From Sphingobium lignivorans (GTDB lineage: Bacteria; Pseudomonadota; Alphaproteobacteria; Sphingomonadales; Sphingomonadaceae): a stretch of DNA of 64,000 nt. Positions 1-64,000 of the stretch are shown piece by piece; position 1 is the first letter of the stretch, and every line of letters starts with the position of its first letter. The notes beneath the pieces were generated by a model, which saw nothing but the letters and a program-made list of their open reading frames with translations, was not told where the DNA came from and searched no databases. The stretch is from NCBI RefSeq assembly GCF_014203955.1, contig NZ_JACHKA010000001.1:3441001-3505000 (forward strand), in the 5' to 3' direction. Position numbers and translations under genes: made by a program.

Positions 1-660
1 GCCGGCCAGCAGCACGTCGTTGATGACCTGCTCGCGCGTCATGTTCCGCGCCTTCATGGTGTCGGGAATCTGGTTCTCGACGAGCGGTGTCCACACATAG
101 CCCGGCGAGATGCAATTGGCCGTGACGCCGAAGGTCGCCAGTTCGAGCGCGATCGTCTTGGTGAAGCCGGCAAGCCCGTGCTTGGCCGTGACATAGGCGG
201 ACTTGAACGGCGAGGCGACGAGGGAATGCGCGGACGCGGTCTGGATGATCCGGCCCCACTTCTTCTCCTTCATGTAAGGCACCGCCAGCCGGGTCGTGTG
301 GAAGGCCGAGGTCAGGTTGAGCGCGATGATAAGGTTCCACTTGTCGACCGGAAAGGACTCCACCGGCGCGACATGCTGCGTGCCCGCATTGTTGACGAGG
401 ATGTCCACGCCCCCGAAGGCCTCGGCCGCCTGCGCCATCATCGCCTCGATCTCGTCCGCGCGGGTGAGGTCATGCGCGGAATAGATGGCCTTGCCGCCGC
501 TCGCGGCTTCCAGCGCCAGCCGCTCCTGCTCGATGGCCCCGGCATCGCCGAAGCCATTGATGACGAGATTGGCACCTTGCGCCGCGAAAGCCTTGGCATA
601 AGCAAGCCCGATTCCCGACGTGGATCCCGTTACCAGCGCCGTCCTGCCTTTCAGAGTCAT
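1..660 (-). CDS. 3-hydroxybutyrate dehydrogenase, SDR family (3' end outside window)
   Basis: Classical short-chain dehydrogenase that most likely oxidises (R)-3-hydroxybutyrate to acetoacetate with NAD+ in poly-hydroxybutyrate or ketone-body use. The first 220 residues are visible. They begin MTLKGRTALVTGSTSGIGLA, which carries the TGxxxGIG nucleotide-binding motif (about residues 11-17). NNAG follows near residue 93, then the catalytic Ser (TASAHS) and YVTAKHG with the catalytic Tyr and Lys near residues 155-159. The C-terminal end lies left of the window. The ATG overlaps the TGA of the upstream patatin-like gene by 4 nt, so the two are translationally coupled. Pairing with a DUF3734 patatin is common for hydroxybutyrate dehydrogenases in alphaproteobacteria. 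Substrate is inferred from family resemblance and context; SDR membership is certain. Confidence 0.85.
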   Translation of the reverse strand, partial: MTLKGRTALVTGSTSGIGLAYAKAFAAQGANLVINGFGDAGAIEQERLALEAASGGKAIYSAHDLTRADEIEAMMAQAAEAFGGVDILVNNAGTQHVAPVESFPVDKWNLIIALNLTSAFHTTRLAVPYMKEKKWGRIIQTASAHSLVASPFKSAYVTAKHGLAGFTKTIALELATFGVTANCISPGYVWTPLVENQIPDTMKARNMTREQVINDVLLAG

Positions 661-1832
661 GCCTGCTTCTCCTTGATGCCACTTGGTTCGAGATCGAACG
701 TCGCGCTCTTTCCGCTGATGATGTTCTGCGCGATCAACTGATTGCCGCGCTCTATCACGGCGGATACGGCTTCGCGTCCCTGAGTCCAGTGGTCGATCAT
801 CGTGCGGCGCGAGAATTCGAAGTCGCGCGCGCCGCGCTCCCAGGCGCGGGAACGGTAGATGAGATGGACGATATTGACCGCGCCTTCCTCGACGACGGCG
901 GCAAGGGCCTGCGCCTGCGGCGTCCCGGCAAGGTCCGCCGGCAGCACGTCCAGCAAGGCGCGGATCATCTCATGCTCGTGGCGCTGGCGCAGATAGGCAT
1001 CCGTCACTTGCCGCGTGCGGCTGGAATATTGGATATCCTTCTGGCGCGACCATACGTCGGTCATTTCCTGAGGCAGCGAGCCGGTGGCCGGAAAGAGATC
1101 GATCTGGAAGATGAGCAGGTCGCCGGTCTGATGCTCCAGCACATGGGAAAGCGGCGTGTTCGAGACGAGGCCCCCGTCCCAATAATGCCGGCCGTCAATC
1201 TCCACCGGCGGCAGGCCCGGCGGCAAGGCGCCCGAAGCCATGACGTGCCGCGCGTCGATGCGCCCCCGCCACCGGGGATCCTCATTGTCGAAATAATAGA
1301 AATTGCCGCTTTCGATATCCACGGCGCCGATCGAGAAGCGCATGGGCCCGTGATTCAGTCGATCCCAGTCGACGAACCGGTCCAGCGTCTCGCGCAGCGG
1401 CGTGGTATCGTAGAAGCCGAGCGCTTCCGGCGAGCCGGCGGGCGCCCACCAGGGCGGCAGGATGTTGGGCCGGAAGAAGCCCGGTATGCCCCACAGCGCG
1501 ACCGCACCGGCCGCTGCGAGATGCGCGGCCTCGCGAATGTCATGCTGGTCGGGAAGGCAGAAATTGGGCAGGCCGCCGCTCACCAGCTCCCAGAAAGCGT
1601 TCAGCCGCTCGCTGCGATGCTCCGGGGCGTTACCGGCAATGATCGCGGCATTCACCGCGCCGATCGAGATACCGGCCACCCAGTCGATGCCGATCTCCAG
1701 CTCCGCCAGCCGCTCGACGACGCCTGCCTGATAAGAGCCGAGTGCGCCGCCGCCCTGAAGGACGAGGGCTACCTGCTCCGGCAGCGGTACGGGGGCATGG
1801 CCGGAGCGACGGGGTTTCTTGGGCATGTCCAT
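657..1832 (-). CDS. Patatin-like phospholipase (DUF3734 type)
   Basis: Serine lipid acyl hydrolase of the patatin family. The glycine-rich oxyanion motif GGGALG lies at residues 27-32, the nucleophile elbow GISIG puts the catalytic Ser at about 56, and the dyad Asp sits in DGGLVSNTP around residue 210. The rest is a long C-terminal region typical of the DUF3734 subgroup, and 391 aa is a normal length. I start at the ATG at 1832 (MDMPKKPRR); a TTG four codons earlier also keeps the frame open, and a second ATG lies two codons later. The last bases overlap the next gene (hydroxybutyrate dehydrogenase), suggesting joint expression and a possible role in mobilising storage polymer or lipid. The true substrate is unknown. 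Confidence 0.87.
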   Translation of the reverse strand: MDMPKKPRRSGHAPVPLPEQVALVLQGGGALGSYQAGVVERLAELEIGIDWVAGISIGAVNAAIIAGNAPEHRSERLNAFWELVSGGLPNFCLPDQHDIREAAHLAAAGAVALWGIPGFFRPNILPPWWAPAGSPEALGFYDTTPLRETLDRFVDWDRLNHGPMRFSIGAVDIESGNFYYFDNEDPRWRGRIDARHVMASGALPPGLPPVEIDGRHYWDGGLVSNTPLSHVLEHQTGDLLIFQIDLFPATGSLPQEMTDVWSRQKDIQYSSRTRQVTDAYLRQRHEHEMIRALLDVLPADLAGTPQAQALAAVVEEGAVNIVHLIYRSRAWERGARDFEFSRRTMIDHWTQGREAVSAVIERGNQLIAQNIISGKSATFDLEPSGIKEKQA

Positions 1833-1987
1833 GGTGCAGTGCAATATCGCAGTTTCGCTCCTGTCGCCATCATATCAAGGGACGAGGCGACCTGAATGTG
1901 GGATGTCTGGCGTTCCCGCGCGCTGCTTTCCAACCGCCTTTCAAGCAGCTAGGCTCGGGACGAAACACAGAGCGGAAGGACGGGCCG

Positions 1988-2860
1988 ATGCGCCTCGATG
2001 ACCAGCAGGAAAGCCGCAATTACGAGATCCAGCGGGGCGGCGGTGGTGGCGGCTTTGGCGGCGGCGGCGGCATGCTCTCCATGCTGATTCCGCTCATCGG
2101 AAGCCGATTCGGCCTGGGCGGCATCGTGATCGCGATGGGCGTGGTCGCGCTGCTCAATTATGGCGGCGGGCTCACCGAGTCCGCAGGGCCCGGCACCCAG
2201 GTCGAGCGCGGCGCGGCCGGGGAGCGCGGCAGCCTCACCCAGGTGCAGAGCTTCTCCCTGAAAGTGCTGGGCACCACCGAGCGCGTCTGGGACGAAATCT
2301 TCCGGGAGCAGGGCCAGCGCTACACACCGGCCGTTCTCTCCTTCTATTCGCAGAGCGGCCAGTCGGGCTGCGGCGCGGCGCAATCGGCCATGGGACCCTT
2401 CTACTGCCCGCTCGACCGGAAGATCTATCTGGACACCGATTTCTTCCGCGAACTGCAACAGCGCTTCGGGGCGCCGGGCGATTTCGCGCAAGCCTATGTG
2501 ATCGCGCATGAAGTGGGCCATCATATCCAGAATCTGGAAGGAACCCTGGGGGAAGTGAACCAGGCGCAGCGGCGCCTGAACGCCACGGAGGCCAATGCCC
2601 TGCAAGTGAAGGTCGAGCTGCAGGCCGATTGCTATGCCGGCGTCTGGGGTCGCAGGACTGGCCTCATGGAGCCGGGCGACATGGAAGAAGGCATGCGCGC
2701 GGCCGAGGCGATCGGCGACGATACGCTCCAGCGCCAGGCGGGCCAGCGCCCGATGCCGGACAGCTTTACGCACGGCTCCAGCGCGCAGCGCATGGAATGG
2801 CTCCGGCGCGGACTGGAAACGGGCGATCCGGCGCGGTGCGACACGTTCTCCACGCCCTGA
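1988..2860 (+). CDS. Neutral zinc metallopeptidase (YpfJ family)
   Basis: Membrane-anchored putative zinc protease of the YpfJ / KPN_02809 family, 290 aa. A Gly-rich N-terminus is followed by one hydrophobic helix (about residues 41-57) and a periplasmic catalytic domain. The zinc motif HEVGH is at residues 174-178 (AHEVGHHIQ), and a second acidic cluster (QADCYAGVW) later in the domain fits the third ligand region. The ATG at 1988 opens MRLDDQQESRNYEIQRG, the usual start of this family; the longer upstream frame is not supported. The gene is divergent from the patatin gene. Family membership is clear; the substrate is not known for the family. Confidence 0.9.
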   Translation: MRLDDQQESRNYEIQRGGGGGGFGGGGGMLSMLIPLIGSRFGLGGIVIAMGVVALLNYGGGLTESAGPGTQVERGAAGERGSLTQVQSFSLKVLGTTERVWDEIFREQGQRYTPAVLSFYSQSGQSGCGAAQSAMGPFYCPLDRKIYLDTDFFRELQQRFGAPGDFAQAYVIAHEVGHHIQNLEGTLGEVNQAQRRLNATEANALQVKVELQADCYAGVWGRRTGLMEPGDMEEGMRAAEAIGDDTLQRQAGQRPMPDSFTHGSSAQRMEWLRRGLETGDPARCDTFSTP

Positions 2861-3109
2861 CGCGCTTCGCCGAATCATCCGGCGCGCGATTCGCCTGGAC
2901 TGCGACACCGGGCGCCTCCTCGCGTTACAAGGACCGGCAAGGACAGCTTGACGCTACGTCATCCGTCGTCCGTTCCAACGCAAATCAACCACATATCGCC
3001 GAATTTCGTTTCGGAACTGCGCTGTCTGGAACACACCCGCCCCCTCTTCGCGGAAGCGAGAGAAACGGCCAAGGATATTCCGTATACGAATCGCAGGACC
3101 TCGGACTAT
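2861..3109. other. Intergenic stretch, no gene found
   Basis: After the metallopeptidase stop there is no convincing coding frame. GC content falls towards 3100, unlike the surrounding genes. A TTG-initiated 96-aa frame covers part of it but has no ribosome-binding site and no recognisable protein features, so I do not call it. Confidence 0.6.
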
Positions 3110-3279
3110 ATTTTTAATTATATTAATCAGCATGTTACGAGCCAGTTAGAAATTTTGCACGGCAAAATATCATTTTCGCACTTGCAGCAAATTGAGGTTG
3201 TGGTAACTAGAACAGGCCTTTCAGGCATCCTCTCCTAAGACTCATGGGCCGGCCTCTTCGAGGCTGGCCCTTTTTTTTT
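3110..3279 (+). ncRNA. Candidate small RNA ending in a strong terminator
   Basis: An AT-rich stretch in a GC-rich genome ends at a textbook intrinsic terminator that no annotated upstream gene needs closely. A TATATT box lies near 3111-3116. Downstream come a perfect 7-bp hairpin (ATTTTGC/GCAAAAT, 3152-3168), a short GCCT/AGGC hairpin (3216-3226), an unpaired pyrimidine-rich segment TCCTCTCCT (about 3229-3237) that resembles an anti-Shine-Dalgarno seed, and the terminator. This layout of stem-loops, CU-rich single strand and U-tailed terminator is typical of Hfq-type trans-acting sRNAs. The 5' end is uncertain because no good -35 box is visible. It could instead be a long metallopeptidase 3' UTR. 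Confidence 0.4.
3246..3279 (+). terminator. Rho-independent terminator
   Basis: A 10-bp stem GGGCCGGCCT/AGGCTGGCCC (one G-U pair) with a 5-nt loop CTTCG is followed directly by nine T residues. It is the strongest intrinsic terminator in the window. Confidence 0.9.
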
Positions 3280-3446
3280 GCGCAAAATTGCACTAGCAAG
3301 ACCCGTCTCGCGCGCTTCAAAAAGATTGTTCGGAGAGGAGCCGCCGGTAAGACCGGCACGCGTCGCGTGACAAAGCGGAGGATCGAGCGCCCGGATGGCA
3401 GCTCTCCTCCGCATTTTCGTTTTCAGGGACCGTCATGCTCAGAGAA

Positions 3447-3462
3447 CCGGCATCCGTGCCGG
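3447..3462 (-). terminator. Hairpin downstream of the PilZ gene
   Basis: A perfect 6-bp inverted repeat CCGGCA/TGCCGG with a 4-nt loop lies 12 bases past the PilZ stop codon on the minus strand. It has no T run, so termination function is a weak inference. Confidence 0.35.
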
Positions 3463-3474
3463 ACACGCCGCCTT

Positions 3475-3870
3475 TCAGGGCGTCGGGGTCGCCTTGCGCA
3501 CCAGCTTGCGAAGAAAGGGCGGCCCGCTCTCGGCCGAACGGGCACCGACGGGTTTGCGGGCGGCCCGGGGATCGATCGATCCGTCGAAGGCCATGCCGAT
3601 GCGGTCGCCGCGCACCCATGTCACGCGCCCCGCAACATCGCCGACACCGCGCAGCCTGACGACCAGCCGGTCACCATCCCGCAGATGCGAGTCGCAATCG
3701 GCCATGAGACCGGTTTCGGAAAGATTGCGGACGCGCGCCTTGCCGAGCGGCTGCCCTGCTTCGTCCAGCAGCGTGGTCAGCAGGAACAGACTGTCCCGCT
3801 TCGCGCCGCGCTTGGACGCCTTGTCAGGCGCATCGCTGTGCAGGATCGGCGTGGGGTCTGATTCTGCCAT
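3475..3870 (-). CDS. PilZ domain-containing protein
   Basis: A 131-aa soluble protein consisting mainly of one PilZ domain, the c-di-GMP receptor fold. The first binding motif is represented by KRGAKRDSLF (about residues 20-29) and the second by NLSETGLMADC (about 49-59). GRVTWVRGDRIGMAF closes the barrel. The Arg of the usual RxxxR motif appears kept (RGAKR), so nucleotide binding is plausible. The Pro/Arg-rich tail looks disordered. It is encoded upstream of a hairpin and downstream of dksA on the same strand. The effector partner is unknown. Confidence 0.85.
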   Translation of the reverse strand: MAESDPTPILHSDAPDKASKRGAKRDSLFLLTTLLDEAGQPLGKARVRNLSETGLMADCDSHLRDGDRLVVRLRGVGDVAGRVTWVRGDRIGMAFDGSIDPRAARKPVGARSAESGPPFLRKLVRKATPTP

Positions 3871-3922
3871 GGGGCCCGATTTGCCATGGCCATGGTATAG
3901 AAAGATTTAAAAGCGGCGCGTT

Positions 3923-4390
3923 TCAGTCGTCGCGAGAGACTTTTTCCTGCCGCTCGTGCCGCTCCTGCGCTTCCACCGTCATGGTGGCGATCGGCCGCGC
4001 TTCGAGCCGGCCCAGCGAGATCGGCTCACCCGTCACTTCGCAATAGCCATATTCGCCTTCGTCGATCCGGCGCAGGGCAGCATCGATCTTGGAGATGAGC
4101 TTGCGCTGCCGATCACGCGTGCGCAGCTCGATGGACCAGTCAGTCTCGCTCGATGCGCGATCGTTAAGGTCGGGTTCGCGCAGCGGCTCGCTCTGCAGCA
4201 CCGCCAGGGTGCCTTCCGCTTCCGCCAGGATCTGCTTCTTCCATTCGAGCAGCCGACGCCGGAAATATTCCTGCTGCCGCGGCCCCATGAACTCCTCGTC
4301 CGCTGAAGGACGATAGCCTTCCGGCAGATCGATACCAGAGCCACCGGCACCGGAGATATCCTTTTCCGACGAACCTGCAAGGGAAGCCAT
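3923..4390 (-). CDS. dksA: RNA polymerase-binding transcription factor DksA
   Basis: DksA binds the RNA polymerase secondary channel and, with ppGpp, adjusts rRNA and amino-acid promoters. The protein has 155 aa. The coiled-coil tip motif DxxDxA is present as DLNDRA (residues 74-79), and the C-terminal YGYCEVTGEPISLGRLEARP is typical of alphaproteobacterial DksA. Only one Cys (117) of the canonical four-Cys zinc finger remains, so the fold is probably held without zinc. The start is the ATG at 4390: a GGAG sits 7 nt upstream, whereas the TTG one codon earlier would be only 3 nt from it. Confidence 0.93.
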   Translation of the reverse strand: MASLAGSSEKDISGAGGSGIDLPEGYRPSADEEFMGPRQQEYFRRRLLEWKKQILAEAEGTLAVLQSEPLREPDLNDRASSETDWSIELRTRDRQRKLISKIDAALRRIDEGEYGYCEVTGEPISLGRLEARPIATMTVEAQERHERQEKVSRDD

Positions 4391-4746
4391 CAACTACTCC
4401 GCGATCTTCCTGTACCCTGTCTCGGGCGGCTCTGGCGCGGGCCTATAAAGCGCCCTCAGGGACGAAACAAGCTATCTTTCCGAACCCTTGAACCGCCGCT
4501 GAACACCCGCAATTTCGGGTTCGCCATAATTCACTTCCCCACTCCAAGTCATTACTTGAAATCATTCTGTGCCCGATTGGAACATTAACCATATCTCTTA
4601 CGAATATCGGCGATGAATCAGTATTAACGGACATCAAAACGAAGTTAATTGGATTGAAGTTAAGGTTTTATTTTGCGTTGTAGGCAATTGAATTGCCCGC
4701 TGCCGGAAACGTCAACCGCGAGCACAGTTCGGAAGAGTGGCTGAAC
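4391..4746. other. AT-rich intergenic region between divergent genes
   Basis: This gap lies between dksA (minus) and the Ser-rich surface protein (plus). It turns markedly AT-rich from about 4510 and holds several TTAA/TTAAC words (near 4586, 4623, 4646 and 4660). These resemble CtrA half-sites, but none has the exact TTAA-N7-TTAA spacing. It probably contains the promoters of both genes. A 64-codon minus-strand frame is present but lacks coding character. Confidence 0.5.
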
Positions 4747-5907
4747 ATGTCTGTAAGAATGGCCTTGGCAAAATTGTGCGCTTGCGCATGCGGCGGAGCG
4801 ATCGTCGGTGGCGGCGCGCTTCAGCTCGCTGAAACGGCGCGTCCGGCGGTGACCACTCAGACCAAGCGGAAAGGTGCTTCTCCGCTGGTCAAGGCGCCGC
4901 CGCGCCAGATGGTGAAGGCCCGCAAGGCCGTCCGCACCCCGAAGCCCAGGCCGGCGCCCACCGTCATCACGGTCCAGACTCAGGCGCCGCCCGTCCCCAT
5001 CGCGCGTCCGCTGGCAAGCGAGATGCCGAGCATGGGCGGCGGCACGTCCGGCGGCGTGGTCCTGGGCGGCAGCGGCGGTTTCGGCGGGGGCTTTGGCGGC
5101 GGTTTCTTCGGTGGCTTCTTCGGCGGCGGTGGCAGCGGAGGAGGCACGGTCGTCATTTCCTCAACCACCACCGGCGGCTCGACCTCGACCAGCGGCGGCT
5201 CGACCTCCACGAGCGGCGGGTCCACCAGCAGCTCGACGGGCGGCGTCTCCACATCCACGGGCGGCGTCAGCACGACCTCCAGCTCGACCTCGGGCGGGGT
5301 GAGCACGTCGACCGGCGGCGTCTCGACCTCGACCGGTGGCGTTTCCACATCCACCGGGGGCGTTTCGACATCCAGCGGTGTCTCTACATCCACCTCGACC
5401 GGCGGCTCCTCGACCTCGTCTTCGTCGAGCAGTTCGTCCTCCTCGAGCAGTTCCTCGTCCAGCTCCTCCTCGAGCAGCTCTTCGGGCGGCAAGGGATCGT
5501 CCGGATCGTCCGGATCCTCGGGCTCTTCCGGATCGTCGGGGTCCTCGGGCTCGTCCGGGTCTTCGGGGTCGTCAGGCTCTTCGGGATCGTCGAGCGGGTC
5601 TTCCAGCTCATCGTCCAGCAGTTCGTCGTCCAGTTCCTCCAGCGGCTCGTCTGGATCGAGCGGATCGTCCGGGTCCAGCGGCTCGTCAGGATCGAGCGGG
5701 TCTTCGTCATCGAGCAGTTCCTCTTCGAGCTCCTCCTCGTCTTCGAGCAGTTCCTCGTCATCGAGCGGTGGCACCGACGTGCCGGCGCCGCCGATGGCGC
5801 TTCTCTTCGGAGGCGCGGCCGCGGCCCTGTTCGCGGGGCGGCAATGGGTGCTTCGCCGGCGGAACGACGAGGAACAGGACAGCGACGGGGAAGACCGCGC
5901 CGCCTGA
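4747..5907 (+). CDS. Ser/Gly-rich low-complexity surface protein with CTERM-like tail
   Basis: Predicted exported protein of 386 aa. The N-terminus MSVRMALAKLCACACGGAIV reads as a signal sequence. A Lys/Pro-rich segment follows, then a Gly-rich stretch (FGGGFGGGFFGG), repeats of the type GGSTSTS and STGGVSTS, poly-Ser blocks and GSSGSS repeats. The C-terminus (about residues 345-386) has VPAPPMALLFGG, a hydrophobic helix and an RRR cluster. This tripartite plan matches PEP-CTERM-like sorting signals, with VPAP replacing PEP. The ATG at 4747 is chosen over an upstream TTG because it begins the signal sequence and follows GGAAGAG. No enzymatic domain is visible, so a cell-surface or matrix role is inferred. 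No exosortase lies in the window. Confidence 0.75.
   Translation: MSVRMALAKLCACACGGAIVGGGALQLAETARPAVTTQTKRKGASPLVKAPPRQMVKARKAVRTPKPRPAPTVITVQTQAPPVPIARPLASEMPSMGGGTSGGVVLGGSGGFGGGFGGGFFGGFFGGGGSGGGTVVISSTTTGGSTSTSGGSTSTSGGSTSSSTGGVSTSTGGVSTTSSSTSGGVSTSTGGVSTSTGGVSTSTGGVSTSSGVSTSTSTGGSSTSSSSSSSSSSSSSSSSSSSSSSSGGKGSSGSSGSSGSSGSSGSSGSSGSSGSSGSSGSSSGSSSSSSSSSSSSSSSGSSGSSGSSGSSGSSGSSGSSSSSSSSSSSSSSSSSSSSSSGGTDVPAPPMALLFGGAAAALFAGRQWVLRRRNDEEQDSDGEDRAA
5160..5765 (+). repeat. Degenerate tandem repeat encoding Ser/Gly/Thr blocks
   Basis: Coding DNA made of repeated units. The first part repeats a unit near ACCGGCGGCGTCTCCACATC (about 5160-5420), the second is Ser-codon runs mixing TCG, TCC, AGC and AGT (5420-5490 and 5595-5640), and the third repeats TCGTCCGGATC/TCGGGCTCT units encoding GSSGS (about 5490-5595 and 5640-5705). 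Mixed synonymous codons suggest older expansion rather than fresh slippage. The repeats keep several antisense frames open artificially. Confidence 0.8.
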
Positions 5908-5942
5908 CCGGGCCCGGCCGCGAGCGATCCGGCCCGCCATAG

Positions 5943-7282
<1,340 letters not shown>

Positions 7283-7283
<1 letters not shown>

Positions 7284-8047
7284 TGCGCATTCTCCTCACC
7301 AATGACGATGGCGTTCACGCGCCGGGGCTCGAAGTGCTCGAGCGCATTGCCCGCACGCTCTCCGACGACATCTGGATCGTCGCCCCGATGGAGGAGCAGT
7401 CCGGCGCCGGGCACAGCCTGACGCTCTCCCGGCCGCTGCGCGTGCGCAAGCATGGCGAGAAGCATTACAGCGTCTCGGGCACGCCGACCGACGCAGTGAT
7501 GATGGCAATCGGCCATCTGATGAAGGACCAAAGGCCGGACCTGGTGCTCTCCGGCGTCAATCGCGGCGCCAATCTGGGCGAGGACGTCACATATTCCGGG
7601 ACGGTTTCCGCCGCCATGGAAGGCGCCATCTCGGGCGTGCGCTCGATCGCGCTCAGCCAGGTCTATTCGCGCGAGGGGCTGGGCGATGCCATTCCCTTCG
7701 AGGCAGCCGAAGCCTGGGGCGAGCGCGTCGTGCGCGCGCTGCTTGCCCATCCGGGCCGGGCGAGAACGCTCGTCAACGTCAATTTCCCCGCGCTGCCGGC
7801 GGATGCGATCAGGGGAATCAAGGTCGCGCGACAGGGCTTCCACCAGGTCGACCGCACCCGCATCGTGCGCGGCACCGATCCGCGCGGCTATGATTATTTC
7901 TGGTTCGGCCTCGATCACAGCGATTCGGCGCCCGAGGACAGCGATCTGGCGGCAGTGGCGGAAGGCTATATCTCGGTGACGCCGCTGCATTTCGATCTGA
8001 CGCATGACGCTTCGCTGGCCGCGCTGCGCGAAGGCCTGACGCCCTGA
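7283..8047 (+). CDS. surE: 5'/3'-nucleotidase SurE
   Basis: Stationary-phase survival phosphatase that hydrolyses nucleoside 5'- and 3'-monophosphates using a divalent metal. The metal site is LTNDDGVHAPG with adjacent Asp residues at 8-9. The signature SGVNRGANLGEDVTYSGTV lies around residues 91-109. The length of 254 aa is typical. It is translationally coupled to serS. The often-linked pcm and nlpD genes do not follow; a PEP-CTERM gene comes next after a gap. Confidence 0.96.
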
Positions 8048-8061
8048 ACCGGCCGCCCCGC

Positions 8062-8137
8062 GCCGGCCCCTCCGGCTCGCCTGGGAGTGCGCCATCATTC
8101 GCGGATGCAAAAAAACGGAGGTGCCGGAGGGGCCGGC
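8062..8137. repeat. 15-bp perfect inverted repeat after surE
   Basis: GCCGGCCCCTCCGGC (8062-8076) and its exact reverse complement (8123-8137) flank 46 bases that include a run of seven A. It lies 14 bases past the surE stop. It may be a large-loop terminator or mRNA-stabilising structure. There is no T run after the second arm. Confidence 0.5.
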
Positions 8138-8241
8138 TGTCCCGTTGCGGCACGCCCGGACATGGAAAGACGGCCCGGCCTTCCCGCGGGAAACCAGCTT
8201 TTCAGGGACATTCCCATCCCTTTTCCGACGCGCGGAGAAGG

Positions 8242-8256
8242 TTAATTTTCGATTAA
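8242..8256 (+). promoter_or_regulatory. CtrA-type box TTAA-N7-TTAA
   Basis: TTAATTTTCGATTAA matches the full CtrA consensus with exact 7-nt spacing. It sits inside a 7-bp palindrome GGTTAAT-tttcg-ATTAACC (8240-8258), just upstream of a TTGACA box. CtrA is the conserved alphaproteobacterial response regulator of cell cycle and motility. Binding is inferred. Confidence 0.55.
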
Positions 8257-8262
8257 CCACAT

Positions 8263-8291
8263 TTGACACGCTCCCGCAGTTGCGCAATCAT
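8263..8291 (+). promoter_or_regulatory. Candidate housekeeping promoter of the PEP-CTERM gene
   Basis: A perfect -35 TTGACA (8263-8268) and a -10-like AATCAT (8286-8291, 4 of 6) are separated by 17 nt. This predicts a start near 8298 and a leader of about 44 nt. The CtrA-type box lies 6 bp upstream. Confidence 0.5.
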
Positions 8292-8341
8292 ACCCCATGC
8301 GGCTTGCCTGACCGAGGGCCGCACACAAGTGGGAGATATCA

Positions 8342-8944
8342 ATGAAAACGACGCTCAAGGCCCTCGCGGCCGCGACTGCGCTTACGGCGGCCGCCCTGGT
8401 CGCCGCTCCGGCAAGCGCCGGAACCCTCATCCTCGACGTGACCGATGTGGACAGCATCGACGGTCTGGGCGATCCGGACAACGTCTTCGGCTTCTTCGAC
8501 ATCGGCGCCGGTTCGGTCGTCACGTCAATCGCCTGGGACCTGGAGATGTATGCCGACTCGCCGTCCTGGCTGAGCGAGATGGCCATCTATTTCGGTGACT
8601 CGCTCGGACTGAGCTCCGTCATCCTGACGCCCGCCGTCGGCGACGATTTCTCCGGCCTCGGCGTGTATGCCGGCAGCGGCTATCTGCCCGATCTGGGCCT
8701 CGACTTCGCAGTGGGCGCCGATGGCCTGCTGTACATCGAGTTCTTCGAGACCTTCGTCGACTTCCCGAATGACTGGGACGGCTTCTATGTCTCCGGCACG
8801 CTGACCATCGGCTATGACGAAGTCGGCGGCCCGGTCGCGCCGATCCCCGAGCCCGCCACCTGGGCGATGATGATCGGTGGCCTGGGCGCCGCCGGCGCGA
8901 TGCTCCGTCGTCGCAAGGCCAATGTTTCGGTGAACTTCGCCTAA
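8342..8944 (+). CDS. PEP-CTERM sorting domain-containing protein
   Basis: Secreted protein of 200 aa. A cleavable signal peptide (MKTTLKALAAATALTAAALV, cut after APASA) precedes an Asp- and Gly-rich beta domain of unknown function. The C-terminal sorting signal starts near residue 169: PEPATWAMM, a hydrophobic stretch, then RRR. Proteins with this tail are processed and anchored or released by an EpsH-type exosortase. The tail continues ten residues past the Arg cluster (KANVSVNFA). GGGAGAT precedes the ATG. It is monocistronic, between a promoter with a CtrA-type box and a strong terminator. Its cargo function is unknown. Confidence 0.9.
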   Translation: MKTTLKALAAATALTAAALVAAPASAGTLILDVTDVDSIDGLGDPDNVFGFFDIGAGSVVTSIAWDLEMYADSPSWLSEMAIYFGDSLGLSSVILTPAVGDDFSGLGVYAGSGYLPDLGLDFAVGADGLLYIEFFETFVDFPNDWDGFYVSGTLTIGYDEVGGPVAPIPEPATWAMMIGGLGAAGAMLRRRKANVSVNFA

Positions 8945-8965
8945 GCATTGAGAGAACAGGGAAAG

Positions 8966-9007
8966 GGGGTCGCCGGCGCACAGGCCGGCGGCCCCTTTCT
9001 CTTTTCC
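8966..9007 (+). terminator. Rho-independent terminator after the PEP-CTERM gene
   Basis: A 12-bp stem GGGGTCGCCGGC/GCCGGCGGCCCC (one G-U pair) with loop GCACAG is followed by TTTCTCTTTT. It begins 22 bases after the stop codon. Confidence 0.88.
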
Positions 9008-9139
9008 GGCCCCGCCCGTGGCCGCCGGAGCAGCATCGACGCTTTTTCGCAACCGGGGCCACTGCAGACATACTCACAAACGGCAGGCACGTCCGACGCG
9101 GCTTGCCCGCCGGGCCGCGTGCTGGCAGAAGCACGCTCG

Positions 9140-10204
9140 ATGCTGCGTCGCGATGATCCGCGGGCCCCGGTGCCGGCCTTTCTGAGACGCCGCTCCGCTT
9201 TGCCCATGTGGGCGGACCTGGCATGGCGCGTCGGGCTGATCTTCGCGCTGGTGTCGGCCGTACTCATCGTCCACTGGATCGAACGCGATGGCCTGCAGGA
9301 CAATCTCGATGGCCAGATCAGCTTCATCGATGTCCTTTATTTCACCACCGTCACCGTCACGACGGTCGGCTATGGCGACATCGTTCCGGTCACCGATTCA
9401 ACGCGGCTCTTCGAAACCTTCTTCGTCACGCCGATCCGCATCTTCGTCTGGCTCATTTTCCTCGGAACGGCCTATCACTTCGTCTTCCGCAACGTTTGGC
9501 ACAGGTGGCGCATGTCCCGTATCCAGAAGTCCCTTACCGGGCACATCGTGGTCGCCGGCTATGGCACCAGCGGGGCCGAGGCCGTCCGCGAGCTGATCGC
9601 CCGCGGCATGAAGCCGGAATGCATCGTGGTGATCGATGGGCAGGAGGAGTCTCTCGCCCTGGCAGAAGCGGTCGGGTGCAATGTGCTCAAAGGAGATGCC
9701 ACGCGCGACCAGACGCTGAACGACGTGCGCGTCAGCCAGGCACGCACGCTCATCGTTTCCGCCGGCCGGGACGATACGTCCATCCTCATCACGCTCACCG
9801 CCCGCCATCTCGCGCCCCATCTGCCCATCAGCGTGGTGGTGCGCGCGAGCGACAACGAGCAGCTCGCCCGGCAGGCAGGCGCCACCACCGTCATCAATCC
9901 GGTGAGTTTCGCGGGCCTGCTGCTCGCGGGCTCCTGGGAAGGGCCGCATGTCGCCGATTATATCGCCGATCTCGCCGCGACCGGGGGACGCGTGAAGCTG
10001 AACGAACGGGCGGTCCAGCCCGGGGAAATCGGCAAGCCGCTCTCCAGCCTCCGCCCCGGCATCGGCGTCCGGGTCTATCGGGGAGGCCGGCCGATCGGTT
10101 TCTGGGAGCGGGAAGCGCAGAGCCTGGCGGCGGGCGACATGATCATCGAGATCATACAGGGCGCGGGTGGGGAACCGGGTGGGGAGCCGGACGGGACAGG
10201 CTGA
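9140..10204 (+). CDS. Potassium channel protein with TrkA-N (RCK) domain
   Basis: Two-transmembrane K+ channel fused to a cytoplasmic RCK regulator, 354 aa. The first membrane segment is at about residues 25-47. The pore loop carries the selectivity filter TTVGYGD (74-80) and the second segment spans about 93-116. The Rossmann-type RCK domain starts at [11 protein letters not shown] (GxGxxG at 140-145), and a TrkA-C-like region ends the protein. It should conduct K+ under nucleotide or ligand control. The ATG at 9140 is chosen; an in-frame GTG lies 7 codons upstream, and the frame stays open further, back into the PEP-CTERM terminator, which argues against the longest form. Confidence 0.9.
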
Positions 10205-10325
10205 GCCCCTCCCCCGCCACACCCGCAATATCGTCGACCCGCCGGCCGCCGACATCCCGTTCACCGATGAAAGCCGCGCGCCGACTCGCCTTTTGGCCCG
10301 GACATCCCTATATGCGCGCGCAATC

Positions 10326-11702
10326 ATGGCATTGAAGATTCCCGAGGCCCCCAAGGTGGGCATGGTATCGCTCGGCTGCCCCAAGGCGCTGGTCGATAGC
10401 GAACGCATCCTGACCAAGCTCAGGAGCGATGGTTATGCGCTGTCCCCCGACTATGCCGGGGCGGACGTCGTGCTGGTCAACACCTGCGGCTTCCTGGACA
10501 GCGCCAAGGAGGAAAGCCTCGAGGCGATCGGCGAGGCCATTGCCGAGAACGGCCGCGTGATCGTCACCGGCTGCATGGGCAACGAGGCCGAGCTGATCCG
10601 CGCCCGCTTCCCCGATGTGCTCGCCGTGACCGGCGCGCATCAATATGAAGCCGTGGTCAGCGCCGTGCACGAGGCCGCGCCGCCCGTGCCCAACGCCTTC
10701 GTCGATCTGGTGCCGGAAGGCGGCCTCAAGCTCACGCCGCGCCACTACAGCTATCTGAAGATCAGCGAGGGCTGCAACCACAGCTGCGCCTTCTGCATCA
10801 TCCCGGACCTGCGCGGAAAGCTCGCGAGCCGGCGCATCGACGCAGTGCTGCGCGAAGCGGAAAAGCTTGTCTCGGCCGGCACGAAGGAACTGCTGGTCAT
10901 CAGCCAGGACACCTCGGCCTATGGCGTCGACGTGCGGCACGAGGAACGCCTGTGGAAGGGCGAGAGCATCCGGACGCACATGACCGATCTCGCCCGCGCG
11001 CTCGGCGGCCTGCGCACGGCGGAGGGCCAGGCGCCCTGGGTGCGGCTCCATTATGTCTATCCCTATCCGCACGTCGACGCCGTCATCCCGCTGATGGCCG
11101 AGGGCCTGCTGACGCCTTATCTCGACATCCCCTTCCAGCATGCCGCGCCCAATGTGCTGCGCGCCATGAAGCGCCCCGCCAACGAGGCCAAAGTGCTGGA
11201 GCGGCTGCAGAAATGGCGCAGCATCTGCCCGGACATCGCGATCCGCTCGAGCTTCGTCGTCGGCTTCCCCGGCGAGACGGAAGCGGACTTCCAGTATCTT
11301 CTCGACTGGCTGGACGAAGCACAGCTCGACCGCGTCGGCGCTTTCCGCTTCGAGCCGGTGGAAGGCGCGCAGGCCAATGCCCTGCCCGACCCCGTGCCCG
11401 AGGATGTGAAGGAGGAGCGCTACCAGCGCATCATGCGCAAATGCGCCGAGATCTCCGCCGCGAAGCTCGCCGCGAAGATCGGCCGGACCATGCCGGTCAT
11501 CATCGACGAGGTCGGCGAGCCGGACGAGGATGGCAGCGTCGGCGCGACCGGCCGCAGCCAGGCCGATGCACCGGAAATCGATGGCCATGTCTTCCTGCGC
11601 GACGTCGATCCGGCTCTGGCGGCAGGCGACATCATCGAGGTGGTGATCGAGGATGCGGACGAACATGACCTGTTCGGCGCGCCTCTCGTCAGCGGAGGCT
11701 AA
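10326..11702 (+). CDS. rimO: Ribosomal protein S12 (Asp89) methylthiotransferase RimO
   Basis: Radical-SAM enzyme that adds a methylthio group to the conserved Asp of ribosomal protein S12. It has 458 aa. The N-terminal MTTase domain has Cys 18, 54 and 83 for the auxiliary cluster. The radical-SAM motif CxxxCxxC (GCNHSCAFC) is at residues 150-157, and a C-terminal TRAM domain follows. The start ATG at 10326 gives [20 protein letters not shown]. The upstream in-frame extension overlaps the K+ channel end and is unlikely. The gene stands alone, convergent with the lipoprotein gene that follows. Confidence 0.96.
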
Positions 11703-11753
11703 GCACCCTTACCCTGCGCCCGAACCCTCGGATCCATCGGCCGGCGGGCGCGC

Positions 11754-12578
11754 TCAGGCGCCCGCGCCGAACGCGCTCCGCCACGCCGGCTTGACCGCCG
11801 CGCGCACGGCATCGTCGACCGGCAGGTCCAGCTGATAAATGCCCTCGGCATAGGGCCCGGCTTCATAAGGCAGGATGACGACGCGAATGGTGTCGAGCGT
11901 CCGCCCGCCCGCCGAAACCGGGAGGATGACCTGCTTGGCCGGATCCACGCAGCGCGAGAATTCCGGAATCCCGTCCGATGCATTCGGATCGACCGGCGCG
12001 CCCCGCCGCTTCTCGCGCTCCGCATCGAGCGCGCCGCAGAAGCGCGCACGGATGGCGTTGACCAGCGCGGCGCTGTCGAACAGCGCATCCAGCGCCAGCC
12101 GGCGCCCACCGGCCTTGTCCCACATGAGCGTGTTGACGAACGGCATGCCGTGCGCGCCGCCAGTGAAGGTGTAGCCCTCGCTCTGGAGGACCAGCAGGGC
12201 CGGCACGTCGGCGGCGAGCTGCCAGTCCTGCGTGAGACTGTAGCCCCGATAGGGATAGCCGCCTTCCTTCGCCGAGGCCTGCTCCTTCCGACCGGCTTCC
12301 TCGGTTTCCTTGCGCAGCTTCTCGCCTTCCGCACGCAGCGAGGCCGCAAGCGGCGCGATGGCGGCCGCCGCGCCGGGCCAGCTGTAGCGGAACTCGACCT
12401 GATCCTTTTCGAAAGCGATCGTCTCGCCATCCGGGGCGGGCGTCGCGGCGTTGGCAGCATTCGCGGGCGCCGCGCCATTCATGGCATTGTCGGCCAGGTT
12501 GCCGGCGCCGTCGCTCTTGCAGGCGCTTGCGGACAGCATGAGCGCGACGAGCAATGCCTTGCCAATGTTCGAAGTCAT
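11754..12578 (-). CDS. DUF4163/DUF3298 (RsiV-like) lipoprotein
   Basis: Predicted outer-envelope lipoprotein of 274 aa. The signal peptide ends in lipobox SASAC, giving Cys20 as the lipidated residue. Downstream, the region with VEFRYSWPG and a Lys/Glu-rich helix fits DUF4163 (PdaC/SigV-like). The later YTFTGGAHG and LMWDKAGGRRLALDALFD match the DUF3298/RsiV domain. Ribosome-binding site AAGGAG lies upstream of the ATG at 12578. In RsiV the domain binds lysozyme; whether this protein senses anything is unknown. No anti-sigma or sigma gene is adjacent. Confidence 0.82.
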   Translation of the reverse strand: MTSNIGKALLVALMLSASACKSDGAGNLADNAMNGAAPANAANAATPAPDGETIAFEKDQVEFRYSWPGAAAAIAPLAASLRAEGEKLRKETEEAGRKEQASAKEGGYPYRGYSLTQDWQLAADVPALLVLQSEGYTFTGGAHGMPFVNTLMWDKAGGRRLALDALFDSAALVNAIRARFCGALDAEREKRRGAPVDPNASDGIPEFSRCVDPAKQVILPVSAGGRTLDTIRVVILPYEAGPYAEGIYQLDLPVDDAVRAAVKPAWRSAFGAGA

Positions 12579-12664
12579 GACGATCTCTCTCCTTCAGGCC
12601 GATTGCTTTCCTAACGCATGCGGCGCTGCTTGCCGAGCGGGCAAGGGGAGATTATCGCGGTAAC

Positions 12665-14059
12665 ATGACGGAAATTGCCGATCTCGTGCGCCCCGACACC
12701 GGGCAGGCCGCCCGTACCATCCACATCATCGACGCAAATGGTCATCAGGCCTGGCTGGCAACGCAACCCGAGCGCCATCGCGCGGCGCTGGACGCGCAGG
12801 GCTTCAAGCCCACCGCTTATGCCCATGCCATCCTGCCCGGCGACGGGGCGGACGAATGGTCGGTCGTGACCACCGTGGCCAATGCGCAGTCCCTGTCGAG
12901 CTGGTGCCTCGCGCGGCTCGCCGAGGTCCTGCCGGCGGGGCATTACCGCCTCGCGGATGGCGGCGATCCTGGTCCGGCGATCCTGGGCTGGATGACCGCG
13001 CACTATCGGTTCGACCGCTACAAGGAGAAGAAGAGCGACAAGGGCCCGCGCGTTCTGCTGACGCCGCAGCCCGCCGCCATCGCTTCTGCCGTCGCGCAGG
13101 CCGGCGCAACGGCGCTGGTACGCGACATGGTCAACATGCCCACGGCGGACATGGGGCCGGACCAGATCGAGGCGCAGGCGCAGGCCATCGCCGCCCGCCA
13201 TGGCGCCACGCTCACCGTGACTCGGGGCGATGCGCTGGAAGCGGGCTATCCGATGATCCATGCCGTCGGCCGCGCCGCCGACCGGACGAACGCGCCGCGC
13301 CTCGTCGAGCTGACATGGGGGCACGAGGACCATCCCCGCATCGCGCTGATCGGCAAGGGCATCACGTTCGACACCGGCGGACTGGACATCAAGCCAGCGT
13401 CCGGCATGCGCCTGATGAAGAAGGACATGGGCGGCGCGGCTCATGCGCTGGCCCTCGCCGAACTGGTGATGGATGCCGCGCTGCCGGTGCGCCTGCATCT
13501 GCTGCTGCCGCTGGCGGAGAATGCGATCGCCGGCAATGCCTTCCGCCCCGGCGACATCCTGCGCAGCCGCAAGGGCCTCACCGTCGAGATCGGCAACACC
13601 GATGCGGAAGGACGGCTGGTGCTGGGCGATGCGCTCACCCGGGCGGGCGAGGAGAAGCCGGAGCTGATCGTCGATTTCGCGACGCTGACCGGCGCCGCAC
13701 GCGTGGCGCTGGGGCCCGATCTCCCGGCCATGTTCGCCAATGACGATGCGCTGGCCACGCAACTGGCCGCCTGCGGCACGGCCGTGGACGATCCCGTCTG
13801 GCGCATGCCCCTGTGGGACCCCTATCACGAGTTGTTCAAGAGCGACGTGGCGGACCTCTCCAACAGCGGCGAAAGTGCCTTTGCCGGCGCCATCACCGCC
13901 GCGCTCTTCCTCCGGCGCTTCGTGCCCGAAAAGACGCCGTGGATTCATCTCGACACCTTCGCCTGGCGGCCGGTCGCGAAGCCGGGGCGCCCGAAAGGCG
14001 GCGAGGCCTGTGGCCTGCGCGCCACCTTCGCGATGCTCCGCGAGCGATATGGGCGCTGA
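12665..14059 (+). CDS. M17 leucyl aminopeptidase family protein
   Basis: Cytosolic di-zinc aminopeptidase of 464 aa that trims N-terminal residues from peptides. The catalytic domain carries GKGITFDTGGLDIKP (metal-binding Lys and Asp), the M17 signature NTDAEGRLVLGDAL, and the downstream FATLTGAA. The N-terminal domain is shorter than in PepA of E. coli, which matches the alphaproteobacterial subgroup. The start ATG yields MTEIADLVRPDTGQ. It is divergent from the DUF4163 lipoprotein and is followed by an NlpC/P60 gene on the same strand after 54 bases. Confidence 0.92.
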   Translation: MTEIADLVRPDTGQAARTIHIIDANGHQAWLATQPERHRAALDAQGFKPTAYAHAILPGDGADEWSVVTTVANAQSLSSWCLARLAEVLPAGHYRLADGGDPGPAILGWMTAHYRFDRYKEKKSDKGPRVLLTPQPAAIASAVAQAGATALVRDMVNMPTADMGPDQIEAQAQAIAARHGATLTVTRGDALEAGYPMIHAVGRAADRTNAPRLVELTWGHEDHPRIALIGKGITFDTGGLDIKPASGMRLMKKDMGGAAHALALAELVMDAALPVRLHLLLPLAENAIAGNAFRPGDILRSRKGLTVEIGNTDAEGRLVLGDALTRAGEEKPELIVDFATLTGAARVALGPDLPAMFANDDALATQLAACGTAVDDPVWRMPLWDPYHELFKSDVADLSNSGESAFAGAITAALFLRRFVPEKTPWIHLDTFAWRPVAKPGRPKGGEACGLRATFAMLRERYGR

Positions 14060-14113
14060 CATCGCCGCCACCGGCCCTTGACCTGCCCGTCTCTTTTGGC
14101 GCAGGGGGCCCCG

Positions 14114-15019
14114 ATGCACGACACAGTGGCGGGGGTCTCCCCGGGATCATCGACGACACGCAGGCGCGTGAAGCTGGACGGCGTGTCCCGCCGCTATGAC
14201 GCGCGCGTGAATGCCATACGCCCGGACCTTGCCGACCTGGCGCTCGCCGAGCTGTATTTCGCGCCGCATTATGTGGCGCCGGTTGCCCGTGCCTGCGTCG
14301 TCCCCTCCGCCATGCTGCGTGGCAAGCCCGACGAGGCAGCAGGCGCCGTCTCGGAACTGCTGCACGGCGAGGCCTTCCATATGCTCGACGCGCGCGGCGA
14401 ATGGGCCTGGGGCTATTGCGGGCACGATCATTATGTAGGCTATCTTCCCCTCGCCGCGCTGGGCGAGCCGGTTGCCGCGACGCATGTCACGCGGGCGGCC
14501 ACGCCGCTCTTCCTTTCGGCCGACATCAAGTCGCCGGTGCAGGCGCTGCTCCCGGCGGGCGCGCGGCTCGCCGGCACGGCCGAGGGCGATTTCCTCGCGA
14601 CCGCCGGCGGCTATGCCCATCTGCGCCATATCCGCGCGGTCGACGCGCCGGAAAGCGACTGGGTGGCGGTCGCCGAACGTCATCTGGGCGCGCCTTATGT
14701 CTGGGGCGGGCGCGGGCATGGCCTGGACTGTTCCGGCCTCGTGCAGACGGCGCTGGACGCCTGCGGCATTGCCGCGCCACGCGACACCGATCAGCAGGCA
14801 CAGGCGCTGGGCACCGCGCTGGACGACAATGCGCCGTTGCGACGAGGAGACATCGTCTTCTTCCCCGGCCATGTGGGGCTGATGATGGACGAGACTCGTC
14901 TCATCCATGCCAATGCCTTCTGGATGGCCGTGACGATCGAGCCGCTCGCCGATGTCGTGGCGCGGCTCTCGGACCAGCATGAGCAGCCGGTAACAGGCCG
15001 GCGCAGGATCAAGCCATGA
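14114..15019 (+). CDS. NlpC/P60 family peptidoglycan endopeptidase
   Basis: Cysteine endopeptidase (C40) of 301 aa, expected to cut the gamma-D-Glu-diaminopimelate bond in stem peptides. Two SH3-like regions (about residues 40-170) precede the catalytic domain: the nucleophile Cys206 is in GLDCSGL, the His in FPGHVGLM, and a third polar residue in LIHANAF. No signal peptide is evident, so it may act in cell-wall recycling in the cytoplasm, as for other SH3-NlpC proteins of this type. I use the ATG at 14114, not the TTG 12 codons earlier. It overlaps argC by 4 nt (ATGA). Confidence 0.88.
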   Translation: MHDTVAGVSPGSSTTRRRVKLDGVSRRYDARVNAIRPDLADLALAELYFAPHYVAPVARACVVPSAMLRGKPDEAAGAVSELLHGEAFHMLDARGEWAWGYCGHDHYVGYLPLAALGEPVAATHVTRAATPLFLSADIKSPVQALLPAGARLAGTAEGDFLATAGGYAHLRHIRAVDAPESDWVAVAERHLGAPYVWGGRGHGLDCSGLVQTALDACGIAAPRDTDQQAQALGTALDDNAPLRRGDIVFFPGHVGLMMDETRLIHANAFWMAVTIEPLADVVARLSDQHEQPVTGRRRIKP

Positions 15020-15945
15020 GCACGAAGATCTTCATTGACGGCGCAGCCGGCACCACGGGCATCCAGATCCGGGAGCGGCTCGCCGGGCGCAGCGAGTTCC
15101 ACCTCATCACGCTCGACGAGGCCGCGCGCAAGGACGATGCCGCGCGCGCCGGCGCGATCAACGAGGCCGACATCGTGATCCTCTGCCTGCCGGACGACGC
15201 CGCGCGCCAGTCCGTGGCGATGATCGCGAACGATCGCACCCGGGTCATCGATGCCTCGACCGCGCATCGCGTCGCGCCGGACTGGGTCTATGGCCTGCCG
15301 GAGATTGCCGGGCGCGACGCAGTCGCTGACGCGCGCTTCGTCAGCAATCCCGGCTGCTATTCCACCGGCTTCATCGCGCTGGTCGCGCCGCTCGTGGCGG
15401 CCGGCCTGATCCCGGCCGGGGCCCGCCTCGCCTGCAATGCCGTCTCCGGCTATTCCGGCGGCGGCAAGACGATGATCGCGGAGTATGAGGGGCCGGATGG
15501 GCCGCCCAGCGCCTGGCGCACTTATGCGCTGACGCTGGCGCACAAGCATGTGCCGGAGATGCAGGCGCGCTGCCGGCTGCTGCACCGGCCGATCTTCGTG
15601 CCGGCCGTCGTGCCGCTCTATTCCGGCATGATCGTGGAAGTGCCGCTGCACGCCGAGATGCTGGCGAACGGCACGGGCGCGGCGACCCTGCGTGAGGCCC
15701 TGTCGGCCCATTATGCCGGCTCGGCTGTCGTCTCCGTCGACCAGGGCTATCAGCCCGCCACGCTCCCGGTCGAGCTGCTGAAGGACAGCGACGCCATGCG
15801 CCTGTTCGTCTTCTCCGATGCCGCGAGCGAGCAGATCCGCCTTGTCGCGGCGCTCGACAATCTCGGCAAGGGGGCGTCCGGCGCGGCGGTGCAGAACCTC
15901 AACCTGATGGCAGGCCTGCCGGAAACGACCGGTCTGCGGCTCTGA
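15016..15945 (+). CDS. argC: N-acetyl-gamma-glutamyl-phosphate reductase
   Basis: NADPH-dependent third step of arginine biosynthesis: it reduces N-acetylglutamyl phosphate to the semialdehyde. It has 309 aa, the short type-2 ArgC form. The Rossmann motif is [12 protein letters not shown] at the N-terminus, and the catalytic Cys114 is in [17 protein letters not shown] segment carries the base His. It is translationally coupled to the NlpC/P60 gene. Other arg genes are not nearby. Confidence 0.95.
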
Positions 15946-16012
15946 CGTTGCGGTTTCGCCGCGGCTTCCTATTTCGGGAGCATCAGATGACATCGCGAAA
16001 GGACGGATCCCA

Positions 16013-16543
16013 ATGAGCGCGACAGCAACGCTGGCGGGCGGCTGCTTCTGGTGCACCGAAGCTGTCTACCAGAGCCTGGCCGGCGTCGAGGCGGTGGAAA
16101 GCGGCTATATCGGCGGCACCAAGCCCAACCCGACTTATGAAGAGGTCTGCACCGGGCAGACCGGCCATGCCGAGGCGATCCGGATCACTTATGATCCCGC
16201 CACGATCAGCTATGGCGACCTGCTCGACATCTTCTTCGCCACCCATGACCCGACGACGCTCAACCGGCAGGGCAATGACGTGGGCACCCAGTATCGCTCG
16301 GCGATCTTTCCGCATGACCCGGCGCAGGAAGCGGAAGCCCGCGCGGCGATCGAGCGCGCACAGCCCGACTGGCCGAACCCGATCGTGACGACTATCGAGC
16401 CGCTGGCGACATGGTATCCGGCGGAGGATTATCACCAGCAATATTGGGACCGGGTTGGCAGCCGCAATCCTTATTGCATGGCCGTGATCCCGCCCAAGCT
16501 GCAGAAACTGCGCAAGGGTTTCGCGGCGCGCCTGCGAGACTGA
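16013..16543 (+). CDS. msrA: Peptide-methionine (S)-S-oxide reductase MsrA
   Basis: Repairs the S epimer of methionine sulfoxide in proteins. It has 176 aa with catalytic Cys11 in GCFWCTE. The family signatures GYIGG and [14 protein letters not shown] are both present. No C-terminal MsrB domain is fused. The start ATG gives [13 protein letters not shown]. It follows argC by 67 bases and may share its transcript. Confidence 0.95.
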
Positions 16544-16644
16544 CCGGCGTTCGCCGGGCCCTGTCCTTCCGGCCTGCGGTGGCATAGAAGGACGTGGGCC
16601 CGGCCTTCGCCCGGACGGCGGGACGTGGCCCCAGGAGACCGACA

Positions 16645-16881
16645 ATGCGCTTTTCCAGCCGCGCCACGCTCTGCGCGCTTCTCGTGATCGCCCTGCCCGT
16701 GCTGCCCGGCTGCGTGGCGAAAACAGCCTATAACGTCGCCACAGCGCCCGTGAAGGCAACGGCGAAGGCCGCCGACTGGGCGACCGTGAGCCGCGAAGAG
16801 GCCGACCGCAATCTCGGCCGCGACCTGCGCCGGAAATGCAAGGAACGCTACGACGCCTTCTACTGCCGCGACGCCGACTGA
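16645..16881 (+). CDS. Small lipoprotein, unknown function
   Basis: A 78-aa protein with a typical lipoprotein signal: positively charged MRFSSR, a hydrophobic core, then lipobox LPGC with lipidated Cys near residue 22. The mature part is short, basic and helical (VATAPVKATAKAADWATVSREEADR) with two more Cys that might pair. CAGGAG precedes the ATG, which rules out the longer upstream frame. I do not recognise a named family. Confidence 0.75.
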   Translation: MRFSSRATLCALLVIALPVLPGCVAKTAYNVATAPVKATAKAADWATVSREEADRNLGRDLRRKCKERYDAFYCRDAD

Positions 16882-16904
16882 GGAGTCAGCGCCGCGAAGC
16901 AGGT

Positions 16905-18899
16905 TCAGCGGGGCGCCGAGCGAATATCCCGGACGACAGAGGCCGGATCGCGCGGGTCATGCGACGTGGCCACGGCCATGCCCGGCTGGACTAGCGGAGT
17001 CCGGGCGTGGCGTGGGACATAACGCGGGCGGTCACTCACCTTGCGCGGCTGCGCTTCCCGGATCGCGATGGCTGCCATCAGCGGCGCGCAGAAGAAGCGG
17101 ACCGACAGGCTGAACAGGCCCAGGAAGCCCAGCAGGGCAACTCCGCCACCCACGAAGCCCGAGGCGAACAGGAAACCCAGCGCCAGCGCCATGCAGACCG
17201 ATCCGGCGATCGTCTCCGGCATGGTCGCCGCGAAGGGGGATTCCTGCCCGGCGGCCAGGCCCGCGAACTTGGGCGTCCGCCGCCAGGCCAGCGGCCGCTT
17301 CGAGAGGCCGGCCACGCCAGCCAGCAGCGTCACATAAGTGAGCGAGGCACGGGCGATCTCGCCCCGGATCATGTCCTCCACATTATTGCAGCCGGAGAGC
17401 CGGTAGCGATGCATGGTACGCAGCCACCAGGTCACGCCGCCCAGGAGGAGGAGCAGGCCCGCAACGTGCGGCACGGCAACGGGAGTCATCGCGCCGGTCG
17501 CCAGCGAAACGATCATCCCAAGCACGCCGAAGATGGTGAAGGCGATGCCGGCGAAAGTCTGCAGCGGGGAAATGCAGCGCATGACCTCCAGCAGCTTCGT
17601 CCAGCCCGGCAGCGGCGGCGCGAAGGGGGCCGGCAGGAACAGGCGCCAGTGGCGACGCAACTGCTGCACCGGGCCGGCCGTCCACCGGAAGCGCTGCTTC
17701 TTGTAGTCGTCGAACGTATCGGGGATGAGGCCGTGCCCGAATGTCTCGCCGAAATAGAAGCCGCGATAGCCCACCGCGCGCAACCGCACGGAAACCTCCG
17801 AATCCTCGGTCAGGCACCATTCCGCCCATCCGCCCGCCTTGCGGAGCGCCTCGGTCCGCAGCAGGCACATCGTGCCGATGGTGAAGGCGCCGCCATATTC
17901 GTTGATGCCGGGATAATCGACCTTGTTGGTCGGCATATATTCCCAGTGGCAGGCGGTCAGATAGCTGTTGCCCTCATAATCGCGATAATCGTGCGGCGTC
18001 TGGATGTAGCCGAGCGAGGGATCGTCAAAGAACGGCACGAGGCGCGAGAGGAAATCGCTGCGGGCAAGGTAATCGGCATCGATCACGCCGATGAGCTCGG
18101 CGTCCGGCGCCATCTCGCCCAGGAGAAAGTTGAGCGCGCCAGCCTTCGCGCCTTCGAGCGGCGCGACATGGAAGAAGCGGAAGCGCTCGACGCCCAGCCG
18201 CCGGTTCAGCACCGCGCAATGCGCTTCCAGCGGGCGCCAGAGCTGCTCGTCGGCGGTATTGTTGTCGCAGACCAGGACTTCATAATCGTCATAGTCCAGC
18301 GCGGCCAGGCGGTTCATCGTCTCCATGACCACTTCCGGCGGCTCCGCATAGCAGGGCAGCTGCAGCGAGACCTTGAAGCGCGCGCGCGGGCGCGGCTCGT
18401 CCATCGGCGAAAAGGGCAGGCTCCAGCGCTCATGCGTGAGCACGGCCTCCCGCGCGAAATTCGCGATCTGGCCGAGAATGAACAGCAGGCCGGCAAATCC
18501 CAGCGCAATGAACGCCGCGATCGTCAGCGGCCCGGGGAAATCCGCCTCGAGGATGAACAACACCGCCCAGAGGCTCCCTACCACCCAGCCGGCAGCCACG
18601 CTCGTGAGCCAGAGAATGCCCGGCATGCTGAGCTGGTCGACCAGGTAGCGCACCACGGCCGCCCCGCCCAGGCAAAGCAGGAAGACGGGGAAGACGGCCA
18701 GGAAAGCCCCTGTGGTCAGCGTCGTGGCGAGCAGCGCGCCGATGCAGGCACCGACCAGCTCATAGCCTTCCGCCGAGACCGGACGGGACAGATTGTGGGG
18801 AGAGGAGACCGCCCGCAAGGTGAGCAATGCGGAGAAGAGGGCGAGAAACGCAACAAAGACCAGTGAGGAATCAAGCTCCGCTCGAGATAGCGCGATCAA
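16905..18899 (-). CDS. Membrane glycosyltransferase family 2 (cellulose synthase-like)
   Basis: Processive-type GT2 enzyme of about 664 aa. Several membrane helices lie at the N-terminus, a cytoplasmic GT-A domain follows, and more helices close the protein. Catalytic landmarks are VCDNNT, VIDADYL (DxD-like), TEDSEVSVRL and KQRFRW (QxxRW-like). No PilZ domain is fused. It probably builds or primes a beta-linked polysaccharide, but no bcs-type partners are adjacent. The start is uncertain. I prefer the TTG at 18899, with AAGGAAG 5 nt upstream and a hydrophobic start MIALSRAELDS; a GTG at 18992 adds 31 basic residues lacking membrane character. Confidence 0.82.
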   Translation of the reverse strand: MIALSRAELDSSLVFVAFLALFSALLTLRAVSSPHNLSRPVSAEGYELVGACIGALLATTLTTGAFLAVFPVFLLCLGGAAVVRYLVDQLSMPGILWLTSVAAGWVVGSLWAVLFILEADFPGPLTIAAFIALGFAGLLFILGQIANFAREAVLTHERWSLPFSPMDEPRPRARFKVSLQLPCYAEPPEVVMETMNRLAALDYDDYEVLVCDNNTADEQLWRPLEAHCAVLNRRLGVERFRFFHVAPLEGAKAGALNFLLGEMAPDAELIGVIDADYLARSDFLSRLVPFFDDPSLGYIQTPHDYRDYEGNSYLTACHWEYMPTNKVDYPGINEYGGAFTIGTMCLLRTEALRKAGGWAEWCLTEDSEVSVRLRAVGYRGFYFGETFGHGLIPDTFDDYKKQRFRWTAGPVQQLRRHWRLFLPAPFAPPLPGWTKLLEVMRCISPLQTFAGIAFTIFGVLGMIVSLATGAMTPVAVPHVAGLLLLLGGVTWWLRTMHRYRLSGCNNVEDMIRGEIARASLTYVTLLAGVAGLSKRPLAWRRTPKFAGLAAGQESPFAATMPETIAGSVCMALALGFLFASGFVGGGVALLGFLGLFSLSVRFFCAPLMAAIAIREAQPRKVSDRPRYVPRHARTPLVQPGMAVATSHDPRDPASVVRDIRSAPR

Positions 18900-19150
18900 T
18901 GCCACTTCCTTTTCTTCTTTGCCTCGCTTGCCCTTGCCGGGCTTGAACGAGACACGACCCGGGACGGGCTGTACAGGGCAGCGCGATATCACGAAGTGTC
19001 AAGCGACAAACCGTGCGTCTGCAGCCGCCGCCTGAAGAAAGGCGCCAACCGCGAAACGGTTGCATTTCGGGTGCCGAAGCCTGTTTTCCTGCGTCAACCC
19101 GTGGCACCGATGCGGCGAGAGCGCGTCACACGGGGCCAGATACCGCGCGG

Positions 19151-20107
19151 TCAGGCAGCGGCGCGGCGCAGCCTGTCATTGATGGCAAGGCCAATGCCGC
19201 GATGCGGAACCGGCGCGACCGTTATCGCCGGAAACCCACTGGCATCCGCCTCGTGCAACGCAGCGAAGAGATTGGCGGCCGCTTCCACCAGATCGCCCGA
19301 TGCGCTGAGGTTGCGCTGACTCGGGCCGGGGCCGAAGCCGATATGGAACTGACCTTCGACCGGGTGCGGGCAATCGAGCCGGAGCGGCTTGGACGGCGCA
19401 TAATGGCTCTCAAGCTGCCCCGGCGCCGTGATCGGTCCGCCATGGCCAGGCAAGACGACCGGCAAGCCAGAGGCCTCTCCCAGCGCTTCGATCGTCACCG
19501 GACCGGGGCGCAGCAGCACGACCGCGTCCTCACGCGGCTGCACGATGGTGGATTCGAGCCCTTCGCTGGTCGGCCCGGCATCGAGGATCAGCGGAATGCG
19601 CCCGTCGAGGCTGGCAAGCACATGTGCCGCGCGCGTGGGGCTGATCGCGCCGGATCGATTGGCCGAAGGCGCCGCGAGCGGAACGCCCGCGGCGGCAATG
19701 AGCGCGCGCATGGCCGGGTGGGACGGCAGGCGCACCGCGAGCGTGGGGAGACCGGCGCTGGCCAGCGTGGCAACGGGGCAATCGGGGCGGCGCGGCAGCA
19801 CCATGGTCAGCGCGCCCGGCCAGAACGCCGCGGCCAGCGCCTCGGCCTCTGGCGTGAAAGTCACGAGCCGCTGCGCCATTGCGAGGTCGTTCACATGCAC
19901 GATGAGCGGATTGAAGGCCGGCCGTCCCTTGGCGGCATAGATGCGCGCGACAGCCATCTCGTTCGTGGCATCGGCAGCGAGGCCATAGACCGTCTCGGTC
20001 GGCACGGCGACGGGCTCGCCCGCGCGGATCAGCGCCGCCGCTTCGGCAAGCCCGGCGCTGTCATAAGCGCGAATCTGGGTCGTGATGGAACGGGCGCGAA
20101 GCGGCAT
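19151..20107 (-). CDS. tsaC: L-threonylcarbamoyladenylate synthase (Sua5 type)
   Basis: Forms threonylcarbamoyl-AMP from threonine, bicarbonate and ATP for t6A modification at tRNA position 37. It has 318 aa, the longer two-domain form. The YrdC domain shows the substrate motifs PTETVYGLAADA and IYAAKGRPAFNPL in its first third and SAPSANRSG later. The C-terminal Sua5 domain includes APGQLESHYAPS. Only this t6A gene is present here. Confidence 0.94.
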   Translation of the reverse strand: MPLRARSITTQIRAYDSAGLAEAAALIRAGEPVAVPTETVYGLAADATNEMAVARIYAAKGRPAFNPLIVHVNDLAMAQRLVTFTPEAEALAAAFWPGALTMVLPRRPDCPVATLASAGLPTLAVRLPSHPAMRALIAAAGVPLAAPSANRSGAISPTRAAHVLASLDGRIPLILDAGPTSEGLESTIVQPREDAVVLLRPGPVTIEALGEASGLPVVLPGHGGPITAPGQLESHYAPSKPLRLDCPHPVEGQFHIGFGPGPSQRNLSASGDLVEAAANLFAALHEADASGFPAITVAPVPHRGIGLAINDRLRRAAA

Positions 20108-20192
20108 CGTGCGGCTATAGCGGCGCTTCGTGACAGTATGAAGCCGGCAATAGCGGCTTTGCCGGAGCCCGGGCTTGGCCTAGAGAGCGCAC

Positions 20193-21044
20193 ATGACAGA
20201 GGATTTTCCCCAGGACGCGCTCACCCGCATCGCGGCGGCACTGGAGCGGATGGCGCCACCCCCTGCCACGTCGGCTGATCTGGAGGCGCATGCCGCCTAT
20301 CGGTGGGACGGCAAGGCGATCACGCCGGTGCTCCATTTCCAGCCGGTGGACTATGCGCTGCTTACCGGCATCGATGCGCAGAAGCAGGCCTGCCTGGAGA
20401 ACAGCCGCCGCCTCGCCCTGGGCCATGCCGCCCATGACATCCTGCTCTGGGGTGCGCGCGGCACCGGCAAATCCGCCACGGTCGCGGCCTGCGTAGGGCA
20501 AGTGCAGAAGGAAGGCCTGCCGCTCGCGCTGGTCGAAGTCGCGACCGACGACCTGCGCAGCCTCGCGACGCTCTTCTCGCTGCTGAGCGGCACGCGCCGG
20601 CCGATCATCCTCTATATCGACGATCTCGGCTTCGATGGCGATTTCGGCGCGGACGCGCGGGCCTTGCGCTCGCTGTTGCAGGGCGGCGCGAGCGCGCGGG
20701 GCAGCAATGTCCGCCTCTACGCCACCTCGAACCGCCGGCATATCGTCCCGCGCTCGATGTCCGAGCAGGACGATCCGATCAACCTGCGGGACGTGGTGGA
20801 CGACCGGCTGGCGCTGGCCGATCGCTTCGGCCTTTCGCTCGGCTTCCACGCGCTCGACCAGGAGGCCTATCTCGCCATCGTGACGCGCTATGCCGCGCGC
20901 CACGGGCTGGACTTCGAGCCGGCCGCCGCAATCCAGTGGGCCACGCAGCGCGGCAATCGCTCGGGCCGCGTCGCCTGGCAATATGTGGTCGAGCTGGCAG
21001 GCCGCGCGGGCCGGGCCCTCGACGAACCGGACATCGGCGACTGA
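20193..21044 (+). CDS. DUF815 family AAA ATPase
   Basis: Cytosolic ATPase of 283 aa. Walker A is GARGTGKSAT (about residues 88-97), Walker B is IILYIDDLGF, and an arginine-bearing segment TSNRRHIVPRSM follows in sensor position. DUF815 proteins are AAA+-like and widely conserved next to housekeeping genes; their role is not settled. It is divergent from tsaC. Confidence 0.88.
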   Translation: MTEDFPQDALTRIAAALERMAPPPATSADLEAHAAYRWDGKAITPVLHFQPVDYALLTGIDAQKQACLENSRRLALGHAAHDILLWGARGTGKSATVAACVGQVQKEGLPLALVEVATDDLRSLATLFSLLSGTRRPIILYIDDLGFDGDFGADARALRSLLQGGASARGSNVRLYATSNRRHIVPRSMSEQDDPINLRDVVDDRLALADRFGLSLGFHALDQEAYLAIVTRYAARHGLDFEPAAAIQWATQRGNRSGRVAWQYVVELAGRAGRALDEPDIGD

Positions 21045-21117
21045 ACCCGGCGCGCGGGTCCGCAGGCCTGCATGCGCTTCCTCGGCGGCAGCGCATTCGC
21101 CCGACCGCTGCCTGTCT

Positions 21118-22470
21118 TCATTGCGCGGTGGCGTCGGCCTTTGCCGCTGCGGGATTGCTGATCCGCCAGACCATGCCGCCCACATCGTCGCTCACCAGAA
21201 GCGCGCCGTCGCGCGCGACGAGGACGCCCACGGGACGCCCCTGCGCATCGCCATCCTTGTTGAGGAAGCCGGTCAGCAGGTCGACGAGCTTGCCTTGCGG
21301 CACGCCTTTCTCGTTGAACGCGACATAAGCGACCTTGTAACCGGCCGGCGGCTTGCGGTTCCAGCTGCCGTGCAGGGCCACGAAAGCGCCATGATCGAAG
21401 GGCGCGCCGAGCGCCGCGCCGGGCGTGAAGGTCAGCCCGAGCGGCGCGGTGTGCGCGCCGAGCCCGAAGGCGGGCCGCCTGGTATATTCGCGCAGGTCAT
21501 TGCGCTCGGGCTGCACGCGCTTGTCGATATAGCCGCCCCAGTAGTTCCACGGCCAGCCGTAGAAGGCAGCGAAATCGACGTCAGTGAGATAGTCGGGCAC
21601 GAGATCGGAGCCCAGCATGTCGCGCTCGTTGACCACCGCCCACAAGCCGCCCGTCCACGGATTGAAGGCGAGATCGGTGGGATTGCGCAGGCCGCTGGCG
21701 TAGATATTGAACGCGCCCTCGCGCGGATCGATCTCGATCACCGCAGCGCGCAGATCTTCCTGCTCCAGGCCATTCTCGGCGATGTTGCTGTTGGATCCCA
21801 CACCGACATAGAGCTTGCCGTCCGGCCCGGCGGCGAGGCTCTTGGTCCAGTGATAATTGGGCGCATTGGCGGGGAGGCTGGCGACTTTCCGGCCCGGCTC
21901 GGTAATCCGCACCGCGCCCTGCGTGTAGGGGAAGGCCATGAGGCTGTCGGTATTGGCGACGTAGAGCGTGTCGCCGACGAGCGCCATGCCATAAGGCGAG
22001 TTCAGCCCTTCCAGGAAGCTGTAGCGGTCCTCCGCCAGACCATCGCCGTCGCTGTCGCGCAGGAGGGAAATGCGGTTGGCCGAAGGTGCGCCCGCACCGG
22101 CCCGGCCCATGAGCTTGCCCATGACCCAATCGGTGATGCCGTTCGTCGGGCGCGGCGGGCTGGCGGTTTCCGCCACCAGCACGTCGCCATTGGGCAGCAG
22201 CAGCATGGTGCGGGGATGATCCAGCCCGGCCGCAAAACGTTGGACGCGCAGCCCCTTCGCCGCCACCGGCGCGGCATCGTCGGCCCAGCCCACGGCGCGC
22301 GCGACGACCACGGTCGGGATGATCTGGCGCCGGGGTTCGGTGAAGCGGGGCTCTCGCCCTTCCAGCTCGGCTTCCGCGAGACGCGCCACGTCCGGCCGCG
22401 ACACATAGAAGACTATGCCGCCCGCCGCGATGACCAGCGCCAGCAGCGCCATGAGAATATATCGCTTCAT
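21118..22470 (-). CDS. PQQ-dependent sugar dehydrogenase (sorbosone/glucose dehydrogenase-like)
   Basis: Periplasmic or membrane-tethered six-bladed beta-propeller enzyme of 450 aa expected to oxidise an aldose using pyrroloquinoline quinone. An N-terminal hydrophobic anchor (MKRYILMALLALVIAAGGIV) precedes the propeller. Recognisable segments are GLDHPRTMLLLPNGDVLV, SPYGMALVGDTLYVANTD, ASGLRNPTDLAFNPWTG and GLTFTPG. Cofactor and substrate follow from the family only. No PQQ synthesis genes occur in the window. Confidence 0.85.
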   Translation of the reverse strand: MKRYILMALLALVIAAGGIVFYVSRPDVARLAEAELEGREPRFTEPRRQIIPTVVVARAVGWADDAAPVAAKGLRVQRFAAGLDHPRTMLLLPNGDVLVAETASPPRPTNGITDWVMGKLMGRAGAGAPSANRISLLRDSDGDGLAEDRYSFLEGLNSPYGMALVGDTLYVANTDSLMAFPYTQGAVRITEPGRKVASLPANAPNYHWTKSLAAGPDGKLYVGVGSNSNIAENGLEQEDLRAAVIEIDPREGAFNIYASGLRNPTDLAFNPWTGGLWAVVNERDMLGSDLVPDYLTDVDFAAFYGWPWNYWGGYIDKRVQPERNDLREYTRRPAFGLGAHTAPLGLTFTPGAALGAPFDHGAFVALHGSWNRKPPAGYKVAYVAFNEKGVPQGKLVDLLTGFLNKDGDAQGRPVGVLVARDGALLVSDDVGGMVWRISNPAAAKADATAQ

Positions 22471-22528
22471 GCGCCCGATCTATGCCGCCGGCCCGCCGCG
22501 CGCAACCGGAAGCCGCATGCTGGACGCC

Positions 22529-22711
22529 TCAGCGCGGACCCAGCCGCCAGACGAGTATCGCGATGAGGACGCCCAGCCCGAGGCCGGCGAGCAATCCGAT
22601 CACCGGCTGGCCGAGAAAACCGCCGACGATCGTGCCGAGAAGCGAAAGCAGCGCGATCGGCGCGCCGCCGCCCATGCGTTGCCGGGGATCGGGAGAAGAG
22701 GGACCACTCAT
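22529..22711 (-). CDS. Small membrane protein
   Basis: A 60-aa protein with a polar N-terminus (MSGPSSPDPRQRMGGG) and two closely spaced hydrophobic segments (about residues 18-33 and 37-55) that could form a membrane hairpin, ending WRLGPR. The ATG at 22711 is preferred; upstream sequence in the frame looks non-coding. Function unknown. It lies upstream of the PQQ enzyme gene on the same strand. Confidence 0.55.
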   Translation of the reverse strand: MSGPSSPDPRQRMGGGAPIALLSLLGTIVGGFLGQPVIGLLAGLGLGVLIAILVWRLGPR

Positions 22712-22902
22712 GCAGGCGCCTTGCCACGTCCCGGGGCGGGACGCCAGCCGTCCGATCGCGGGACCCTCTGTTTCGCGCCGGGACATGCCTAAGGCGCCTT
22801 TCACCACCGAATGCCCCGATGCCGTAGCGTCACGGCAAACTGGCACGATGCTTGGTTGGCTTTCCGGTGTCGGCGCCGGGCCGATCTCACGGGAAGCCAT
22901 TC

Positions 22903-23112
22903 ATGCACCTGCCGATTCTGGTGGACCGTCAAAGCTATGAAGATGCCGCCGCGCTCATGGAAACCTTCGGGGAGCATGCCAGCGTGGAAGCCGCCCTGCG
23001 CGCGGACAGGAGCCGCGAGCGCGGCAATCATGTCCACTTCTGCCGCTGGCGCCAGGTCGAGCGGATGCTCCTGCTGCTGACCGCCGAGCAGGCGATGGGA
23101 ACCATCCACTGA
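22903..23112 (+). CDS. Small conserved-looking hypothetical protein
   Basis: A 69-aa basic helical protein beginning MHLPILVDRQSYEDAAALME, with GGGAAG-like GGGAAGCC before the ATG. The segment NHVHFCRWRQVERMLLLLT resembles short sphingomonad proteins with an FxRWRQVER-like pattern, but I cannot name the family with confidence. No signal or membrane segment is seen. Confidence 0.55.
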   Translation: MHLPILVDRQSYEDAAALMETFGEHASVEAALRADRSRERGNHVHFCRWRQVERMLLLLTAEQAMGTIH

Positions 23113-23145
23113 TTCTTCCGTTGCGACCGTTGGACGCGTGTCGCC

Positions 23146-23206
23146 AGCCCCTCTCTTCCGGTTTCTCTCCCTATAGTCCCCACGAGGTTTCCGGGAGAGA
23201 GGGGCT
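23146..23206. terminator. 16-bp inverted repeat between convergent genes
   Basis: The arms AGCCCCTCTCTTCCGG (23146-23161) and CCGGGAGAGAGGGGCT (23191-23206) pair over 16 positions (one G-U) around a 29-nt loop. Convergent genes end on both sides, so a bidirectional terminator or processing structure is likely. No T run is present. Confidence 0.5.
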
Positions 23207-23214
23207 CTCGACTC

Positions 23215-24900
23215 TCAGGCTAGCCCGGCCTTGGCGCGCTCCTCGGCCACGAGTTCCTTGCGCGAGAGCTTGCCGACCAGCGTCCTGGGCAGGTTGTCGC
23301 GGATCTCGACCGCGCAGACCCGCTCATGCTTGCCGAGCTGTTCGTTGAGCCAGTCCTTGAGGCCGTCCCCTTCCACGCCTTCCGTCTTGTCCGCCCAGAG
23401 CGTCACGAAGGCCTTGGGGCACTCGCCCCGGTAGGAATCCGGAATACCGATCACCAGGGCCTCGCGCACGGCGGGATGGCGATAAAGCACTTCCTCGACC
23501 TGGCTGGGAAACACCTTGAAGCCGCCCACCGCGATCATGTCCTTGATCCGGTCGACGACGCTGAAATAGCCATCCTCATCCACGGTTCCGACATCGCCGG
23601 TCCGCAGATAGCCATCGGCGAACACATCGCCGTCCGCCGCCGGATTGTTCCAGTAGCCCTGCATGATCTGGGGGCCGGAGACTGCGATCTCGCCCGGCAC
23701 GCCCGGCGGCGCGCGTCGGCTGGGGTTCTCGCGATCGAGCAGCCGGATCCGCGTCGCGGGTATCGGTTGGCCGATGGTCCCCACCTTGCCGAGCCGGTCA
23801 TAGGGATTGGCCGAGACCACACCGCTGCTTTCCGTCAGGCCGTAGCCTTCCACCAGCCGTGCGCCGGTCGCGCGCTCGAAATGCTCCTTGAGCGGCAACG
23901 GCAGCGGCGCACCGCCCGAAATGCAGATGCGCAGGGATGAGAGATTGGTCTTCGCAAGATCCGGGCAATCCAGCAAGGCCTGGAACATCGTGGGCACGCC
24001 CGGAAGCGACGTGATCCTGGTGCGCTGGATCGCCGCCAGCACCTGCCGCGAATCGAACCGGGGCAGCATCACGATCTCACCGCCATTGGCGACCGTGCGA
24101 TTGAGCACCGCGGTATTGGCGAAGACATGGAAGAAGGGCAGCGCACCCAGAATACGATCATTGTCATGCCAGGGGTCGAGCATATTGACCTGCCGGGCAT
24201 TGGCAGTGAGGTTCTGGTGCGTCAGCATCGCGCCTTTGGGCCGGCCGGTCGTGCCGCCAGTATATTGCAGCAGTGCCAGATCGCGCTCCGGATCGATGGC
24301 GGGCAGCGTCCGAGCCCCGTCGTTCGAGAGCATGTCGGCAAAGCGTGTCAGACGCGGATCGTGGGGGATCGGCTCGTCCGCCTTCCGCTTGAACAGGCGA
24401 TACAGCATCGCCTTGCCTGCAGGCAGGGCCTCCGCCACGTTGCCCACCACGAGGCGCTCCACGCAGCACCGGTCGAGCATGGCCCGGGCATTGCCGAGCA
24501 GTGGCCGCGCCGACAATGTCACCATCATCCGCGTGCCGCTGTCCTCGGCCTGATGATCCAGCTCCTCGACCGTGTAGAGCGGCGAAAAGTTCACCGCGAT
24601 CGCCCCGGCCATCATGATCCCGTAATAAGCGGTGACATAATGGGGCACATTGGGAAGATAGAGGCCCACCCGGTCGCCGGGGCGGATGCCGAGATCGATC
24701 AATCCGCAAGCAAAGCGCCGCGCCGCGTCCAGGCACTCGGCATAAGTGAATCGCCGCCCGTAGAAATCGATGAGCGAGCGCCCGCCATCGCGCTCCGCCG
24801 CCGCCTGCAACATGCCCGGAAGGGACAACGGCGCAAAATCCTGCGCCCAGCCGACGGGGTGATCATAATGGTCCTGCCAGACCGGGTTCTCGCTCTCCAT
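23215..24900 (-). CDS. fadD: Long-chain-fatty-acid--CoA ligase
   Basis: Adenylate-forming enzyme of 561 aa that activates long-chain fatty acids to acyl-CoA for beta-oxidation or lipid building. The P-loop-like motif YTGGTTGRPKGAM lies around residue 215. The family motif GYGLTESSG and the C-terminal hinge YLRTGDVGTVDEDGYF are present, as is the lysine-containing end PRTLVGKLSRKEL. The start MESENPVWQDHYDHPVGW is typical. It follows trcR on the same strand after a hairpin and probably has its own promoter. Confidence 0.93.
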   Translation of the reverse strand: MESENPVWQDHYDHPVGWAQDFAPLSLPGMLQAAAERDGGRSLIDFYGRRFTYAECLDAARRFACGLIDLGIRPGDRVGLYLPNVPHYVTAYYGIMMAGAIAVNFSPLYTVEELDHQAEDSGTRMMVTLSARPLLGNARAMLDRCCVERLVVGNVAEALPAGKAMLYRLFKRKADEPIPHDPRLTRFADMLSNDGARTLPAIDPERDLALLQYTGGTTGRPKGAMLTHQNLTANARQVNMLDPWHDNDRILGALPFFHVFANTAVLNRTVANGGEIVMLPRFDSRQVLAAIQRTRITSLPGVPTMFQALLDCPDLAKTNLSSLRICISGGAPLPLPLKEHFERATGARLVEGYGLTESSGVVSANPYDRLGKVGTIGQPIPATRIRLLDRENPSRRAPPGVPGEIAVSGPQIMQGYWNNPAADGDVFADGYLRTGDVGTVDEDGYFSVVDRIKDMIAVGGFKVFPSQVEEVLYRHPAVREALVIGIPDSYRGECPKAFVTLWADKTEGVEGDGLKDWLNEQLGKHERVCAVEIRDNLPRTLVGKLSRKELVAEERAKAGLA

Positions 24901-25000
24901 GCCGGAAAACTATGCGATGGCGGCGAGCAAGGCAATGCAGACGCGCGGACGCTACGGCGCGGCCTGCAGCGTCGGTCCGCGCCAGCCGCGACTCGGGAGG

Positions 25001-25024
25001 GACCGGCCCGGTCGGGGGCCGGTC
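25001..25024 (-). terminator. Hairpin downstream of trcR
   Basis: A 9-bp perfect inverted repeat GACCGGCCC/GGGCCGGTC with a 6-nt loop lies 12 bases beyond the trcR stop codon. It has no T run. Confidence 0.45.
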
Positions 25025-25036
25025 ATGCCATGATGC

Positions 25037-25702
25037 TCAGTCCTGCGACGGGCTGGAAAACAGCGCTTCCTCGGCACGCAGCGCTTCCTCGGCGCGGCGC
25101 TGGGCTTCCTCGCGCTCCAGGCGCAGCTCGGCGATCAGCGCCTCGCGGTCGCCGGCGAGACGATTGTCCGTCGGCGCTTCGATGCCGGCCTTCTTCGCCG
25201 CCTTGGTGACGAGCAGGTCAAGCTCGCGCTGCGAGCACAGGCCCAGAGTCACCGGGTCCTTGGGCTGGATGTTGGAGATGTTCCAGTGCGTGCGCTCGCG
25301 GATCGCCTGGATGGTCGTGCGAGTGGTGCCGATCAGCTTGCCGATCGCGCCGTCGGAAATCTCCGGATGGTGGCGCAGGATCCAGGCGATGCCGTCCGGC
25401 TTGTCCTGCCGCTTGGAGACGGGCGTGTAGCGCGGCCCCTTGGTGCGACGCACCGGATCGGGCCCCTTGAGCATCTGCAGGCGATAATCGGCATTCGCCT
25501 CGCCCTTGTGGATTTCGTCCATGGACAGCTCATGGGCGCGCACGGGATCACGTCCGGTATATTTCGTGCCTGCGGTATCGTCGGCGATCGCCTGTACTTC
25601 GAGAATGTGCAGGCCGCAGAATTCGGCGATCTGCTCGAAGCTGAGCGCGGTGTTGTCGACCAGCCAGCTGGCGGTGGCATGGGGCATGAGCGGCTGGGCC
25701 AC
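25037..25702 (-). CDS. trcR: Cell cycle transcriptional regulator TrcR (DUF1013)
   Basis: DNA-binding regulator found almost only in alphaproteobacteria, 221 aa. Two helix-turn-helix-like segments are visible: LSFEQIAEFCGLHILEVQAI near the N-terminus and ISDGAIGKLIGTTRTTIQAI in the middle. The C-terminus is a Glu/Ala-rich coiled coil (REEAQRRAEEALRAEEAL). The start is a GTG at 25702: AGGAG lies 7 nt upstream and the frame reads MAQPLMPHATASW. Any longer frame has no ribosome-binding site. TrcR in Caulobacter is linked to cell-cycle control; targets here are unknown. Confidence 0.9.
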   Translation of the reverse strand: MAQPLMPHATASWLVDNTALSFEQIAEFCGLHILEVQAIADDTAGTKYTGRDPVRAHELSMDEIHKGEANADYRLQMLKGPDPVRRTKGPRYTPVSKRQDKPDGIAWILRHHPEISDGAIGKLIGTTRTTIQAIRERTHWNISNIQPKDPVTLGLCSQRELDLLVTKAAKKAGIEAPTDNRLAGDREALIAELRLEREEAQRRAEEALRAEEALFSSPSQD

Positions 25703-25822
25703 TGGAAATCTCCTGACGGTCAAAAAATGACACCAAAATGATAAGGGCCGCCCCTTGCGGAGCGGCCTGCCGCAGCCAGATTTAGTATAGTCCGGCCCGC
25801 AGGGCAAGACCGCGTGGCGCCG

Positions 25823-26572
25823 TCATTCGGACAGTCGCGCCATGGCGACGAGCTTCTCCCGCCAGGTCGGCCGCATGTAGAGCGGCGCGAGGAGCCTGCG
25901 CGCCAGCCGAGCCTTCGTGGAATGGCCGCTCGTGCCCAGCTGGTCGTGGCGGATGTCCTCCACGGCATAGCCGGCATGCCGCAGCTGCCAACTCATGTGA
26001 TCCATCGAATATTCCATCTGATGACCGAGCCCGACATGGGGCAGCGGAAGCTGGAACCGGTCGAGATAGTCCTTGCCCAGCACCATCCGCGTGATGTTGC
26101 GCAGGCGGAACAGGTTCGGCGTGGTCAGAAAGACGCGGCCGCCCGGGTTGAGCAGGGAGGAGAGCCTGCGGAACGTGACATAAGGCGGCTCCGGGATATG
26201 CTCGATCACTTCCAGCATCACCACGAGGTCATAGCGCTTGTCGGCGTCGGGCACCGGCGGCTCCCAGGTGAGATTGCCGATCACGAAGGAGAGGCCGGCC
26301 GCATCGATGACCTTGCGGTATGATTCATTGATGTCGGCCACGGTGCAGTCCATGCCGAACATCTTGCTGAGCAGCAGCGCCATCTGGCCCCCGCCGAACT
26401 CGATCATCTTCATGTCCGAATCGAGGCCCATGTCGCAAAGCAATTGCAGCGAGCGCCAGTATCGTTCCCGGTCGATCTCGTAATATTCGGGCACTTCGAG
26501 AAAGTTGGAGCCGATGACATGGTCGTTATAAGCCCGGTCGAATTCCGCGCGCGTCGGACTGCACTTCCCCAT
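25823..26572 (-). CDS. Class I SAM-dependent methyltransferase
   Basis: Methyltransferase of about 249 aa. Motif I is MKMIEFGGGQMALLL, the acidic residue binding the SAM ribose lies in CTVADINESY, and the motif LVVMLEVIEHIPEP is typical of ubiquinone/COQ5-like folds. PGGRVFLTTPN follows. The C-terminal part after residue 170 is specific and unassigned. I start at the ATG at 26572; an in-frame ATG at 26668 would run across a hairpin (26610-26626) and adds a non-coding-like segment. It follows the GT4 gene, so a sugar or lipid acceptor is conceivable. Confidence 0.8.
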   Translation of the reverse strand: MGKCSPTRAEFDRAYNDHVIGSNFLEVPEYYEIDRERYWRSLQLLCDMGLDSDMKMIEFGGGQMALLLSKMFGMDCTVADINESYRKVIDAAGLSFVIGNLTWEPPVPDADKRYDLVVMLEVIEHIPEPPYVTFRRLSSLLNPGGRVFLTTPNLFRLRNITRMVLGKDYLDRFQLPLPHVGLGHQMEYSMDHMSWQLRHAGYAVEDIRHDQLGTSGHSTKARLARRLLAPLYMRPTWREKLVAMARLSE

Positions 26573-26609
26573 GAGCCTGATCGTCCTGCCTTCAATTCGT
26601 GGAACAAGA

Positions 26610-26626
26610 CCCCGCTCGTAGCGGGG
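26610..26626 (-). terminator. Hairpin between the GT4 and methyltransferase genes
   Basis: Perfect 7-bp stem CCCCGCT/AGCGGGG with a 3-nt loop, followed on the minus strand by TCTTGTT. It lies 125 bases past the glycosyltransferase stop and upstream of the preferred methyltransferase start. Confidence 0.45.
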
Positions 26627-26751
26627 AATGACGAAGAATTGGTATCGCCAGTCCCCCGCAAAGTCCATGGCGGCGCGGCATCGTGCGGCGGACGCGGCGC
26701 CCGTTCCGTCCCGGGCATGAGATGGATCGGAGAGGCGCCCCGGCGGGGATG

Positions 26752-27810
26752 TCAGGCGGCGCGCGCGTATCCGTCCTCGCCAAGCCAGTGCAGGCTGCCG
26801 AGGAACTGTTCGGCGCTCCGGCGCCAGCTGAAGCTGCGGCCAAAAGCAGCGCAGGCCGCGCGGTCCATGGTCAGCGCCCGCTCCACTGCCGTTTCGAGCC
26901 GTTCGTCCATGGCGCCGCTCGTTGGCGTGAGCACGTCGACCGGCCCCATCACCGGATAAGCGGCGACCGGCGTCCCGCAGGCCAGCGCTTCGATCATCAC
27001 CAGCCCGAACGTGTCGGTGCGGCTGGGGAAGACCAGGACGTCGGCGCCCCGATAGGCGCTCGCCAGCGCTTCTCCGGTGAGCAATCCGAGGAAATGCGCG
27101 TCGGGGTAGTGCTGCTCCAGCGCCGCGCGGGCCGGCCCGTCACCGACGACGACCTTGGTGCCCGGCATGTCCAGTCGCAGGAAGGCCTCGATATTCTTCT
27201 CGACCGCCACCCGGCCGACATGCAGCATCACCGGCCCCGGCAGGCCGGCATAGGCCGGATGCGCCGCGCCATCGGGCGTGAAGAGCGCCAGGTCCACGCC
27301 CCGCCCCCAATGATGGGTCTGGCTGATGCCCGCGCGATGAAGCCCGGCCCGGATCGAGGGCGTGGAGGTCAGCACCGCACTGGCGGGACCATGGAACCAG
27401 CGGAAATAGGGCCAGAAAAGATCCGCCGAGAGGCCGGTCCGGCTCTGAACGTAATCGGGGAAATTGGTGTGATAGGCCGTGGTGAAATGATAGCCGCGGC
27501 GCAGGCACCAGCGGCGCGCGGCGACGCACAGCGGCCCTTCGGTCGCTAGATGGATGGCATCGGGACGGAAAGCGGCGATCATCCGGCCGATCGTCCCCGG
27601 GGCCGCCATGGCGAGGCGGATCTCGGGATAAGTCGGGCAAGGCAGGGTCGCGAAGCGGTCCGGGCCGATCACGTCCACCACATGGCCCATGGCCCCCAGC
27701 TCGGCACTGACCGACTGGAGCGTGCGCACCACGCCATTGACTTGCGGCGCCCATGCGTCGGTGACGATGAGAATGCGCCGCCCCGGGGCGATCTGCCCGA
27801 TCTCGGTCAA
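26752..27810 (-). CDS. Glycosyltransferase family 4 (mannosyltransferase-like)
   Basis: GT-B fold glycosyltransferase of 352 aa. The N-terminal donor/acceptor half begins ILIVTDAWAPQVNGVVRTL, the usual opening of GDP-mannose-dependent alpha-mannosyltransferases of the MgtA type. The C-terminal nucleotide-sugar site is represented by VFPSRTDTFGLVMIEALACGTPVAAY. The start codon is TTG, overlapping the TGA of the upstream phosphoesterase by 4 nt (TTGA). The tight pairing suggests that both act on one envelope glycolipid. Sugar and acceptor are inferred. Confidence 0.88.
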   Translation of the reverse strand: MTEIGQIAPGRRILIVTDAWAPQVNGVVRTLQSVSAELGAMGHVVDVIGPDRFATLPCPTYPEIRLAMAAPGTIGRMIAAFRPDAIHLATEGPLCVAARRWCLRRGYHFTTAYHTNFPDYVQSRTGLSADLFWPYFRWFHGPASAVLTSTPSIRAGLHRAGISQTHHWGRGVDLALFTPDGAAHPAYAGLPGPVMLHVGRVAVEKNIEAFLRLDMPGTKVVVGDGPARAALEQHYPDAHFLGLLTGEALASAYRGADVLVFPSRTDTFGLVMIEALACGTPVAAYPVMGPVDVLTPTSGAMDERLETAVERALTMDRAACAAFGRSFSWRRSAEQFLGSLHWLGEDGYARAA

Positions 27811-28685
27811 GCCGCCAGTTCCAGGAGCTGATCGGTCTCGGGCGTTTCCCGCGCGGCCATGATGTCGGCCCAGTGCAGGATTTCCATGCGCCCGTCATGA
27901 TGCTCGACAAGCGCGGTGCAGCCTTCCACCCAGTCGCCGTCATTATAATAAGTGATGTCGCCGAACTGGCGGATTTCCGCCGTGTGGATATGGCCGCAGA
28001 CCACCCCGTCCACATGGCGCCGCTCCGCTTCATGCGCCACGATCTCCTCGAAGCGCGAGATGAAGGCCACCGCATTCTTGACCTTGTGCTTCGCCATCTT
28101 CGAGAGCGACCAATAGGGCATGCCGAGCAGGCGCCGTGCCTGGTTGACGCGGCGATTGATCGCCATCAGCGCGGTGTAGGCGGCGTCTCCCACCACGGCC
28201 AGCCAGCGATGCGCCAGCATGATCGCGTCGAACTCGTCGCCATGCAGGACGAGCAGCTTGCGCCCGTCGACGGTGGTGTGGATCATCTTGCGGCGGATCT
28301 CGACGCCGCCAAAGCTCATGCCGGTGAACTGCCGGAATATCTCGTCATGATTGCCCGGGATGTAGATGACGCGCGTGCCCCGGCGGGCGCGCTTCATGAT
28401 GCGCCAGACGACGTCATTGTGCGCGGTGGGCCAGTAGACGCGCTTCTTGAGCTGCCATCCATCGACGATGTCGCCCACCAGATAGAGCGTGTCGCTGTCG
28501 ACGCTGTCGAGGAAATCGACCAGCATCCCGGCATTGCATCCCTTGGTGCCGAGATGAATGTCGCTGATCCAGATCGTGCGAAAATGGAGCCGTGAACGCT
28601 CGCCTCTTGCCAAACGTTCCGGCGCTATCGTGCCAAGCGCGGTCATGCTGGTGCGGACCCCCGAGTGGAGTTTGTCTCCGCACAT
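27807..28685 (-). CDS. UDP-2,3-diacylglucosamine diphosphatase-like metallophosphoesterase
   Basis: Calcineurin-type phosphoesterase of up to 292 aa. Metal-binding motifs appear in order: ISDIHLGTKG, LVGDIVDGW, YIPGNHDE and CGHIHTAE. It resembles LpxH, which hydrolyses UDP-diacylglucosamine in lipid A synthesis, though it is longer than E. coli LpxH (240 aa). The ATG at 28685 is taken; an ATG at 28646 is an alternative. It is coupled to a GT4 gene. Sphingomonads are known for glycosphingolipids instead of lipopolysaccharide, so the true substrate may differ. Confidence 0.82.
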   Translation of the reverse strand: MCGDKLHSGVRTSMTALGTIAPERLARGERSRLHFRTIWISDIHLGTKGCNAGMLVDFLDSVDSDTLYLVGDIVDGWQLKKRVYWPTAHNDVVWRIMKRARRGTRVIYIPGNHDEIFRQFTGMSFGGVEIRRKMIHTTVDGRKLLVLHGDEFDAIMLAHRWLAVVGDAAYTALMAINRRVNQARRLLGMPYWSLSKMAKHKVKNAVAFISRFEEIVAHEAERRHVDGVVCGHIHTAEIRQFGDITYYNDGDWVEGCTALVEHHDGRMEILHWADIMAARETPETDQLLELAA

Positions 28686-28750
28686 CCCCCTAGCCGAGGA
28701 TTATGACAGTTTTTCTTGAATTATGACGGTGCTGCGTCAGTCGTGCCGGC

Positions 28751-29371
28751 TCAATCCGTTATCGGGATATAGCCCGGCAAGGCCTTCACCCGGTCGATCC
28801 AGCGCAGGATCGCGGGCCAGCCGCCGAGATCGAAACCGCCGGCATCGGCGACATGGGTATAGGCGAACAGGCAGATGTCCGCGAGGCTCGGTGTCGCGCC
28901 GACCAGCCAGTCGCGCCGGTCGAGCTCCGCCGCCATCAGGTCGAGGGCCGCTTCCCCGGCCGCGCGCTTACCGGCGATCTGGCCGCGCTGCGCGTCAGTG
29001 AGCGCCGCTTCCCCCACAAAGGCCAGCCAGAAGCGCAACGTCGCGATGTTCGGCTCGTGATTATACTGCTCCCAGAACATCCAGCGCAGCATATCGGCGC
29101 GATCGAAGCGATCGTCCGGGATGAGCGCCGAGCCGGTCGCAAGCCAGAAGCAGGCAGCATTGCTTTCGGGAAGGAAGCGCTCGCCGATCTGCAGCACCGG
29201 GATGCGGCCGTTCGCATTCACATGCGCCAGGAAATCGGGCGTGCGTGTTTCGCCCCGCATGATGTCATAGTGCCGCCGCGCCAGTGGCAGGCCAAGCAGC
29301 GCGGCCGTCAGCCTGATCTTGTAGCAATTGCCCGAGGGCGCATATTCGTAGAGGATCAGGGGCTCACTCAT
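28751..29371 (-). CDS. Glutathione S-transferase family protein
   Basis: Cytosolic GST of 206 aa with the thioredoxin-like N-terminal domain (SEPLILYEYAPSGNCYKIRL, the catalytic Ser or Cys region) and the conserved cis-Pro with GSH contact in GRIPVLQIG followed by LPESNAACF. The helical C-terminal domain carries PSLADICLFAYTHVADAGGF. The ATG overlaps the quinone oxidoreductase stop by one base (TGATG). A detoxification role is likely; the substrate is unknown. Confidence 0.9.
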   Translation of the reverse strand: MSEPLILYEYAPSGNCYKIRLTAALLGLPLARRHYDIMRGETRTPDFLAHVNANGRIPVLQIGERFLPESNAACFWLATGSALIPDDRFDRADMLRWMFWEQYNHEPNIATLRFWLAFVGEAALTDAQRGQIAGKRAAGEAALDLMAAELDRRDWLVGATPSLADICLFAYTHVADAGGFDLGGWPAILRWIDRVKALPGYIPITD

Positions 29372-30369
29372 CAGCGCACCTTGAGGACGATCTTGCCGAC
29401 ATGCTCGCCCGCTTCCATGCGGCTGTGCGCGTCGGCGGCCTGTGCCAGAGGGAATATCCGGTCCATCGCCGGACGCAGCGTCCCTTCCGCGACGAAGAGC
29501 CAGGCCGTGCGCATGATCTCGTCCACCAGCAGGGCCTTGAACGCGCTCGTGCGCGGCCGCAAAGTCGATCCGGTCAGCGTCAGCCGCCGGGTCATGATCT
29601 GCGGGATCAGTATCTCCGCCTTCGCGCCGCCCAGCACCGCGATGGAGACGTGCCGCCCGTCCTCGGCGAGGCACTGCAGGTTGCGCGGGAGATAGTCGCC
29701 GCCCACCATGTCCAGCACGGCATCGACGCCGGCCCCACCCGTGATGCGCTTTACTGCCTCGACGAAATCCTCGTCACGATAATTGATGGCGTGGCCAGCG
29801 CCCCAGTCCAGCGCGGCACGGCATTTCCCGTCGCTTCCGCACGTGACGATGGAGGTTATGCCGAACAGGCGGCAGAGCGAGATCGCCATGGTGCCGATGC
29901 CGCTCGTCCCGCCATGGATGAGCACATGGTCGCCGCTCGCCACATAAGCGCGCTCGAACAGATTGTGCCAGACGGTCATGAGCGTCTCGGGCAGCGCCGC
30001 GGCCTCTTCCATGGCAAGGCCCGGCGGCAGCGGCATGCACTGGGCATGATCGGCGAGCGCATATTCGGCATAGCCGCCGCCCGCCACCAGCGAGCAGACG
30101 CGGCGCCCCACCGCGCCGGGATCGACGCCCGGCCCCACCGCTGCGATCGTGCCGGCAACTTCCAGCCCCGGCAGCGGCGATGCGCCGGCCGGCGGCGGAT
30201 AGCGTCCCTGTCTCTGCAGCACGTCCGGGCGATTGACGCCGGCGGCGGCGACTTCGATCAGCACTTCGCCCTGCCCCGGCACGGGCACCGGCACCGTCGT
30301 CTCGACAAGCATCTCGGGGCCTCCCGGTGCCTTGATTTCCACCGCCCGCATCATGCCCGGCACCGCCAT
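29371..30369 (-). CDS. NAD(P)H-quinone oxidoreductase (PIG3 / zinc-less MDR family)
   Basis: Medium-chain dehydrogenase/reductase of 332 aa with no structural or catalytic zinc motif. The GroES-like half contains GVNRPDVLQRQG and PLPGLEVAG. The Rossmann half carries HGGTSGIGTMAI for NADPH, and the C-terminus ends in the substrate-side HSRMEAGEHVGKIVL, characteristic of PIG3-type quinone reductases. The ATG at 30369 is preferred (GAGGGG nearby); a further in-frame ATG a few codons later also fits. Expressed with the downstream GST, it may form a stress or xenobiotic detoxification pair. Confidence 0.9.
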   Translation of the reverse strand: MAVPGMMRAVEIKAPGGPEMLVETTVPVPVPGQGEVLIEVAAAGVNRPDVLQRQGRYPPPAGASPLPGLEVAGTIAAVGPGVDPGAVGRRVCSLVAGGGYAEYALADHAQCMPLPPGLAMEEAAALPETLMTVWHNLFERAYVASGDHVLIHGGTSGIGTMAISLCRLFGITSIVTCGSDGKCRAALDWGAGHAINYRDEDFVEAVKRITGGAGVDAVLDMVGGDYLPRNLQCLAEDGRHVSIAVLGGAKAEILIPQIMTRRLTLTGSTLRPRTSAFKALLVDEIMRTAWLFVAEGTLRPAMDRIFPLAQAADAHSRMEAGEHVGKIVLKVR

Positions 30370-30518
30370 ATCCGTCCCCCTCGGCTGCTGATCCTGCATT
30401 GCGGCCCTGTCTAGTCGCCCTCGCGGAAAAGGCCAGACCTGCGTGAAAGGAGTACGGTGAGAGAGCGGCCGTCGCGACGGCGTTGACACCGTCTCGCTTT
30501 GCGGCAACCATGGTGGCA

Positions 30519-30719
30519 ATGGATTCTGACGACGCCTTTCCCCGGGCGCGGCCCGGCAGCCTGACGGCGCAACTTGCCAGCGAGGACCTTGAGCGGCTGT
30601 CCATGTCCGAGCTCGATCAGCGGATCGCATTGCTCACCGCCGAGGTCGAGCGGACCCGCAGGCAGCGCGAGCGCTCGGTTAATCACAAGGCAAGCGCCGA
30701 GGCGCTATTCAGAAAATGA
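30519..30719 (+). CDS. DUF1192 domain-containing small protein
   Basis: A 66-aa acidic helical protein. The core SMSELDQRIALLTAEVERTRRQR matches the DUF1192 pattern of a short coiled coil, and the end SAEALFRK is typical of the family. The ATG at 30519 (MDSDDAFPRARPG) is preferred to one three codons earlier. DUF1192 proteins are short alphaproteobacterial proteins of unknown role. It is divergent from the quinone reductase and precedes clpA. Confidence 0.8.
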   Translation: MDSDDAFPRARPGSLTAQLASEDLERLSMSELDQRIALLTAEVERTRRQRERSVNHKASAEALFRK

Positions 30720-30864
30720 GGAGAGTGGAAGCAGGATCGCCCTCCGGCGCATATCGGCTTCCGCAGCATCGGGTCGTTGACAGCTTGCCCTTGAAGGCAG
30801 GCGCGTGGGCTCCGACATTGGTCAGGTCGTGGCCTGGCTCTCAGGCCGCAGGAGTAAGATAGAC

Positions 30865-33198
30865 ATGCCCTCTTTCGCCCCCGCCCTTGAAACCACGCTC
30901 CACAATGCGCTGGCCCATGCCACGGAGCGAAGCCATGAATATGCAACGCTGGAGCATCTGCTCCTCGCGCTGATCGATGACGAGCATGCCGCCAAGGTGA
31001 TGCAGGCATGCGGCGTCGATCTGGGCGAACTCGGCGACACCGTGACGCATTATCTCGACAGCGAGCTGGACAGCCTGAAGGTGACCGGCAGCGTCGATCC
31101 CTCGCCCACCAGCGGCTTTCAGCGCGTCGTCCAGCGCGCCATCCTGCACGTCCAGTCATCCGGCAAGGAAGAAGTGACCGGCGCCAATGTGCTGGTCGCG
31201 CTCTTCTCCGAGCGGGAGAGCTATGCGGTCTATTTCCTGCAGCAGCAGGACATGAGCCGCCTGGATGCCGTCAGCTATCTCTCGCACGGCGTCGGCAAGG
31301 GTGCTGCCACGCAGGAGCCGCCCAAGCCGCCTCAGGCCGAGGAAGAGAAGAAGGGCGAGACCAAGAAGAAGGACGGCGCGCTCGACCAGTTCACCGTCAA
31401 CCTCAACGAGAAGGCGAAGGACGGCAAGGTGGACCCGCTCATCGGCCGCAGTGCCGAGGTCGATCGCACGATCCAGATCCTGTGCCGCCGCTCGAAGAAC
31501 AATCCGCTCTATGTGGGCGATCCTGGCGTCGGCAAGACCGCCATCGCGGAAGGCCTCGCGCGCAAGATCGTGCAGGGCGAAGTGCCCGACGTCCTCAAGG
31601 AAGCGGTGATCTACTCGCTCGACATGGGCTCGCTGCTGGCCGGCACGCGCTATCGCGGCGATTTCGAGGAGCGTTTGAAGGCCGTCGTCTCTGAGCTCGA
31701 GAAGATGCCGCACGCGGTGCTCTTCATCGACGAGATCCACACGGTAATCGGCGCCGGCGCGACTTCCGGCGGCGCGATGGATGCGTCCAACCTCCTGAAG
31801 CCGGCGCTCTCGGGCGGCTCGATCCGCTGCATCGGGTCGACCACCTACAAGGAGTTCCGCAACCACTTCGAGAAGGACCGTGCGCTGCTGCGGCGGTTCC
31901 AGAAGATCGACGTGAACGAGCCGACGGTCGAGGACACCATCAAGATCCTGATGGGCCTGCGCTCGGCCTTCGAGGACCATCACGCCGTCAAGTACACGCC
32001 CGATGCGATCAAGGCGGCCGTGGAGCTCTCCGCACGCTACATCAATGACCGCAAGCTGCCGGACAAGGCGATCGACGTGATCGACGAGGTCGGCGCGATG
32101 CAGATGCTGGTGGCGCCGTCCAAGCGCAAGAAGATGATCACGCCCAAGGAGATCGAAGCGGTGATCGCGACCATGGCGCGCATCCCGCCCAAGACCGTCT
32201 CGACGGACGACAAGAGCGTGCTGGAATCGCTGGAAACCGATCTCAAGCGCGTCGTCTTCGGGCAGGACAAGGCGATCGAGGTGCTCAGCTCCGCGATCAA
32301 GCTGTCCCGCGCGGGCCTGCGCGATCCGGACAAGCCGATCGGCAATTATCTGTTCTCCGGCCCCACCGGCGTCGGCAAGACGGAAGTTGCCCGGCAGCTG
32401 GCCACGCTGCTCGGCATCCCGCTCCAGCGCTTCGACATGTCGGAATATATGGAGCGGCACTCGGTCAGCCGCCTGATCGGCGCGCCTCCGGGCTATGTCG
32501 GCTATGATCAGGGTGGCCTGCTCACCGATGCGATCGACCAGAATCCGCACTGCGTCCTCCTGCTCGACGAGATCGAGAAGGCGCATCCGGACCTGTTCAA
32601 CATCCTGCTGCAGGTGATGGACAATGGCCGCCTGACCGATCACCACGGCAAGACGGTCGATTTCCGCAACGTCATCCTCATCATGACCACCAATGCCGGC
32701 GCGTCCGACATGGCGAAGGAATCGATCGGCTTTGGCGAGTCCACGCGCGAGGACGTACAGGAAGAAGCCGTGAAGAAGCTCTTCACGCCGGAATTCCGCA
32801 ACCGTCTCGATGCGATCGTGCCGTTCGACTATCTGCCGACCGAGGTGGTCTCCCGGGTGGTCGACAAGTTCGTCATTCAGCTCGAGCTGCAGCTGGCGGA
32901 CCGCGACGTTCACATCACGCTCGACAATGATGCGCGCGAATGGCTCACCGCGCGCGGCTATGACAAGCTCTATGGTGCCCGCCCGATGGGCCGGCTCATC
33001 CAGGAGAAGATCAAGCAGCCGCTCGCCGAGGAGCTTCTGTTCGGCAAGCTGGTCAATGGCGGCGAAGTGCATGTGCGCCTGAAGGATGGTGCTCTCACAT
33101 TCGAGATCACGCCCGCGGCGCCCCGGCGCGGCAAGAGTGGTCCCGCCGGCAAGGCCAGCGGCAAGGGCCGCAAGGCACCGGCGCCGACGTCACGCTGA
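30865..33198 (+). CDS. clpA: ATP-dependent Clp protease ATP-binding subunit ClpA
   Basis: Hexameric AAA+ unfoldase that feeds substrates to ClpP. It has 777 aa with an N-terminal Clp repeat domain (MPSFAPALETTLHNALAHA), a linker rich in Lys/Glu, and D1 with Walker A GDPGVGKT near residue 220. D2 has Walker A GPTGVGKTE near residue 500 and Walker B LLLDEIEKAH. The C-terminus is a basic, disordered tail of about 25 residues. The start is ATG 30865 with AGGAG upstream. No clpS gene is adjacent; the preceding gene is DUF1192. Confidence 0.96.
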   Translation: MPSFAPALETTLHNALAHATERSHEYATLEHLLLALIDDEHAAKVMQACGVDLGELGDTVTHYLDSELDSLKVTGSVDPSPTSGFQRVVQRAILHVQSSGKEEVTGANVLVALFSERESYAVYFLQQQDMSRLDAVSYLSHGVGKGAATQEPPKPPQAEEEKKGETKKKDGALDQFTVNLNEKAKDGKVDPLIGRSAEVDRTIQILCRRSKNNPLYVGDPGVGKTAIAEGLARKIVQGEVPDVLKEAVIYSLDMGSLLAGTRYRGDFEERLKAVVSELEKMPHAVLFIDEIHTVIGAGATSGGAMDASNLLKPALSGGSIRCIGSTTYKEFRNHFEKDRALLRRFQKIDVNEPTVEDTIKILMGLRSAFEDHHAVKYTPDAIKAAVELSARYINDRKLPDKAIDVIDEVGAMQMLVAPSKRKKMITPKEIEAVIATMARIPPKTVSTDDKSVLESLETDLKRVVFGQDKAIEVLSSAIKLSRAGLRDPDKPIGNYLFSGPTGVGKTEVARQLATLLGIPLQRFDMSEYMERHSVSRLIGAPPGYVGYDQGGLLTDAIDQNPHCVLLLDEIEKAHPDLFNILLQVMDNGRLTDHHGKTVDFRNVILIMTTNAGASDMAKESIGFGESTREDVQEEAVKKLFTPEFRNRLDAIVPFDYLPTEVVSRVVDKFVIQLELQLADRDVHITLDNDAREWLTARGYDKLYGARPMGRLIQEKIKQPLAEELLFGKLVNGGEVHVRLKDGALTFEITPAAPRRGKSGPAGKASGKGRKAPAPTSR

Positions 33199-33203
33199 CG
33201 AGA

Positions 33204-33238
33204 CGAAGGGTGGGGAAGCAGGCTTTCCTCACCCTTCG
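33204..33238 (+). terminator. Terminator-like hairpin after clpA
   Basis: Perfect 9-bp stem CGAAGGGTG/CACCCTTCG extended by an inner GGAA/TTCC, five bases past the clpA stop. A T run is lacking. Confidence 0.6.
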
Positions 33239-33397
33239 CCGCACCTGCGCCCGCTCTAGCGGGTCGGTGCCCTGCCGGGCTGCGACAGCCCGCCACCTGA
33301 CCGACATCTTTCCCGCCCCGCGACTGCGACCCGGCGCGAACCGGTCACGCTTCCTCCACCAGCCCTTTCGCCCGGGATCGGCTCCGGTCATCATGAG

Positions 33398-34111
33398 ATG
33401 ATGTCGGACGCGTCTTCCGCCTTGCCCACGGTGGTCATTCTGCACGGCTTCGGCGGGATCGGCCTGATGAACCGGCCACTCGCCATCATGTTGCGCCGCG
33501 CCGGCTATCGGCCGGTCGAGATCACCTATGACAGCTGGGGAACGCCGCTCGACCGGATCTGCGAGCGCCTTCTGCCCCGCATCGCGGCGTGCGGCGGCGG
33601 AGAGGCGCCGCTTCATATCGTGGCGCATTCCATGGGCGGGCTGGTCGCGCGGGCCCTCATCACGCGCGAGCGCCCCGCCCATCTCGGCAGCGTCGTGATG
33701 CTCGGCACGCCCAATGGCGGCAGCGAGATCGCGGATTTCCTTCATCAGCGGCCCTGGTTGCGGCCCATCCTCGGCAAAGCGGCCGAAGCGCTGGTCACCC
33801 AACGGGATGCCGCCACCGATGCGCTGCTCGGGCGCGTCGACTATCCGGTGGGGATCATCGCCGGCAACAGGCCGATCATGCCCATCGCCGCCGCCCGGCT
33901 GGTGCCCTTGCCGAGCGACGGCAAGGTCAGCGTCCTCTCCACGCGCCTGCAGGACGCAGCGGACCACATCGTCCTGCCCCTGCCCCACAGCCTGCTGCCC
34001 TATCACCCCTCCGCCCATTTGCAGATCAGGCATTTTCTCGCGACCGGCCGGTTCTTCCGCGACGATGCGCACCCCATCGAGGAACGGCTGGCCAACGAGA
34101 TTTGTTCCTGA
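33398..34111 (+). CDS. Alpha/beta-hydrolase, lipase/esterase family
   Basis: Serine hydrolase of 237 aa. It begins with the oxyanion strand VVILHGFGG; the nucleophile elbow is AHSMGG (about residues 80-85), and HIVLPLPHSLLPYHP carries candidate catalytic His residues. GTPNGGSEIADFL matches the bacterial triacylglycerol-lipase/PGAP1-like group. No signal peptide is seen. Substrate unknown. Two adjacent ATGs (33398, 33401) could start it. Confidence 0.82.
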   Translation: MMSDASSALPTVVILHGFGGIGLMNRPLAIMLRRAGYRPVEITYDSWGTPLDRICERLLPRIAACGGGEAPLHIVAHSMGGLVARALITRERPAHLGSVVMLGTPNGGSEIADFLHQRPWLRPILGKAAEALVTQRDAATDALLGRVDYPVGIIAGNRPIMPIAAARLVPLPSDGKVSVLSTRLQDAADHIVLPLPHSLLPYHPSAHLQIRHFLATGRFFRDDAHPIEERLANEICS

Positions 34112-34135
34112 TATGTTCCCGTCAGGAGGTGACCC

Positions 34136-34777
34136 ATGACTGCTGCAATCCAGTTCTACACGAACCCCATGTCGCGCGGACAGATCATAAGATGGATGCT
34201 CGAGGAACTCGGGCAGCCCTATGAGACTCATCTGCTCGATTATGCGGGAAGCATGAAATCGCCCGACTATCTGGCGCTCAACCCGATGGGGAAGGTCCCG
34301 GCCATCGTTCATGATGGCAAGGTCGTGACCGAATGCGCGGCGATCTGCGTCTATCTCGCGGCGTGCTTTCCCGAAGCCTCGCTCGATCCCCGGCCGGAGG
34401 AGCGCGCGGACTATTATCGCTGGCTGTTCTTCGCGGCCGGGCCGGTCGAAGCCGCTGTCACCAATCAGGCGGCGGGCTTCACGGTCTCGGAGGAGCGGGC
34501 GCGGATGTTCGGCTATGGCACTTACGACCTGGCGATGCAGACGCTCGAAAGCGCCGTCACGGGGCGTGATTATGTCTGCGGGCCCCGCTTCACGGCGGCC
34601 GACGTCTATGTGGGTTCGCAGATCGACTGGGGCCTGCAGTTCGGGACCATGCCGGACCGGCCGGCCTTCCGTGCCTATGCCGAGCGGCTGCGCGCAAGGC
34701 CTGCTTATCAGCGCGCCAAGGATATCGACAATGCGCTCATCGCGCAGATGAAAAGCGCTGCGGAGAAGCAATCATAG
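34136..34777 (+). CDS. Glutathione S-transferase family protein
   Basis: A 213-aa GST. The N-terminal thioredoxin domain reads QFYTNPMSRGQIIRWMLEEL, with Ser or Tyr near the active site. The cis-Pro motif is MGKVPAIVHDGKVVTECAAI, and the C-terminal helical domain has FTAADVYVGSQIDWG. A strong ribosome-binding site AGGAGGT lies 6 nt before the ATG. It ends at a bidirectional terminator and follows the esterase on the same strand. Confidence 0.91.
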   Translation: MTAAIQFYTNPMSRGQIIRWMLEELGQPYETHLLDYAGSMKSPDYLALNPMGKVPAIVHDGKVVTECAAICVYLAACFPEASLDPRPEERADYYRWLFFAAGPVEAAVTNQAAGFTVSEERARMFGYGTYDLAMQTLESAVTGRDYVCGPRFTAADVYVGSQIDWGLQFGTMPDRPAFRAYAERLRARPAYQRAKDIDNALIAQMKSAAEKQS

Positions 34778-34820
34778 TGGGGTTCGCCACAGTCTTGTCG
34801 TGACGAGACTTGGCGAATGC

Positions 34821-34857
34821 AGAAAGGCCCAGCGAACTTGCGTTCGCCGGGCCTTCT
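34821..34857. terminator. Bidirectional terminator between GST and Bax-inhibitor genes
   Basis: Stem AAGGCCC-a-GCGAAC with loop TTGC and GTTCGC-c-GGGCCTT, 13 paired positions around one mismatch. Convergent genes end on both sides. Confidence 0.75.
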
Positions 34858-34879
34858 GTCGCAATCCGAGGTGATGCGC

Positions 34880-35617
34880 TTATTCGCGGCTGCCCATGAA
34901 GCGCAGCAGGAACATGAACATGTTCACGAAGTCGAGGTATAGCGACAGCGCACCCATGATGACGGCCTTGCCCATCATGTCCGTGCCCGCGACATAGCTG
35001 TACATGCTCTTGAGCCGCTGCGTGTCGTAGGCGGTAAGGCCAGCGAAGATCAGCACGCCCAGGATGCTCACCACGAGGCCGAGCGCGCTCGACTGCAGGA
35101 ACAGATTGATGACCGACGCGACCAGGATGCCGACGACGCCCATGATCAGGAACGTGCCGAAGCCCGACAGATCACGCTTGGTGGTGTAGCCGTAGAGGCT
35201 GAGGCCCGCGAAAGCCGCCGCCGTCGCGAAGAAGGTCTGCGCGATGGATTCGCCGGTGTAGACCAGGAAGATGGAGGCCATGGAAAGCCCCATCACGACG
35301 CAATAGGCCCAGTAGAGCATCTGCGCGGTGCCGGTCTGCAGCCGGTTGATGCCAAAGCTGAGCACCATCACGAAGCCGAGCGGCGCAAACATCAGCAGAT
35401 ATTTGAGCGGGCCGGGGCCGAGCAGGATCTGCGCGGCAAAGCCGCTCTGCGCGAACAGCAAGGCGACGATGCCCGTCACCAGCACACCGCTCGCCATATA
35501 GTTGTAGATCGACAGCATATAGGACCGCAGACCTGCATCGAAGGCAGCGTCGTCCGCGCGCGTCGAGATGCCGCCAAAACCCGCCGAGGTTGTCCGGGGA
35601 TCCGGCCAGTTCGCCAT
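34880..35617 (-). CDS. Bax inhibitor-1/YccA family membrane protein
   Basis: Integral membrane protein of 245 aa with seven predicted hydrophobic helices. The family landmarks are the N-terminal polar segment followed by SYMLSIYNYMASGVLVTG, the Asp-containing TAYDTQRLK, and the last helix ALSLYLDFVNMFMFLLRFMG. BI-1 proteins are pH-sensitive calcium-leak channels that interact with proteases. The start is ATG 35617, with AAGGAG 7 nt upstream; earlier ATGs are too close to that site. Confidence 0.93.
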   Translation of the reverse strand: MANWPDPRTTSAGFGGISTRADDAAFDAGLRSYMLSIYNYMASGVLVTGIVALLFAQSGFAAQILLGPGPLKYLLMFAPLGFVMVLSFGINRLQTGTAQMLYWAYCVVMGLSMASIFLVYTGESIAQTFFATAAAFAGLSLYGYTTKRDLSGFGTFLIMGVVGILVASVINLFLQSSALGLVVSILGVLIFAGLTAYDTQRLKSMYSYVAGTDMMGKAVIMGALSLYLDFVNMFMFLLRFMGSRE

Positions 35618-35787
35618 GTTCATTCTCCTTGTGACCAGCTTCAGTGCCAATCATTCGGGTGCAATATCATGTCTTTGGGGCCGGGTTTCAAGCAAAACCG
35701 GACCCTGGTCGCCCGCGAGAGGTCCGCCAGGGCGCCCCCGGCGCGGAAACGCGCGGGTGCGCGGACGCGGAAAATCGCGCGGGCACG

Positions 35788-35815
35788 AAAAAAGGGGCCG
35801 GTCGCCCGGCCCCTT
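35788..35815 (-). terminator. Rho-independent terminator of the OmpA-family gene
   Basis: On the minus strand, the 8-bp stem GGGGCCGG/CCGGCCCC with a 4-nt loop (extended by AA/TT) is followed by six T. It lies about 40 bases past the stop codon. Confidence 0.9.
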
Positions 35816-35853
35816 CTTTGTGGATGACCGCCCGAGAGCGGCCTATCCGTATC

Positions 35854-36918
35854 TTAGTTGCCCGAACCCGGACCGTAGGTGATTTCCACGCGACGGTTCT
35901 GGAGTTCACGGACGCCATCGGCGGTTTCGACACGCGGACGGGTCTCACCGAAGGCCTCGGACGAAATCACGCCGTCCGAAATGCCACGCGAGGTCAGGTA
36001 ACCGCGCACCGCCGTGTTGCGGCGAGCCGACAGACCCATGTTGTAGCGGGGCGAACCGGACTTGTCCGCGTGGCCGGCCAGCATGACCGACGCGCTGCCG
36101 CAGTTGGCATAAGCCGAGATCGCGTTGTCGAGGATCGAGGCAGCGTCCGGCGTGATGTCGGCGCTATCCCACTCGAAGAACACGATGTACGGCCCAGGCG
36201 CACACTGCACCACCGGCGGAGGCGGAGGCGGCGGAGGCGGCGGGGGAGGCGGCGGCGGGGGCGGCGGGGGCGGGGGCGGAGGCGGCGGAGCCGGCTCGGC
36301 GCCACCGAAGTTGTAGATGATGCCCGCCAGGATGCTGTGCGTGCTGGCCTCGGATTCGAGACCCACGCCACGGGTGTTCCGCAGCTTGATGTCGTCGTGG
36401 TTGAAGTAGCGATACTTCAGCGACAGATCGACGTTCGTGGTCACCGGATAACGGACGCCGGCGAGAGCCTGCCAGGCGAAGCCGCTGTCCGAATCGCGCG
36501 TGTCGGGGAGAGAGATCTTCGAACGGGCGATACCGACGCCACCGCCGATGAAGCCCTGCAGACCATCGTCCGGACCGAAGTCGAGCAGACCGTTGAGCAT
36601 CAGCGAGTCGATGCGCATCTGGCCACCCGACAGGTTCGTCGAGAGGTTCGAATAGTTGGTCTGCTTGTTCATCGCCTTCTTGTGCGAATATTCCGCTTCG
36701 AGACGGAAACCGCCGAAGTCGTAGCCGACCATGCCGCCAGCATCATAGCCGGTCTTGTGCGGCGTGTTCGCGGTAACGCCATTATCATACGTCGAGTCCG
36801 CGTCCTCGGCGATCATCGCACCAACTTCGGCACCAATGTACCAGGACTTGTCCTTGGCCAGCGATGGCGAGGCCATCGCAGTCGACGCGAGCGCTATGGC
36901 AATGCCAAGCTTCCGCAT
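35854..36918 (-). CDS. OmpA family outer-membrane protein with poly-proline linker
   Basis: Outer-membrane protein of 354 aa. A signal peptide (MRKLGIAIALASTAMASPSLA) leads into an eight-stranded beta-barrel of about 190 residues (YIGAEVGAMI, AGVRYPVTTNVDLSLKYRYF, with terminal YNFGG). A run of exactly 25 prolines follows. The periplasmic peptidoglycan-binding domain has FFEWDSADIT, AGHADKSGS and the NRRVEI ending. Conserved Asp and Arg residues for diaminopimelate binding are present. AGGGGAAT precedes the ATG, and a strong terminator follows the gene. Confidence 0.93.
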   Translation of the reverse strand: MRKLGIAIALASTAMASPSLAKDKSWYIGAEVGAMIAEDADSTYDNGVTANTPHKTGYDAGGMVGYDFGGFRLEAEYSHKKAMNKQTNYSNLSTNLSGGQMRIDSLMLNGLLDFGPDDGLQGFIGGGVGIARSKISLPDTRDSDSGFAWQALAGVRYPVTTNVDLSLKYRYFNHDDIKLRNTRGVGLESEASTHSILAGIIYNFGGAEPAPPPPPPPPPPPPPPPPPPPPPPPPPVVQCAPGPYIVFFEWDSADITPDAASILDNAISAYANCGSASVMLAGHADKSGSPRYNMGLSARRNTAVRGYLTSRGISDGVISSEAFGETRPRVETADGVRELQNRRVEITYGPGSGN

Positions 36919-37119
36919 ATCATTCCCCTTTCAGAGTTAAGACGAAAATGCTGCGCCAATGGTGTAATGTTGCGCGAAACGAGATTCAAGGGAGATTCCG
37001 GGGGGTTCCCGAGCGCTGTTGCCGAAATGTCGCAGTTTTCATCACATGGGAGGACGACCGGGAACAGCGCCGGAATACAGGGTGCGTAACAATGACCAGC
37101 ACCAGAAAACGTTCCGCGA

Positions 37120-37617
37120 TTAAAGTGAAACGAGGCCATGAGTGCGCAGGGCGGAAAGAATGGCGAGCAGAGCGATCCGTGCCTGATCGTCCTGCACCGC
37201 GCCACCGGTGGGGTCGGCGATGGCCCCCTGTCGTGCGGAAACAACACGCTCGCCCCCAACATAGAAGCCATCCTCGCGCACCGGGCCGTCCACCCAGGCC
37301 GATCCGTCGAAACGCAGTTCATGGCCCCTGTCGATTGTCCAGGCGCGCCATCCCGCCGCCGGGCGCAGGAACAGCCAGCCCTGGCTCGTCCAGCCGGCGA
37401 CTGCGCCCTCCGCGTCCAGCCATGCGCCGGTGGCCCCGGTCGTTACGATCCAGCACTGGCCCGTCCCGGGATCCGCGGGCGGCGTGGCGATGTCCGCGCT
37501 TTCCACGATGAGCTGAACGGCCAGATCGAGCAGCGCAAGCGCCTCATTATGCGTGATCTCCTTTTGCGCTTGCCCGGCGGCAAGCAGCGGCAGGGCAAGC
37601 CGGTCGGTCGTAGCCAT
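37120..37617 (-). CDS. DUF2793 domain-containing protein (tail-fibre-like)
   Basis: A 165-aa protein, last gene of the GTA cluster. The N-terminal MATTDRLALPLLAAGQAQKEITHNEAL is the DUF2793 signature, followed by beta-rich repeats of Trp/Gly pairs (GAWLDAEGAVAGWTSQGWLFL) typical of carbohydrate-contacting fibre modules. The C-terminus is helical. TAGGAGGA precedes the ATG. DUF2793 proteins occur in phages and GTA-like loci; receptor binding is a guess. Confidence 0.85.
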   Translation of the reverse strand: MATTDRLALPLLAAGQAQKEITHNEALALLDLAVQLIVESADIATPPADPGTGQCWIVTTGATGAWLDAEGAVAGWTSQGWLFLRPAAGWRAWTIDRGHELRFDGSAWVDGPVREDGFYVGGERVVSARQGAIADPTGGAVQDDQARIALLAILSALRTHGLVSL

Positions 37618-37656
37618 GGGTAATTCCTCCTAATGTCGTGAACGTCTGCAGCGAGG

Positions 37657-39882
37657 TCAGGCGATGTCGAGCACGAGCGGGCGGCTCAGGCCCCACATGC
37701 CCCGCTGCCGGATTTCCATCCTCAGCGGATGCCCATCGGCAGCGAGCAGGTCCGCGCTCCGCTCGGCGGCACCATAAAGGGTGGCGTGAGTTGACGTTTC
37801 CCATTCCCGCAGGATGATGCCCCCGGCGGTCACCCGCAGCAGATAGGCTTCCGTCTCCTCCCCCAGCGGGCTGTCGGCATGGTCCGACCAGAGCCAGCCG
37901 AGACGGCTGCGCCTGATCCAGCCGATCGACAGGTCCCCGCCCCCGGCGGGCTTTACGCGGCCATGCACCGGAGAGAGCGGCAGCATGGCGATGCCTTCGA
38001 TTGCCCTGTGTGAAACGGCCGGGGTCAGATCGCCGCTGCCGATGGCTTTCAGCGTCAGCAACCGTCCCGCATCAGCGGATGTCAGCGCCACGGCCGCGAG
38101 TCGCGCGGGATCGAGGAAAAGGAAGCGCTCGCCAGCCTCATGGGTGACCGCCGCCCATTCCGTACCGCGCCAGCCGCGGATCAGGCGGGACAGGCGATAG
38201 CGCCGGGGCGCCAGCGGTTCGGCCTCTCCGAACAGCAGCATTTCCTGCCCAATCTGGCAGGGATTGCCGCCGCTGATGAGCGCATCGTCCTCGATCGAGG
38301 TCAGCGCGTCGGCCGCATTGTCGAGTTCCACCTCGACGTAGCTGCGGCGATCGATGCGCCACGCCGCGCCGGCCGGCAGCGCGGTCAACGCCGTGCCGAT
38401 CACGGCCCGCGGCGCGGTGCGGCCGATCGGCTCGTCGCCCGGCGGATCGGTAAGGGTCCGGAACAGCGCAGCGCGGCGCCAGCCTGCGTCGGCGCCCGTC
38501 GCTGCGACGCAGACCTGCGGCGCCGTGGCCAGCGTCGCCCCGTCCGGCGGCCATTCTACGATTGCGAGGCTGGTCGGCCCCTGCGCCAGATCCGGCTCGC
38601 GCACCACGGCGCCCGGATCGCCTGCGGATGCGTCCGGCCGCGCACCCGCCCGCACCGCGCGCAGCGTCAGGCGCACGGCCATGTCTTCCCAGTCGCTCGC
38701 CTCGACGAGCCAGCGCCCCGGTTCGCCCTCCAGCGCCACGATGTCGCCCGGGGCAAGATCGAGTGCGGTCCAGTCCATGGCGCGCGTGCAGCGGCTGCGC
38801 TCGCGCCCCGCGGCGCGCAGCCGCTGCCCGGCGAGTGTGCGGGCCTGCGTCGCGGTCAGTACGGCCGGGAGATCGAGGCTCTCCTCGCGCAGCCCCGGCC
38901 CCGGCCGTTCCGCCGACTGGCTGCCGATCTGGAAGTCGCGGTCGGGATCATGATGGCGGATGGTGAGGCGTGCCGGCACGGTCTCGATGGCGTCCCGGCG
39001 CTTCGTTCCCTCTTCCACGGCCCGGCCATCCAGACTTCGGATCGCGTGGGCGCGCGCCAGCGTCCGGCCCGTCCAGGTGCCGCGACCGAGCGCGGCGGCC
39101 CCTTCCCGCTCCCGCCAGCGCATCCCGAAGACGTCCGTCAGCGGCGTCACCGTCTCGCGCAGGTTGCTTCCCTCGGCGGCAAAGCCGGCAAGATGCGGCT
39201 CGTCCTCGTCTCCGGCATGGGTCACGGGCTCGCCCGCCAGATCGGAGAGGATCGACGCGAGGCCCGGCGGCGCGGCGTCCGCGAACAGCTCGAAGGTCAG
39301 CGAGGGAATGCGGTTGCCGAAATCGGCAAGGTCCAGTCCCTCGAACAGCACATAGGCGCAGCCCCGGCAGGCCGGCGCCGCCGCGATGCCCACATCCGCC
39401 GCGATCAGCGGATCGACCGGCTGGTCCTCCCCGCCATGATGGATGCGAAAGGCGCTTACCGGCGATTTCCAGTCGCCTGCCGCGCCGCGCAGCAGGTTAC
39501 CGTCCGCCCAGATGCGGCCGATGCCGGCGATCGGACGGGAGGAAAGCGCCACCGCGAAGCTTGCCGAATAGCTGTAGCGCGTGATGCTCGGCTGGCCCTT
39601 CCCGCCCCCGCTGGTGCTGCTGCTCTCGATGAGATCGGTGGACCAGATCACCGTGCCCGCCACGCGCACCGTCCCGTAGATGCGCGGAATGCGCGCGCCA
39701 TATCGGGAGGTCTGGACCTGCAGGTCGTTCAGGCGCGGGCCGGATTGCGGGCCGGGGCGAAAGATCAGACCGTCAATCGCCTGCCCCGCCACCGCGCCGA
39801 TGGCGCCGCCCATGGCCGCGCCGATCGCACCCAGCGGTCCGCCGATCACGCTGCCCAGCGCCGTCAGAACAAGTGTCGCCAT
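37657..39882 (-). CDS. GTA host-specificity / phage tail protein (gp15-like)
   Basis: A 741-aa tail-tip protein. It opens with a Gly/Ala-rich hydrophobic segment (GSVIGGPLGAIGAAMGGAIGA) and then the conserved stretch RLNDLQVQTSRYGARIPRIYG found in GTA gp15 and related phage tail-tip proteins. A mid-region region binds as the hub (SLTFELFAD) and the rest is beta-rich. It is much shorter than the R. capsulatus gp15 (about 1300 aa) and shows no obvious TIM-barrel section; a barrel-like section sits in the DUF2460 gene instead (an inference). Confidence 0.8.
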   Translation of the reverse strand: MATLVLTALGSVIGGPLGAIGAAMGGAIGAVAGQAIDGLIFRPGPQSGPRLNDLQVQTSRYGARIPRIYGTVRVAGTVIWSTDLIESSSTSGGGKGQPSITRYSYSASFAVALSSRPIAGIGRIWADGNLLRGAAGDWKSPVSAFRIHHGGEDQPVDPLIAADVGIAAAPACRGCAYVLFEGLDLADFGNRIPSLTFELFADAAPPGLASILSDLAGEPVTHAGDEDEPHLAGFAAEGSNLRETVTPLTDVFGMRWREREGAAALGRGTWTGRTLARAHAIRSLDGRAVEEGTKRRDAIETVPARLTIRHHDPDRDFQIGSQSAERPGPGLREESLDLPAVLTATQARTLAGQRLRAAGRERSRCTRAMDWTALDLAPGDIVALEGEPGRWLVEASDWEDMAVRLTLRAVRAGARPDASAGDPGAVVREPDLAQGPTSLAIVEWPPDGATLATAPQVCVAATGADAGWRRAALFRTLTDPPGDEPIGRTAPRAVIGTALTALPAGAAWRIDRRSYVEVELDNAADALTSIEDDALISGGNPCQIGQEMLLFGEAEPLAPRRYRLSRLIRGWRGTEWAAVTHEAGERFLFLDPARLAAVALTSADAGRLLTLKAIGSGDLTPAVSHRAIEGIAMLPLSPVHGRVKPAGGGDLSIGWIRRSRLGWLWSDHADSPLGEETEAYLLRVTAGGIILREWETSTHATLYGAAERSADLLAADGHPLRMEIRQRGMWGLSRPLVLDIA

Positions 39883-39886
39883 GTCT

Positions 39887-40300
39887 CTAGCTCCCTTCCT
39901 CTCGCGGCGCGCATCGCCAGCGCCCGAGCAGCGGCCAGGGGGATGGCGGCGGCATCAGCACGGCGCGGCCAAGCCCGGCATGGGCATGGACCAGCCCCCG
40001 GCGGGTCTCGATCATGAGATGAAGCTGCATCGGCCCGCTGCGCACCAGCAGGATGTCGCCCGGCCGGGGATCGTCCGCCGGCAGCAGGCCGGCCTCGCGC
40101 AGGGCGGCGGCGGCATGGTCGGGCGCGGTTCCCCGCAGCCGGTAGGCCGGCAGGCGGTGCACCGGCACGCCCGCGCGCCGCAGCGCCAGCGCCGCGAGCC
40201 CCACGCAGTCCAGGCCGGTCCGCTCGGAGCGCCCGTGCAGCCGGAATGGCGCACCGACCAGCGCCAGCGCTTCGGCCGCGATGGAATCGTGAAGGGTCAT
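39887..40300 (-). CDS. GTA NlpC/P60 peptidase (gp14-like)
   Basis: A 137-aa cysteine peptidase of the NlpC/P60 clan. The nucleophile Cys32 is in GLDCVGL, and a catalytic His candidate lies in MQLHLMIE. In GTA and siphophage tail tips this domain trims peptidoglycan during DNA entry. It follows the hub gene by 3 bases. Confidence 0.88.
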   Translation of the reverse strand: MTLHDSIAAEALALVGAPFRLHGRSERTGLDCVGLAALALRRAGVPVHRLPAYRLRGTAPDHAAAALREAGLLPADDPRPGDILLVRSGPMQLHLMIETRRGLVHAHAGLGRAVLMPPPSPWPLLGRWRCAPREEGS

Positions 40301-40303
40301 CGT

Positions 40304-41125
40304 TCAGCTCCCGGGATAGCGCGTCAGCAGGTCCATGCCCGGCAGATGCGGCTCGCCGCGAAAATTGGCGGCATTGGCGAAGCGGGCGGCGCAGGTGGCG
40401 AGGCGCTTGTCGCAGCCTTGCGTCAGCAGCGCCCGGCTCCCCGTGGCGACCGGAAAGGGCGGCGGTTCCGACAGGAAGAGACGCGCGTCATCCTGATCGA
40501 TGATCGTCTGCACCAGCCCGGCATTCGCGCCATCGAGCCAGCGCAGGTTGCCGAAGGGATAGGCGCCCGGGCCCAGTCCGGCGCATGTCACGGCATCGTC
40601 CGCCACGTCTTCGATTACCACGACCATGCGCAGCGGCCGCAGGTCGACCCGGCAGGCCCGGTCGCCAAGCTGCGCCCGGCAGGTCGGGCTGGTGACTGGC
40701 GTCACCGGCCTGTCGAGCATCGCCCCGATGTGCGAGCGCAGCGCCACCGAATAGCTTTCGCCCTGCTGCTCGACGCTGCCCAGCGTGCCGCGCGCCAGCT
40801 CCAGCCAGAGTTCGCCGGGCCGCGCCCAGTCGGTGAGATGCAGCAGCAGCGTCGCGCCGTCCCATCGCCCCGCGTCGAGGTCATCCTGCGTGATCGCGGC
40901 GGAGCTGAGCGCGCCGCGCACGTCGGTCAGTTCCGCCGTACCGTCGCCGCCGCGCAGCAGGGCGCCGGGTACAAGGCCGGGCGCGGGGCGATAAGTGAGC
41001 CCGTTCATGGTGATCGGTCGGTCATGGCTGGTGAGGCCAAGCGTTACGCCGTCGCGCCGTTCCAGCCGCCAGCAGAAGGCGAAGGCGCAGAGCGGCCCGG
41101 CGAGCATGTCGGTCAGCGCGGTCAT
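40304..41125 (-). CDS. DUF2163 domain-containing tail protein (gp13-like hub)
   Basis: A 273-aa protein of the DUF2163 / phage BR0599 family, a tail-tip hub component. It begins MTALTDMLAGPLCAFAFCWRLERRDG, and the C-terminal half has QGCDKRLATCAARFANAANFRG with three Cys that typify the family. The ATG overlaps the previous stop by 4 nt. Confidence 0.88.
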   Translation of the reverse strand: MTALTDMLAGPLCAFAFCWRLERRDGVTLGLTSHDRPITMNGLTYRPAPGLVPGALLRGGDGTAELTDVRGALSSAAITQDDLDAGRWDGATLLLHLTDWARPGELWLELARGTLGSVEQQGESYSVALRSHIGAMLDRPVTPVTSPTCRAQLGDRACRVDLRPLRMVVVIEDVADDAVTCAGLGPGAYPFGNLRWLDGANAGLVQTIIDQDDARLFLSEPPPFPVATGSRALLTQGCDKRLATCAARFANAANFRGEPHLPGMDLLTRYPGS

Positions 41126-43452
41126 TCGCGGATTTCCACCAACGGGACCGAGGGCACCGCGCCTGCCGCGAAGGTCTCCCGGTCGATGTCCAGACGATCC
41201 TCCGCGAACCGCACCGGCACGTCGAACAGGAAGCCCGCGGTCACGCTCGTGCCCGCGGCCGGGGCGGTCTCGAAAGCGATCTGGCCGAGGCCGGCATGAT
41301 GCCACCCGCCCGCCTGCTCGACCCCGTCCAGCGCGACCCGGATCGTGCCCTCTTCCGGCCGGGTGATGAAGCGCACCTGCGCGTCCGGTCCTTCGCCATA
41401 GCGCTTGAGCAGGCGGAAGTGCGCCGTCGCGCCGTCGCCGGTGCCGAGGCTCTGGTCGGTCGCGCTCACCATGGCGCCGGATGACGCGGATGCATGATCG
41501 AAGGGATCGCGGAAACGAAAGCCCCGCGCCGCGCCTCGTCGCGCCCGGAAGAAGGCGATCAGCGTCGCGATGTCCGCTTCGGAGCGCACGCCCGGTCCGG
41601 CGTCGAAATGGAGCCGCGCGTCCGCCCACTGGGTGCTGCGCTGTTCATGGCCGGACACGCTTTCGATCACGCGCGTCGAGAAGGTCGGCGCCACTTGCGC
41701 CCGGCGGCCGATGTCGAGCGGAAAGGCGATGTCGTCGAATGCCTGCACGTCGGCGTCTCCCTGAAGATCGAAGAATGTGAAGCCGTCCCGCGCGACCTGC
41801 GGCAGTGCCCAGATGAATGTCGCGGCATGGCCGCGCTCCATCGCTGCTTCCGCCGCCGCCGCGATCCGCGACCAGGCGGTCGCCGTCTCGTCGGCCGCCA
41901 GCCCGGCGGGCACGAAGCCGGCGAGATAATGCTGTGCACCGGGGGGATAGCCGAGCCGCGCGTTCATCGCCGCGCGTCCCGCCGCCGAGAGCGCCACGCG
42001 CCCTTCCGTCACCCAGTCATAATCCTCGATCTGCAGCCGGTCGAAGGCCGGCGCCGCCCAGCCGACCGGCACGTTCGCCCGCTTGAGCTCCGGCGCGGCA
42101 GGGTCGAGCACGCTCGGGAGATAGACCAGCAGCAGCGTCTCCGCTTCGATCGCTTCGTCCAGCACCGCTTCCCGCACCGTCGCCGTGGAGGCCGCGAGCA
42201 ACGCACCCGCTTCGTCGAGCAAGGCGATCTGCGCCGCGTCGAGCGGGCCACGCACGGTCGGGATTTCCGGTGGCGCGCCGCCCAGCGCCAGCCGCGCGGC
42301 ATCGTCATAGAGGCAGGGCCGCCCGTCCGGCATGATCCACCACCAGGGCTCGCCGATCTGGAACCGCACCGCCAGCCCCGCGTCGCGCACGATGGCGACG
42401 AAGGCGCGGGCCACTGCCGCCAGATAGGCCGTCGCGCCGTCATGCGCCGGGGAGAGCAGGGTCGATGGCGGCACCCATCCGGTCAGGGCCGGTGCCCCGT
42501 CCCAGGCCCGCTGCTTCCAGGCCGCCGGGCAATAGGCATCGAACAGCTCGTATGAGAGCGAGAGGATGAGCCCGAACCCCAGCGCCACGCAGCGCGCCGC
42601 GAAGTCCGCGTGCCAGCGCGCGCAGGGCATCGCCAGAGCACCGCCGGCCAGACTCGCCTCGAAGCCGTCGGAGACGGGCGCGAGCCGCATATAATGGCTC
42701 ATGCCGACATAATGATTGATCGCGCCGCGATAGCCCAGCGCCAGCGCCTGCCGCAGCAGCCGCTCGGGCGTCTGGTTATAGGTGTCGTCATAGCCAGTCG
42801 CGATGGAAAGGCCGTGCTCGGGCACCATGATGTCCCCGATGGCGAGCACCGAACCCGGGCCGTCGCAGCGCATGCCGCTGATCTCGACCCAGGCCTCGGC
42901 CGCTTCCGGGAACAGCGTGTCGCCCGCGTCATAAGCCGCCGGTACGAGGGAAATGAACATTCGGTCGATGTCGCCGGGATAGACGGCGTCGGCTTCGTCG
43001 GGCAGCAGGAAACCGCCATTGAGCGCATCGAAATCGAGCGTGATCCGCGCATCTTCCGGATCGCCCGCCGCGTAGTTCCACAGCCGCACATACCATGAGC
43101 GGGGCACGCCGGAGGCATCCCGCCCCTCGATGGTCAGGGTCGGCCCGTGGACCGCATCCAGCGGCTTCATGCCTGCGCTGCGCCAGCGGAAGGACAGCCG
43201 GCAACCGCCATGGTCCCGCCGCGTCTCGTAGCGCAGCAACGGATGATCCCAGCGGTCCTCCGACTCCCAGATGAGGCCCGCAAGATCACCCGAGCCGTGG
43301 AACACCGCGTCGATGCGCAGTCCGTCCGCGCCCTGCGTCACGACCGAGGCCATCATCGGCCGGGGGAAATCGACCGTCCAGAACGGCGGCGAGAAGCGCT
43401 TGATGACGCCGCTCTCCTGATGGCGCCGGGCATCGGCCAGCCAGTAAGCCAT
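41122..43452 (-). CDS. DUF2460 tail protein with large N-terminal glycoside-hydrolase-like region
   Basis: A 776-aa protein. The last about 210 residues (STRVIESVSGHEQRSTQWADARL, RRGAARGFRFRDPFDH) are DUF2460, the GTA gp12-type distal-tail fold normally about 210 aa. The first about 560 residues contain ALGYRGAINHYVG, LGFGLILSLSYELFDAYCP and IGEPWWWIMPDG, which read like a TIM-barrel hydrolase or tail-sheath-like barrel. This is therefore a fusion relative to R. capsulatus. GGAAGGA precedes the ATG. Whether the barrel is catalytic cannot be seen. Confidence 0.8.
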   Translation of the reverse strand: MAYWLADARRHQESGVIKRFSPPFWTVDFPRPMMASVVTQGADGLRIDAVFHGSGDLAGLIWESEDRWDHPLLRYETRRDHGGCRLSFRWRSAGMKPLDAVHGPTLTIEGRDASGVPRSWYVRLWNYAAGDPEDARITLDFDALNGGFLLPDEADAVYPGDIDRMFISLVPAAYDAGDTLFPEAAEAWVEISGMRCDGPGSVLAIGDIMVPEHGLSIATGYDDTYNQTPERLLRQALALGYRGAINHYVGMSHYMRLAPVSDGFEASLAGGALAMPCARWHADFAARCVALGFGLILSLSYELFDAYCPAAWKQRAWDGAPALTGWVPPSTLLSPAHDGATAYLAAVARAFVAIVRDAGLAVRFQIGEPWWWIMPDGRPCLYDDAARLALGGAPPEIPTVRGPLDAAQIALLDEAGALLAASTATVREAVLDEAIEAETLLLVYLPSVLDPAAPELKRANVPVGWAAPAFDRLQIEDYDWVTEGRVALSAAGRAAMNARLGYPPGAQHYLAGFVPAGLAADETATAWSRIAAAAEAAMERGHAATFIWALPQVARDGFTFFDLQGDADVQAFDDIAFPLDIGRRAQVAPTFSTRVIESVSGHEQRSTQWADARLHFDAGPGVRSEADIATLIAFFRARRGAARGFRFRDPFDHASASSGAMVSATDQSLGTGDGATAHFRLLKRYGEGPDAQVRFITRPEEGTIRVALDGVEQAGGWHHAGLGQIAFETAPAAGTSVTAGFLFDVPVRFAEDRLDIDRETFAAGAVPSVPLVEIRE

Positions 43453-43532
43453 GGTTTTTCCTTCCGATAGCGCAAGTGAATCGACGCGGACCGCACGCTT
43501 TCCGGATGGCGATTTTCCGGAAAGGGTCGCCG

Positions 43533-44126
43533 CTATTCCATCAGCGCACCGCGCACCGCCCGGGCCACTTGCCGCGCACTGCGGGCGAGCGCGCGCGGCG
43601 CGTCCTGCCCGGTGCCTTGGACGGTGATCGCCACGCGCACGTCCCGCGCGGCGCCCGGCCCCCCGGCCCCGGGCAGGATTTGCCCGCTGCTCGTCGGCAG
43701 GAACAGCTCGGGCCCGCGCTCGCCGACCAGATAGGCGCGGCCGGGCGCGACCGGCCCGCCGGTCGCCCGGCCCGGCAGACCCAACAGTCCGGCGACCAGG
43801 CTCGTCCCCAGTCCCGCAAGGCCGGCCTGCCCCGCGCTGCCGCCGCCCAGCGCCGCGTTCATGCCGTTGCGCACGGCCGCCTGCGCGATCTGCGCCATCA
43901 CGGAGAGCGCGACCTTGCCCAGATCCTCGAAGCCGAACCGCCCCGTCCTCACCGCGCGCAGCAGGCCGGCTTCGATCGTCCGGCTTGCCCGCTCGGCGCC
44001 GGAGGCAAGCTGGGCGATCTCGTCGCGCAGTCCGGCGGCCTCGCCGCGCGTGCGCGCCAACTCCGCCTGCGCCGTCTGCCAGTCGCCGTCATTCGGCCAG
44101 TCCTCGTCCATCGCGTGCTCATTCAT
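43533..44126 (-). CDS. Short tail tape-measure protein (gp11-like)
   Basis: A 197-aa protein: N-terminal coiled coil (QTAQAELARTRGEAAGLRDEIAQLASGAE), then an Ala/Gly-rich hydrophobic region (SAGQAGLAGLGTSLVAGLLG), as in tape measures. Tape-measure length sets tail length, and about 200 aa implies a very short tail tube, as in GTA particles. It overlaps the preceding chaperone gene by 8 nt (ATGAATGA). Confidence 0.8.
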   Translation of the reverse strand: MNEHAMDEDWPNDGDWQTAQAELARTRGEAAGLRDEIAQLASGAERASRTIEAGLLRAVRTGRFGFEDLGKVALSVMAQIAQAAVRNGMNAALGGGSAGQAGLAGLGTSLVAGLLGLPGRATGGPVAPGRAYLVGERGPELFLPTSSGQILPGAGGPGAARDVRVAITVQGTGQDAPRALARSARQVARAVRGALME

Positions 44127-44334
44127 CGGGATGTGCCTCCATCAATTGCCCCAGCGAGGCCCGGTCCAGCGGATTGCCCGCCCCCACCGTGCCGCTCGCA
44201 TCGCCGATCGCCCGCAGCGCGGCGAAGGCGTCGGCCAGTTCGTCAGGCGTGGCGCGCCAGAATTCGTCCGGCCGCCAGCCGAGCAGCAGGCCCGCCTGTC
44301 CCGCGAGCCGTCGCGCCGCCTGCGCAAAGCTCAT
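44119..44334 (-). CDS. Phage tail assembly chaperone-like (DUF2376-type)
   Basis: A 71-aa protein beginning MSFAQAARRLAGQAGLLLGWRPDEFWRATP; the tryptophan pair WRPDEFW is characteristic of the small GTA tail-assembly protein (rcc01693-like). It overlaps the previous stop by 4 nt. Confidence 0.75.
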   Translation of the reverse strand: MSFAQAARRLAGQAGLLLGWRPDEFWRATPDELADAFAALRAIGDASGTVGAGNPLDRASLGQLMEAHPDE

Positions 44335-44645
44335 TGCACGCCGGCCAGCGCCTGCCGCAGGATCGCGCGGATCGCCGGCATGGCGGCGCCCAGTCCCTGC
44401 GCCAGCAGCGCCTCGCCCAGCGTGGCCCGCGCCATCGTCTCCGGCCGGTCGACAAGGCAATGCCAAAGCAGCGCTTCCATCTCCGCGAGCGTCAGTCGCC
44501 CTTCGGCCGCCCGGTCGACCAGCGCCAGCAGCGGCCCCGTCTCGCTTTCCGCCGCCACCAGCGCGGCGAAGCTGGGGCGCACCGTCATCAGCCGGTCGCC
44601 GACGCACAGCGTCGCCTCGCCGCGGGCAGGATTGGCGCCGCTCAC
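44331..44645 (-). CDS. GTA tail chaperone protein (gp10-like)
   Basis: A 104-aa alpha-helical protein. The gene-transfer-agent family signature lies in the N-terminal half (GDRLMTVRPSFAALVAAESETG) followed by LTLAEMEALLWHC. It starts with ATG overlapping the tail-tube stop by 4 nt. Confidence 0.78.
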   Translation of the reverse strand: MSGANPARGEATLCVGDRLMTVRPSFAALVAAESETGPLLALVDRAAEGRLTLAEMEALLWHCLVDRPETMARATLGEALLAQGLGAAMPAIRAILRQALAGVQ

Positions 44646-45049
44646 AGCGCGCTCACCGCGCCGGAACTTTCCAGGCTGAGCGTGTAGGTCCGCTCGCCAT
44701 TATAGTCCCCGGCATAGTCGAGCCGCGTCACGAGGAAGCGACCGCGCAGCCGCTCCCCGCTTTCAAAGCTCAGCTCATAGTCGTCGATCGCGCCGCCCAG
44801 CGCATGGTCGCGCAGCCGCACTTCCGCTGCCGAGCCGGTGAAGATGCCCGCGCCCGACACGCTCACCGAGCGTACGCCCGCGCCCGGCAGCAATTGCCGC
44901 CAGCCCCCCGAATCCTTGGACGTGATGTTCACGGCCTCGCCATTCACGGAGAGCTGCGTCGCGCGCAGCCCGGCGATGGTCGCGTAAGTCACCGGCGCAC
45001 CGCCGTCGCCGATCTTGAGCAGGAATGCACTGCCCTTCTCCACTGCCAT
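44642..45049 (-). CDS. Major tail (tube) protein (gp9-like)
   Basis: A 135-aa tail-tube subunit of the TP901-1 type: MAVEKGSAFLLKIGDGG, followed by NGEAVNITSKDSGGWRQLL, SGAGIFTG and GRFLVTRLDYAGDYNGERTY. Ribosome-binding site AAGGAAG lies 7 nt before the ATG at 45049. The longer upstream frame lacks coding character. Confidence 0.88.
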   Translation of the reverse strand: MAVEKGSAFLLKIGDGGAPVTYATIAGLRATQLSVNGEAVNITSKDSGGWRQLLPGAGVRSVSVSGAGIFTGSAAEVRLRDHALGGAIDDYELSFESGERLRGRFLVTRLDYAGDYNGERTYTLSLESSGAVSAL

Positions 45050-45098
45050 GAGGTCTTCCTTTCGCTTCGTGATGATGTGAGAGAGCCGGGGCGCTTCG

Positions 45099-45494
45099 TC
45101 AGTGCAGCCGTGCGATCCGCACGGCATAATCGAGGCTCGCGCGCCAGGCCGTCCGCCCATGGGCAATGCTCGTGCGCGCCCGGTTCAGAGCGGTGATCCG
45201 CCACGTGCCCAGATCGCCCTCCATGGCGCGGAGCACGCTGTCGATCCGCTCGATCGCCGATGTCATCCGGACGGAATCGTCGCTGCGCACCGTCAGCAGC
45301 AGCGGCTGGCGCAGGGCCAGCCCGTCCACGCCCCGCGCCCCCCAGCCGGTTCCCGCCGGATCGCCGACCAGCAGCCAGGGCGGGCTGGCCTTCATCCGCT
45401 CGCCATCGGCGACAAGGTTGACCAGCGCCATGAGCGCCGCGTCGTCCCGCAACGCCGCGAGGATCGCGCCGCGCACGGCGACGGCGCCGCTCAT
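45099..45494 (-). CDS. DUF3168 tail terminator/completion protein (gp8-like)
   Basis: A 131-aa protein of DUF3168, the tail-terminator ring of siphophages and GTAs. Visible core: MSGAVAVRGAILAALRDDAAL and LRQPLLLTVRSDD, then a C-terminal AWRASLDYAVRIARLH. The ATG at 45494 overlaps the connector stop (ATGA). The head-closure gene expected between this and the connector was not found. Confidence 0.85.
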   Translation of the reverse strand: MSGAVAVRGAILAALRDDAALMALVNLVADGERMKASPPWLLVGDPAGTGWGARGVDGLALRQPLLLTVRSDDSVRMTSAIERIDSVLRAMEGDLGTWRITALNRARTSIAHGRTAWRASLDYAVRIARLH

Positions 45495-46030
45495 GCCAGC
45501 ACCATGCGCCGCCAGGGCCGCAGCAGCGCGCTGACCGATGCCGGCAGCTCCGTTTCCAGCCCTTCGCGTCGCGCATGGCGCTCGCCCGCCAGCCGCACGA
45601 TGGCATGGCGGATCGCGTCCGGCAGGGCCGCCGCCTCGCTGGCGAGCCCCGCGACATAAGTCACGCGGATGCGGCCCGCAGCGCCGGGATTGGCCACACG
45701 CACGCGCCCGGTGCCGTCCGCGCCGATGTCGATCGTGTAGTTTTCGACCGGCAAGGTGAATTCCGCGCCCTCCGCCGGAATGCCGAAAACTGCGGTGATC
45801 GCCTGCACCGGCCGGATCGCCAGCGGCCGCCATGCGCTGGCGGCGGGGACGATCTCGTCCACCGCCCGCGCGATCAGCAGCTGGCCGATAAAGCGCTCCG
45901 CGGTTTCGCTGGCGGCGCGAATGAGGCCGGTCAGTGCCGCATCCTCGTCCGGCAGGCTGATCTGCAGATAGGCCTTGAGGTCGTCGAGCGGCACCGCGAG
46001 CGGCCCGCCGGTCGAGATCGTGACAGTCAT
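45491..46030 (-). CDS. Phage head-tail connector protein (gp6-like)
   Basis: A 179-aa protein. LDDLKAYLQISLPDEDAAL with RAASETAERFIGQLL matches the gp6/YqbG-type connector family that binds below the portal. The ATG at 46030 (MTVTISTGG) has no clear ribosome-binding site. It follows the capsid gene by 104 bases. Confidence 0.82.
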   Translation of the reverse strand: MTVTISTGGPLAVPLDDLKAYLQISLPDEDAALTGLIRAASETAERFIGQLLIARAVDEIVPAASAWRPLAIRPVQAITAVFGIPAEGAEFTLPVENYTIDIGADGTGRVRVANPGAAGRIRVTYVAGLASEAAALPDAIRHAIVRLAGERHARREGLETELPASVSALLRPWRRMVLA

Positions 46031-46134
46031 GAGGGAGTGCGCCTTTCGCGTGAGAATCGCGGGAGAAGAAAAAGCGCCATGCCGGCGGGGAGGAACCGGC
46101 ATGGCGCTGCACCGGGCGGGGCCCGGCGCGATGC

Positions 46135-47274
46135 TCAGCTTTCGGCGAACTTCATGAGCTTGATGGCCTCGCTGTTCGACACCGCGCCGCCGATCCGCTT
46201 GACGGCATAGAAGTGCACGAACGGCTTGTTGGTGAAGGGGTCGCGCAGGATGCTCGTCTCGGCGCGCTCGGCGATCACATAGCCATGCGTGAAATTGCCG
46301 AAGGCGATCGAGAGGCTGTTCGCGGCGAGATCGGGCATGTCTTCCGCCTCGATCACCGGATAGCCGAGCAGTGTCGCGGGCTGGCCTGCCGCGAGCCCCG
46401 GCTGCCACAGGAACGCGCCGTCGCTGGTCTTGAACTTGCGGATGCGCGCCAGCGTCGCCGAGTTCATCACGAACGCCGCGCCCTGCCGGTAAGGCGCCCG
46501 GAGCGACTGGACGAGGTCGATCAGCCGGTCCTGCGGATTGCTCGCCGGGAAGCCGCCGGCCGCGCCCGAGGGCACATATTGCAGCGTGCCGAAGGCGCGC
46601 GCGCCGTCCGCCTGGGCGGCGGTGGCGTAGGTCAGGAAGCCCTTGGGCTTGTTCGTGCCGTCCCCGCCGACGAAGGCGGCGCCTTCCGCCCTGGCGAATT
46701 CCTGCGCGATTTCCTGCGCCAGCCAGCCTTCCACGTCGAACTGCGCGTCGTCCAGCATCGCCTGGCTCGCGGACGGATTGGCGAACAGCTCGCCGGAGGG
46801 CGGCGCGATTTCCTCGAAGGTCGGCGTCGCCGTCTCGGCGCGCGCGCCGGTCTCGGATGCCCAGCCGGACACGACGCCGCCGGTCGTCACCAGCTTGCGA
46901 TAGCCCGCCGAGCCGGTGCGAACGACATTGGCAATCGCGCGGATGGGCGAGATGGACTTGAGCGTCGCCTCGATCATCTCGTCGATCTCGCGCGGTACGG
47001 CATAGCCGCCACTGCCGCCGCTCGCACCGGAGAAGCTCTTCAGTTCCACGCCGGCCTCGATGCCCCGACGCAGATAACGCTCGGTGAAGGCGGCTCGCGC
47101 CGGATCGGTCTCGCTGCCCTTGGCGCCATCGAGCGGCGGGCGGGCGGCCCTGGTCGCCTGCGTCCTCACGGCATCGTCGAGCGCATCCATGCGCGCCTCG
47201 ATCCCGGCAATGCGGTCTGCCTGCAGCACCGCGTCGAAGCTCTCCTCGAGCGCATCGGCTTTCACTTCCAGCAT
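46135..47274 (-). CDS. HK97-type major capsid protein (gp5-like)
   Basis: A 379-aa major head subunit. An N-terminal helical scaffold (Delta) domain (MLEVKADALEESFDAVLQADR, about residues 1-70) is followed by the HK97 core with GGYAVPREIDEMIEATLKSISP, TASQAMLDDAQFDVEGWLAQEIAQEF-like spine helix, and GFLTYATAA. AAGGAGA precedes the ATG. The Delta domain is presumably cut by the neighbouring protease. Confidence 0.94.
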   Translation of the reverse strand: MLEVKADALEESFDAVLQADRIAGIEARMDALDDAVRTQATRAARPPLDGAKGSETDPARAAFTERYLRRGIEAGVELKSFSGASGGSGGYAVPREIDEMIEATLKSISPIRAIANVVRTGSAGYRKLVTTGGVVSGWASETGARAETATPTFEEIAPPSGELFANPSASQAMLDDAQFDVEGWLAQEIAQEFARAEGAAFVGGDGTNKPKGFLTYATAAQADGARAFGTLQYVPSGAAGGFPASNPQDRLIDLVQSLRAPYRQGAAFVMNSATLARIRKFKTSDGAFLWQPGLAAGQPATLLGYPVIEAEDMPDLAANSLSIAFGNFTHGYVIAERAETSILRDPFTNKPFVHFYAVKRIGGAVSNSEAIKLMKFAES

Positions 47275-47392
47275 GGTTCACGTCTCCTTGGTCAAAAAAG
47301 AAAGGGGCCCCTGCGGACCCCGTCGATCGATCGTGCGCGCGCCTCGCGGCCGCGCGGAAAAACCTGTCCTTCGCCCGCGAAGGGGAGCGCCC

Positions 47393-47866
47393 TCAGGGCC
47401 CGCCCCGCCGGCCCGCCGTCCCGGCAGGGAGAGGCACTTCCCCCTCCACCGCATGCACGCGGGCAAGCGGCTGCATCGGGTGCGTGACGAGGCTCACTTC
47501 CACCAGGTCGAGCGCATCCAGCCGCCGGGGCTGCGCGCCCTGCGCAGCGACCACGCGGTAGCCGAACGACAGGCCGTCGATCCGCCCCGCGCGCAGCAGC
47601 GCCGCCGCGCGCCGTCCTGTCTCGCTCGCGCCGTCGATCGTGCCGATCACCCGCAGCCCGCGCCCGTCTTCGCTTGCCGTGTCGATCCGCCCGACGGGCT
47701 GGTCCGCCCGATGCTGCCAGAGCAGCGGCAGGCCGTCCTTGCCGCGCCGGGCAAGGCTCGCCGCGAAGGCACCGGGGCTGATGACGTCCCCGCCATTGTC
47801 CGGCCGCGCGAAGATCGCGGCATAGCCCGCGAAGCGCACCGGCGCGCTGCCCTCGCCCGCCCTCAT
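47393..47866 (-). CDS. HK97-type prohead protease (gp4-like)
   Basis: A 157-aa serine protease of the U35 / prohead family. The catalytic His52 is in LLWQHRAD and the Ser100 in GLSFGYRV. It overlaps the portal stop by 4 nt. It cuts capsid and scaffold during head maturation. Confidence 0.92.
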   Translation of the reverse strand: MRAGEGSAPVRFAGYAAIFARPDNGGDVISPGAFAASLARRGKDGLPLLWQHRADQPVGRIDTASEDGRGLRVIGTIDGASETGRRAAALLRAGRIDGLSFGYRVVAAQGAQPRRLDALDLVEVSLVTHPMQPLARVHAVEGEVPLPAGTAGRRGGP

Positions 47867-49008
47867 GCGCCGGCCGCCTCGATGCCCAGCATCGCCTTCT
47901 TCTCTTCCGCGCTCAGGAAATCGGCCGCGCCGACCTGTTCCCAGAGCAGCGTGCGGTCATCGACCAGGGCGGGCACGCGGTTTATGTCCACGCCGAGCGT
48001 AAGGCCCGGCATGAAGTCGCCCAGCCCCTGCGCCAGCGCGCCGAGGATCTTGTCCGCCAGCGGCAGCACGCTCTGGCGCCAGAGCGCCTTGTTGGCCTCG
48101 CGGTAATTGGAATAGGTGCTGTCGCCCGGCAGGCCGATGAGCACTGGCGGCACCCCGAAAGCAAGCGCGATGTCGCGCGCCGCGGCGGCCTTCAATTGCA
48201 CGAAGTCCATGTCGGCCGGCGACAGGCTCATCGATTGCCAGGAGAGGCCGCCTTCCAGCAGCATCGGTCGCCCGGCATTCTCCCGCCCCTGGAAAGCGCT
48301 TTCCAGCTCCGCCCTCAGCCTGTCGAACTGGTCGGAGGAGAGCGCGCTGCCATCCTTGGGATCGTAGACCAACGCGCCGGAGGGGCGAGCGGCATTGTCC
48401 AGCAGTGCCTTGTTCCAGGCCGTCGCCGCATTGTGGATGGCGACGGCGCCCGCCGCCGCGCACAGGCAGCCCAGCCCCAGAAGATCGTCAGCCGGGTTGA
48501 GCGCCTTCACATGGATCACCGCCGTCCGCCCGGCGGCGTCCTCGCCCGGGTAGCGCAGCAGCCGCTCGCCCGCCCGGTAGCGATAGGCGACGGGCCAGCC
48601 CTGCATGTCCTGCTCGATCGTGATCCTGTCCGGGCGCAGCGCATAGAGGCCGGCGGGCCGTCCGTCCGGGCCATGGCTGATCTGCGCATAACCATTGCCA
48701 TGGACGAGCACATGCGCGGCGAGCGTCTCCAGCAGTCCCTGCCCCGCCGAACGATGCTGGACGAGGCGCAGCGCGTCCCGCGCATCGCCGGCATGGTCCG
48801 CCGCCGCGCTCAGCGCCGCGCTGCCGACGGCCTCGCTGACCAGCCGCAGCGCGCGCTGCGCCACGGGATTGACGGTCACCGCCGCCTTGAGCTGCGCCGC
48901 ATAATCCTGCGGCCAGGCGCCCGAGCCCGAGCAGCCCGGGCCGATCCACGCGCGCGCCAGCGGTGGTCGCGCCTCTGCCGGCGCGGCCTTGCGTCCAAAC
49001 CATTTCAA
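47863..49008 (-). CDS. Phage portal protein (gp3-like, HK97 type)
   Basis: Dodecameric DNA channel subunit of 381 aa. Family landmarks: AVTVNPVAQRALRLVSEAVGSA, LAAHVLVHGNGYAQI, and a C-terminal half with ALAFGVPPVLIGLPGDSTYSN. The start codon is TTG at 49008: AAGGAG lies 7 nt upstream and the frame reads MKWFGRKAAP. The upstream in-frame sequence is not coding. It follows the LuxR gene by 177 bases. Confidence 0.92.
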   Translation of the reverse strand: MKWFGRKAAPAEARPPLARAWIGPGCSGSGAWPQDYAAQLKAAVTVNPVAQRALRLVSEAVGSAALSAAADHAGDARDALRLVQHRSAGQGLLETLAAHVLVHGNGYAQISHGPDGRPAGLYALRPDRITIEQDMQGWPVAYRYRAGERLLRYPGEDAAGRTAVIHVKALNPADDLLGLGCLCAAAGAVAIHNAATAWNKALLDNAARPSGALVYDPKDGSALSSDQFDRLRAELESAFQGRENAGRPMLLEGGLSWQSMSLSPADMDFVQLKAAAARDIALAFGVPPVLIGLPGDSTYSNYREANKALWRQSVLPLADKILGALAQGLGDFMPGLTLGVDINRVPALVDDRTLLWEQVGAADFLSAEEKKAMLGIEAAGA

Positions 49009-49185
49009 TGATCGTCTCCTTCTCCGGAGCAGAGGAATTTGAGGCAGGCAGAACCACTGTCGGCCGGGCGAAAGCCCGCGCGAGGCCCATGTGGGCCGTC
49101 CGTCATGGATTCCGGTCTCTATGAAAAACGTCCGCAGCCACCCTTCACCGCGCCGCGCGGTTCGCAACCGCAGCGGCAGCGCAGG
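49009..49185 (-). other. Gap between LuxR gene and portal gene
   Basis: A 177-base stretch of normal GC. It carries two dyads: GGGC-GAAA-GCCC near 49067-49078 and GGCCCATGTGGGCC near 49083-49096. They may be a terminator or an operator. No clear promoter is visible. Confidence 0.4.
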
Positions 49186-49893
49186 TCAGGCCGCGATCAG
49201 CCCCAGTCCCACGCCTTTCACGGCCGCGGAGGTCCGATCGGAGACTTCCAGCTTCTCGTAGATGCGCCGCATGTAGGTATCGACCGTTCCCGGCGAGATG
49301 GCGAGAATCTCGGCGATCACATTGTTGCTCTTGCCGCGCGCCACCCAGTCGAGGATTTCCTTCTCCCGCGTGGAGAGCTGCCGGTCACGCACCACCTCGT
49401 CGGCAAACAGCGTGCAGATGCGCAGATGCGCCGCCTGCGCCGCAAAGTGCAGCAGGGAGAGGTGGCTCGGGCTGATGTCGGTCTGTTCCGTCATCTTCCC
49501 GATGCCGACCACCGCGTTGCGGCTGTTGGGGCCATAGCAGGGCAGCGAGAAGCCGTCGGTGAAGTCGATCGTCCTCATCGCGGCCAGGAACTCGCGTTCC
49601 TCGCCGGTCAGTTCGCTGTTCTTCCAGATGTCGCTCCAGCGGATCGGCATGCCGGCGGCCAGCGCCGCCCGCGGCACGATGTCGAGCCGCTGGAAATCGA
49701 ACGAGAGATAAAGCTCGATCTCGCTTTTGGAGAAGCCATATTGCAGCGGGACGCTGGCGGGCAGATTGGTCGTCGTGCGTACCCAGTAATAGCTCACCCC
49801 GCCGAAGCCGTGGCGATGGTAATAACGGGTCATCTGCCGCCAGAGCAGCGGCAGGGTCGTAGCACCCGCAATCCTTTTCAAGATGTCGTCCAC
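49186..49893 (-). CDS. LuxR family transcriptional regulator inside the GTA cluster
   Basis: A 235-aa protein. The N-terminal part (about residues 10-160) resembles an autoinducer-binding domain: YLSFDFQRLDIVPRAALAAGMPIRW keeps Tyr, Asp and Trp at typical positions, but the usual DP motif reads DI and the first pocket Trp is not evident. The C-terminal LuxR HTH is at about 172-225 (STREKEILDWVARGKSNNVIAEIL, SPGTVDTYMRRIYEKL). The start codon is GTG at 49893, with GGAGGAG 5 nt upstream. No luxI-type synthase is in the window, so it is a LuxR solo. It sits between terminase and portal genes on their strand. Confidence 0.85.
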   Translation of the reverse strand: MDDILKRIAGATTLPLLWRQMTRYYHRHGFGGVSYYWVRTTTNLPASVPLQYGFSKSEIELYLSFDFQRLDIVPRAALAAGMPIRWSDIWKNSELTGEEREFLAAMRTIDFTDGFSLPCYGPNSRNAVVGIGKMTEQTDISPSHLSLLHFAAQAAHLRICTLFADEVVRDRQLSTREKEILDWVARGKSNNVIAEILAISPGTVDTYMRRIYEKLEVSDRTSAAVKGVGLGLIAA

Positions 49894-49990
49894 CCCGGGC
49901 TCCTCCCGCAGCCCTGCAGTCCGGCGATCGTCCGCCCTTCCCGTCCCAAAAGCAAGTCAATAACCGGAGCGGCGCCCGGTACGTCCCGTT

Positions 49991-51373
49991 TCAAAGGCGC
50001 CTGAGCCGGGCTTTGGCTCCACCCGGCGCGAGGAGGTCGGCGAGGCTCCACACCAGCGCGTCCGCCCGGTCGGGCGAGCGGCCCGGTCCTTCATAGCCTC
50101 CGCCGATCATCATGCTACAAAGCTGGTCCTCCAGCGCGGCGAACAAGCCCGCGTGGCGCACCCGTCCAGCCTCATAGGCGGCCGCCACCGGCTCGGCCCG
50201 CGCACTCTTGCCGCGCGAGGCATGGACGAGACGGACCGGCAGCGCGATGTCGGCCGCGCGCAGCACGGCCGCCACCATCGCACCGCCATTATTGGCCTCG
50301 GCCACGACCCTGTCTGCGCGCCACCGCGCCGCCGCGGCAGCCGTCGCCTGCGCCCAGCGTTGCGGGCTCGCCTGTTCGACTGTCGCGTCCTCCAGCACCA
50401 GCGCCCTGCCCTCCGCATCGAGCGCCGCCACCACGATCCCGCAGGCGTCGCCATGCTCGCTTGCCGGCGGGTCGACGCCCACGACCACCCGCACGAGATC
50501 GCAAGGCGAAGGCACCGGCCCTGCCAGGCGGCATCGGTCCAGCAGGTCGCGCGTCCAGAGCGCGCCCGGCGTATCGAGCAGCAATTCCCCGTCCAGCTCC
50601 TGCCGGCCGAGCCGCGTGGCCGCGAAGCTGCGGTCCATTTCCCGCACGAACTGCCGGGGCAGCATGGCGCGGTTGTCGCGCATCCGGCCCTGCGTCACGG
50701 CGACCGTCGGGTCGCTCGCCAGCCGTCGCACCAGCGCCACCGGGCGCGGCGTCGTCGTCGCGACGATCCTCGGGCGCCGGCCCAGCCGCAACCCCATCAC
50801 CAGATTGTCCCAGGCGCGGATGCCGCGCGGCCATTTGGCGATCTCGTCCGCCCAGCCATGGCTGTGCTGCGGCCCGCGCAGCGTATCCGGCTCGCTCGCG
50901 CCATAGATCGTCGCACGCGCGCCGCCGGGCCAGACGAGCTGGCGCAATGCGGGGTGCCAGTGCGGCCGCCGGTCGGCCGGCGCGATCGCCAGCAGGCCGC
51001 TTTCGCCTTCCACCATGATGCTGCGTGCTTCGTGCAGGCTGGCCGCCACCAGCGCGATGCGGGCCGTGTCGTCCGCTTCGGCGATGGCGCGCACCCATTC
51101 CGCGCCGGCGCGCGTCTTGCCGAAGCCGCGTCCCGCCATGATGAGCCAGACGAACCACGCGCCGGGCGGCGGGAGCTGCGCCGGGCGCGCCCGGCAGGCC
51201 CAGCCCTCCATCAACGCCCGTCGCGTGCCTGCGCCGAGCCGTTCGAGCGCATCCTGGCGCTTCACCCGTTCCAGCCAGGCAACGCGTTCGTAAAGGGAAA
51301 GCGCGTGTAGACCCGACGGGCCTCCGGACCGGAGCCGGTGTGCCCGGCCCTTTGGCTGCCGGGCGTCAGTCAC
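49991..51373 (-). CDS. Terminase large subunit (gp2-like)
   Basis: DNA-packaging motor and nuclease of 460 aa. Walker A is LIMAGRGFGKTRAGAEW (about residues 78-93), and RIALVAASLHEARSIMVEGESG follows. The nuclease half has VVGVDPPASEHGDACGIVVAA with two Asp in the RNase H-like fold, then EANNGGAMV. The start is GTG at 51373, overlapping the small-subunit stop by 8 nt. The open frame extends upstream in the small-subunit gene without codon support. Confidence 0.92.
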   Translation of the reverse strand: MTDARQPKGRAHRLRSGGPSGLHALSLYERVAWLERVKRQDALERLGAGTRRALMEGWACRARPAQLPPPGAWFVWLIMAGRGFGKTRAGAEWVRAIAEADDTARIALVAASLHEARSIMVEGESGLLAIAPADRRPHWHPALRQLVWPGGARATIYGASEPDTLRGPQHSHGWADEIAKWPRGIRAWDNLVMGLRLGRRPRIVATTTPRPVALVRRLASDPTVAVTQGRMRDNRAMLPRQFVREMDRSFAATRLGRQELDGELLLDTPGALWTRDLLDRCRLAGPVPSPCDLVRVVVGVDPPASEHGDACGIVVAALDAEGRALVLEDATVEQASPQRWAQATAAAAARWRADRVVAEANNGGAMVAAVLRAADIALPVRLVHASRGKSARAEPVAAAYEAGRVRHAGLFAALEDQLCSMMIGGGYEGPGRSPDRADALVWSLADLLAPGGAKARLRRL

Positions 51374-51959
51374 GTTCCGCCTCACCCGATTCCATCTCGT
51401 CCGGTTCAGACTCGCCCGATTCAGCCTCGCCTTCCGCCATTGCGTCCGCGTCGCCGGAGGGCTCCTGCAGGCGCTCATGTACCACGTCCATGTCCTGGAG
51501 CAGCCGCTCCACCACCGCTGCTGCATCCGCGTCCTCCGCGTCCCCGCCAGCCGCCGCCGCGCCGCGATCGGGTCGCGCCGATCGATGCGCCTCGAGCAGC
51601 CGAAGCCCCAGCATGGGCGCCGGGGCACGAGTCAGTTTGATCTGCTTCACGCTGCTGGTCGCGCCGTCGAAAACCACTTCGGTCCGCACCGTGCCTTCCA
51701 GCGCCTGCAGCATCAGCGACAATTCGAGTTCGGAATAGCCATCGTCCACCGCCGCGCGCCATTGCCATGCGAAGATCTCGTCCCGTGCCTTGAGTTCGTA
51801 GGCGCCCGAGCGGCTGACGCCTGCCGCGCGTGCGGCCGCCGCCACATTGGGATAGGCGGCGAGCGCGCTCAGGAAGAGCGACCTGCGCCGCCCCGACCAG
51901 CGAGAGCGGCGGCCCGGACGCGCGGCGCGACCGGCCTTGCCGTCTTGGCGATCCTTCAT
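51366..51959 (-). CDS. Terminase small-subunit-like DNA-binding protein (gp1-like)
   Basis: A 197-aa protein, first gene of the block. An Arg-rich start (GRAARPGRRSRWSGRRRSLF) is followed by a helix-turn-helix NVAAAARAAGVSRSGAYELKARD, resembling phage small terminase or its GTA homologue gp1. The C-terminal third is very acidic and low-complexity. The function follows from its position next to terminase large. Confidence 0.78.
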   Translation of the reverse strand: MKDRQDGKAGRAARPGRRSRWSGRRRSLFLSALAAYPNVAAAARAAGVSRSGAYELKARDEIFAWQWRAAVDDGYSELELSLMLQALEGTVRTEVVFDGATSSVKQIKLTRAPAPMLGLRLLEAHRSARPDRGAAAAGGDAEDADAAAVVERLLQDMDVVHERLQEPSGDADAMAEGEAESGESEPDEMESGEAERD

Positions 51960-52037
51960 CCGACGATGTCCTGTTGACCGGAGCCGTCCAGGCTGGCGCC
52001 CCGCGCCGCCGACTGACTCGAATTGCGATGTTGCGCT

Positions 52038-52066
52038 TCTCTAACCAGATAGCGTCACGATGTCAA
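52038..52066 (-). promoter_or_regulatory. Candidate promoter of the GTA cluster
   Basis: On the minus strand, TTGACA (52066-52061) and TAGAGA (52043-52038) are spaced 17 nt. This gives a start near 52031, about 70 nt upstream of the first GTA gene. The -10 matches only 3 of 6 positions. No CtrA-type box was seen here. Confidence 0.35.
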
Positions 52067-52085
52067 CAGAAAAGTTCCAAATAGG

Positions 52086-52799
52086 TTAGTCTGGCCGCCG
52101 CCGATACCGGAAATACCAGACCTCATGCCCTTTCTGGCGCGCCTTGGCTTCATAGCGTGTTTCGGGCCAGCCGCCGGGGCGCTGGAGGAAGTCGCGCGGC
52201 GTCTCGCACAGCCATTCGAAGTCGGTCCGCCCGCGCATCGTCATCAGCGCCCAGCGCAGATAGACCGGATGATCGGTGCCGAAGCGGAATTCCCCGCCCG
52301 GCTTCAGCTTGGCGGCAATGAGGTCCACCGGGCCCTTGTTCATCATCCGCCGCTTGGCATGGCGCGCCTTGGGCCATGGATCGGGATGCAGCAGGTAGAC
52401 GAAGCTCAGCGCTCCGTCGGGAATGCGCGCCAGCACGTCGAGCGCATTGCCCATGTGCAGGCGGACATTGGCCAGGTGCCTGTCGCGCACATGCCCCAGC
52501 GCCCCCACCACACCATTGAGGAAGGGCTCGCAGCCGATGAAGCCGTGATCCGGCAGCATGTCCGCCCGATAGGCGAGATGCTCGCCCGATCCGAAGCCGA
52601 TCTCGAAATGCAGGGGCCGCTCGCCAAAGGCACTCGGGCCGAACAGCCGCGTCGCGGTGATCTCCCCCTCCTCCGGCACGCTGATCGCCGGCAGCAGCTC
52701 CTCGACCAGCGCCTGTTGCCCGGCCCGCAGCTTGTGGCCGGACTGGCGCCCGTAAAGACGGTTGAGCGTGGTCGGATCGCCGGTTTTGAAAGCAGTCAT
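52086..52799 (-). CDS. trmB: tRNA (guanosine(46)-N7)-methyltransferase
   Basis: Methylates G46 in the variable loop of many tRNAs with SAM. It has 237 aa. The SAM site is [14 protein letters not shown], and the catalytic Asp and partner residues lie in [15 protein letters not shown], followed by [12 protein letters not shown]. The start ATG at 52799 ([17 protein letters not shown]) follows TAGGAA. It stays in the same open frame as the frameshifted metK upstream, but a separate start is clear. Confidence 0.94.
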
Positions 52800-52957
52800 C
52801 GGCGCGTTCCTACTCCCTGCCGCGCCGAGCGCAAGGGGGGCCGGGCGCCGCCCCGTTCCCACGCGGCCTTGCGCCTGCAAAGGAAAAGGCGCCCGCATGG
52901 TCGCGAGCGCCTTCCTGTCAGTCTGCGATGCCGCGCTCCCCGGCGAGGGAAGCAGCG

Positions 52958-54167
<1,210 letters not shown>

Positions 54168-54215
54168 CGGGGAACGCACCTTTCTTCTAGCGGCTCTGAC
54201 ATGGCCGCGGTTGAT

Positions 54216-54231
54216 ATAAAGAAATGTTTAT
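54216..54231. promoter_or_regulatory. Palindromic operator candidate upstream of metK
   Basis: ATAAAG-AAAT-GTTTAT is a near-perfect dyad (outer five positions pair) in an AT-rich island between lnt and metK. It resembles ATAAAG/CTTTAT-type palindromes I recall near methyl-cycle genes in alphaproteobacteria (SahR-type ArsR regulator). The regulator assignment is a weak inference. Confidence 0.35.
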
Positions 54232-54240
54232 GTGTGCCCC

Positions 54241-55815
54241 TTAGCGGTTGCGTCGCCCAATGGCAACGCCGCTAACGATAAGCATGGCAGCGAGCGTGAG
54301 AGGGAGGATGTTGCCCCAGCGGGCGAAGGGCGTCGGCCTGGTCGCGACGGGCAGGCGCGCGTCGAAAGCGCCGGCCGCGCCGTGCGGAATGGCGGCCACC
54401 ACGTGCCCGGCGGCATCCACGAGTGCCGAGATGCCGGTGGGTGTCGAGCGGATCACCGGCAGCCCTTCCTCGATTCCCCGCAGCCGCGCCTGCGCGAGAT
54501 GCTGCGGTGGCCCCCAGGTGCCGAACCAGGCGTCATTGGACGGGTTGAAGATGAAGTCCGGACGGTTCGCGCGGTCGATGATCTGGCCGGAGAACACGAT
54601 CTCGTAGCAGATCTGCACCGCCATGCGCAGCGATGGCCGCCCCTGCGCGCCGGGCAGGTCCAGCGTGCGCGGTCCGGGGCCCGGCCAGAAATCGATGTCG
54701 CCGGGCACCAGCCGCGCAAGACCGATGCCCGAGAGCAGCGACCGCATCGGCAGATATTCGCCATAAGGGACGAGATGCGCCTTGTCGTAGCGCCCGAGCA
54801 GCGCGCCGCGCGCGTCCATCACCCACAGGCTGTTGTTGGCGCCTTCCAGCACATTGGCGTCCATGATCCCGTCCCGCTCGCGGAAATGGAACTTGTCGCC
54901 GCCCAGCATCAGCAGGTCGCCCGGCCCCAGCAGCGAGGCGATGCGCGCGCGCCAGGCCGGTTCCATGTCGAGAATGGCGGGCACGGCGGCTTCCGGCCAG
55001 AACACCAGTCGCGGCGCCGCGCCCGGCGCGCCGGTGAGCGCGGAGAGGCGGCGGAAGTTCAGTTCCTCGAGCTGCGGATCATATTTCTCATTCTGGTTGA
55101 TGTTGGGCTGGACGACGCGAATCGCCACGCCGCTGCCCTCTGCCGGTGCGCCCACCTGCCCTGCACGCAGCGTCCCGAGCAGCGCGACGAGCACGAGGCC
55201 GCCCGTCACCATCGCCGCCGGGCGCCATTGCCGGTGCGCGGCCCACCACAGCGCGCCTGCCGCCAGCATGGCAACAAGGCCAAGCCCATAAGTGCCGATC
55301 GCGATCGCGAGCTGGTCGACGCCGGTGCCCAGCCAGATGACGCCCAGCGGATTCCAGGGGAAGCCGGTGAACATCGTGGCGCGCAGATATTCCGTCAGCA
55401 GCCACGCGCAGCCAAGGAACAGCGCGAAGAGCTGCGCCCGCCCGCGCCCGAGCTGCCAGCCGATGAGCGCGGCCATCGCCGGATAGAAAGCAAGGTAGAA
55501 GGAGAGGAGGAGAATGGCGGGATAGCCGAGCCAATGCGGCATCGCATCTTGGAAAGTGAAGGCGTGGGCGATCCAGTTGAGCCCCACGGTGAACTGCCCA
55601 AGGCCGAAGGCATAGCCGATGCGCGCAGCCTCGCGCCGGTCGCGCGCGCGCCAGAGCAGCTGCATGAACAGCGCCAGCATCGCCAGCGTCACGGGCCACA
55701 GGCGCAGCGGCTCGAAGCCGGTCGCGGAAAGGACGCCCGCGCCCAGTGCCACGAGGCCCGGCCGTTTCGCGAGCCATGCCTGCGCGGCTGCCCGATCGAT
55801 TGTCTGGATTTTCAT
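54241..55815 (-). CDS. lnt: Apolipoprotein N-acyltransferase
   Basis: Adds the third acyl chain to lipoproteins in the inner membrane. It has 524 aa with several N-terminal membrane helices, then the carbon-nitrogen hydrolase domain. The catalytic triad is Glu in [10 protein letters not shown], Lys in [14 protein letters not shown] and Cys in [17 protein letters not shown] follows. The ATG at 55815 ([14 protein letters not shown]) has AGGAG 8 nt upstream; the upstream extension is not coding. The gene ends 73 bases from metK. Confidence 0.95.
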
Positions 55816-55879
55816 CTTGGGCGCTCCTATCGCGCGCCTTGATGACAGTTGCAATTCCGCGCTGACCGGAGGCCCGCCG

Positions 55880-56296
55880 ATGAGACCCTTCCACATCGCC
55901 TTTCCCGTCCACGATCTCGCCGCGGCGCGCGCCTTTTACGGGGACGTCATGGGTTGCCGGGAAGGACGCAGCAGCGACTCCTGGATCGATTTCGATCTTT
56001 ATGGCCACCAGATCGTCGCGCATCTCGATCCGGCCGGAAAAGCGCATGACCCGATCCGCAACCCGGTGGACGGCCACGACGTGCCGGTCCCGCATTTCGG
56101 CGTCATCCTCGACCGGGCGGACTGGGACGATCTCGCCGCACGCCTGAAGACGGCCGGCACGCGCTTCGTCATCGAGCCCTATGTGCGCTTCGCGGGCGAG
56201 GTCGGCGAGCAGGCGACGATGTTCTTCCTCGATCCGAGCGGCAATGCGCTCGAATTCAAGAGCTTCGCCAGCGACGACATGATCTTCGCCACCTGA
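55880..56296 (+). CDS. VOC (glyoxalase/dioxygenase) superfamily protein
   Basis: A 138-aa protein with two beta-alpha-beta modules: [25 protein letters not shown] and [20 protein letters not shown], with candidate metal ligands His5, the His in PHFGV and Glu in ALEFKSF. GGAGG lies 8 nt before the ATG. Reaction unknown. It is divergent from lnt. Confidence 0.88.
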
Positions 56297-56311
56297 GCCG
56301 CCGCCGGGCTC

Positions 56312-57208
56312 TCAGGCGGCGTTCAGATAGTCGCGGCCCATCTGCATGCGGTCGATGTCCTGGCGCGGCGGCGCGCCGAACAGCCGGCGATATTCCCGGC
56401 TGAACTGCGAGGGGCTGTCATAGCCCACGGCGAAGCCCGCGCTGCCTGCACTCACGCCTTCCGCCAGCATCAGCCGCCGCGCTTCCTGCAGGCGCAGCTG
56501 CTTCTGATATTCGAGCGGCGTCATCCGCGTGATCGCCTTGAAATGCTCGTGCAACGAGGATTCGCTCATCCCTGCCGCTGCCGCGATGTCCCGGATGCGC
56601 AGCTGCTCGCGGAACTGGCCACGAATCCGGGCGATCGCGCGGCTCACCTGGCTGAGATGGCTGTCGGCCGCCGCCAGGTGCCGCAATGTCGCGCCGTGCG
56701 GTCCGGTCAGCAGCCGGTAGAGGATTTCCCGCTCGATCAGCGGCGCGAGCGTGGGCACGGCCTGCGGCTGGTCGAGCAGCTTCACCAGCCGGCAGGCGGC
56801 GTCGATGAGGTCCGGGTCGCTCGGATAGACGGCGAGGGCCGGCGTGGGCGCGGCGCGGGCCGTCAGTCCCTGCGCGATGATGAGGTCCGCCAGCGCGGAG
56901 AGATCGAGGTCGATCTGGCAGCAGAGATAGGGCGCGCCCTCCCCCGCCTCGATGATGTGCCCGGTCAGCGGAAGATCCACCGAGACGACGAGATAATGCG
57001 AGGCGTCGTAGACGAGGCTATGGTCGTGAAGCGACACGCGCTTGGCACCCTGGGCAATCAGGCAAAGCGACGCCTTGTAGACGGACGGTATGGGCAGCGT
57101 CGGCCGATCCGCCCGAAAGAGGGACAGGCACCCGACCGGGGTGCCATACATCCCCGTCGCCGGGGCGTGCCGTGTGATGATCTCCGCGAGCGTCTGCATC
57201 CTGTCCAT
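56312..57208 (-). CDS. AraC family transcriptional regulator
   Basis: A 298-aa regulator. The N-terminal part (AraC_N, PF06719-like) includes PSVYKASLCLIAQGAKRVSLHD and YDASHYLVVSVDLPLTG. The C-terminal double HTH runs about residues 190-285 (LRIRDIAAAAGMSESSLHEHFK, SAGFAVGYDSPSQFSREYRRLFGAPP). The ATG at 57208 is taken; another lies three codons on. It is divergent from an SDR gene, its likely target. Confidence 0.9.
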   Translation of the reverse strand: MDRMQTLAEIITRHAPATGMYGTPVGCLSLFRADRPTLPIPSVYKASLCLIAQGAKRVSLHDHSLVYDASHYLVVSVDLPLTGHIIEAGEGAPYLCCQIDLDLSALADLIIAQGLTARAAPTPALAVYPSDPDLIDAACRLVKLLDQPQAVPTLAPLIEREILYRLLTGPHGATLRHLAAADSHLSQVSRAIARIRGQFREQLRIRDIAAAAGMSESSLHEHFKAITRMTPLEYQKQLRLQEARRLMLAEGVSAGSAGFAVGYDSPSQFSREYRRLFGAPPRQDIDRMQMGRDYLNAA

Positions 57209-57352
57209 GCCCTTCCTGTCCCTCAGGATGGGCCGGAGTGCAAGCGGCGCGCATCGATTTCGGAGGATCGTGCAATTCGGACGGATGATCGGTCTACCGC
57301 ATCCCGCCGCTTTCGCTGCATTTCGGGGCCACCAACAGCGAAGGAGTTCATC

Positions 57353-58078
57353 ATGACTGGAGTGACCGACAAGATCATACTCGTGACCGGCGCCTCGAGC
57401 GGAATCGGTGAAGCGACGGTGCGCGAGCTCGCCCGGAGCGGCGCGAAGCTGTTCATCGGCGCCCGCCGGGGCGATCGCTTGCAGGCGCTGGCGGAAGAAC
57501 TGGGCGAGCAGGTCGCCTGGCAAGTGCTGGACGTGACCGATGCCGACAGTGTCGAGGCCTTCGTCGCCGCTGCCGAGGCACGCTTCGGGCGCGTCGATGC
57601 GCTGGTGAACAATGCCGGCGTCATGCCTCTCTCCCCTCTCGCGGCGTTGAAGCGCGACGAGTGGAAGAAGATGATCGACGTCAACATCCATGGCGTGCTG
57701 AACGGCATCGCCGCGGTCCTGCCGCGCTTCGTCGCGCAGCGCTCGGGCCATGTCGTCAATGTCGCCTCCATCGCGGCCCATTTCGTGATGCCCACGGCGG
57801 CGGTCTACTGCGCCACCAAACATGCCGTCTGGGCAATCACCGACGGGCTGCGGCAGGAGCATGACGACATCCGCGCGACCGTCATTTCCCCCGGCGTGGT
57901 CGCGACCGAGCTGGGCCATGACATCACCGATCAGAATGTCGCGGCGGCATTGCAGGAGTGGCGCAGGAAGTCGCTGACGCCCGACGCGATCGCCCGCGCG
58001 ATCCGCTTCGCGCTCGAACAGCCCGAGGGCGTGGACATCAACGAGATCGTCGTCCGGCCCACTGCCGCCGGCATGTGA
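57353..58078 (+). CDS. SDR family oxidoreductase
   Basis: NAD(P)-dependent short-chain dehydrogenase of 241 aa. TGASSGIGEATVREL is the nucleotide motif; NNAGVMPLSP, the catalytic Ser in NVASIAAH and YCATKHAVWAIT carry the rest of the active site. AAGGAG lies 6 nt before the ATG. It is controlled presumably by the divergent AraC gene (57208). Substrate unknown; SDRs of this neighbourhood type are often induced by xenobiotics. Confidence 0.91.
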   Translation: MTGVTDKIILVTGASSGIGEATVRELARSGAKLFIGARRGDRLQALAEELGEQVAWQVLDVTDADSVEAFVAAAEARFGRVDALVNNAGVMPLSPLAALKRDEWKKMIDVNIHGVLNGIAAVLPRFVAQRSGHVVNVASIAAHFVMPTAAVYCATKHAVWAITDGLRQEHDDIRATVISPGVVATELGHDITDQNVAAALQEWRRKSLTPDAIARAIRFALEQPEGVDINEIVVRPTAAGM

Positions 58079-58233
58079 TTCGCGCCCCGGAGGCCCTGCC
58101 CTCCCTGACAGTTATGGCCGCCGGTGCCCCGCCGGCGGCCATGTCCGCTTTGCGCACCGCCGGCCCCACTTCCCGGTTGATCCCCCAGCAAAACACTCGC
58201 TTTCGCCGCCGCCCTCATATTATGGGCGCTTTC

Positions 58234-58995
58234 ATGCCCGCCACGCCCGCCTGGCCTCCGCGATCCGCTCCGCGCCTCTTCGTCGAGGCGGCGCTGGGTG
58301 CGGGCGTCGCCGTGCCGGTGGACGGCAATGGCGCCCATTATCTCATCTCCGTGATGCGGATCCGGGAAGGCGACACTGTCCTCCTGTTCGATGGCCGCGC
58401 GGGGGAATGGGCTGCAACGGCCGGGCAGGTCCGCAAGCGCGACCTCGTCCTCCACTGCACGCAGCAGACGCGCCCGCTCGAATCGGTGCCGGATTTCTGG
58501 CTCTGCGCCGCGCCGATCCGCAAGGGCCGCATCGATCTGGTGGCGGAGAAGGCCTGCGAGCTGGGCGTCGCGCGCCTCGTGCCCGTGCTCGCCGAGCGCT
58601 GCGTGGTGGACAAGGTCAATGCGGACCGGCTGCATGCGCATCTGGTGGAAGCGGCCGAGCAATGCGGCCGCACCGCCTTGCCCGCGCTGGCCGGTCTGGT
58701 GCCCCTCGCCGCCTTGCTGGCGGACTGGCCGCAGGGCCGCACCCTGTTCTTCGCGGACGAGACCGGCGGCGCGCCCATGCGCGATGCCTTCGCCGCCCAT
58801 CCCGGCCCGGCGGCGCTGCTCGTCGGCCCGGAAGGCGGCTTCGCACCAGCCGAACGCGCGCTGATCCGCGCTCATCCCTCCGCCCGTCCCATCTCGCTCG
58901 GCCCGCGCATCCTGCGCGCGGAAACCGCCGCCATCGCGGCCACCGCCTGCTGGATGGCGATCAACGGCGACTGGACAAGTTGCGAAACGAAATGA
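58234..58995 (+). CDS. rsmE: 16S rRNA (uracil(1498)-N(3))-methyltransferase
   Basis: SPOUT-fold methyltransferase acting on U1498 of 16S rRNA. It has 253 aa from the ATG at 58234 (MPATPAWPPRSAP). An in-frame ATG at 58222 overlaps a TATTAT -10-like box (58218-58223), so it may lie in the promoter. The N-terminal PUA-like part and the trefoil knot motifs VGPEGGFAPAER and SLGPRILRAETAAIAA are visible. It precedes gshA, as is usual in alphaproteobacteria. Confidence 0.93.
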   Translation: MPATPAWPPRSAPRLFVEAALGAGVAVPVDGNGAHYLISVMRIREGDTVLLFDGRAGEWAATAGQVRKRDLVLHCTQQTRPLESVPDFWLCAAPIRKGRIDLVAEKACELGVARLVPVLAERCVVDKVNADRLHAHLVEAAEQCGRTALPALAGLVPLAALLADWPQGRTLFFADETGGAPMRDAFAAHPGPAALLVGPEGGFAPAERALIRAHPSARPISLGPRILRAETAAIAATACWMAINGDWTSCETK

Positions 58996-59057
58996 AATTG
59001 CACGCCTCCCGCAAAGACCCTATGGGCCCCGGCGAAGGGTGAGGACACGAACCGGCC

Positions 59058-60431
59058 ATGAGCACACGCACTGAATCGACCGGCAAGGACGACATCATCG
59101 AATCCCGGGACCAGCTGGTCAGCCTGTTCGAGCGCGGCGAGAAGCCGCCGACCGACTGGAAGATCGGCACCGAGCACGAGAAGTTCGTCTATCGCAAGGC
59201 CGATTACCGCGCGCCTTCCTATGACGAGCCCGGCGGCATCCGCGATCTGCTCGAGGGGCTGCGCGCTTATGGCTGGGAGCCCGTCATGGAAGGCGGCAAT
59301 GTCATTGCGCTCGCCGGCGCGGATGGCGGCATCAGCCTGGAGCCTGCCGGCCAGCTCGAGCTGTCCGGCGCGGCGCGCGACAATCTGCATGAGACCTGCG
59401 CCGAGACCGGCCGCCATCTCGAGCAGGTGAAGGCGGTGGGCGATCGGCTCGGCCTGGGCTTCCTCGGCCTTGGCATGTGGCCGGACAAGACGCGCGCGGA
59501 ACTGCCGGTCATGCCCAAGGGGCGCTATGCCATCATGCTGCGCCACATGCCGCGCGTCGGCAGTCTCGGGCTGGACATGATGCTGCGGACCTGCACCATC
59601 CAGGTCAATCTCGATTATTCGGACGAAGCGCGGATGGCGAAGATGTTCCGCGTCTCCCTGGCGCTCCAGCCGCTCGCGACGGCCCTGTTCGCCAACTCGC
59701 CCTTCACGGAAGGCAAGCCCAACGGCTATCTTTCCTATCGCAGCCACATCTGGTCGGATACCGATCCGGCGCGCACCGGCATGCTGCCTTTCGTCTTCGA
59801 GGATGGCTTCGGTTACGAGCGCTATGCCGACTATGCGCTCGATGTGCCGATGTACTTCGTCTACCGGGACGGGAAGTATATCGACGCGGCCGGCCAGAAC
59901 TTCCGCGATTTCCTGGAAGGCCGGCTCCCCGCGCTGCCCGGCGAGAAGCCGCGCATGAGCGACTGGTCGGACCATCTGTCCACCGCCTTCCCCGAAGTGC
60001 GCATGAAGAGCTTCCTCGAAATGCGCGGCGCGGATGGCGGCCCGTGGAACCGCATCTGCGCGCTGCCCGCCTTCTGGGTGGGCCTGCTCTATGACGATGC
60101 CGCGCTGGATGCGGCATGGGATGTCGTGAAGCACTGGACGATGGACGCGCGCGAGACGCTGCGGGCCGAAGTGCCCCGGCTCGGCCTCGCCACGCCTCTG
60201 GGCGACGGACGCACGCTGCGCGACATCGCGGCGCAGGTGCTGGACATCGCGCGCGCCGGCCTTGCCGCCCGCGCCCGGCTCAACAGCATCGGCGACAACG
60301 AGACCGGCTATCTCGCCGCGCTCGATGAGGTGGTGGCCAGCGGCCGCACCCATGCCGAGCGCCTGCTGGCGCGCTATGAAGGCGCGTGGGGCGGCGACAT
60401 CTCGTGCATCTATGCCGAGGAAAGCTACTAA
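59058..60431 (+). CDS. gshA: Glutamate--cysteine ligase
   Basis: First step of glutathione synthesis. A 457-aa protein of the plant/alphaproteobacterial class-3 type, with WKIGTEHEKFVYR at the N-terminus, GGISLEPAGQLELSGA for substrate and metal binding, and YLSYRSHIW later. The start ATG gives MSTRTESTGKDDI. Its stop overlaps that of the next, convergent gene by 3 bases. Confidence 0.94.
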   Translation: MSTRTESTGKDDIIESRDQLVSLFERGEKPPTDWKIGTEHEKFVYRKADYRAPSYDEPGGIRDLLEGLRAYGWEPVMEGGNVIALAGADGGISLEPAGQLELSGAARDNLHETCAETGRHLEQVKAVGDRLGLGFLGLGMWPDKTRAELPVMPKGRYAIMLRHMPRVGSLGLDMMLRTCTIQVNLDYSDEARMAKMFRVSLALQPLATALFANSPFTEGKPNGYLSYRSHIWSDTDPARTGMLPFVFEDGFGYERYADYALDVPMYFVYRDGKYIDAAGQNFRDFLEGRLPALPGEKPRMSDWSDHLSTAFPEVRMKSFLEMRGADGGPWNRICALPAFWVGLLYDDAALDAAWDVVKHWTMDARETLRAEVPRLGLATPLGDGRTLRDIAAQVLDIARAGLAARARLNSIGDNETGYLAALDEVVASGRTHAERLLARYEGAWGGDISCIYAEESY

Positions 60432-61804
60432 GCGGCCGCGCATCCGTCGGCACTCTTCAGGCGCGGCGGACTGACGGAACGACCTCCGCCGGTCATTCGG
60501 GCCGGCTGAATGTCCCCTTCCCGCTTCGGCGCGCGCTGCCCGCCGATCAAAGCAAGCAGGCGCGGCACCGGGCCATGGCGCGCCATCCAGTCGGAATAGG
60601 CGCGATAGGCCGGGTCCGTCCCCAGATGCGCTTCCTCGGTGCGGGCGCGCCAGTAATAAACTCCGCTGGTGAGCGCGAGCAGCAGCGTGTTGCGCACCGC
60701 CGTCTCCAGGCTGCCCGTCGTCACGAGGAACGGCATGGCCGAGCACCACCAGAAGGCGTTCTTGGAGAGATAGGCCGGGTGCCGGCTCAGCCGATAGGGC
60801 CCGTGCGTCAAGATGCCCCGGTGGGTGAGGTTGGAGAAACGCAGCCCGAAGGCCACCGTCGCCCAGGCATAGACGCCCGTGAGCGCCACCAGCAGCCCAC
60901 CCCACATCCAGAGCAGTGCCGGATGGCCGGCCAGCCAATAGTCCCAGCTTCGCGTGTCCGTCTCGTAGAAGAGCGGCCCGCCGGGCCCCATCAGCACGAA
61001 GGGCGGATAGCAGATCAGCGCCGCGATCCAGCCGCCGAGCAGCGGATTGGCGGAGCGGATATGCGCGTCGAGCGGCCGCATGGTCAGCACATAGCCCGCC
61101 GTGGCGAAAGCGACGTCCACCACGAACATCAGCGTGATAAGGAATCCCGCGAGGCTGACGGGATTGGTCCACAGGTCCGCTGTCTGCCAGCGCACCATGC
61201 CCGCAAAACTGCCCGGCACGACGGCGAGCATGAAGGCGAGGAAGAAGGCCTTGACCGTCCAGCTCAGCGCATGGTTGGCGATCGCGCCGCGCGCGGGTCT
61301 GCCTGCCGCGCCGCCGATCAGCCATTGCCCGAAGGCGTAGGCGCCGTCGCGCGGTTCCAGCATGTGGCGGTCGATCCACAGCACATAGGGGATGGAGAGC
61401 AGCACCACCGCCGGCGCCGCATGGCTGATGACGGAGAGCGCATAGCGATAGTCGCCCTGCATGTACCAGCCGCCGGTCACGTAGAAGAGCGCAATGATGC
61501 CCCATGTCGTCCACAGGCCGGTGATCTTGATGACGGCCCCGTCCACCACCGCGCGCAGCGGGCGCGGGTTCGACCAGTCGAGCCCGGTGCTGGCGCGGCG
61601 ATGCACCTTGTCGATGAGCAGCGACCAGAGGATCATCGGGATGCCGCAGGCGAACACGGCGGCGAGGCCGGCATGCGGCCCGTCCATGTGATAGTGCCGC
61701 GCGACCACGATCCAGACGGCCAGCCCGGCAAGGCCAGCCAGCCCGACACCATGGCTGACCGCCGATGGCGGGCATGGTTCCGGCGCGGCAGGGCGATCGT
61801 TCAT
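60428..61804 (-). CDS. Isoprenylcysteine carboxyl methyltransferase-like membrane protein
   Basis: Integral membrane protein of 458 aa with about eleven hydrophobic segments. Near the C-terminus, HGPYRLSRHPAYLSKNAFWW matches the SAM-binding motif of the ICMT/PEMT family (RxPxY). The N-terminal half is unassigned. The tail is a basic disordered extension. A lipid or small-molecule methylation role is plausible. The ATG at 61804 starts MNDRPAAPEPCPPS. Confidence 0.8.
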   Translation of the reverse strand: MNDRPAAPEPCPPSAVSHGVGLAGLAGLAVWIVVARHYHMDGPHAGLAAVFACGIPMILWSLLIDKVHRRASTGLDWSNPRPLRAVVDGAVIKITGLWTTWGIIALFYVTGGWYMQGDYRYALSVISHAAPAVVLLSIPYVLWIDRHMLEPRDGAYAFGQWLIGGAAGRPARGAIANHALSWTVKAFFLAFMLAVVPGSFAGMVRWQTADLWTNPVSLAGFLITLMFVVDVAFATAGYVLTMRPLDAHIRSANPLLGGWIAALICYPPFVLMGPGGPLFYETDTRSWDYWLAGHPALLWMWGGLLVALTGVYAWATVAFGLRFSNLTHRGILTHGPYRLSRHPAYLSKNAFWWCSAMPFLVTTGSLETAVRNTLLLALTSGVYYWRARTEEAHLGTDPAYRAYSDWMARHGPVPRLLALIGGQRAPKREGDIQPARMTGGGRSVSPPRLKSADGCAAA

Positions 61805-61847
61805 GCCGCTGTCCTAGCCCGCAATGGTAAGCAAGCCGTGAAGTCGT

Positions 61848-62489
61848 TCAGCCGCCCAGCATGTTGATGGTGAAGGCGACGATGCCGAGATTGAACACGA
61901 AGGCGGCGAGGCAATGGAACAGCGCCACCTTGCGCAGGCCCGGATCGGTGATCGCGATGTCGCTGGTCTGGAAGGTCATGCCGAGCGTGAAGGCGAAATA
62001 GGCGAAGTCCCAGTAATCCGGCTCCTCCCGGCGCGGAAAGTCGAGCCCGCCCCGGTCCCCGCCATCCTTGCCGCCGCTGTAGAACAGGAAGGCGTAGTGC
62101 AGCGTGTAGACGATGTTGGAGAAGAGCCAGGCCAGCGTCAGCGTCGCCATGATGAGCGCGGCGGTCGGCAGCGGCGTCCCGTGGCCGTACAGGAGCGCGC
62201 TGGCGACCACCACGAGGATGACGCCCATGACGATCCCGGTTAGCGCCAGGATCAGGGTGCGGTTGGCGTCGTTGCGCCGGGCATGCTCGCGCATCCGGTC
62301 CGCCCCGTGAGACAGCATCGAGGGGACGGTGGCGAGCAGCGCGAGCACGCCCAGATCGAAGCCGAGCATGATGCCGTGGACCGGCCCCAGCAGCAGCGAG
62401 AGCGGGAGCGCGCTGGCGAAGACCAGCAGGAACAGGCCGTAGCGCCAGGGCAGGATCGCCTTGTCGGCCCGTCGCGTCATGCTCATCAT
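61848..62489 (-). CDS. DUF1345 domain-containing membrane protein
   Basis: A 213-aa protein with five predicted transmembrane segments. The DUF1345 core includes YTLHYAFLFYSGG and DFAYFAFTLGMTFQTSDIAITD, ending FNLGIVAFTINMLGG. RBS AGGAAG lies upstream of paired ATGs at 62489 and 62486. Function unknown; it precedes the ICMT-like gene on the same strand. Confidence 0.9.
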   Translation of the reverse strand: MMSMTRRADKAILPWRYGLFLLVFASALPLSLLLGPVHGIMLGFDLGVLALLATVPSMLSHGADRMREHARRNDANRTLILALTGIVMGVILVVVASALLYGHGTPLPTAALIMATLTLAWLFSNIVYTLHYAFLFYSGGKDGGDRGGLDFPRREEPDYWDFAYFAFTLGMTFQTSDIAITDPGLRKVALFHCLAAFVFNLGIVAFTINMLGG

Positions 62490-62646
62490 CCGGCACTCTT
62501 CCTGTCGCCGCCGCTCGCCGGCAGCCCGGCGCTTATGGCATGGCAGCCTCGTCGCTGAACAGCCCGTCTCGGCGTGCCGGTCCGGCGTTGCATCCGCGCC
62601 GGCCCGGCCCATATTGTTACCCATCCCCCCGCCGGAGTCGTCCCCC

Positions 62647-63693
62647 ATGCGCTACAACCAGCTTGGCCGCACAGGCCTCACCGTTTCTGAACTCTGCCTC
62701 GGCACCATGACCTTCGGCTCGGGCGAAGGCCTGTGGACGCAGATCGGGCAGCTCGGCCAGTCCGCCGCCGATGCAATGGTGAAGACCGCCTTCGATGCCG
62801 GCATCAATTTCTACGATACTGCCAATGTCTATTCGTCCGGCTCGTCGGAGGCCGTGCTGGGCCAGGCGATCCGCAATCTCGGCCTTGCCCGCACGGACGT
62901 GGTGATCGCCACAAAGGTGCTCGGGCCGATGGGAAGCGGCGTCAATGATCGCGGCCTCTCGCGCGGCCATATCATGGATCAGGTCAAGGCCAGCCTGAAG
63001 CGCCTGCAGACCGACCATATCGATCTCTATCAGGTTCACGGCTTAGACAATGCCACGCCCATCGAGGAGACAGTGCGCGCGCTCGACGATCTCGTGCGGC
63101 AGGGCCATGTCCGCTATGTCGGCGTCTCGAACTGGGCGGCCTGGCAGATCGCCAAGGCGCATGGCCTCGCGCTGGCGCAGAATCTGGCGCGCTTCGAGAG
63201 CCTGCAGGCCTATTACAGCATCGCCGGGCGCGATCTGGAGCGTGAGCTGGTGCCCATGCTGCTGTCCGAGCGGGTCGGCCTCATGGTCTGGAGCCCGCTG
63301 GCGGGCGGCCTGCTCTCGGGCAAGTTCAGCCGGGATGGCGCGGGCGAAGGACGCCGGGCCAGCTTCGATTTTCCGCTCGTCGACAAGGACAAGGCCTTCG
63401 ACATCATCGATGTCATGCGGCCGATGGCGCAGAGCCGGTCCGTCTCCGTCGCCCAGATCGCGCTGGCCTGGCTGCTTCACCAGCGCGTAGTGACCAGCGT
63501 GATCGTCGGCGCGACGCGCCTCGACCAGCTCGCGGACAATATCGCTGCCAGCGATGTCGAGCTCACCGAGCCGGAACTGGCCGCGCTCGCCGAGGCGAGC
63601 CGGCTCGCGCCCGAATATCCCGGCTGGATGCTCGCTCGGCAGGGCGAATATCGTGAGGTGGCCGGCGCAGCGCCCCCGCGCTGGCGGCGCTGA
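62647..63693 (+). CDS. Aldo/keto reductase
   Basis: NADPH-dependent reductase of 348 aa with the (beta/alpha)8 fold. The catalytic tetrad is visible: Asp and Tyr in FYDTANVYSSG, Lys in VIATKV and His in YQVHGLD. The cofactor-binding C-terminus is SVIVGATRLDQLADNI. The start ATG at 62647 gives MRYNQLGRTGLTVSELCLG. Substrate not predictable. Confidence 0.92.
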   Translation: MRYNQLGRTGLTVSELCLGTMTFGSGEGLWTQIGQLGQSAADAMVKTAFDAGINFYDTANVYSSGSSEAVLGQAIRNLGLARTDVVIATKVLGPMGSGVNDRGLSRGHIMDQVKASLKRLQTDHIDLYQVHGLDNATPIEETVRALDDLVRQGHVRYVGVSNWAAWQIAKAHGLALAQNLARFESLQAYYSIAGRDLERELVPMLLSERVGLMVWSPLAGGLLSGKFSRDGAGEGRRASFDFPLVDKDKAFDIIDVMRPMAQSRSVSVAQIALAWLLHQRVVTSVIVGATRLDQLADNIAASDVELTEPELAALAEASRLAPEYPGWMLARQGEYREVAGAAPPRWRR

Positions 63694-63724
63694 GTCCGGG
63701 CAGCAGCCGGGCCGCTCCCGCCGG

Positions 63725-64000
63725 TCAGGAGACCAGAGCGGCCGGGTTGGGCACTGTATCGCCCGGCTTGTCGTCGATGCGCGCGGCCTGTTCCTCGGCG
63801 GCTTCCGCTACCTTCTGCACATGGGCGCTGGCGCCCTCGGCCGCGACCTTCGCGGCCCCGCGCGCCTGATTCATCATTTCCTGCCCCATCGCGTCCTGAC
63901 CCAGCATCTTCTGCGCCCCGAGCGCCATGGGCAGCATCTGCGTCGCCATCGCCATGCCGTTCTGCATCGCGGCAAGGCCAAGGCGGGCCGGGAGAGTCCA
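63725..64000 (-). CDS. Hypothetical helical protein (5' end outside window)
   Basis: At least 91 codons are open to the right edge; 80 follow an internal ATG (63967). The visible part is Met/Ala-rich and helical (MATQMLPMALGAQKMLGQDAMGQEMM), then an Ala/Glu-rich amphipathic segment, ending PNPAALVS. It could be a phasin-like or other coiled-coil protein. The frame continues without a stop to the edge, so the true start may lie outside. Confidence 0.5.
   Translation of the reverse strand, partial: WTLPARLGLAAMQNGMAMATQMLPMALGAQKMLGQDAMGQEMMNQARGAAKVAAEGASAHVQKVAEAAEEQAARIDDKPGDTVPNPAALVS

Follow-up and report, generated by a model that had tools for sequence, protein, structure and literature searches.

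What is a LuxR-type regulator doing between the packaging and portal genes of a GTA? The question is raised by one gene in the window, by which we mean the whole stretch of 64,000 nucleotides of Sphingobium lignivorans DNA that was analysed. An earlier account made from the letters alone, called here the sequence-only reading, had described this gene as a LuxR solo with a good ribosome-binding site and flanking dyads, set in an otherwise purely structural cluster, and had proposed that it could tie particle production to a host or foreign signal. Taken as a whole, that account is partly supported. We find that luxR is conserved and under selection in one part of the Sphingobium GTA lineage. 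No study of how the GTAs of sphingomonads are turned on is known to us; the analysis offers luxR as a named candidate regulator, together with a conserved promoter on which it can be tested.

The luxR gene and its host cluster

The gene, its neighbours and the DNA elements discussed below are collected in Table 1. The GTG start of luxR was confirmed, and the sequence GCGGGAGGAG, read by eye as its ribosome-binding site, lies 6 nt ahead. The product carries an N-terminal autoinducer-binding domain (Pfam Autoind_bind, PF03472; 3.2e-17, 62.9 bits, curated cut-off 23) and a C-terminal GerE HTH (PF00196; 6.8e-19, 67.7 bits, curated cut-off 23.5), which is the architecture of the QS-domain LuxR family. 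It is co-directional with terL upstream and with the portal, prohead protease and HK97 major capsid protein (MCP) genes downstream, and no luxI is adjacent; open reading frame, Pfam domains and neighbours thus bear out a LuxR solo on the same strand as the packaging and portal genes that flank it. The claim that it has no LuxI partner stands locally but not for the genome (G000, 4,207,152 bases in one contig), where a LuxI is encoded next to a different LuxR-type match (G000:C1:2689697 and 2689047).

Table 1. Position of luxR, its neighbours and associated DNA elements in the window
Feature	Position	Strand	Remarks
luxR solo, subclade A of the Sphingobium GTA-linked LuxR clade	49186..49893	-	235 aa; GTG start
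Promoter-like element of luxR	49927..49956	-	CTTGCTWTTG-N10-GGC..; by eye
terL, GTA large terminase	49991..51628	-	longest ORF
Probable small terminase (TerS) ORF	51366..51959	-	place upstream of terL conserved in related loci; named by position, no Pfam hit
GTA operon promoter	52038..52088	-	TAACC-N5-GG, then TTGACA-N17-TAGAGA; -10 assigned by eye
luxR-portal spacer	49009..49185	-	177 bp
Portal protein	47863..49008	-	likely TTG start after GGAGAAGGAGA ribosome-binding site (by eye)
Prohead protease	47393..47866	-	
HK97-type major capsid protein	46135..47274	-	
GTA tail genes	37657..45052	-	tail tube, GTA-gp10, ORF without Pfam match, tail sheath/DUF2460, hub, NlpC/P60, Rcc01698-like

By its gene content the cluster is RcGTA-like: terL, portal, protease, MCP, gp10 and gp12-gp15 types follow each other in one direction, with GTA-gp10, DUF2460, Rcc01698_C, phiJL001 Gp84 and NlpC/P60 domains among the products. 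The true start of terL is probably near 51301, since most homologues align only from about residue 110. In the gp12-like GTA protein (41122-43452, minus strand) DUF2460 occurs together with two sheath domains, a non-contractile tail-sheath N domain and one of TIM-barrel type. MetK and a TrmB-like methyltransferase share one open frame of 697 aa (52086-54179, minus strand), and L159:2327-4402 likewise gives a continuous match. In L033, L034 and L042 the two match separately, possibly owing to a change of frame around MetK residue 391. Sphingobium sp. SYK-6 (G073, NC_015976.1), which is listed under the same species as the window genome, also carries luxR. The two LuxR proteins are 100% identical, and the SYK-6 GTA proteins are mostly 95-99% identical to those of the window, with one ORF at 87%.

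The flanking dyads did not hold up, being no more than chance would give. RNA folds of three pieces flanking luxR had z scores of 0.12, -0.11 and -0.65, none of them significant, and the terminator-like sites between 47700 and 52300 numbered 3 against 2.2 expected, again with none significant. Could the luxR unit nevertheless act as DNA, its promoter and a terminator setting up a roadblock that separates terL from the structural genes? Terminator-shaped stems followed by T runs do stand after luxR in L159 and L035, at fold z scores of -1.57 and -0.96 that many shuffles equalled, and in Caulobacter a terminator, terGTA, lies after gtaT and is anti-terminated by GafZ (PMC11150451, available text). 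As the window holds no significant terminator and selection on luxR acts at the protein level (see below), we regard such a roadblock as very improbable.

Recurrence, inheritance and erosion

The sequence-only reading had asked whether related GTA loci carry the same insertion, and would have called luxR a chance insertion had it been absent from all of them. The insertion recurs. LuxR relatives (E<=1e-20) were present in 21 of the 94 Sphingobium genomes scanned; two of the 21, at 34-35% identity, represent another, non-GTA LuxR group, and in the remaining 19 genomes, two of them of the window species, luxR is at the GTA every time, with no member of its clade found away from the GTA in these carriers. 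The order terL-luxR-portal is seen in 14 of the 19 (including G094, with a truncated portal) and luxR-portal without an upstream terL in four, one of these at a contig edge. In Sphingobium xanthum (L042) luxR lies beside an MCP remnant, and terL, portal, protease and most of the MCP gene are deleted. Capsid matches (E<=1e-20) were found in 83 of the 94 genomes, about 88%, a count that includes a few, such as G076, matching only a 43% identical capsid. Among IMG/VR contigs, luxR was present in 27 that are partly non-independent (L221, L241 and L243 appear to duplicate strains in the count); the GTA gene that follows luxR is portal in 27/27, and terL precedes luxR in 24, the other three contigs beginning at or shortly before luxR. 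We read these contigs as GTA clusters called viral, because a Sphingobium-type GTA portal adjoins luxR. An origin of luxR as a phage gene was considered and set aside, the phage collection having given 10 records at 24-48% identity. The place between terL and portal is therefore a conserved position of luxR and not a chance insertion.

The linkage in all 19 genomes and all 27 contigs favours the view that LuxR is a built-in GTA regulator, through which a non-canonical or foreign signal would tune GTA output, via a promoter within or ahead of the cluster or via altered read-through from terL to portal. The same view gains from the finding of tandem luxR copies (A, then a strongly diverged C) that fill the terL-portal junction in S. 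sufflavum (L041:5303-7253) and in IMG/VR L238:1000-2519. Against it stands the absence of luxR from most Sphingobium GTAs.

The GTA-linked LuxR proteins form one clade with a Novosphingobium group (support 100/100). Within it we distinguish subclades A, which includes the window protein, B, whose members are 40-45% identical to the window protein, and C. Support is moderate for A (97/86 and 94/88), 100/100 for C and only 83/77 for B+C. A C-type luxR stands directly ahead of an A-like portal in L246. In a FastTree phylogeny of the GTA itself, built from terL, portal and MCP and with a poorly supported root (0.21), the A-bearing loci (6 of 9, plus L041) form a clade with support 1.0, as do the eight B-bearing loci, and 55 luxR-lacking loci group together with support 0.86. 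Since A and B loci each form a clade in the GTA tree, luxR has been inherited with the cluster for long. The five Novosphingobium genomes with a related LuxR have no GTA gene within 10 kb of it. In L036-L039 (scanned: L038) that gene adjoins F420 biosynthesis genes (CofH-like, CofD, CofE, F420 oxidoreductase) and dehydrogenases, and in L040 these F420 neighbours are absent; perhaps the Novosphingobium LuxR solo may control an F420-dependent pathway.

luxR is under purifying selection. Its pairwise dN/dS was 0.03-0.39 among the nine subclade-A genes (36 pairs), and the ORF is intact in all nine genomes. Medians from six genomes are similar (luxR 0.20, portal 0.22 and MCP 0.16 over 15 pairs each, terL 0.29 over 6 pairs), so that the constraint on luxR is comparable to that on the GTA genes. 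These values bear on the idea that luxR is a neutral passenger, a gene of host origin that entered the GTA and was kept there with no function of its own. Such a history would suit a junction that accepts varied genes, as well as the absence of luxR, whether by loss or from the outset, in most of the genus. The dN/dS and the intact ORFs already weigh against it, and the persistence of luxR across the A/B/C divergence and the conservation of its upstream element (CTTGCTWTTG-N10-GGC.., seen by eye in 8/9 subclade-A genomes) also speak against it, so that we consider it improbable.

Five genomes have lost terL or other GTA genes and kept luxR. GTA-type terL is absent from G028, G075, G097 and G034 (the last a 450-contig draft), where only 50-54% identical matches occur elsewhere, and in G094, G075, G097 and G034 GTA genes show deletions or split matches. 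The retention of luxR beside eroded GTA genes favours a role that is not tied to particle production and argues against a built-in GTA regulator, the lesions being too few for a statistical demonstration that luxR is specially spared. We had also considered the intact luxR of S. xanthum as proof of a GTA-independent function. This argument is weakened because the remaining GTA tail genes of that locus are full length too, and the intact gene beside the missing terL could just reflect recent decay. Erosion of the GTA is a repeated event in luxR-bearing Sphingobium (L042:9708-10953; L033; L035), and the deletions end near luxR, on either side.

The junction, its promoters and the ligand pocket

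What occupies the place between terL and portal when luxR is missing? We fetched 58 luxR-lacking Sphingobium GTA regions and used 57, dropping L172 as too short. Both terL and portal are present in 52 of the 57, separated by gaps of 503-5320 bp; the gaps of L159 and L160 are those of luxR loci and lie outside the 52. In 51/52 of the gaps (within L142-L199) there is a gene for a secreted-looking protein of some 112 aa, and the one member scanned matched a glycine zipper below threshold (17.2 bits, cut-off 25). A nitroreductase-type gene family occurs in 12 of the 52, its one scanned member matching nitroreductase at 80 bits. luxR and the 112-aa gene were found together in no locus among 84, nor among 59. 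In 20 regions from outgroup genera of the order, terL and portal are 41 bp to 1.6 kb apart with various other ORFs or nothing between them, and neither luxR nor the 112-aa protein had a match in these gaps. According to the available text of PMC11150451, the corresponding interval of Caulobacter holds gtaQS and four IHF sites. Given such varied occupants, we take the junction to be an accessory-gene site of which LuxR is the occupant in one lineage. The description of the cluster as otherwise purely structural thus fails in this genus, since accessory genes occupy the junction in almost every Sphingobium GTA that was examined. On this view the junction is a place where domesticated particles acquire accessory genes, and Sphingobium offers natural luxR-plus and luxR-minus GTAs for comparison.

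The promoter of the GTA operon is marked by TAACC-N5-GG-N10-TTGACA, at 52061-52088 upstream of the TerS ORF, where 0.00 matches are expected by chance. By the strict pattern this motif was found in 9/9 A loci, in the one A+C locus, in 4/6 B loci (not in L043 and L044), in 27 of the 57 luxR-lacking Sphingobium loci and in 9/20 outgroup loci. Extra matches came to 3 in total, across three locus groups, and the reversed control gave no match. Of the 30 luxR-lacking loci with no match, some end short of the promoter; others (L143, L145, L156 and L168), like the B loci L043 and L044, include the TerS ORF with the DNA ahead of it and yet have no strict match. Because GTAs with and without luxR share the motif, it is independent of the presence of LuxR, which again tells against a built-in regulator. 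We had entertained the TAACC-N5-GGTTA-like dyad before the GTA -35 as a LuxR operator and dropped it, as the motif is also found in luxR-lacking Sphingobium and in outgroups. This motif, with the composition TAACC-N5-GG, about 10 nt, TTGACATCGTCACGCT, is a recurrent feature of GTAs of the Sphingomonadales, including L201-L219, and the conserved -35/-10 spacer resembles in its position the GafZ-binding element of Caulobacter. The element upstream of luxR was tried as the mark of a regulon and likewise abandoned: six genomes gave one match each, all at luxR, with none in the control, and as the pattern was written from these loci only the absence of further matches is informative. Its strict form was found in 5 of the 16 IMG/VR contigs that hold the region, whose LuxR proteins are at least 68% identical.

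The sequence-only reading had further proposed a degenerate acyl-homoserine-lactone pocket. The conserved residues considered here, in TraR numbering, are W57, Y61, D70, P71, W85 and G113 in the pocket and E178, L182 and G188 in the HTH, a list that draws in part on PMC4288048 and PMC8553950. The window LuxR departs from the full set of six pocket and three HTH residues of a QS-domain LuxR: the HTH residues are kept 3/3, and in the pocket W57 is replaced by E and P71 by I, but Y61, D70, W85 and G113 are kept (4/6), so that the proposal of degeneracy holds in part. W57 is replaced in all 24 aligned members of the clade, a count that leaves the IMG/VR proteins aside, by E or Q in nine SYK-6-like A proteins and by V, L or I in the rest. 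Y61 is kept in 24/24, D70, W85 and G113 in 23/24 each and P71 in 7/24; the C copy of L041 also lacks the equivalents of W85 and G113. Non-GTA relatives keep W57 in 7 of 10 cases. Judging from these alignments, the loss of W57 throughout the clade likely reflects a changed ligand. A LuxI match is absent from 8 of the 19 luxR genomes, the other 11 having one or more, and LuxR therefore does not require a conventional AHL made by its own cell. An AlphaFold2 model of LuxR has a mean pLDDT of 88, and its best solved matches include RhlR, SdiA and QscR.

Between A and B the HTH is 78% identical and the sensing domain 30%, as if the DNA target had stayed and the signal had changed, which would suit a built-in regulator; however, the same trend is seen against non-GTA relatives (63% and 26%). 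Support for GTA control also comes from other systems, as quorum sensing controls the GTA of Rhodobacter capsulatus via GtaR and GafA (PMC6363796, in the text available) and in Caulobacter GafZ overcomes a GTA terminator located in the junction (PMC11150451, likewise). All in all, a built-in GTA regulator seems to us possible and rather doubtful.

The explanation that we favour over it, with about even confidence, is that luxR is a self-contained LuxR solo unit lodged in a permissive accessory junction of a domesticated, vertically inherited GTA. luxR would be expressed from its own promoter, and its product would bind a ligand other than a canonical acyl-homoserine lactone, autoregulate via the element just upstream of the gene and serve mainly host genes. 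Once the GTA is switched on, transcription across the cluster may co-express luxR. It may be that the junction tolerates inserts because GTA transcription is anti-terminated there, as the available text of PMC11150451 describes for Caulobacter and as we suppose by analogy for Sphingobium. An accessory regulator fits better with the absence of luxR from most GTAs, with a promoter motif shared with luxR-lacking GTAs and with the survival of luxR beside broken clusters. The element ahead of luxR, the stems behind the gene in L159 and L035 and the Novosphingobium relatives with no GTA nearby also speak for it. What counts against the self-contained solo is that the GTA linkage in 19/19 genomes through deep divergence, together with the tandem duplication, would also be explained by a role in GTA control; the strict form of the element in just 5 of 16 IMG/VR contigs and the low fold scores of those stems count against it too. 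One could also imagine that the A, B and C proteins at the junction recognise the same DNA target, answer different non-AHL signals and gate transcription from terL to capsid, so that particles would respond to host, substrate or neighbour signals; we think this rather unlikely. Should LuxR control the GTA, the making of particles would depend on a receptor that the cluster itself encodes.

Comparison with known systems

In the literature searched, which was seen in part and whose scope did not extend to preprints and most subscription papers, we found no report of a LuxR gene within a GTA cluster. The window gene shares with LuxR solos the Autoind_bind-GerE order, the lack of a luxI beside the gene and a variant pocket, and differs from them in its fixed place within a GTA cluster. 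One unpaired LuxR was listed for Sphingobium sp. SYK6 by Gan et al. 2015 (PMC4288048), and this is probably the gene studied here; the words 'phage', 'terminase' and 'portal' do not occur in the available text of that paper, which thus gives it no phage or GTA context, nor do 'phage' or 'terminase' occur in that of the survey PMC4338825.

In GtaR/GtaI of R. capsulatus, too, a LuxR-type protein is linked to a GTA, and to one that belongs to the same family. GtaR is part of the GtaR/I system (PMC10883770, available text) and binds the gafA promoter (PMC6363796, available text), whereas the window luxR has no adjacent luxI and lies inside the structural cluster. In the GTA of Caulobacter crescentus the same terL-portal junction carries extra genes (gtaQS) and regulatory DNA (the IHF sites and terGTA), and the regulators GafY and GafZ act on the upstream promoter; 'luxR' has 0 occurrences in the available text of that paper (PMC11150451). 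As in the window LuxR, a lactone contact is changed in the plant-associated LuxR solos of the OryR/PsoR type. These carry Y61W, according to the available text of PMC4288048, whereas the Sphingobium GTA LuxR keeps Y61 in 24/24 and has lost W57 instead.
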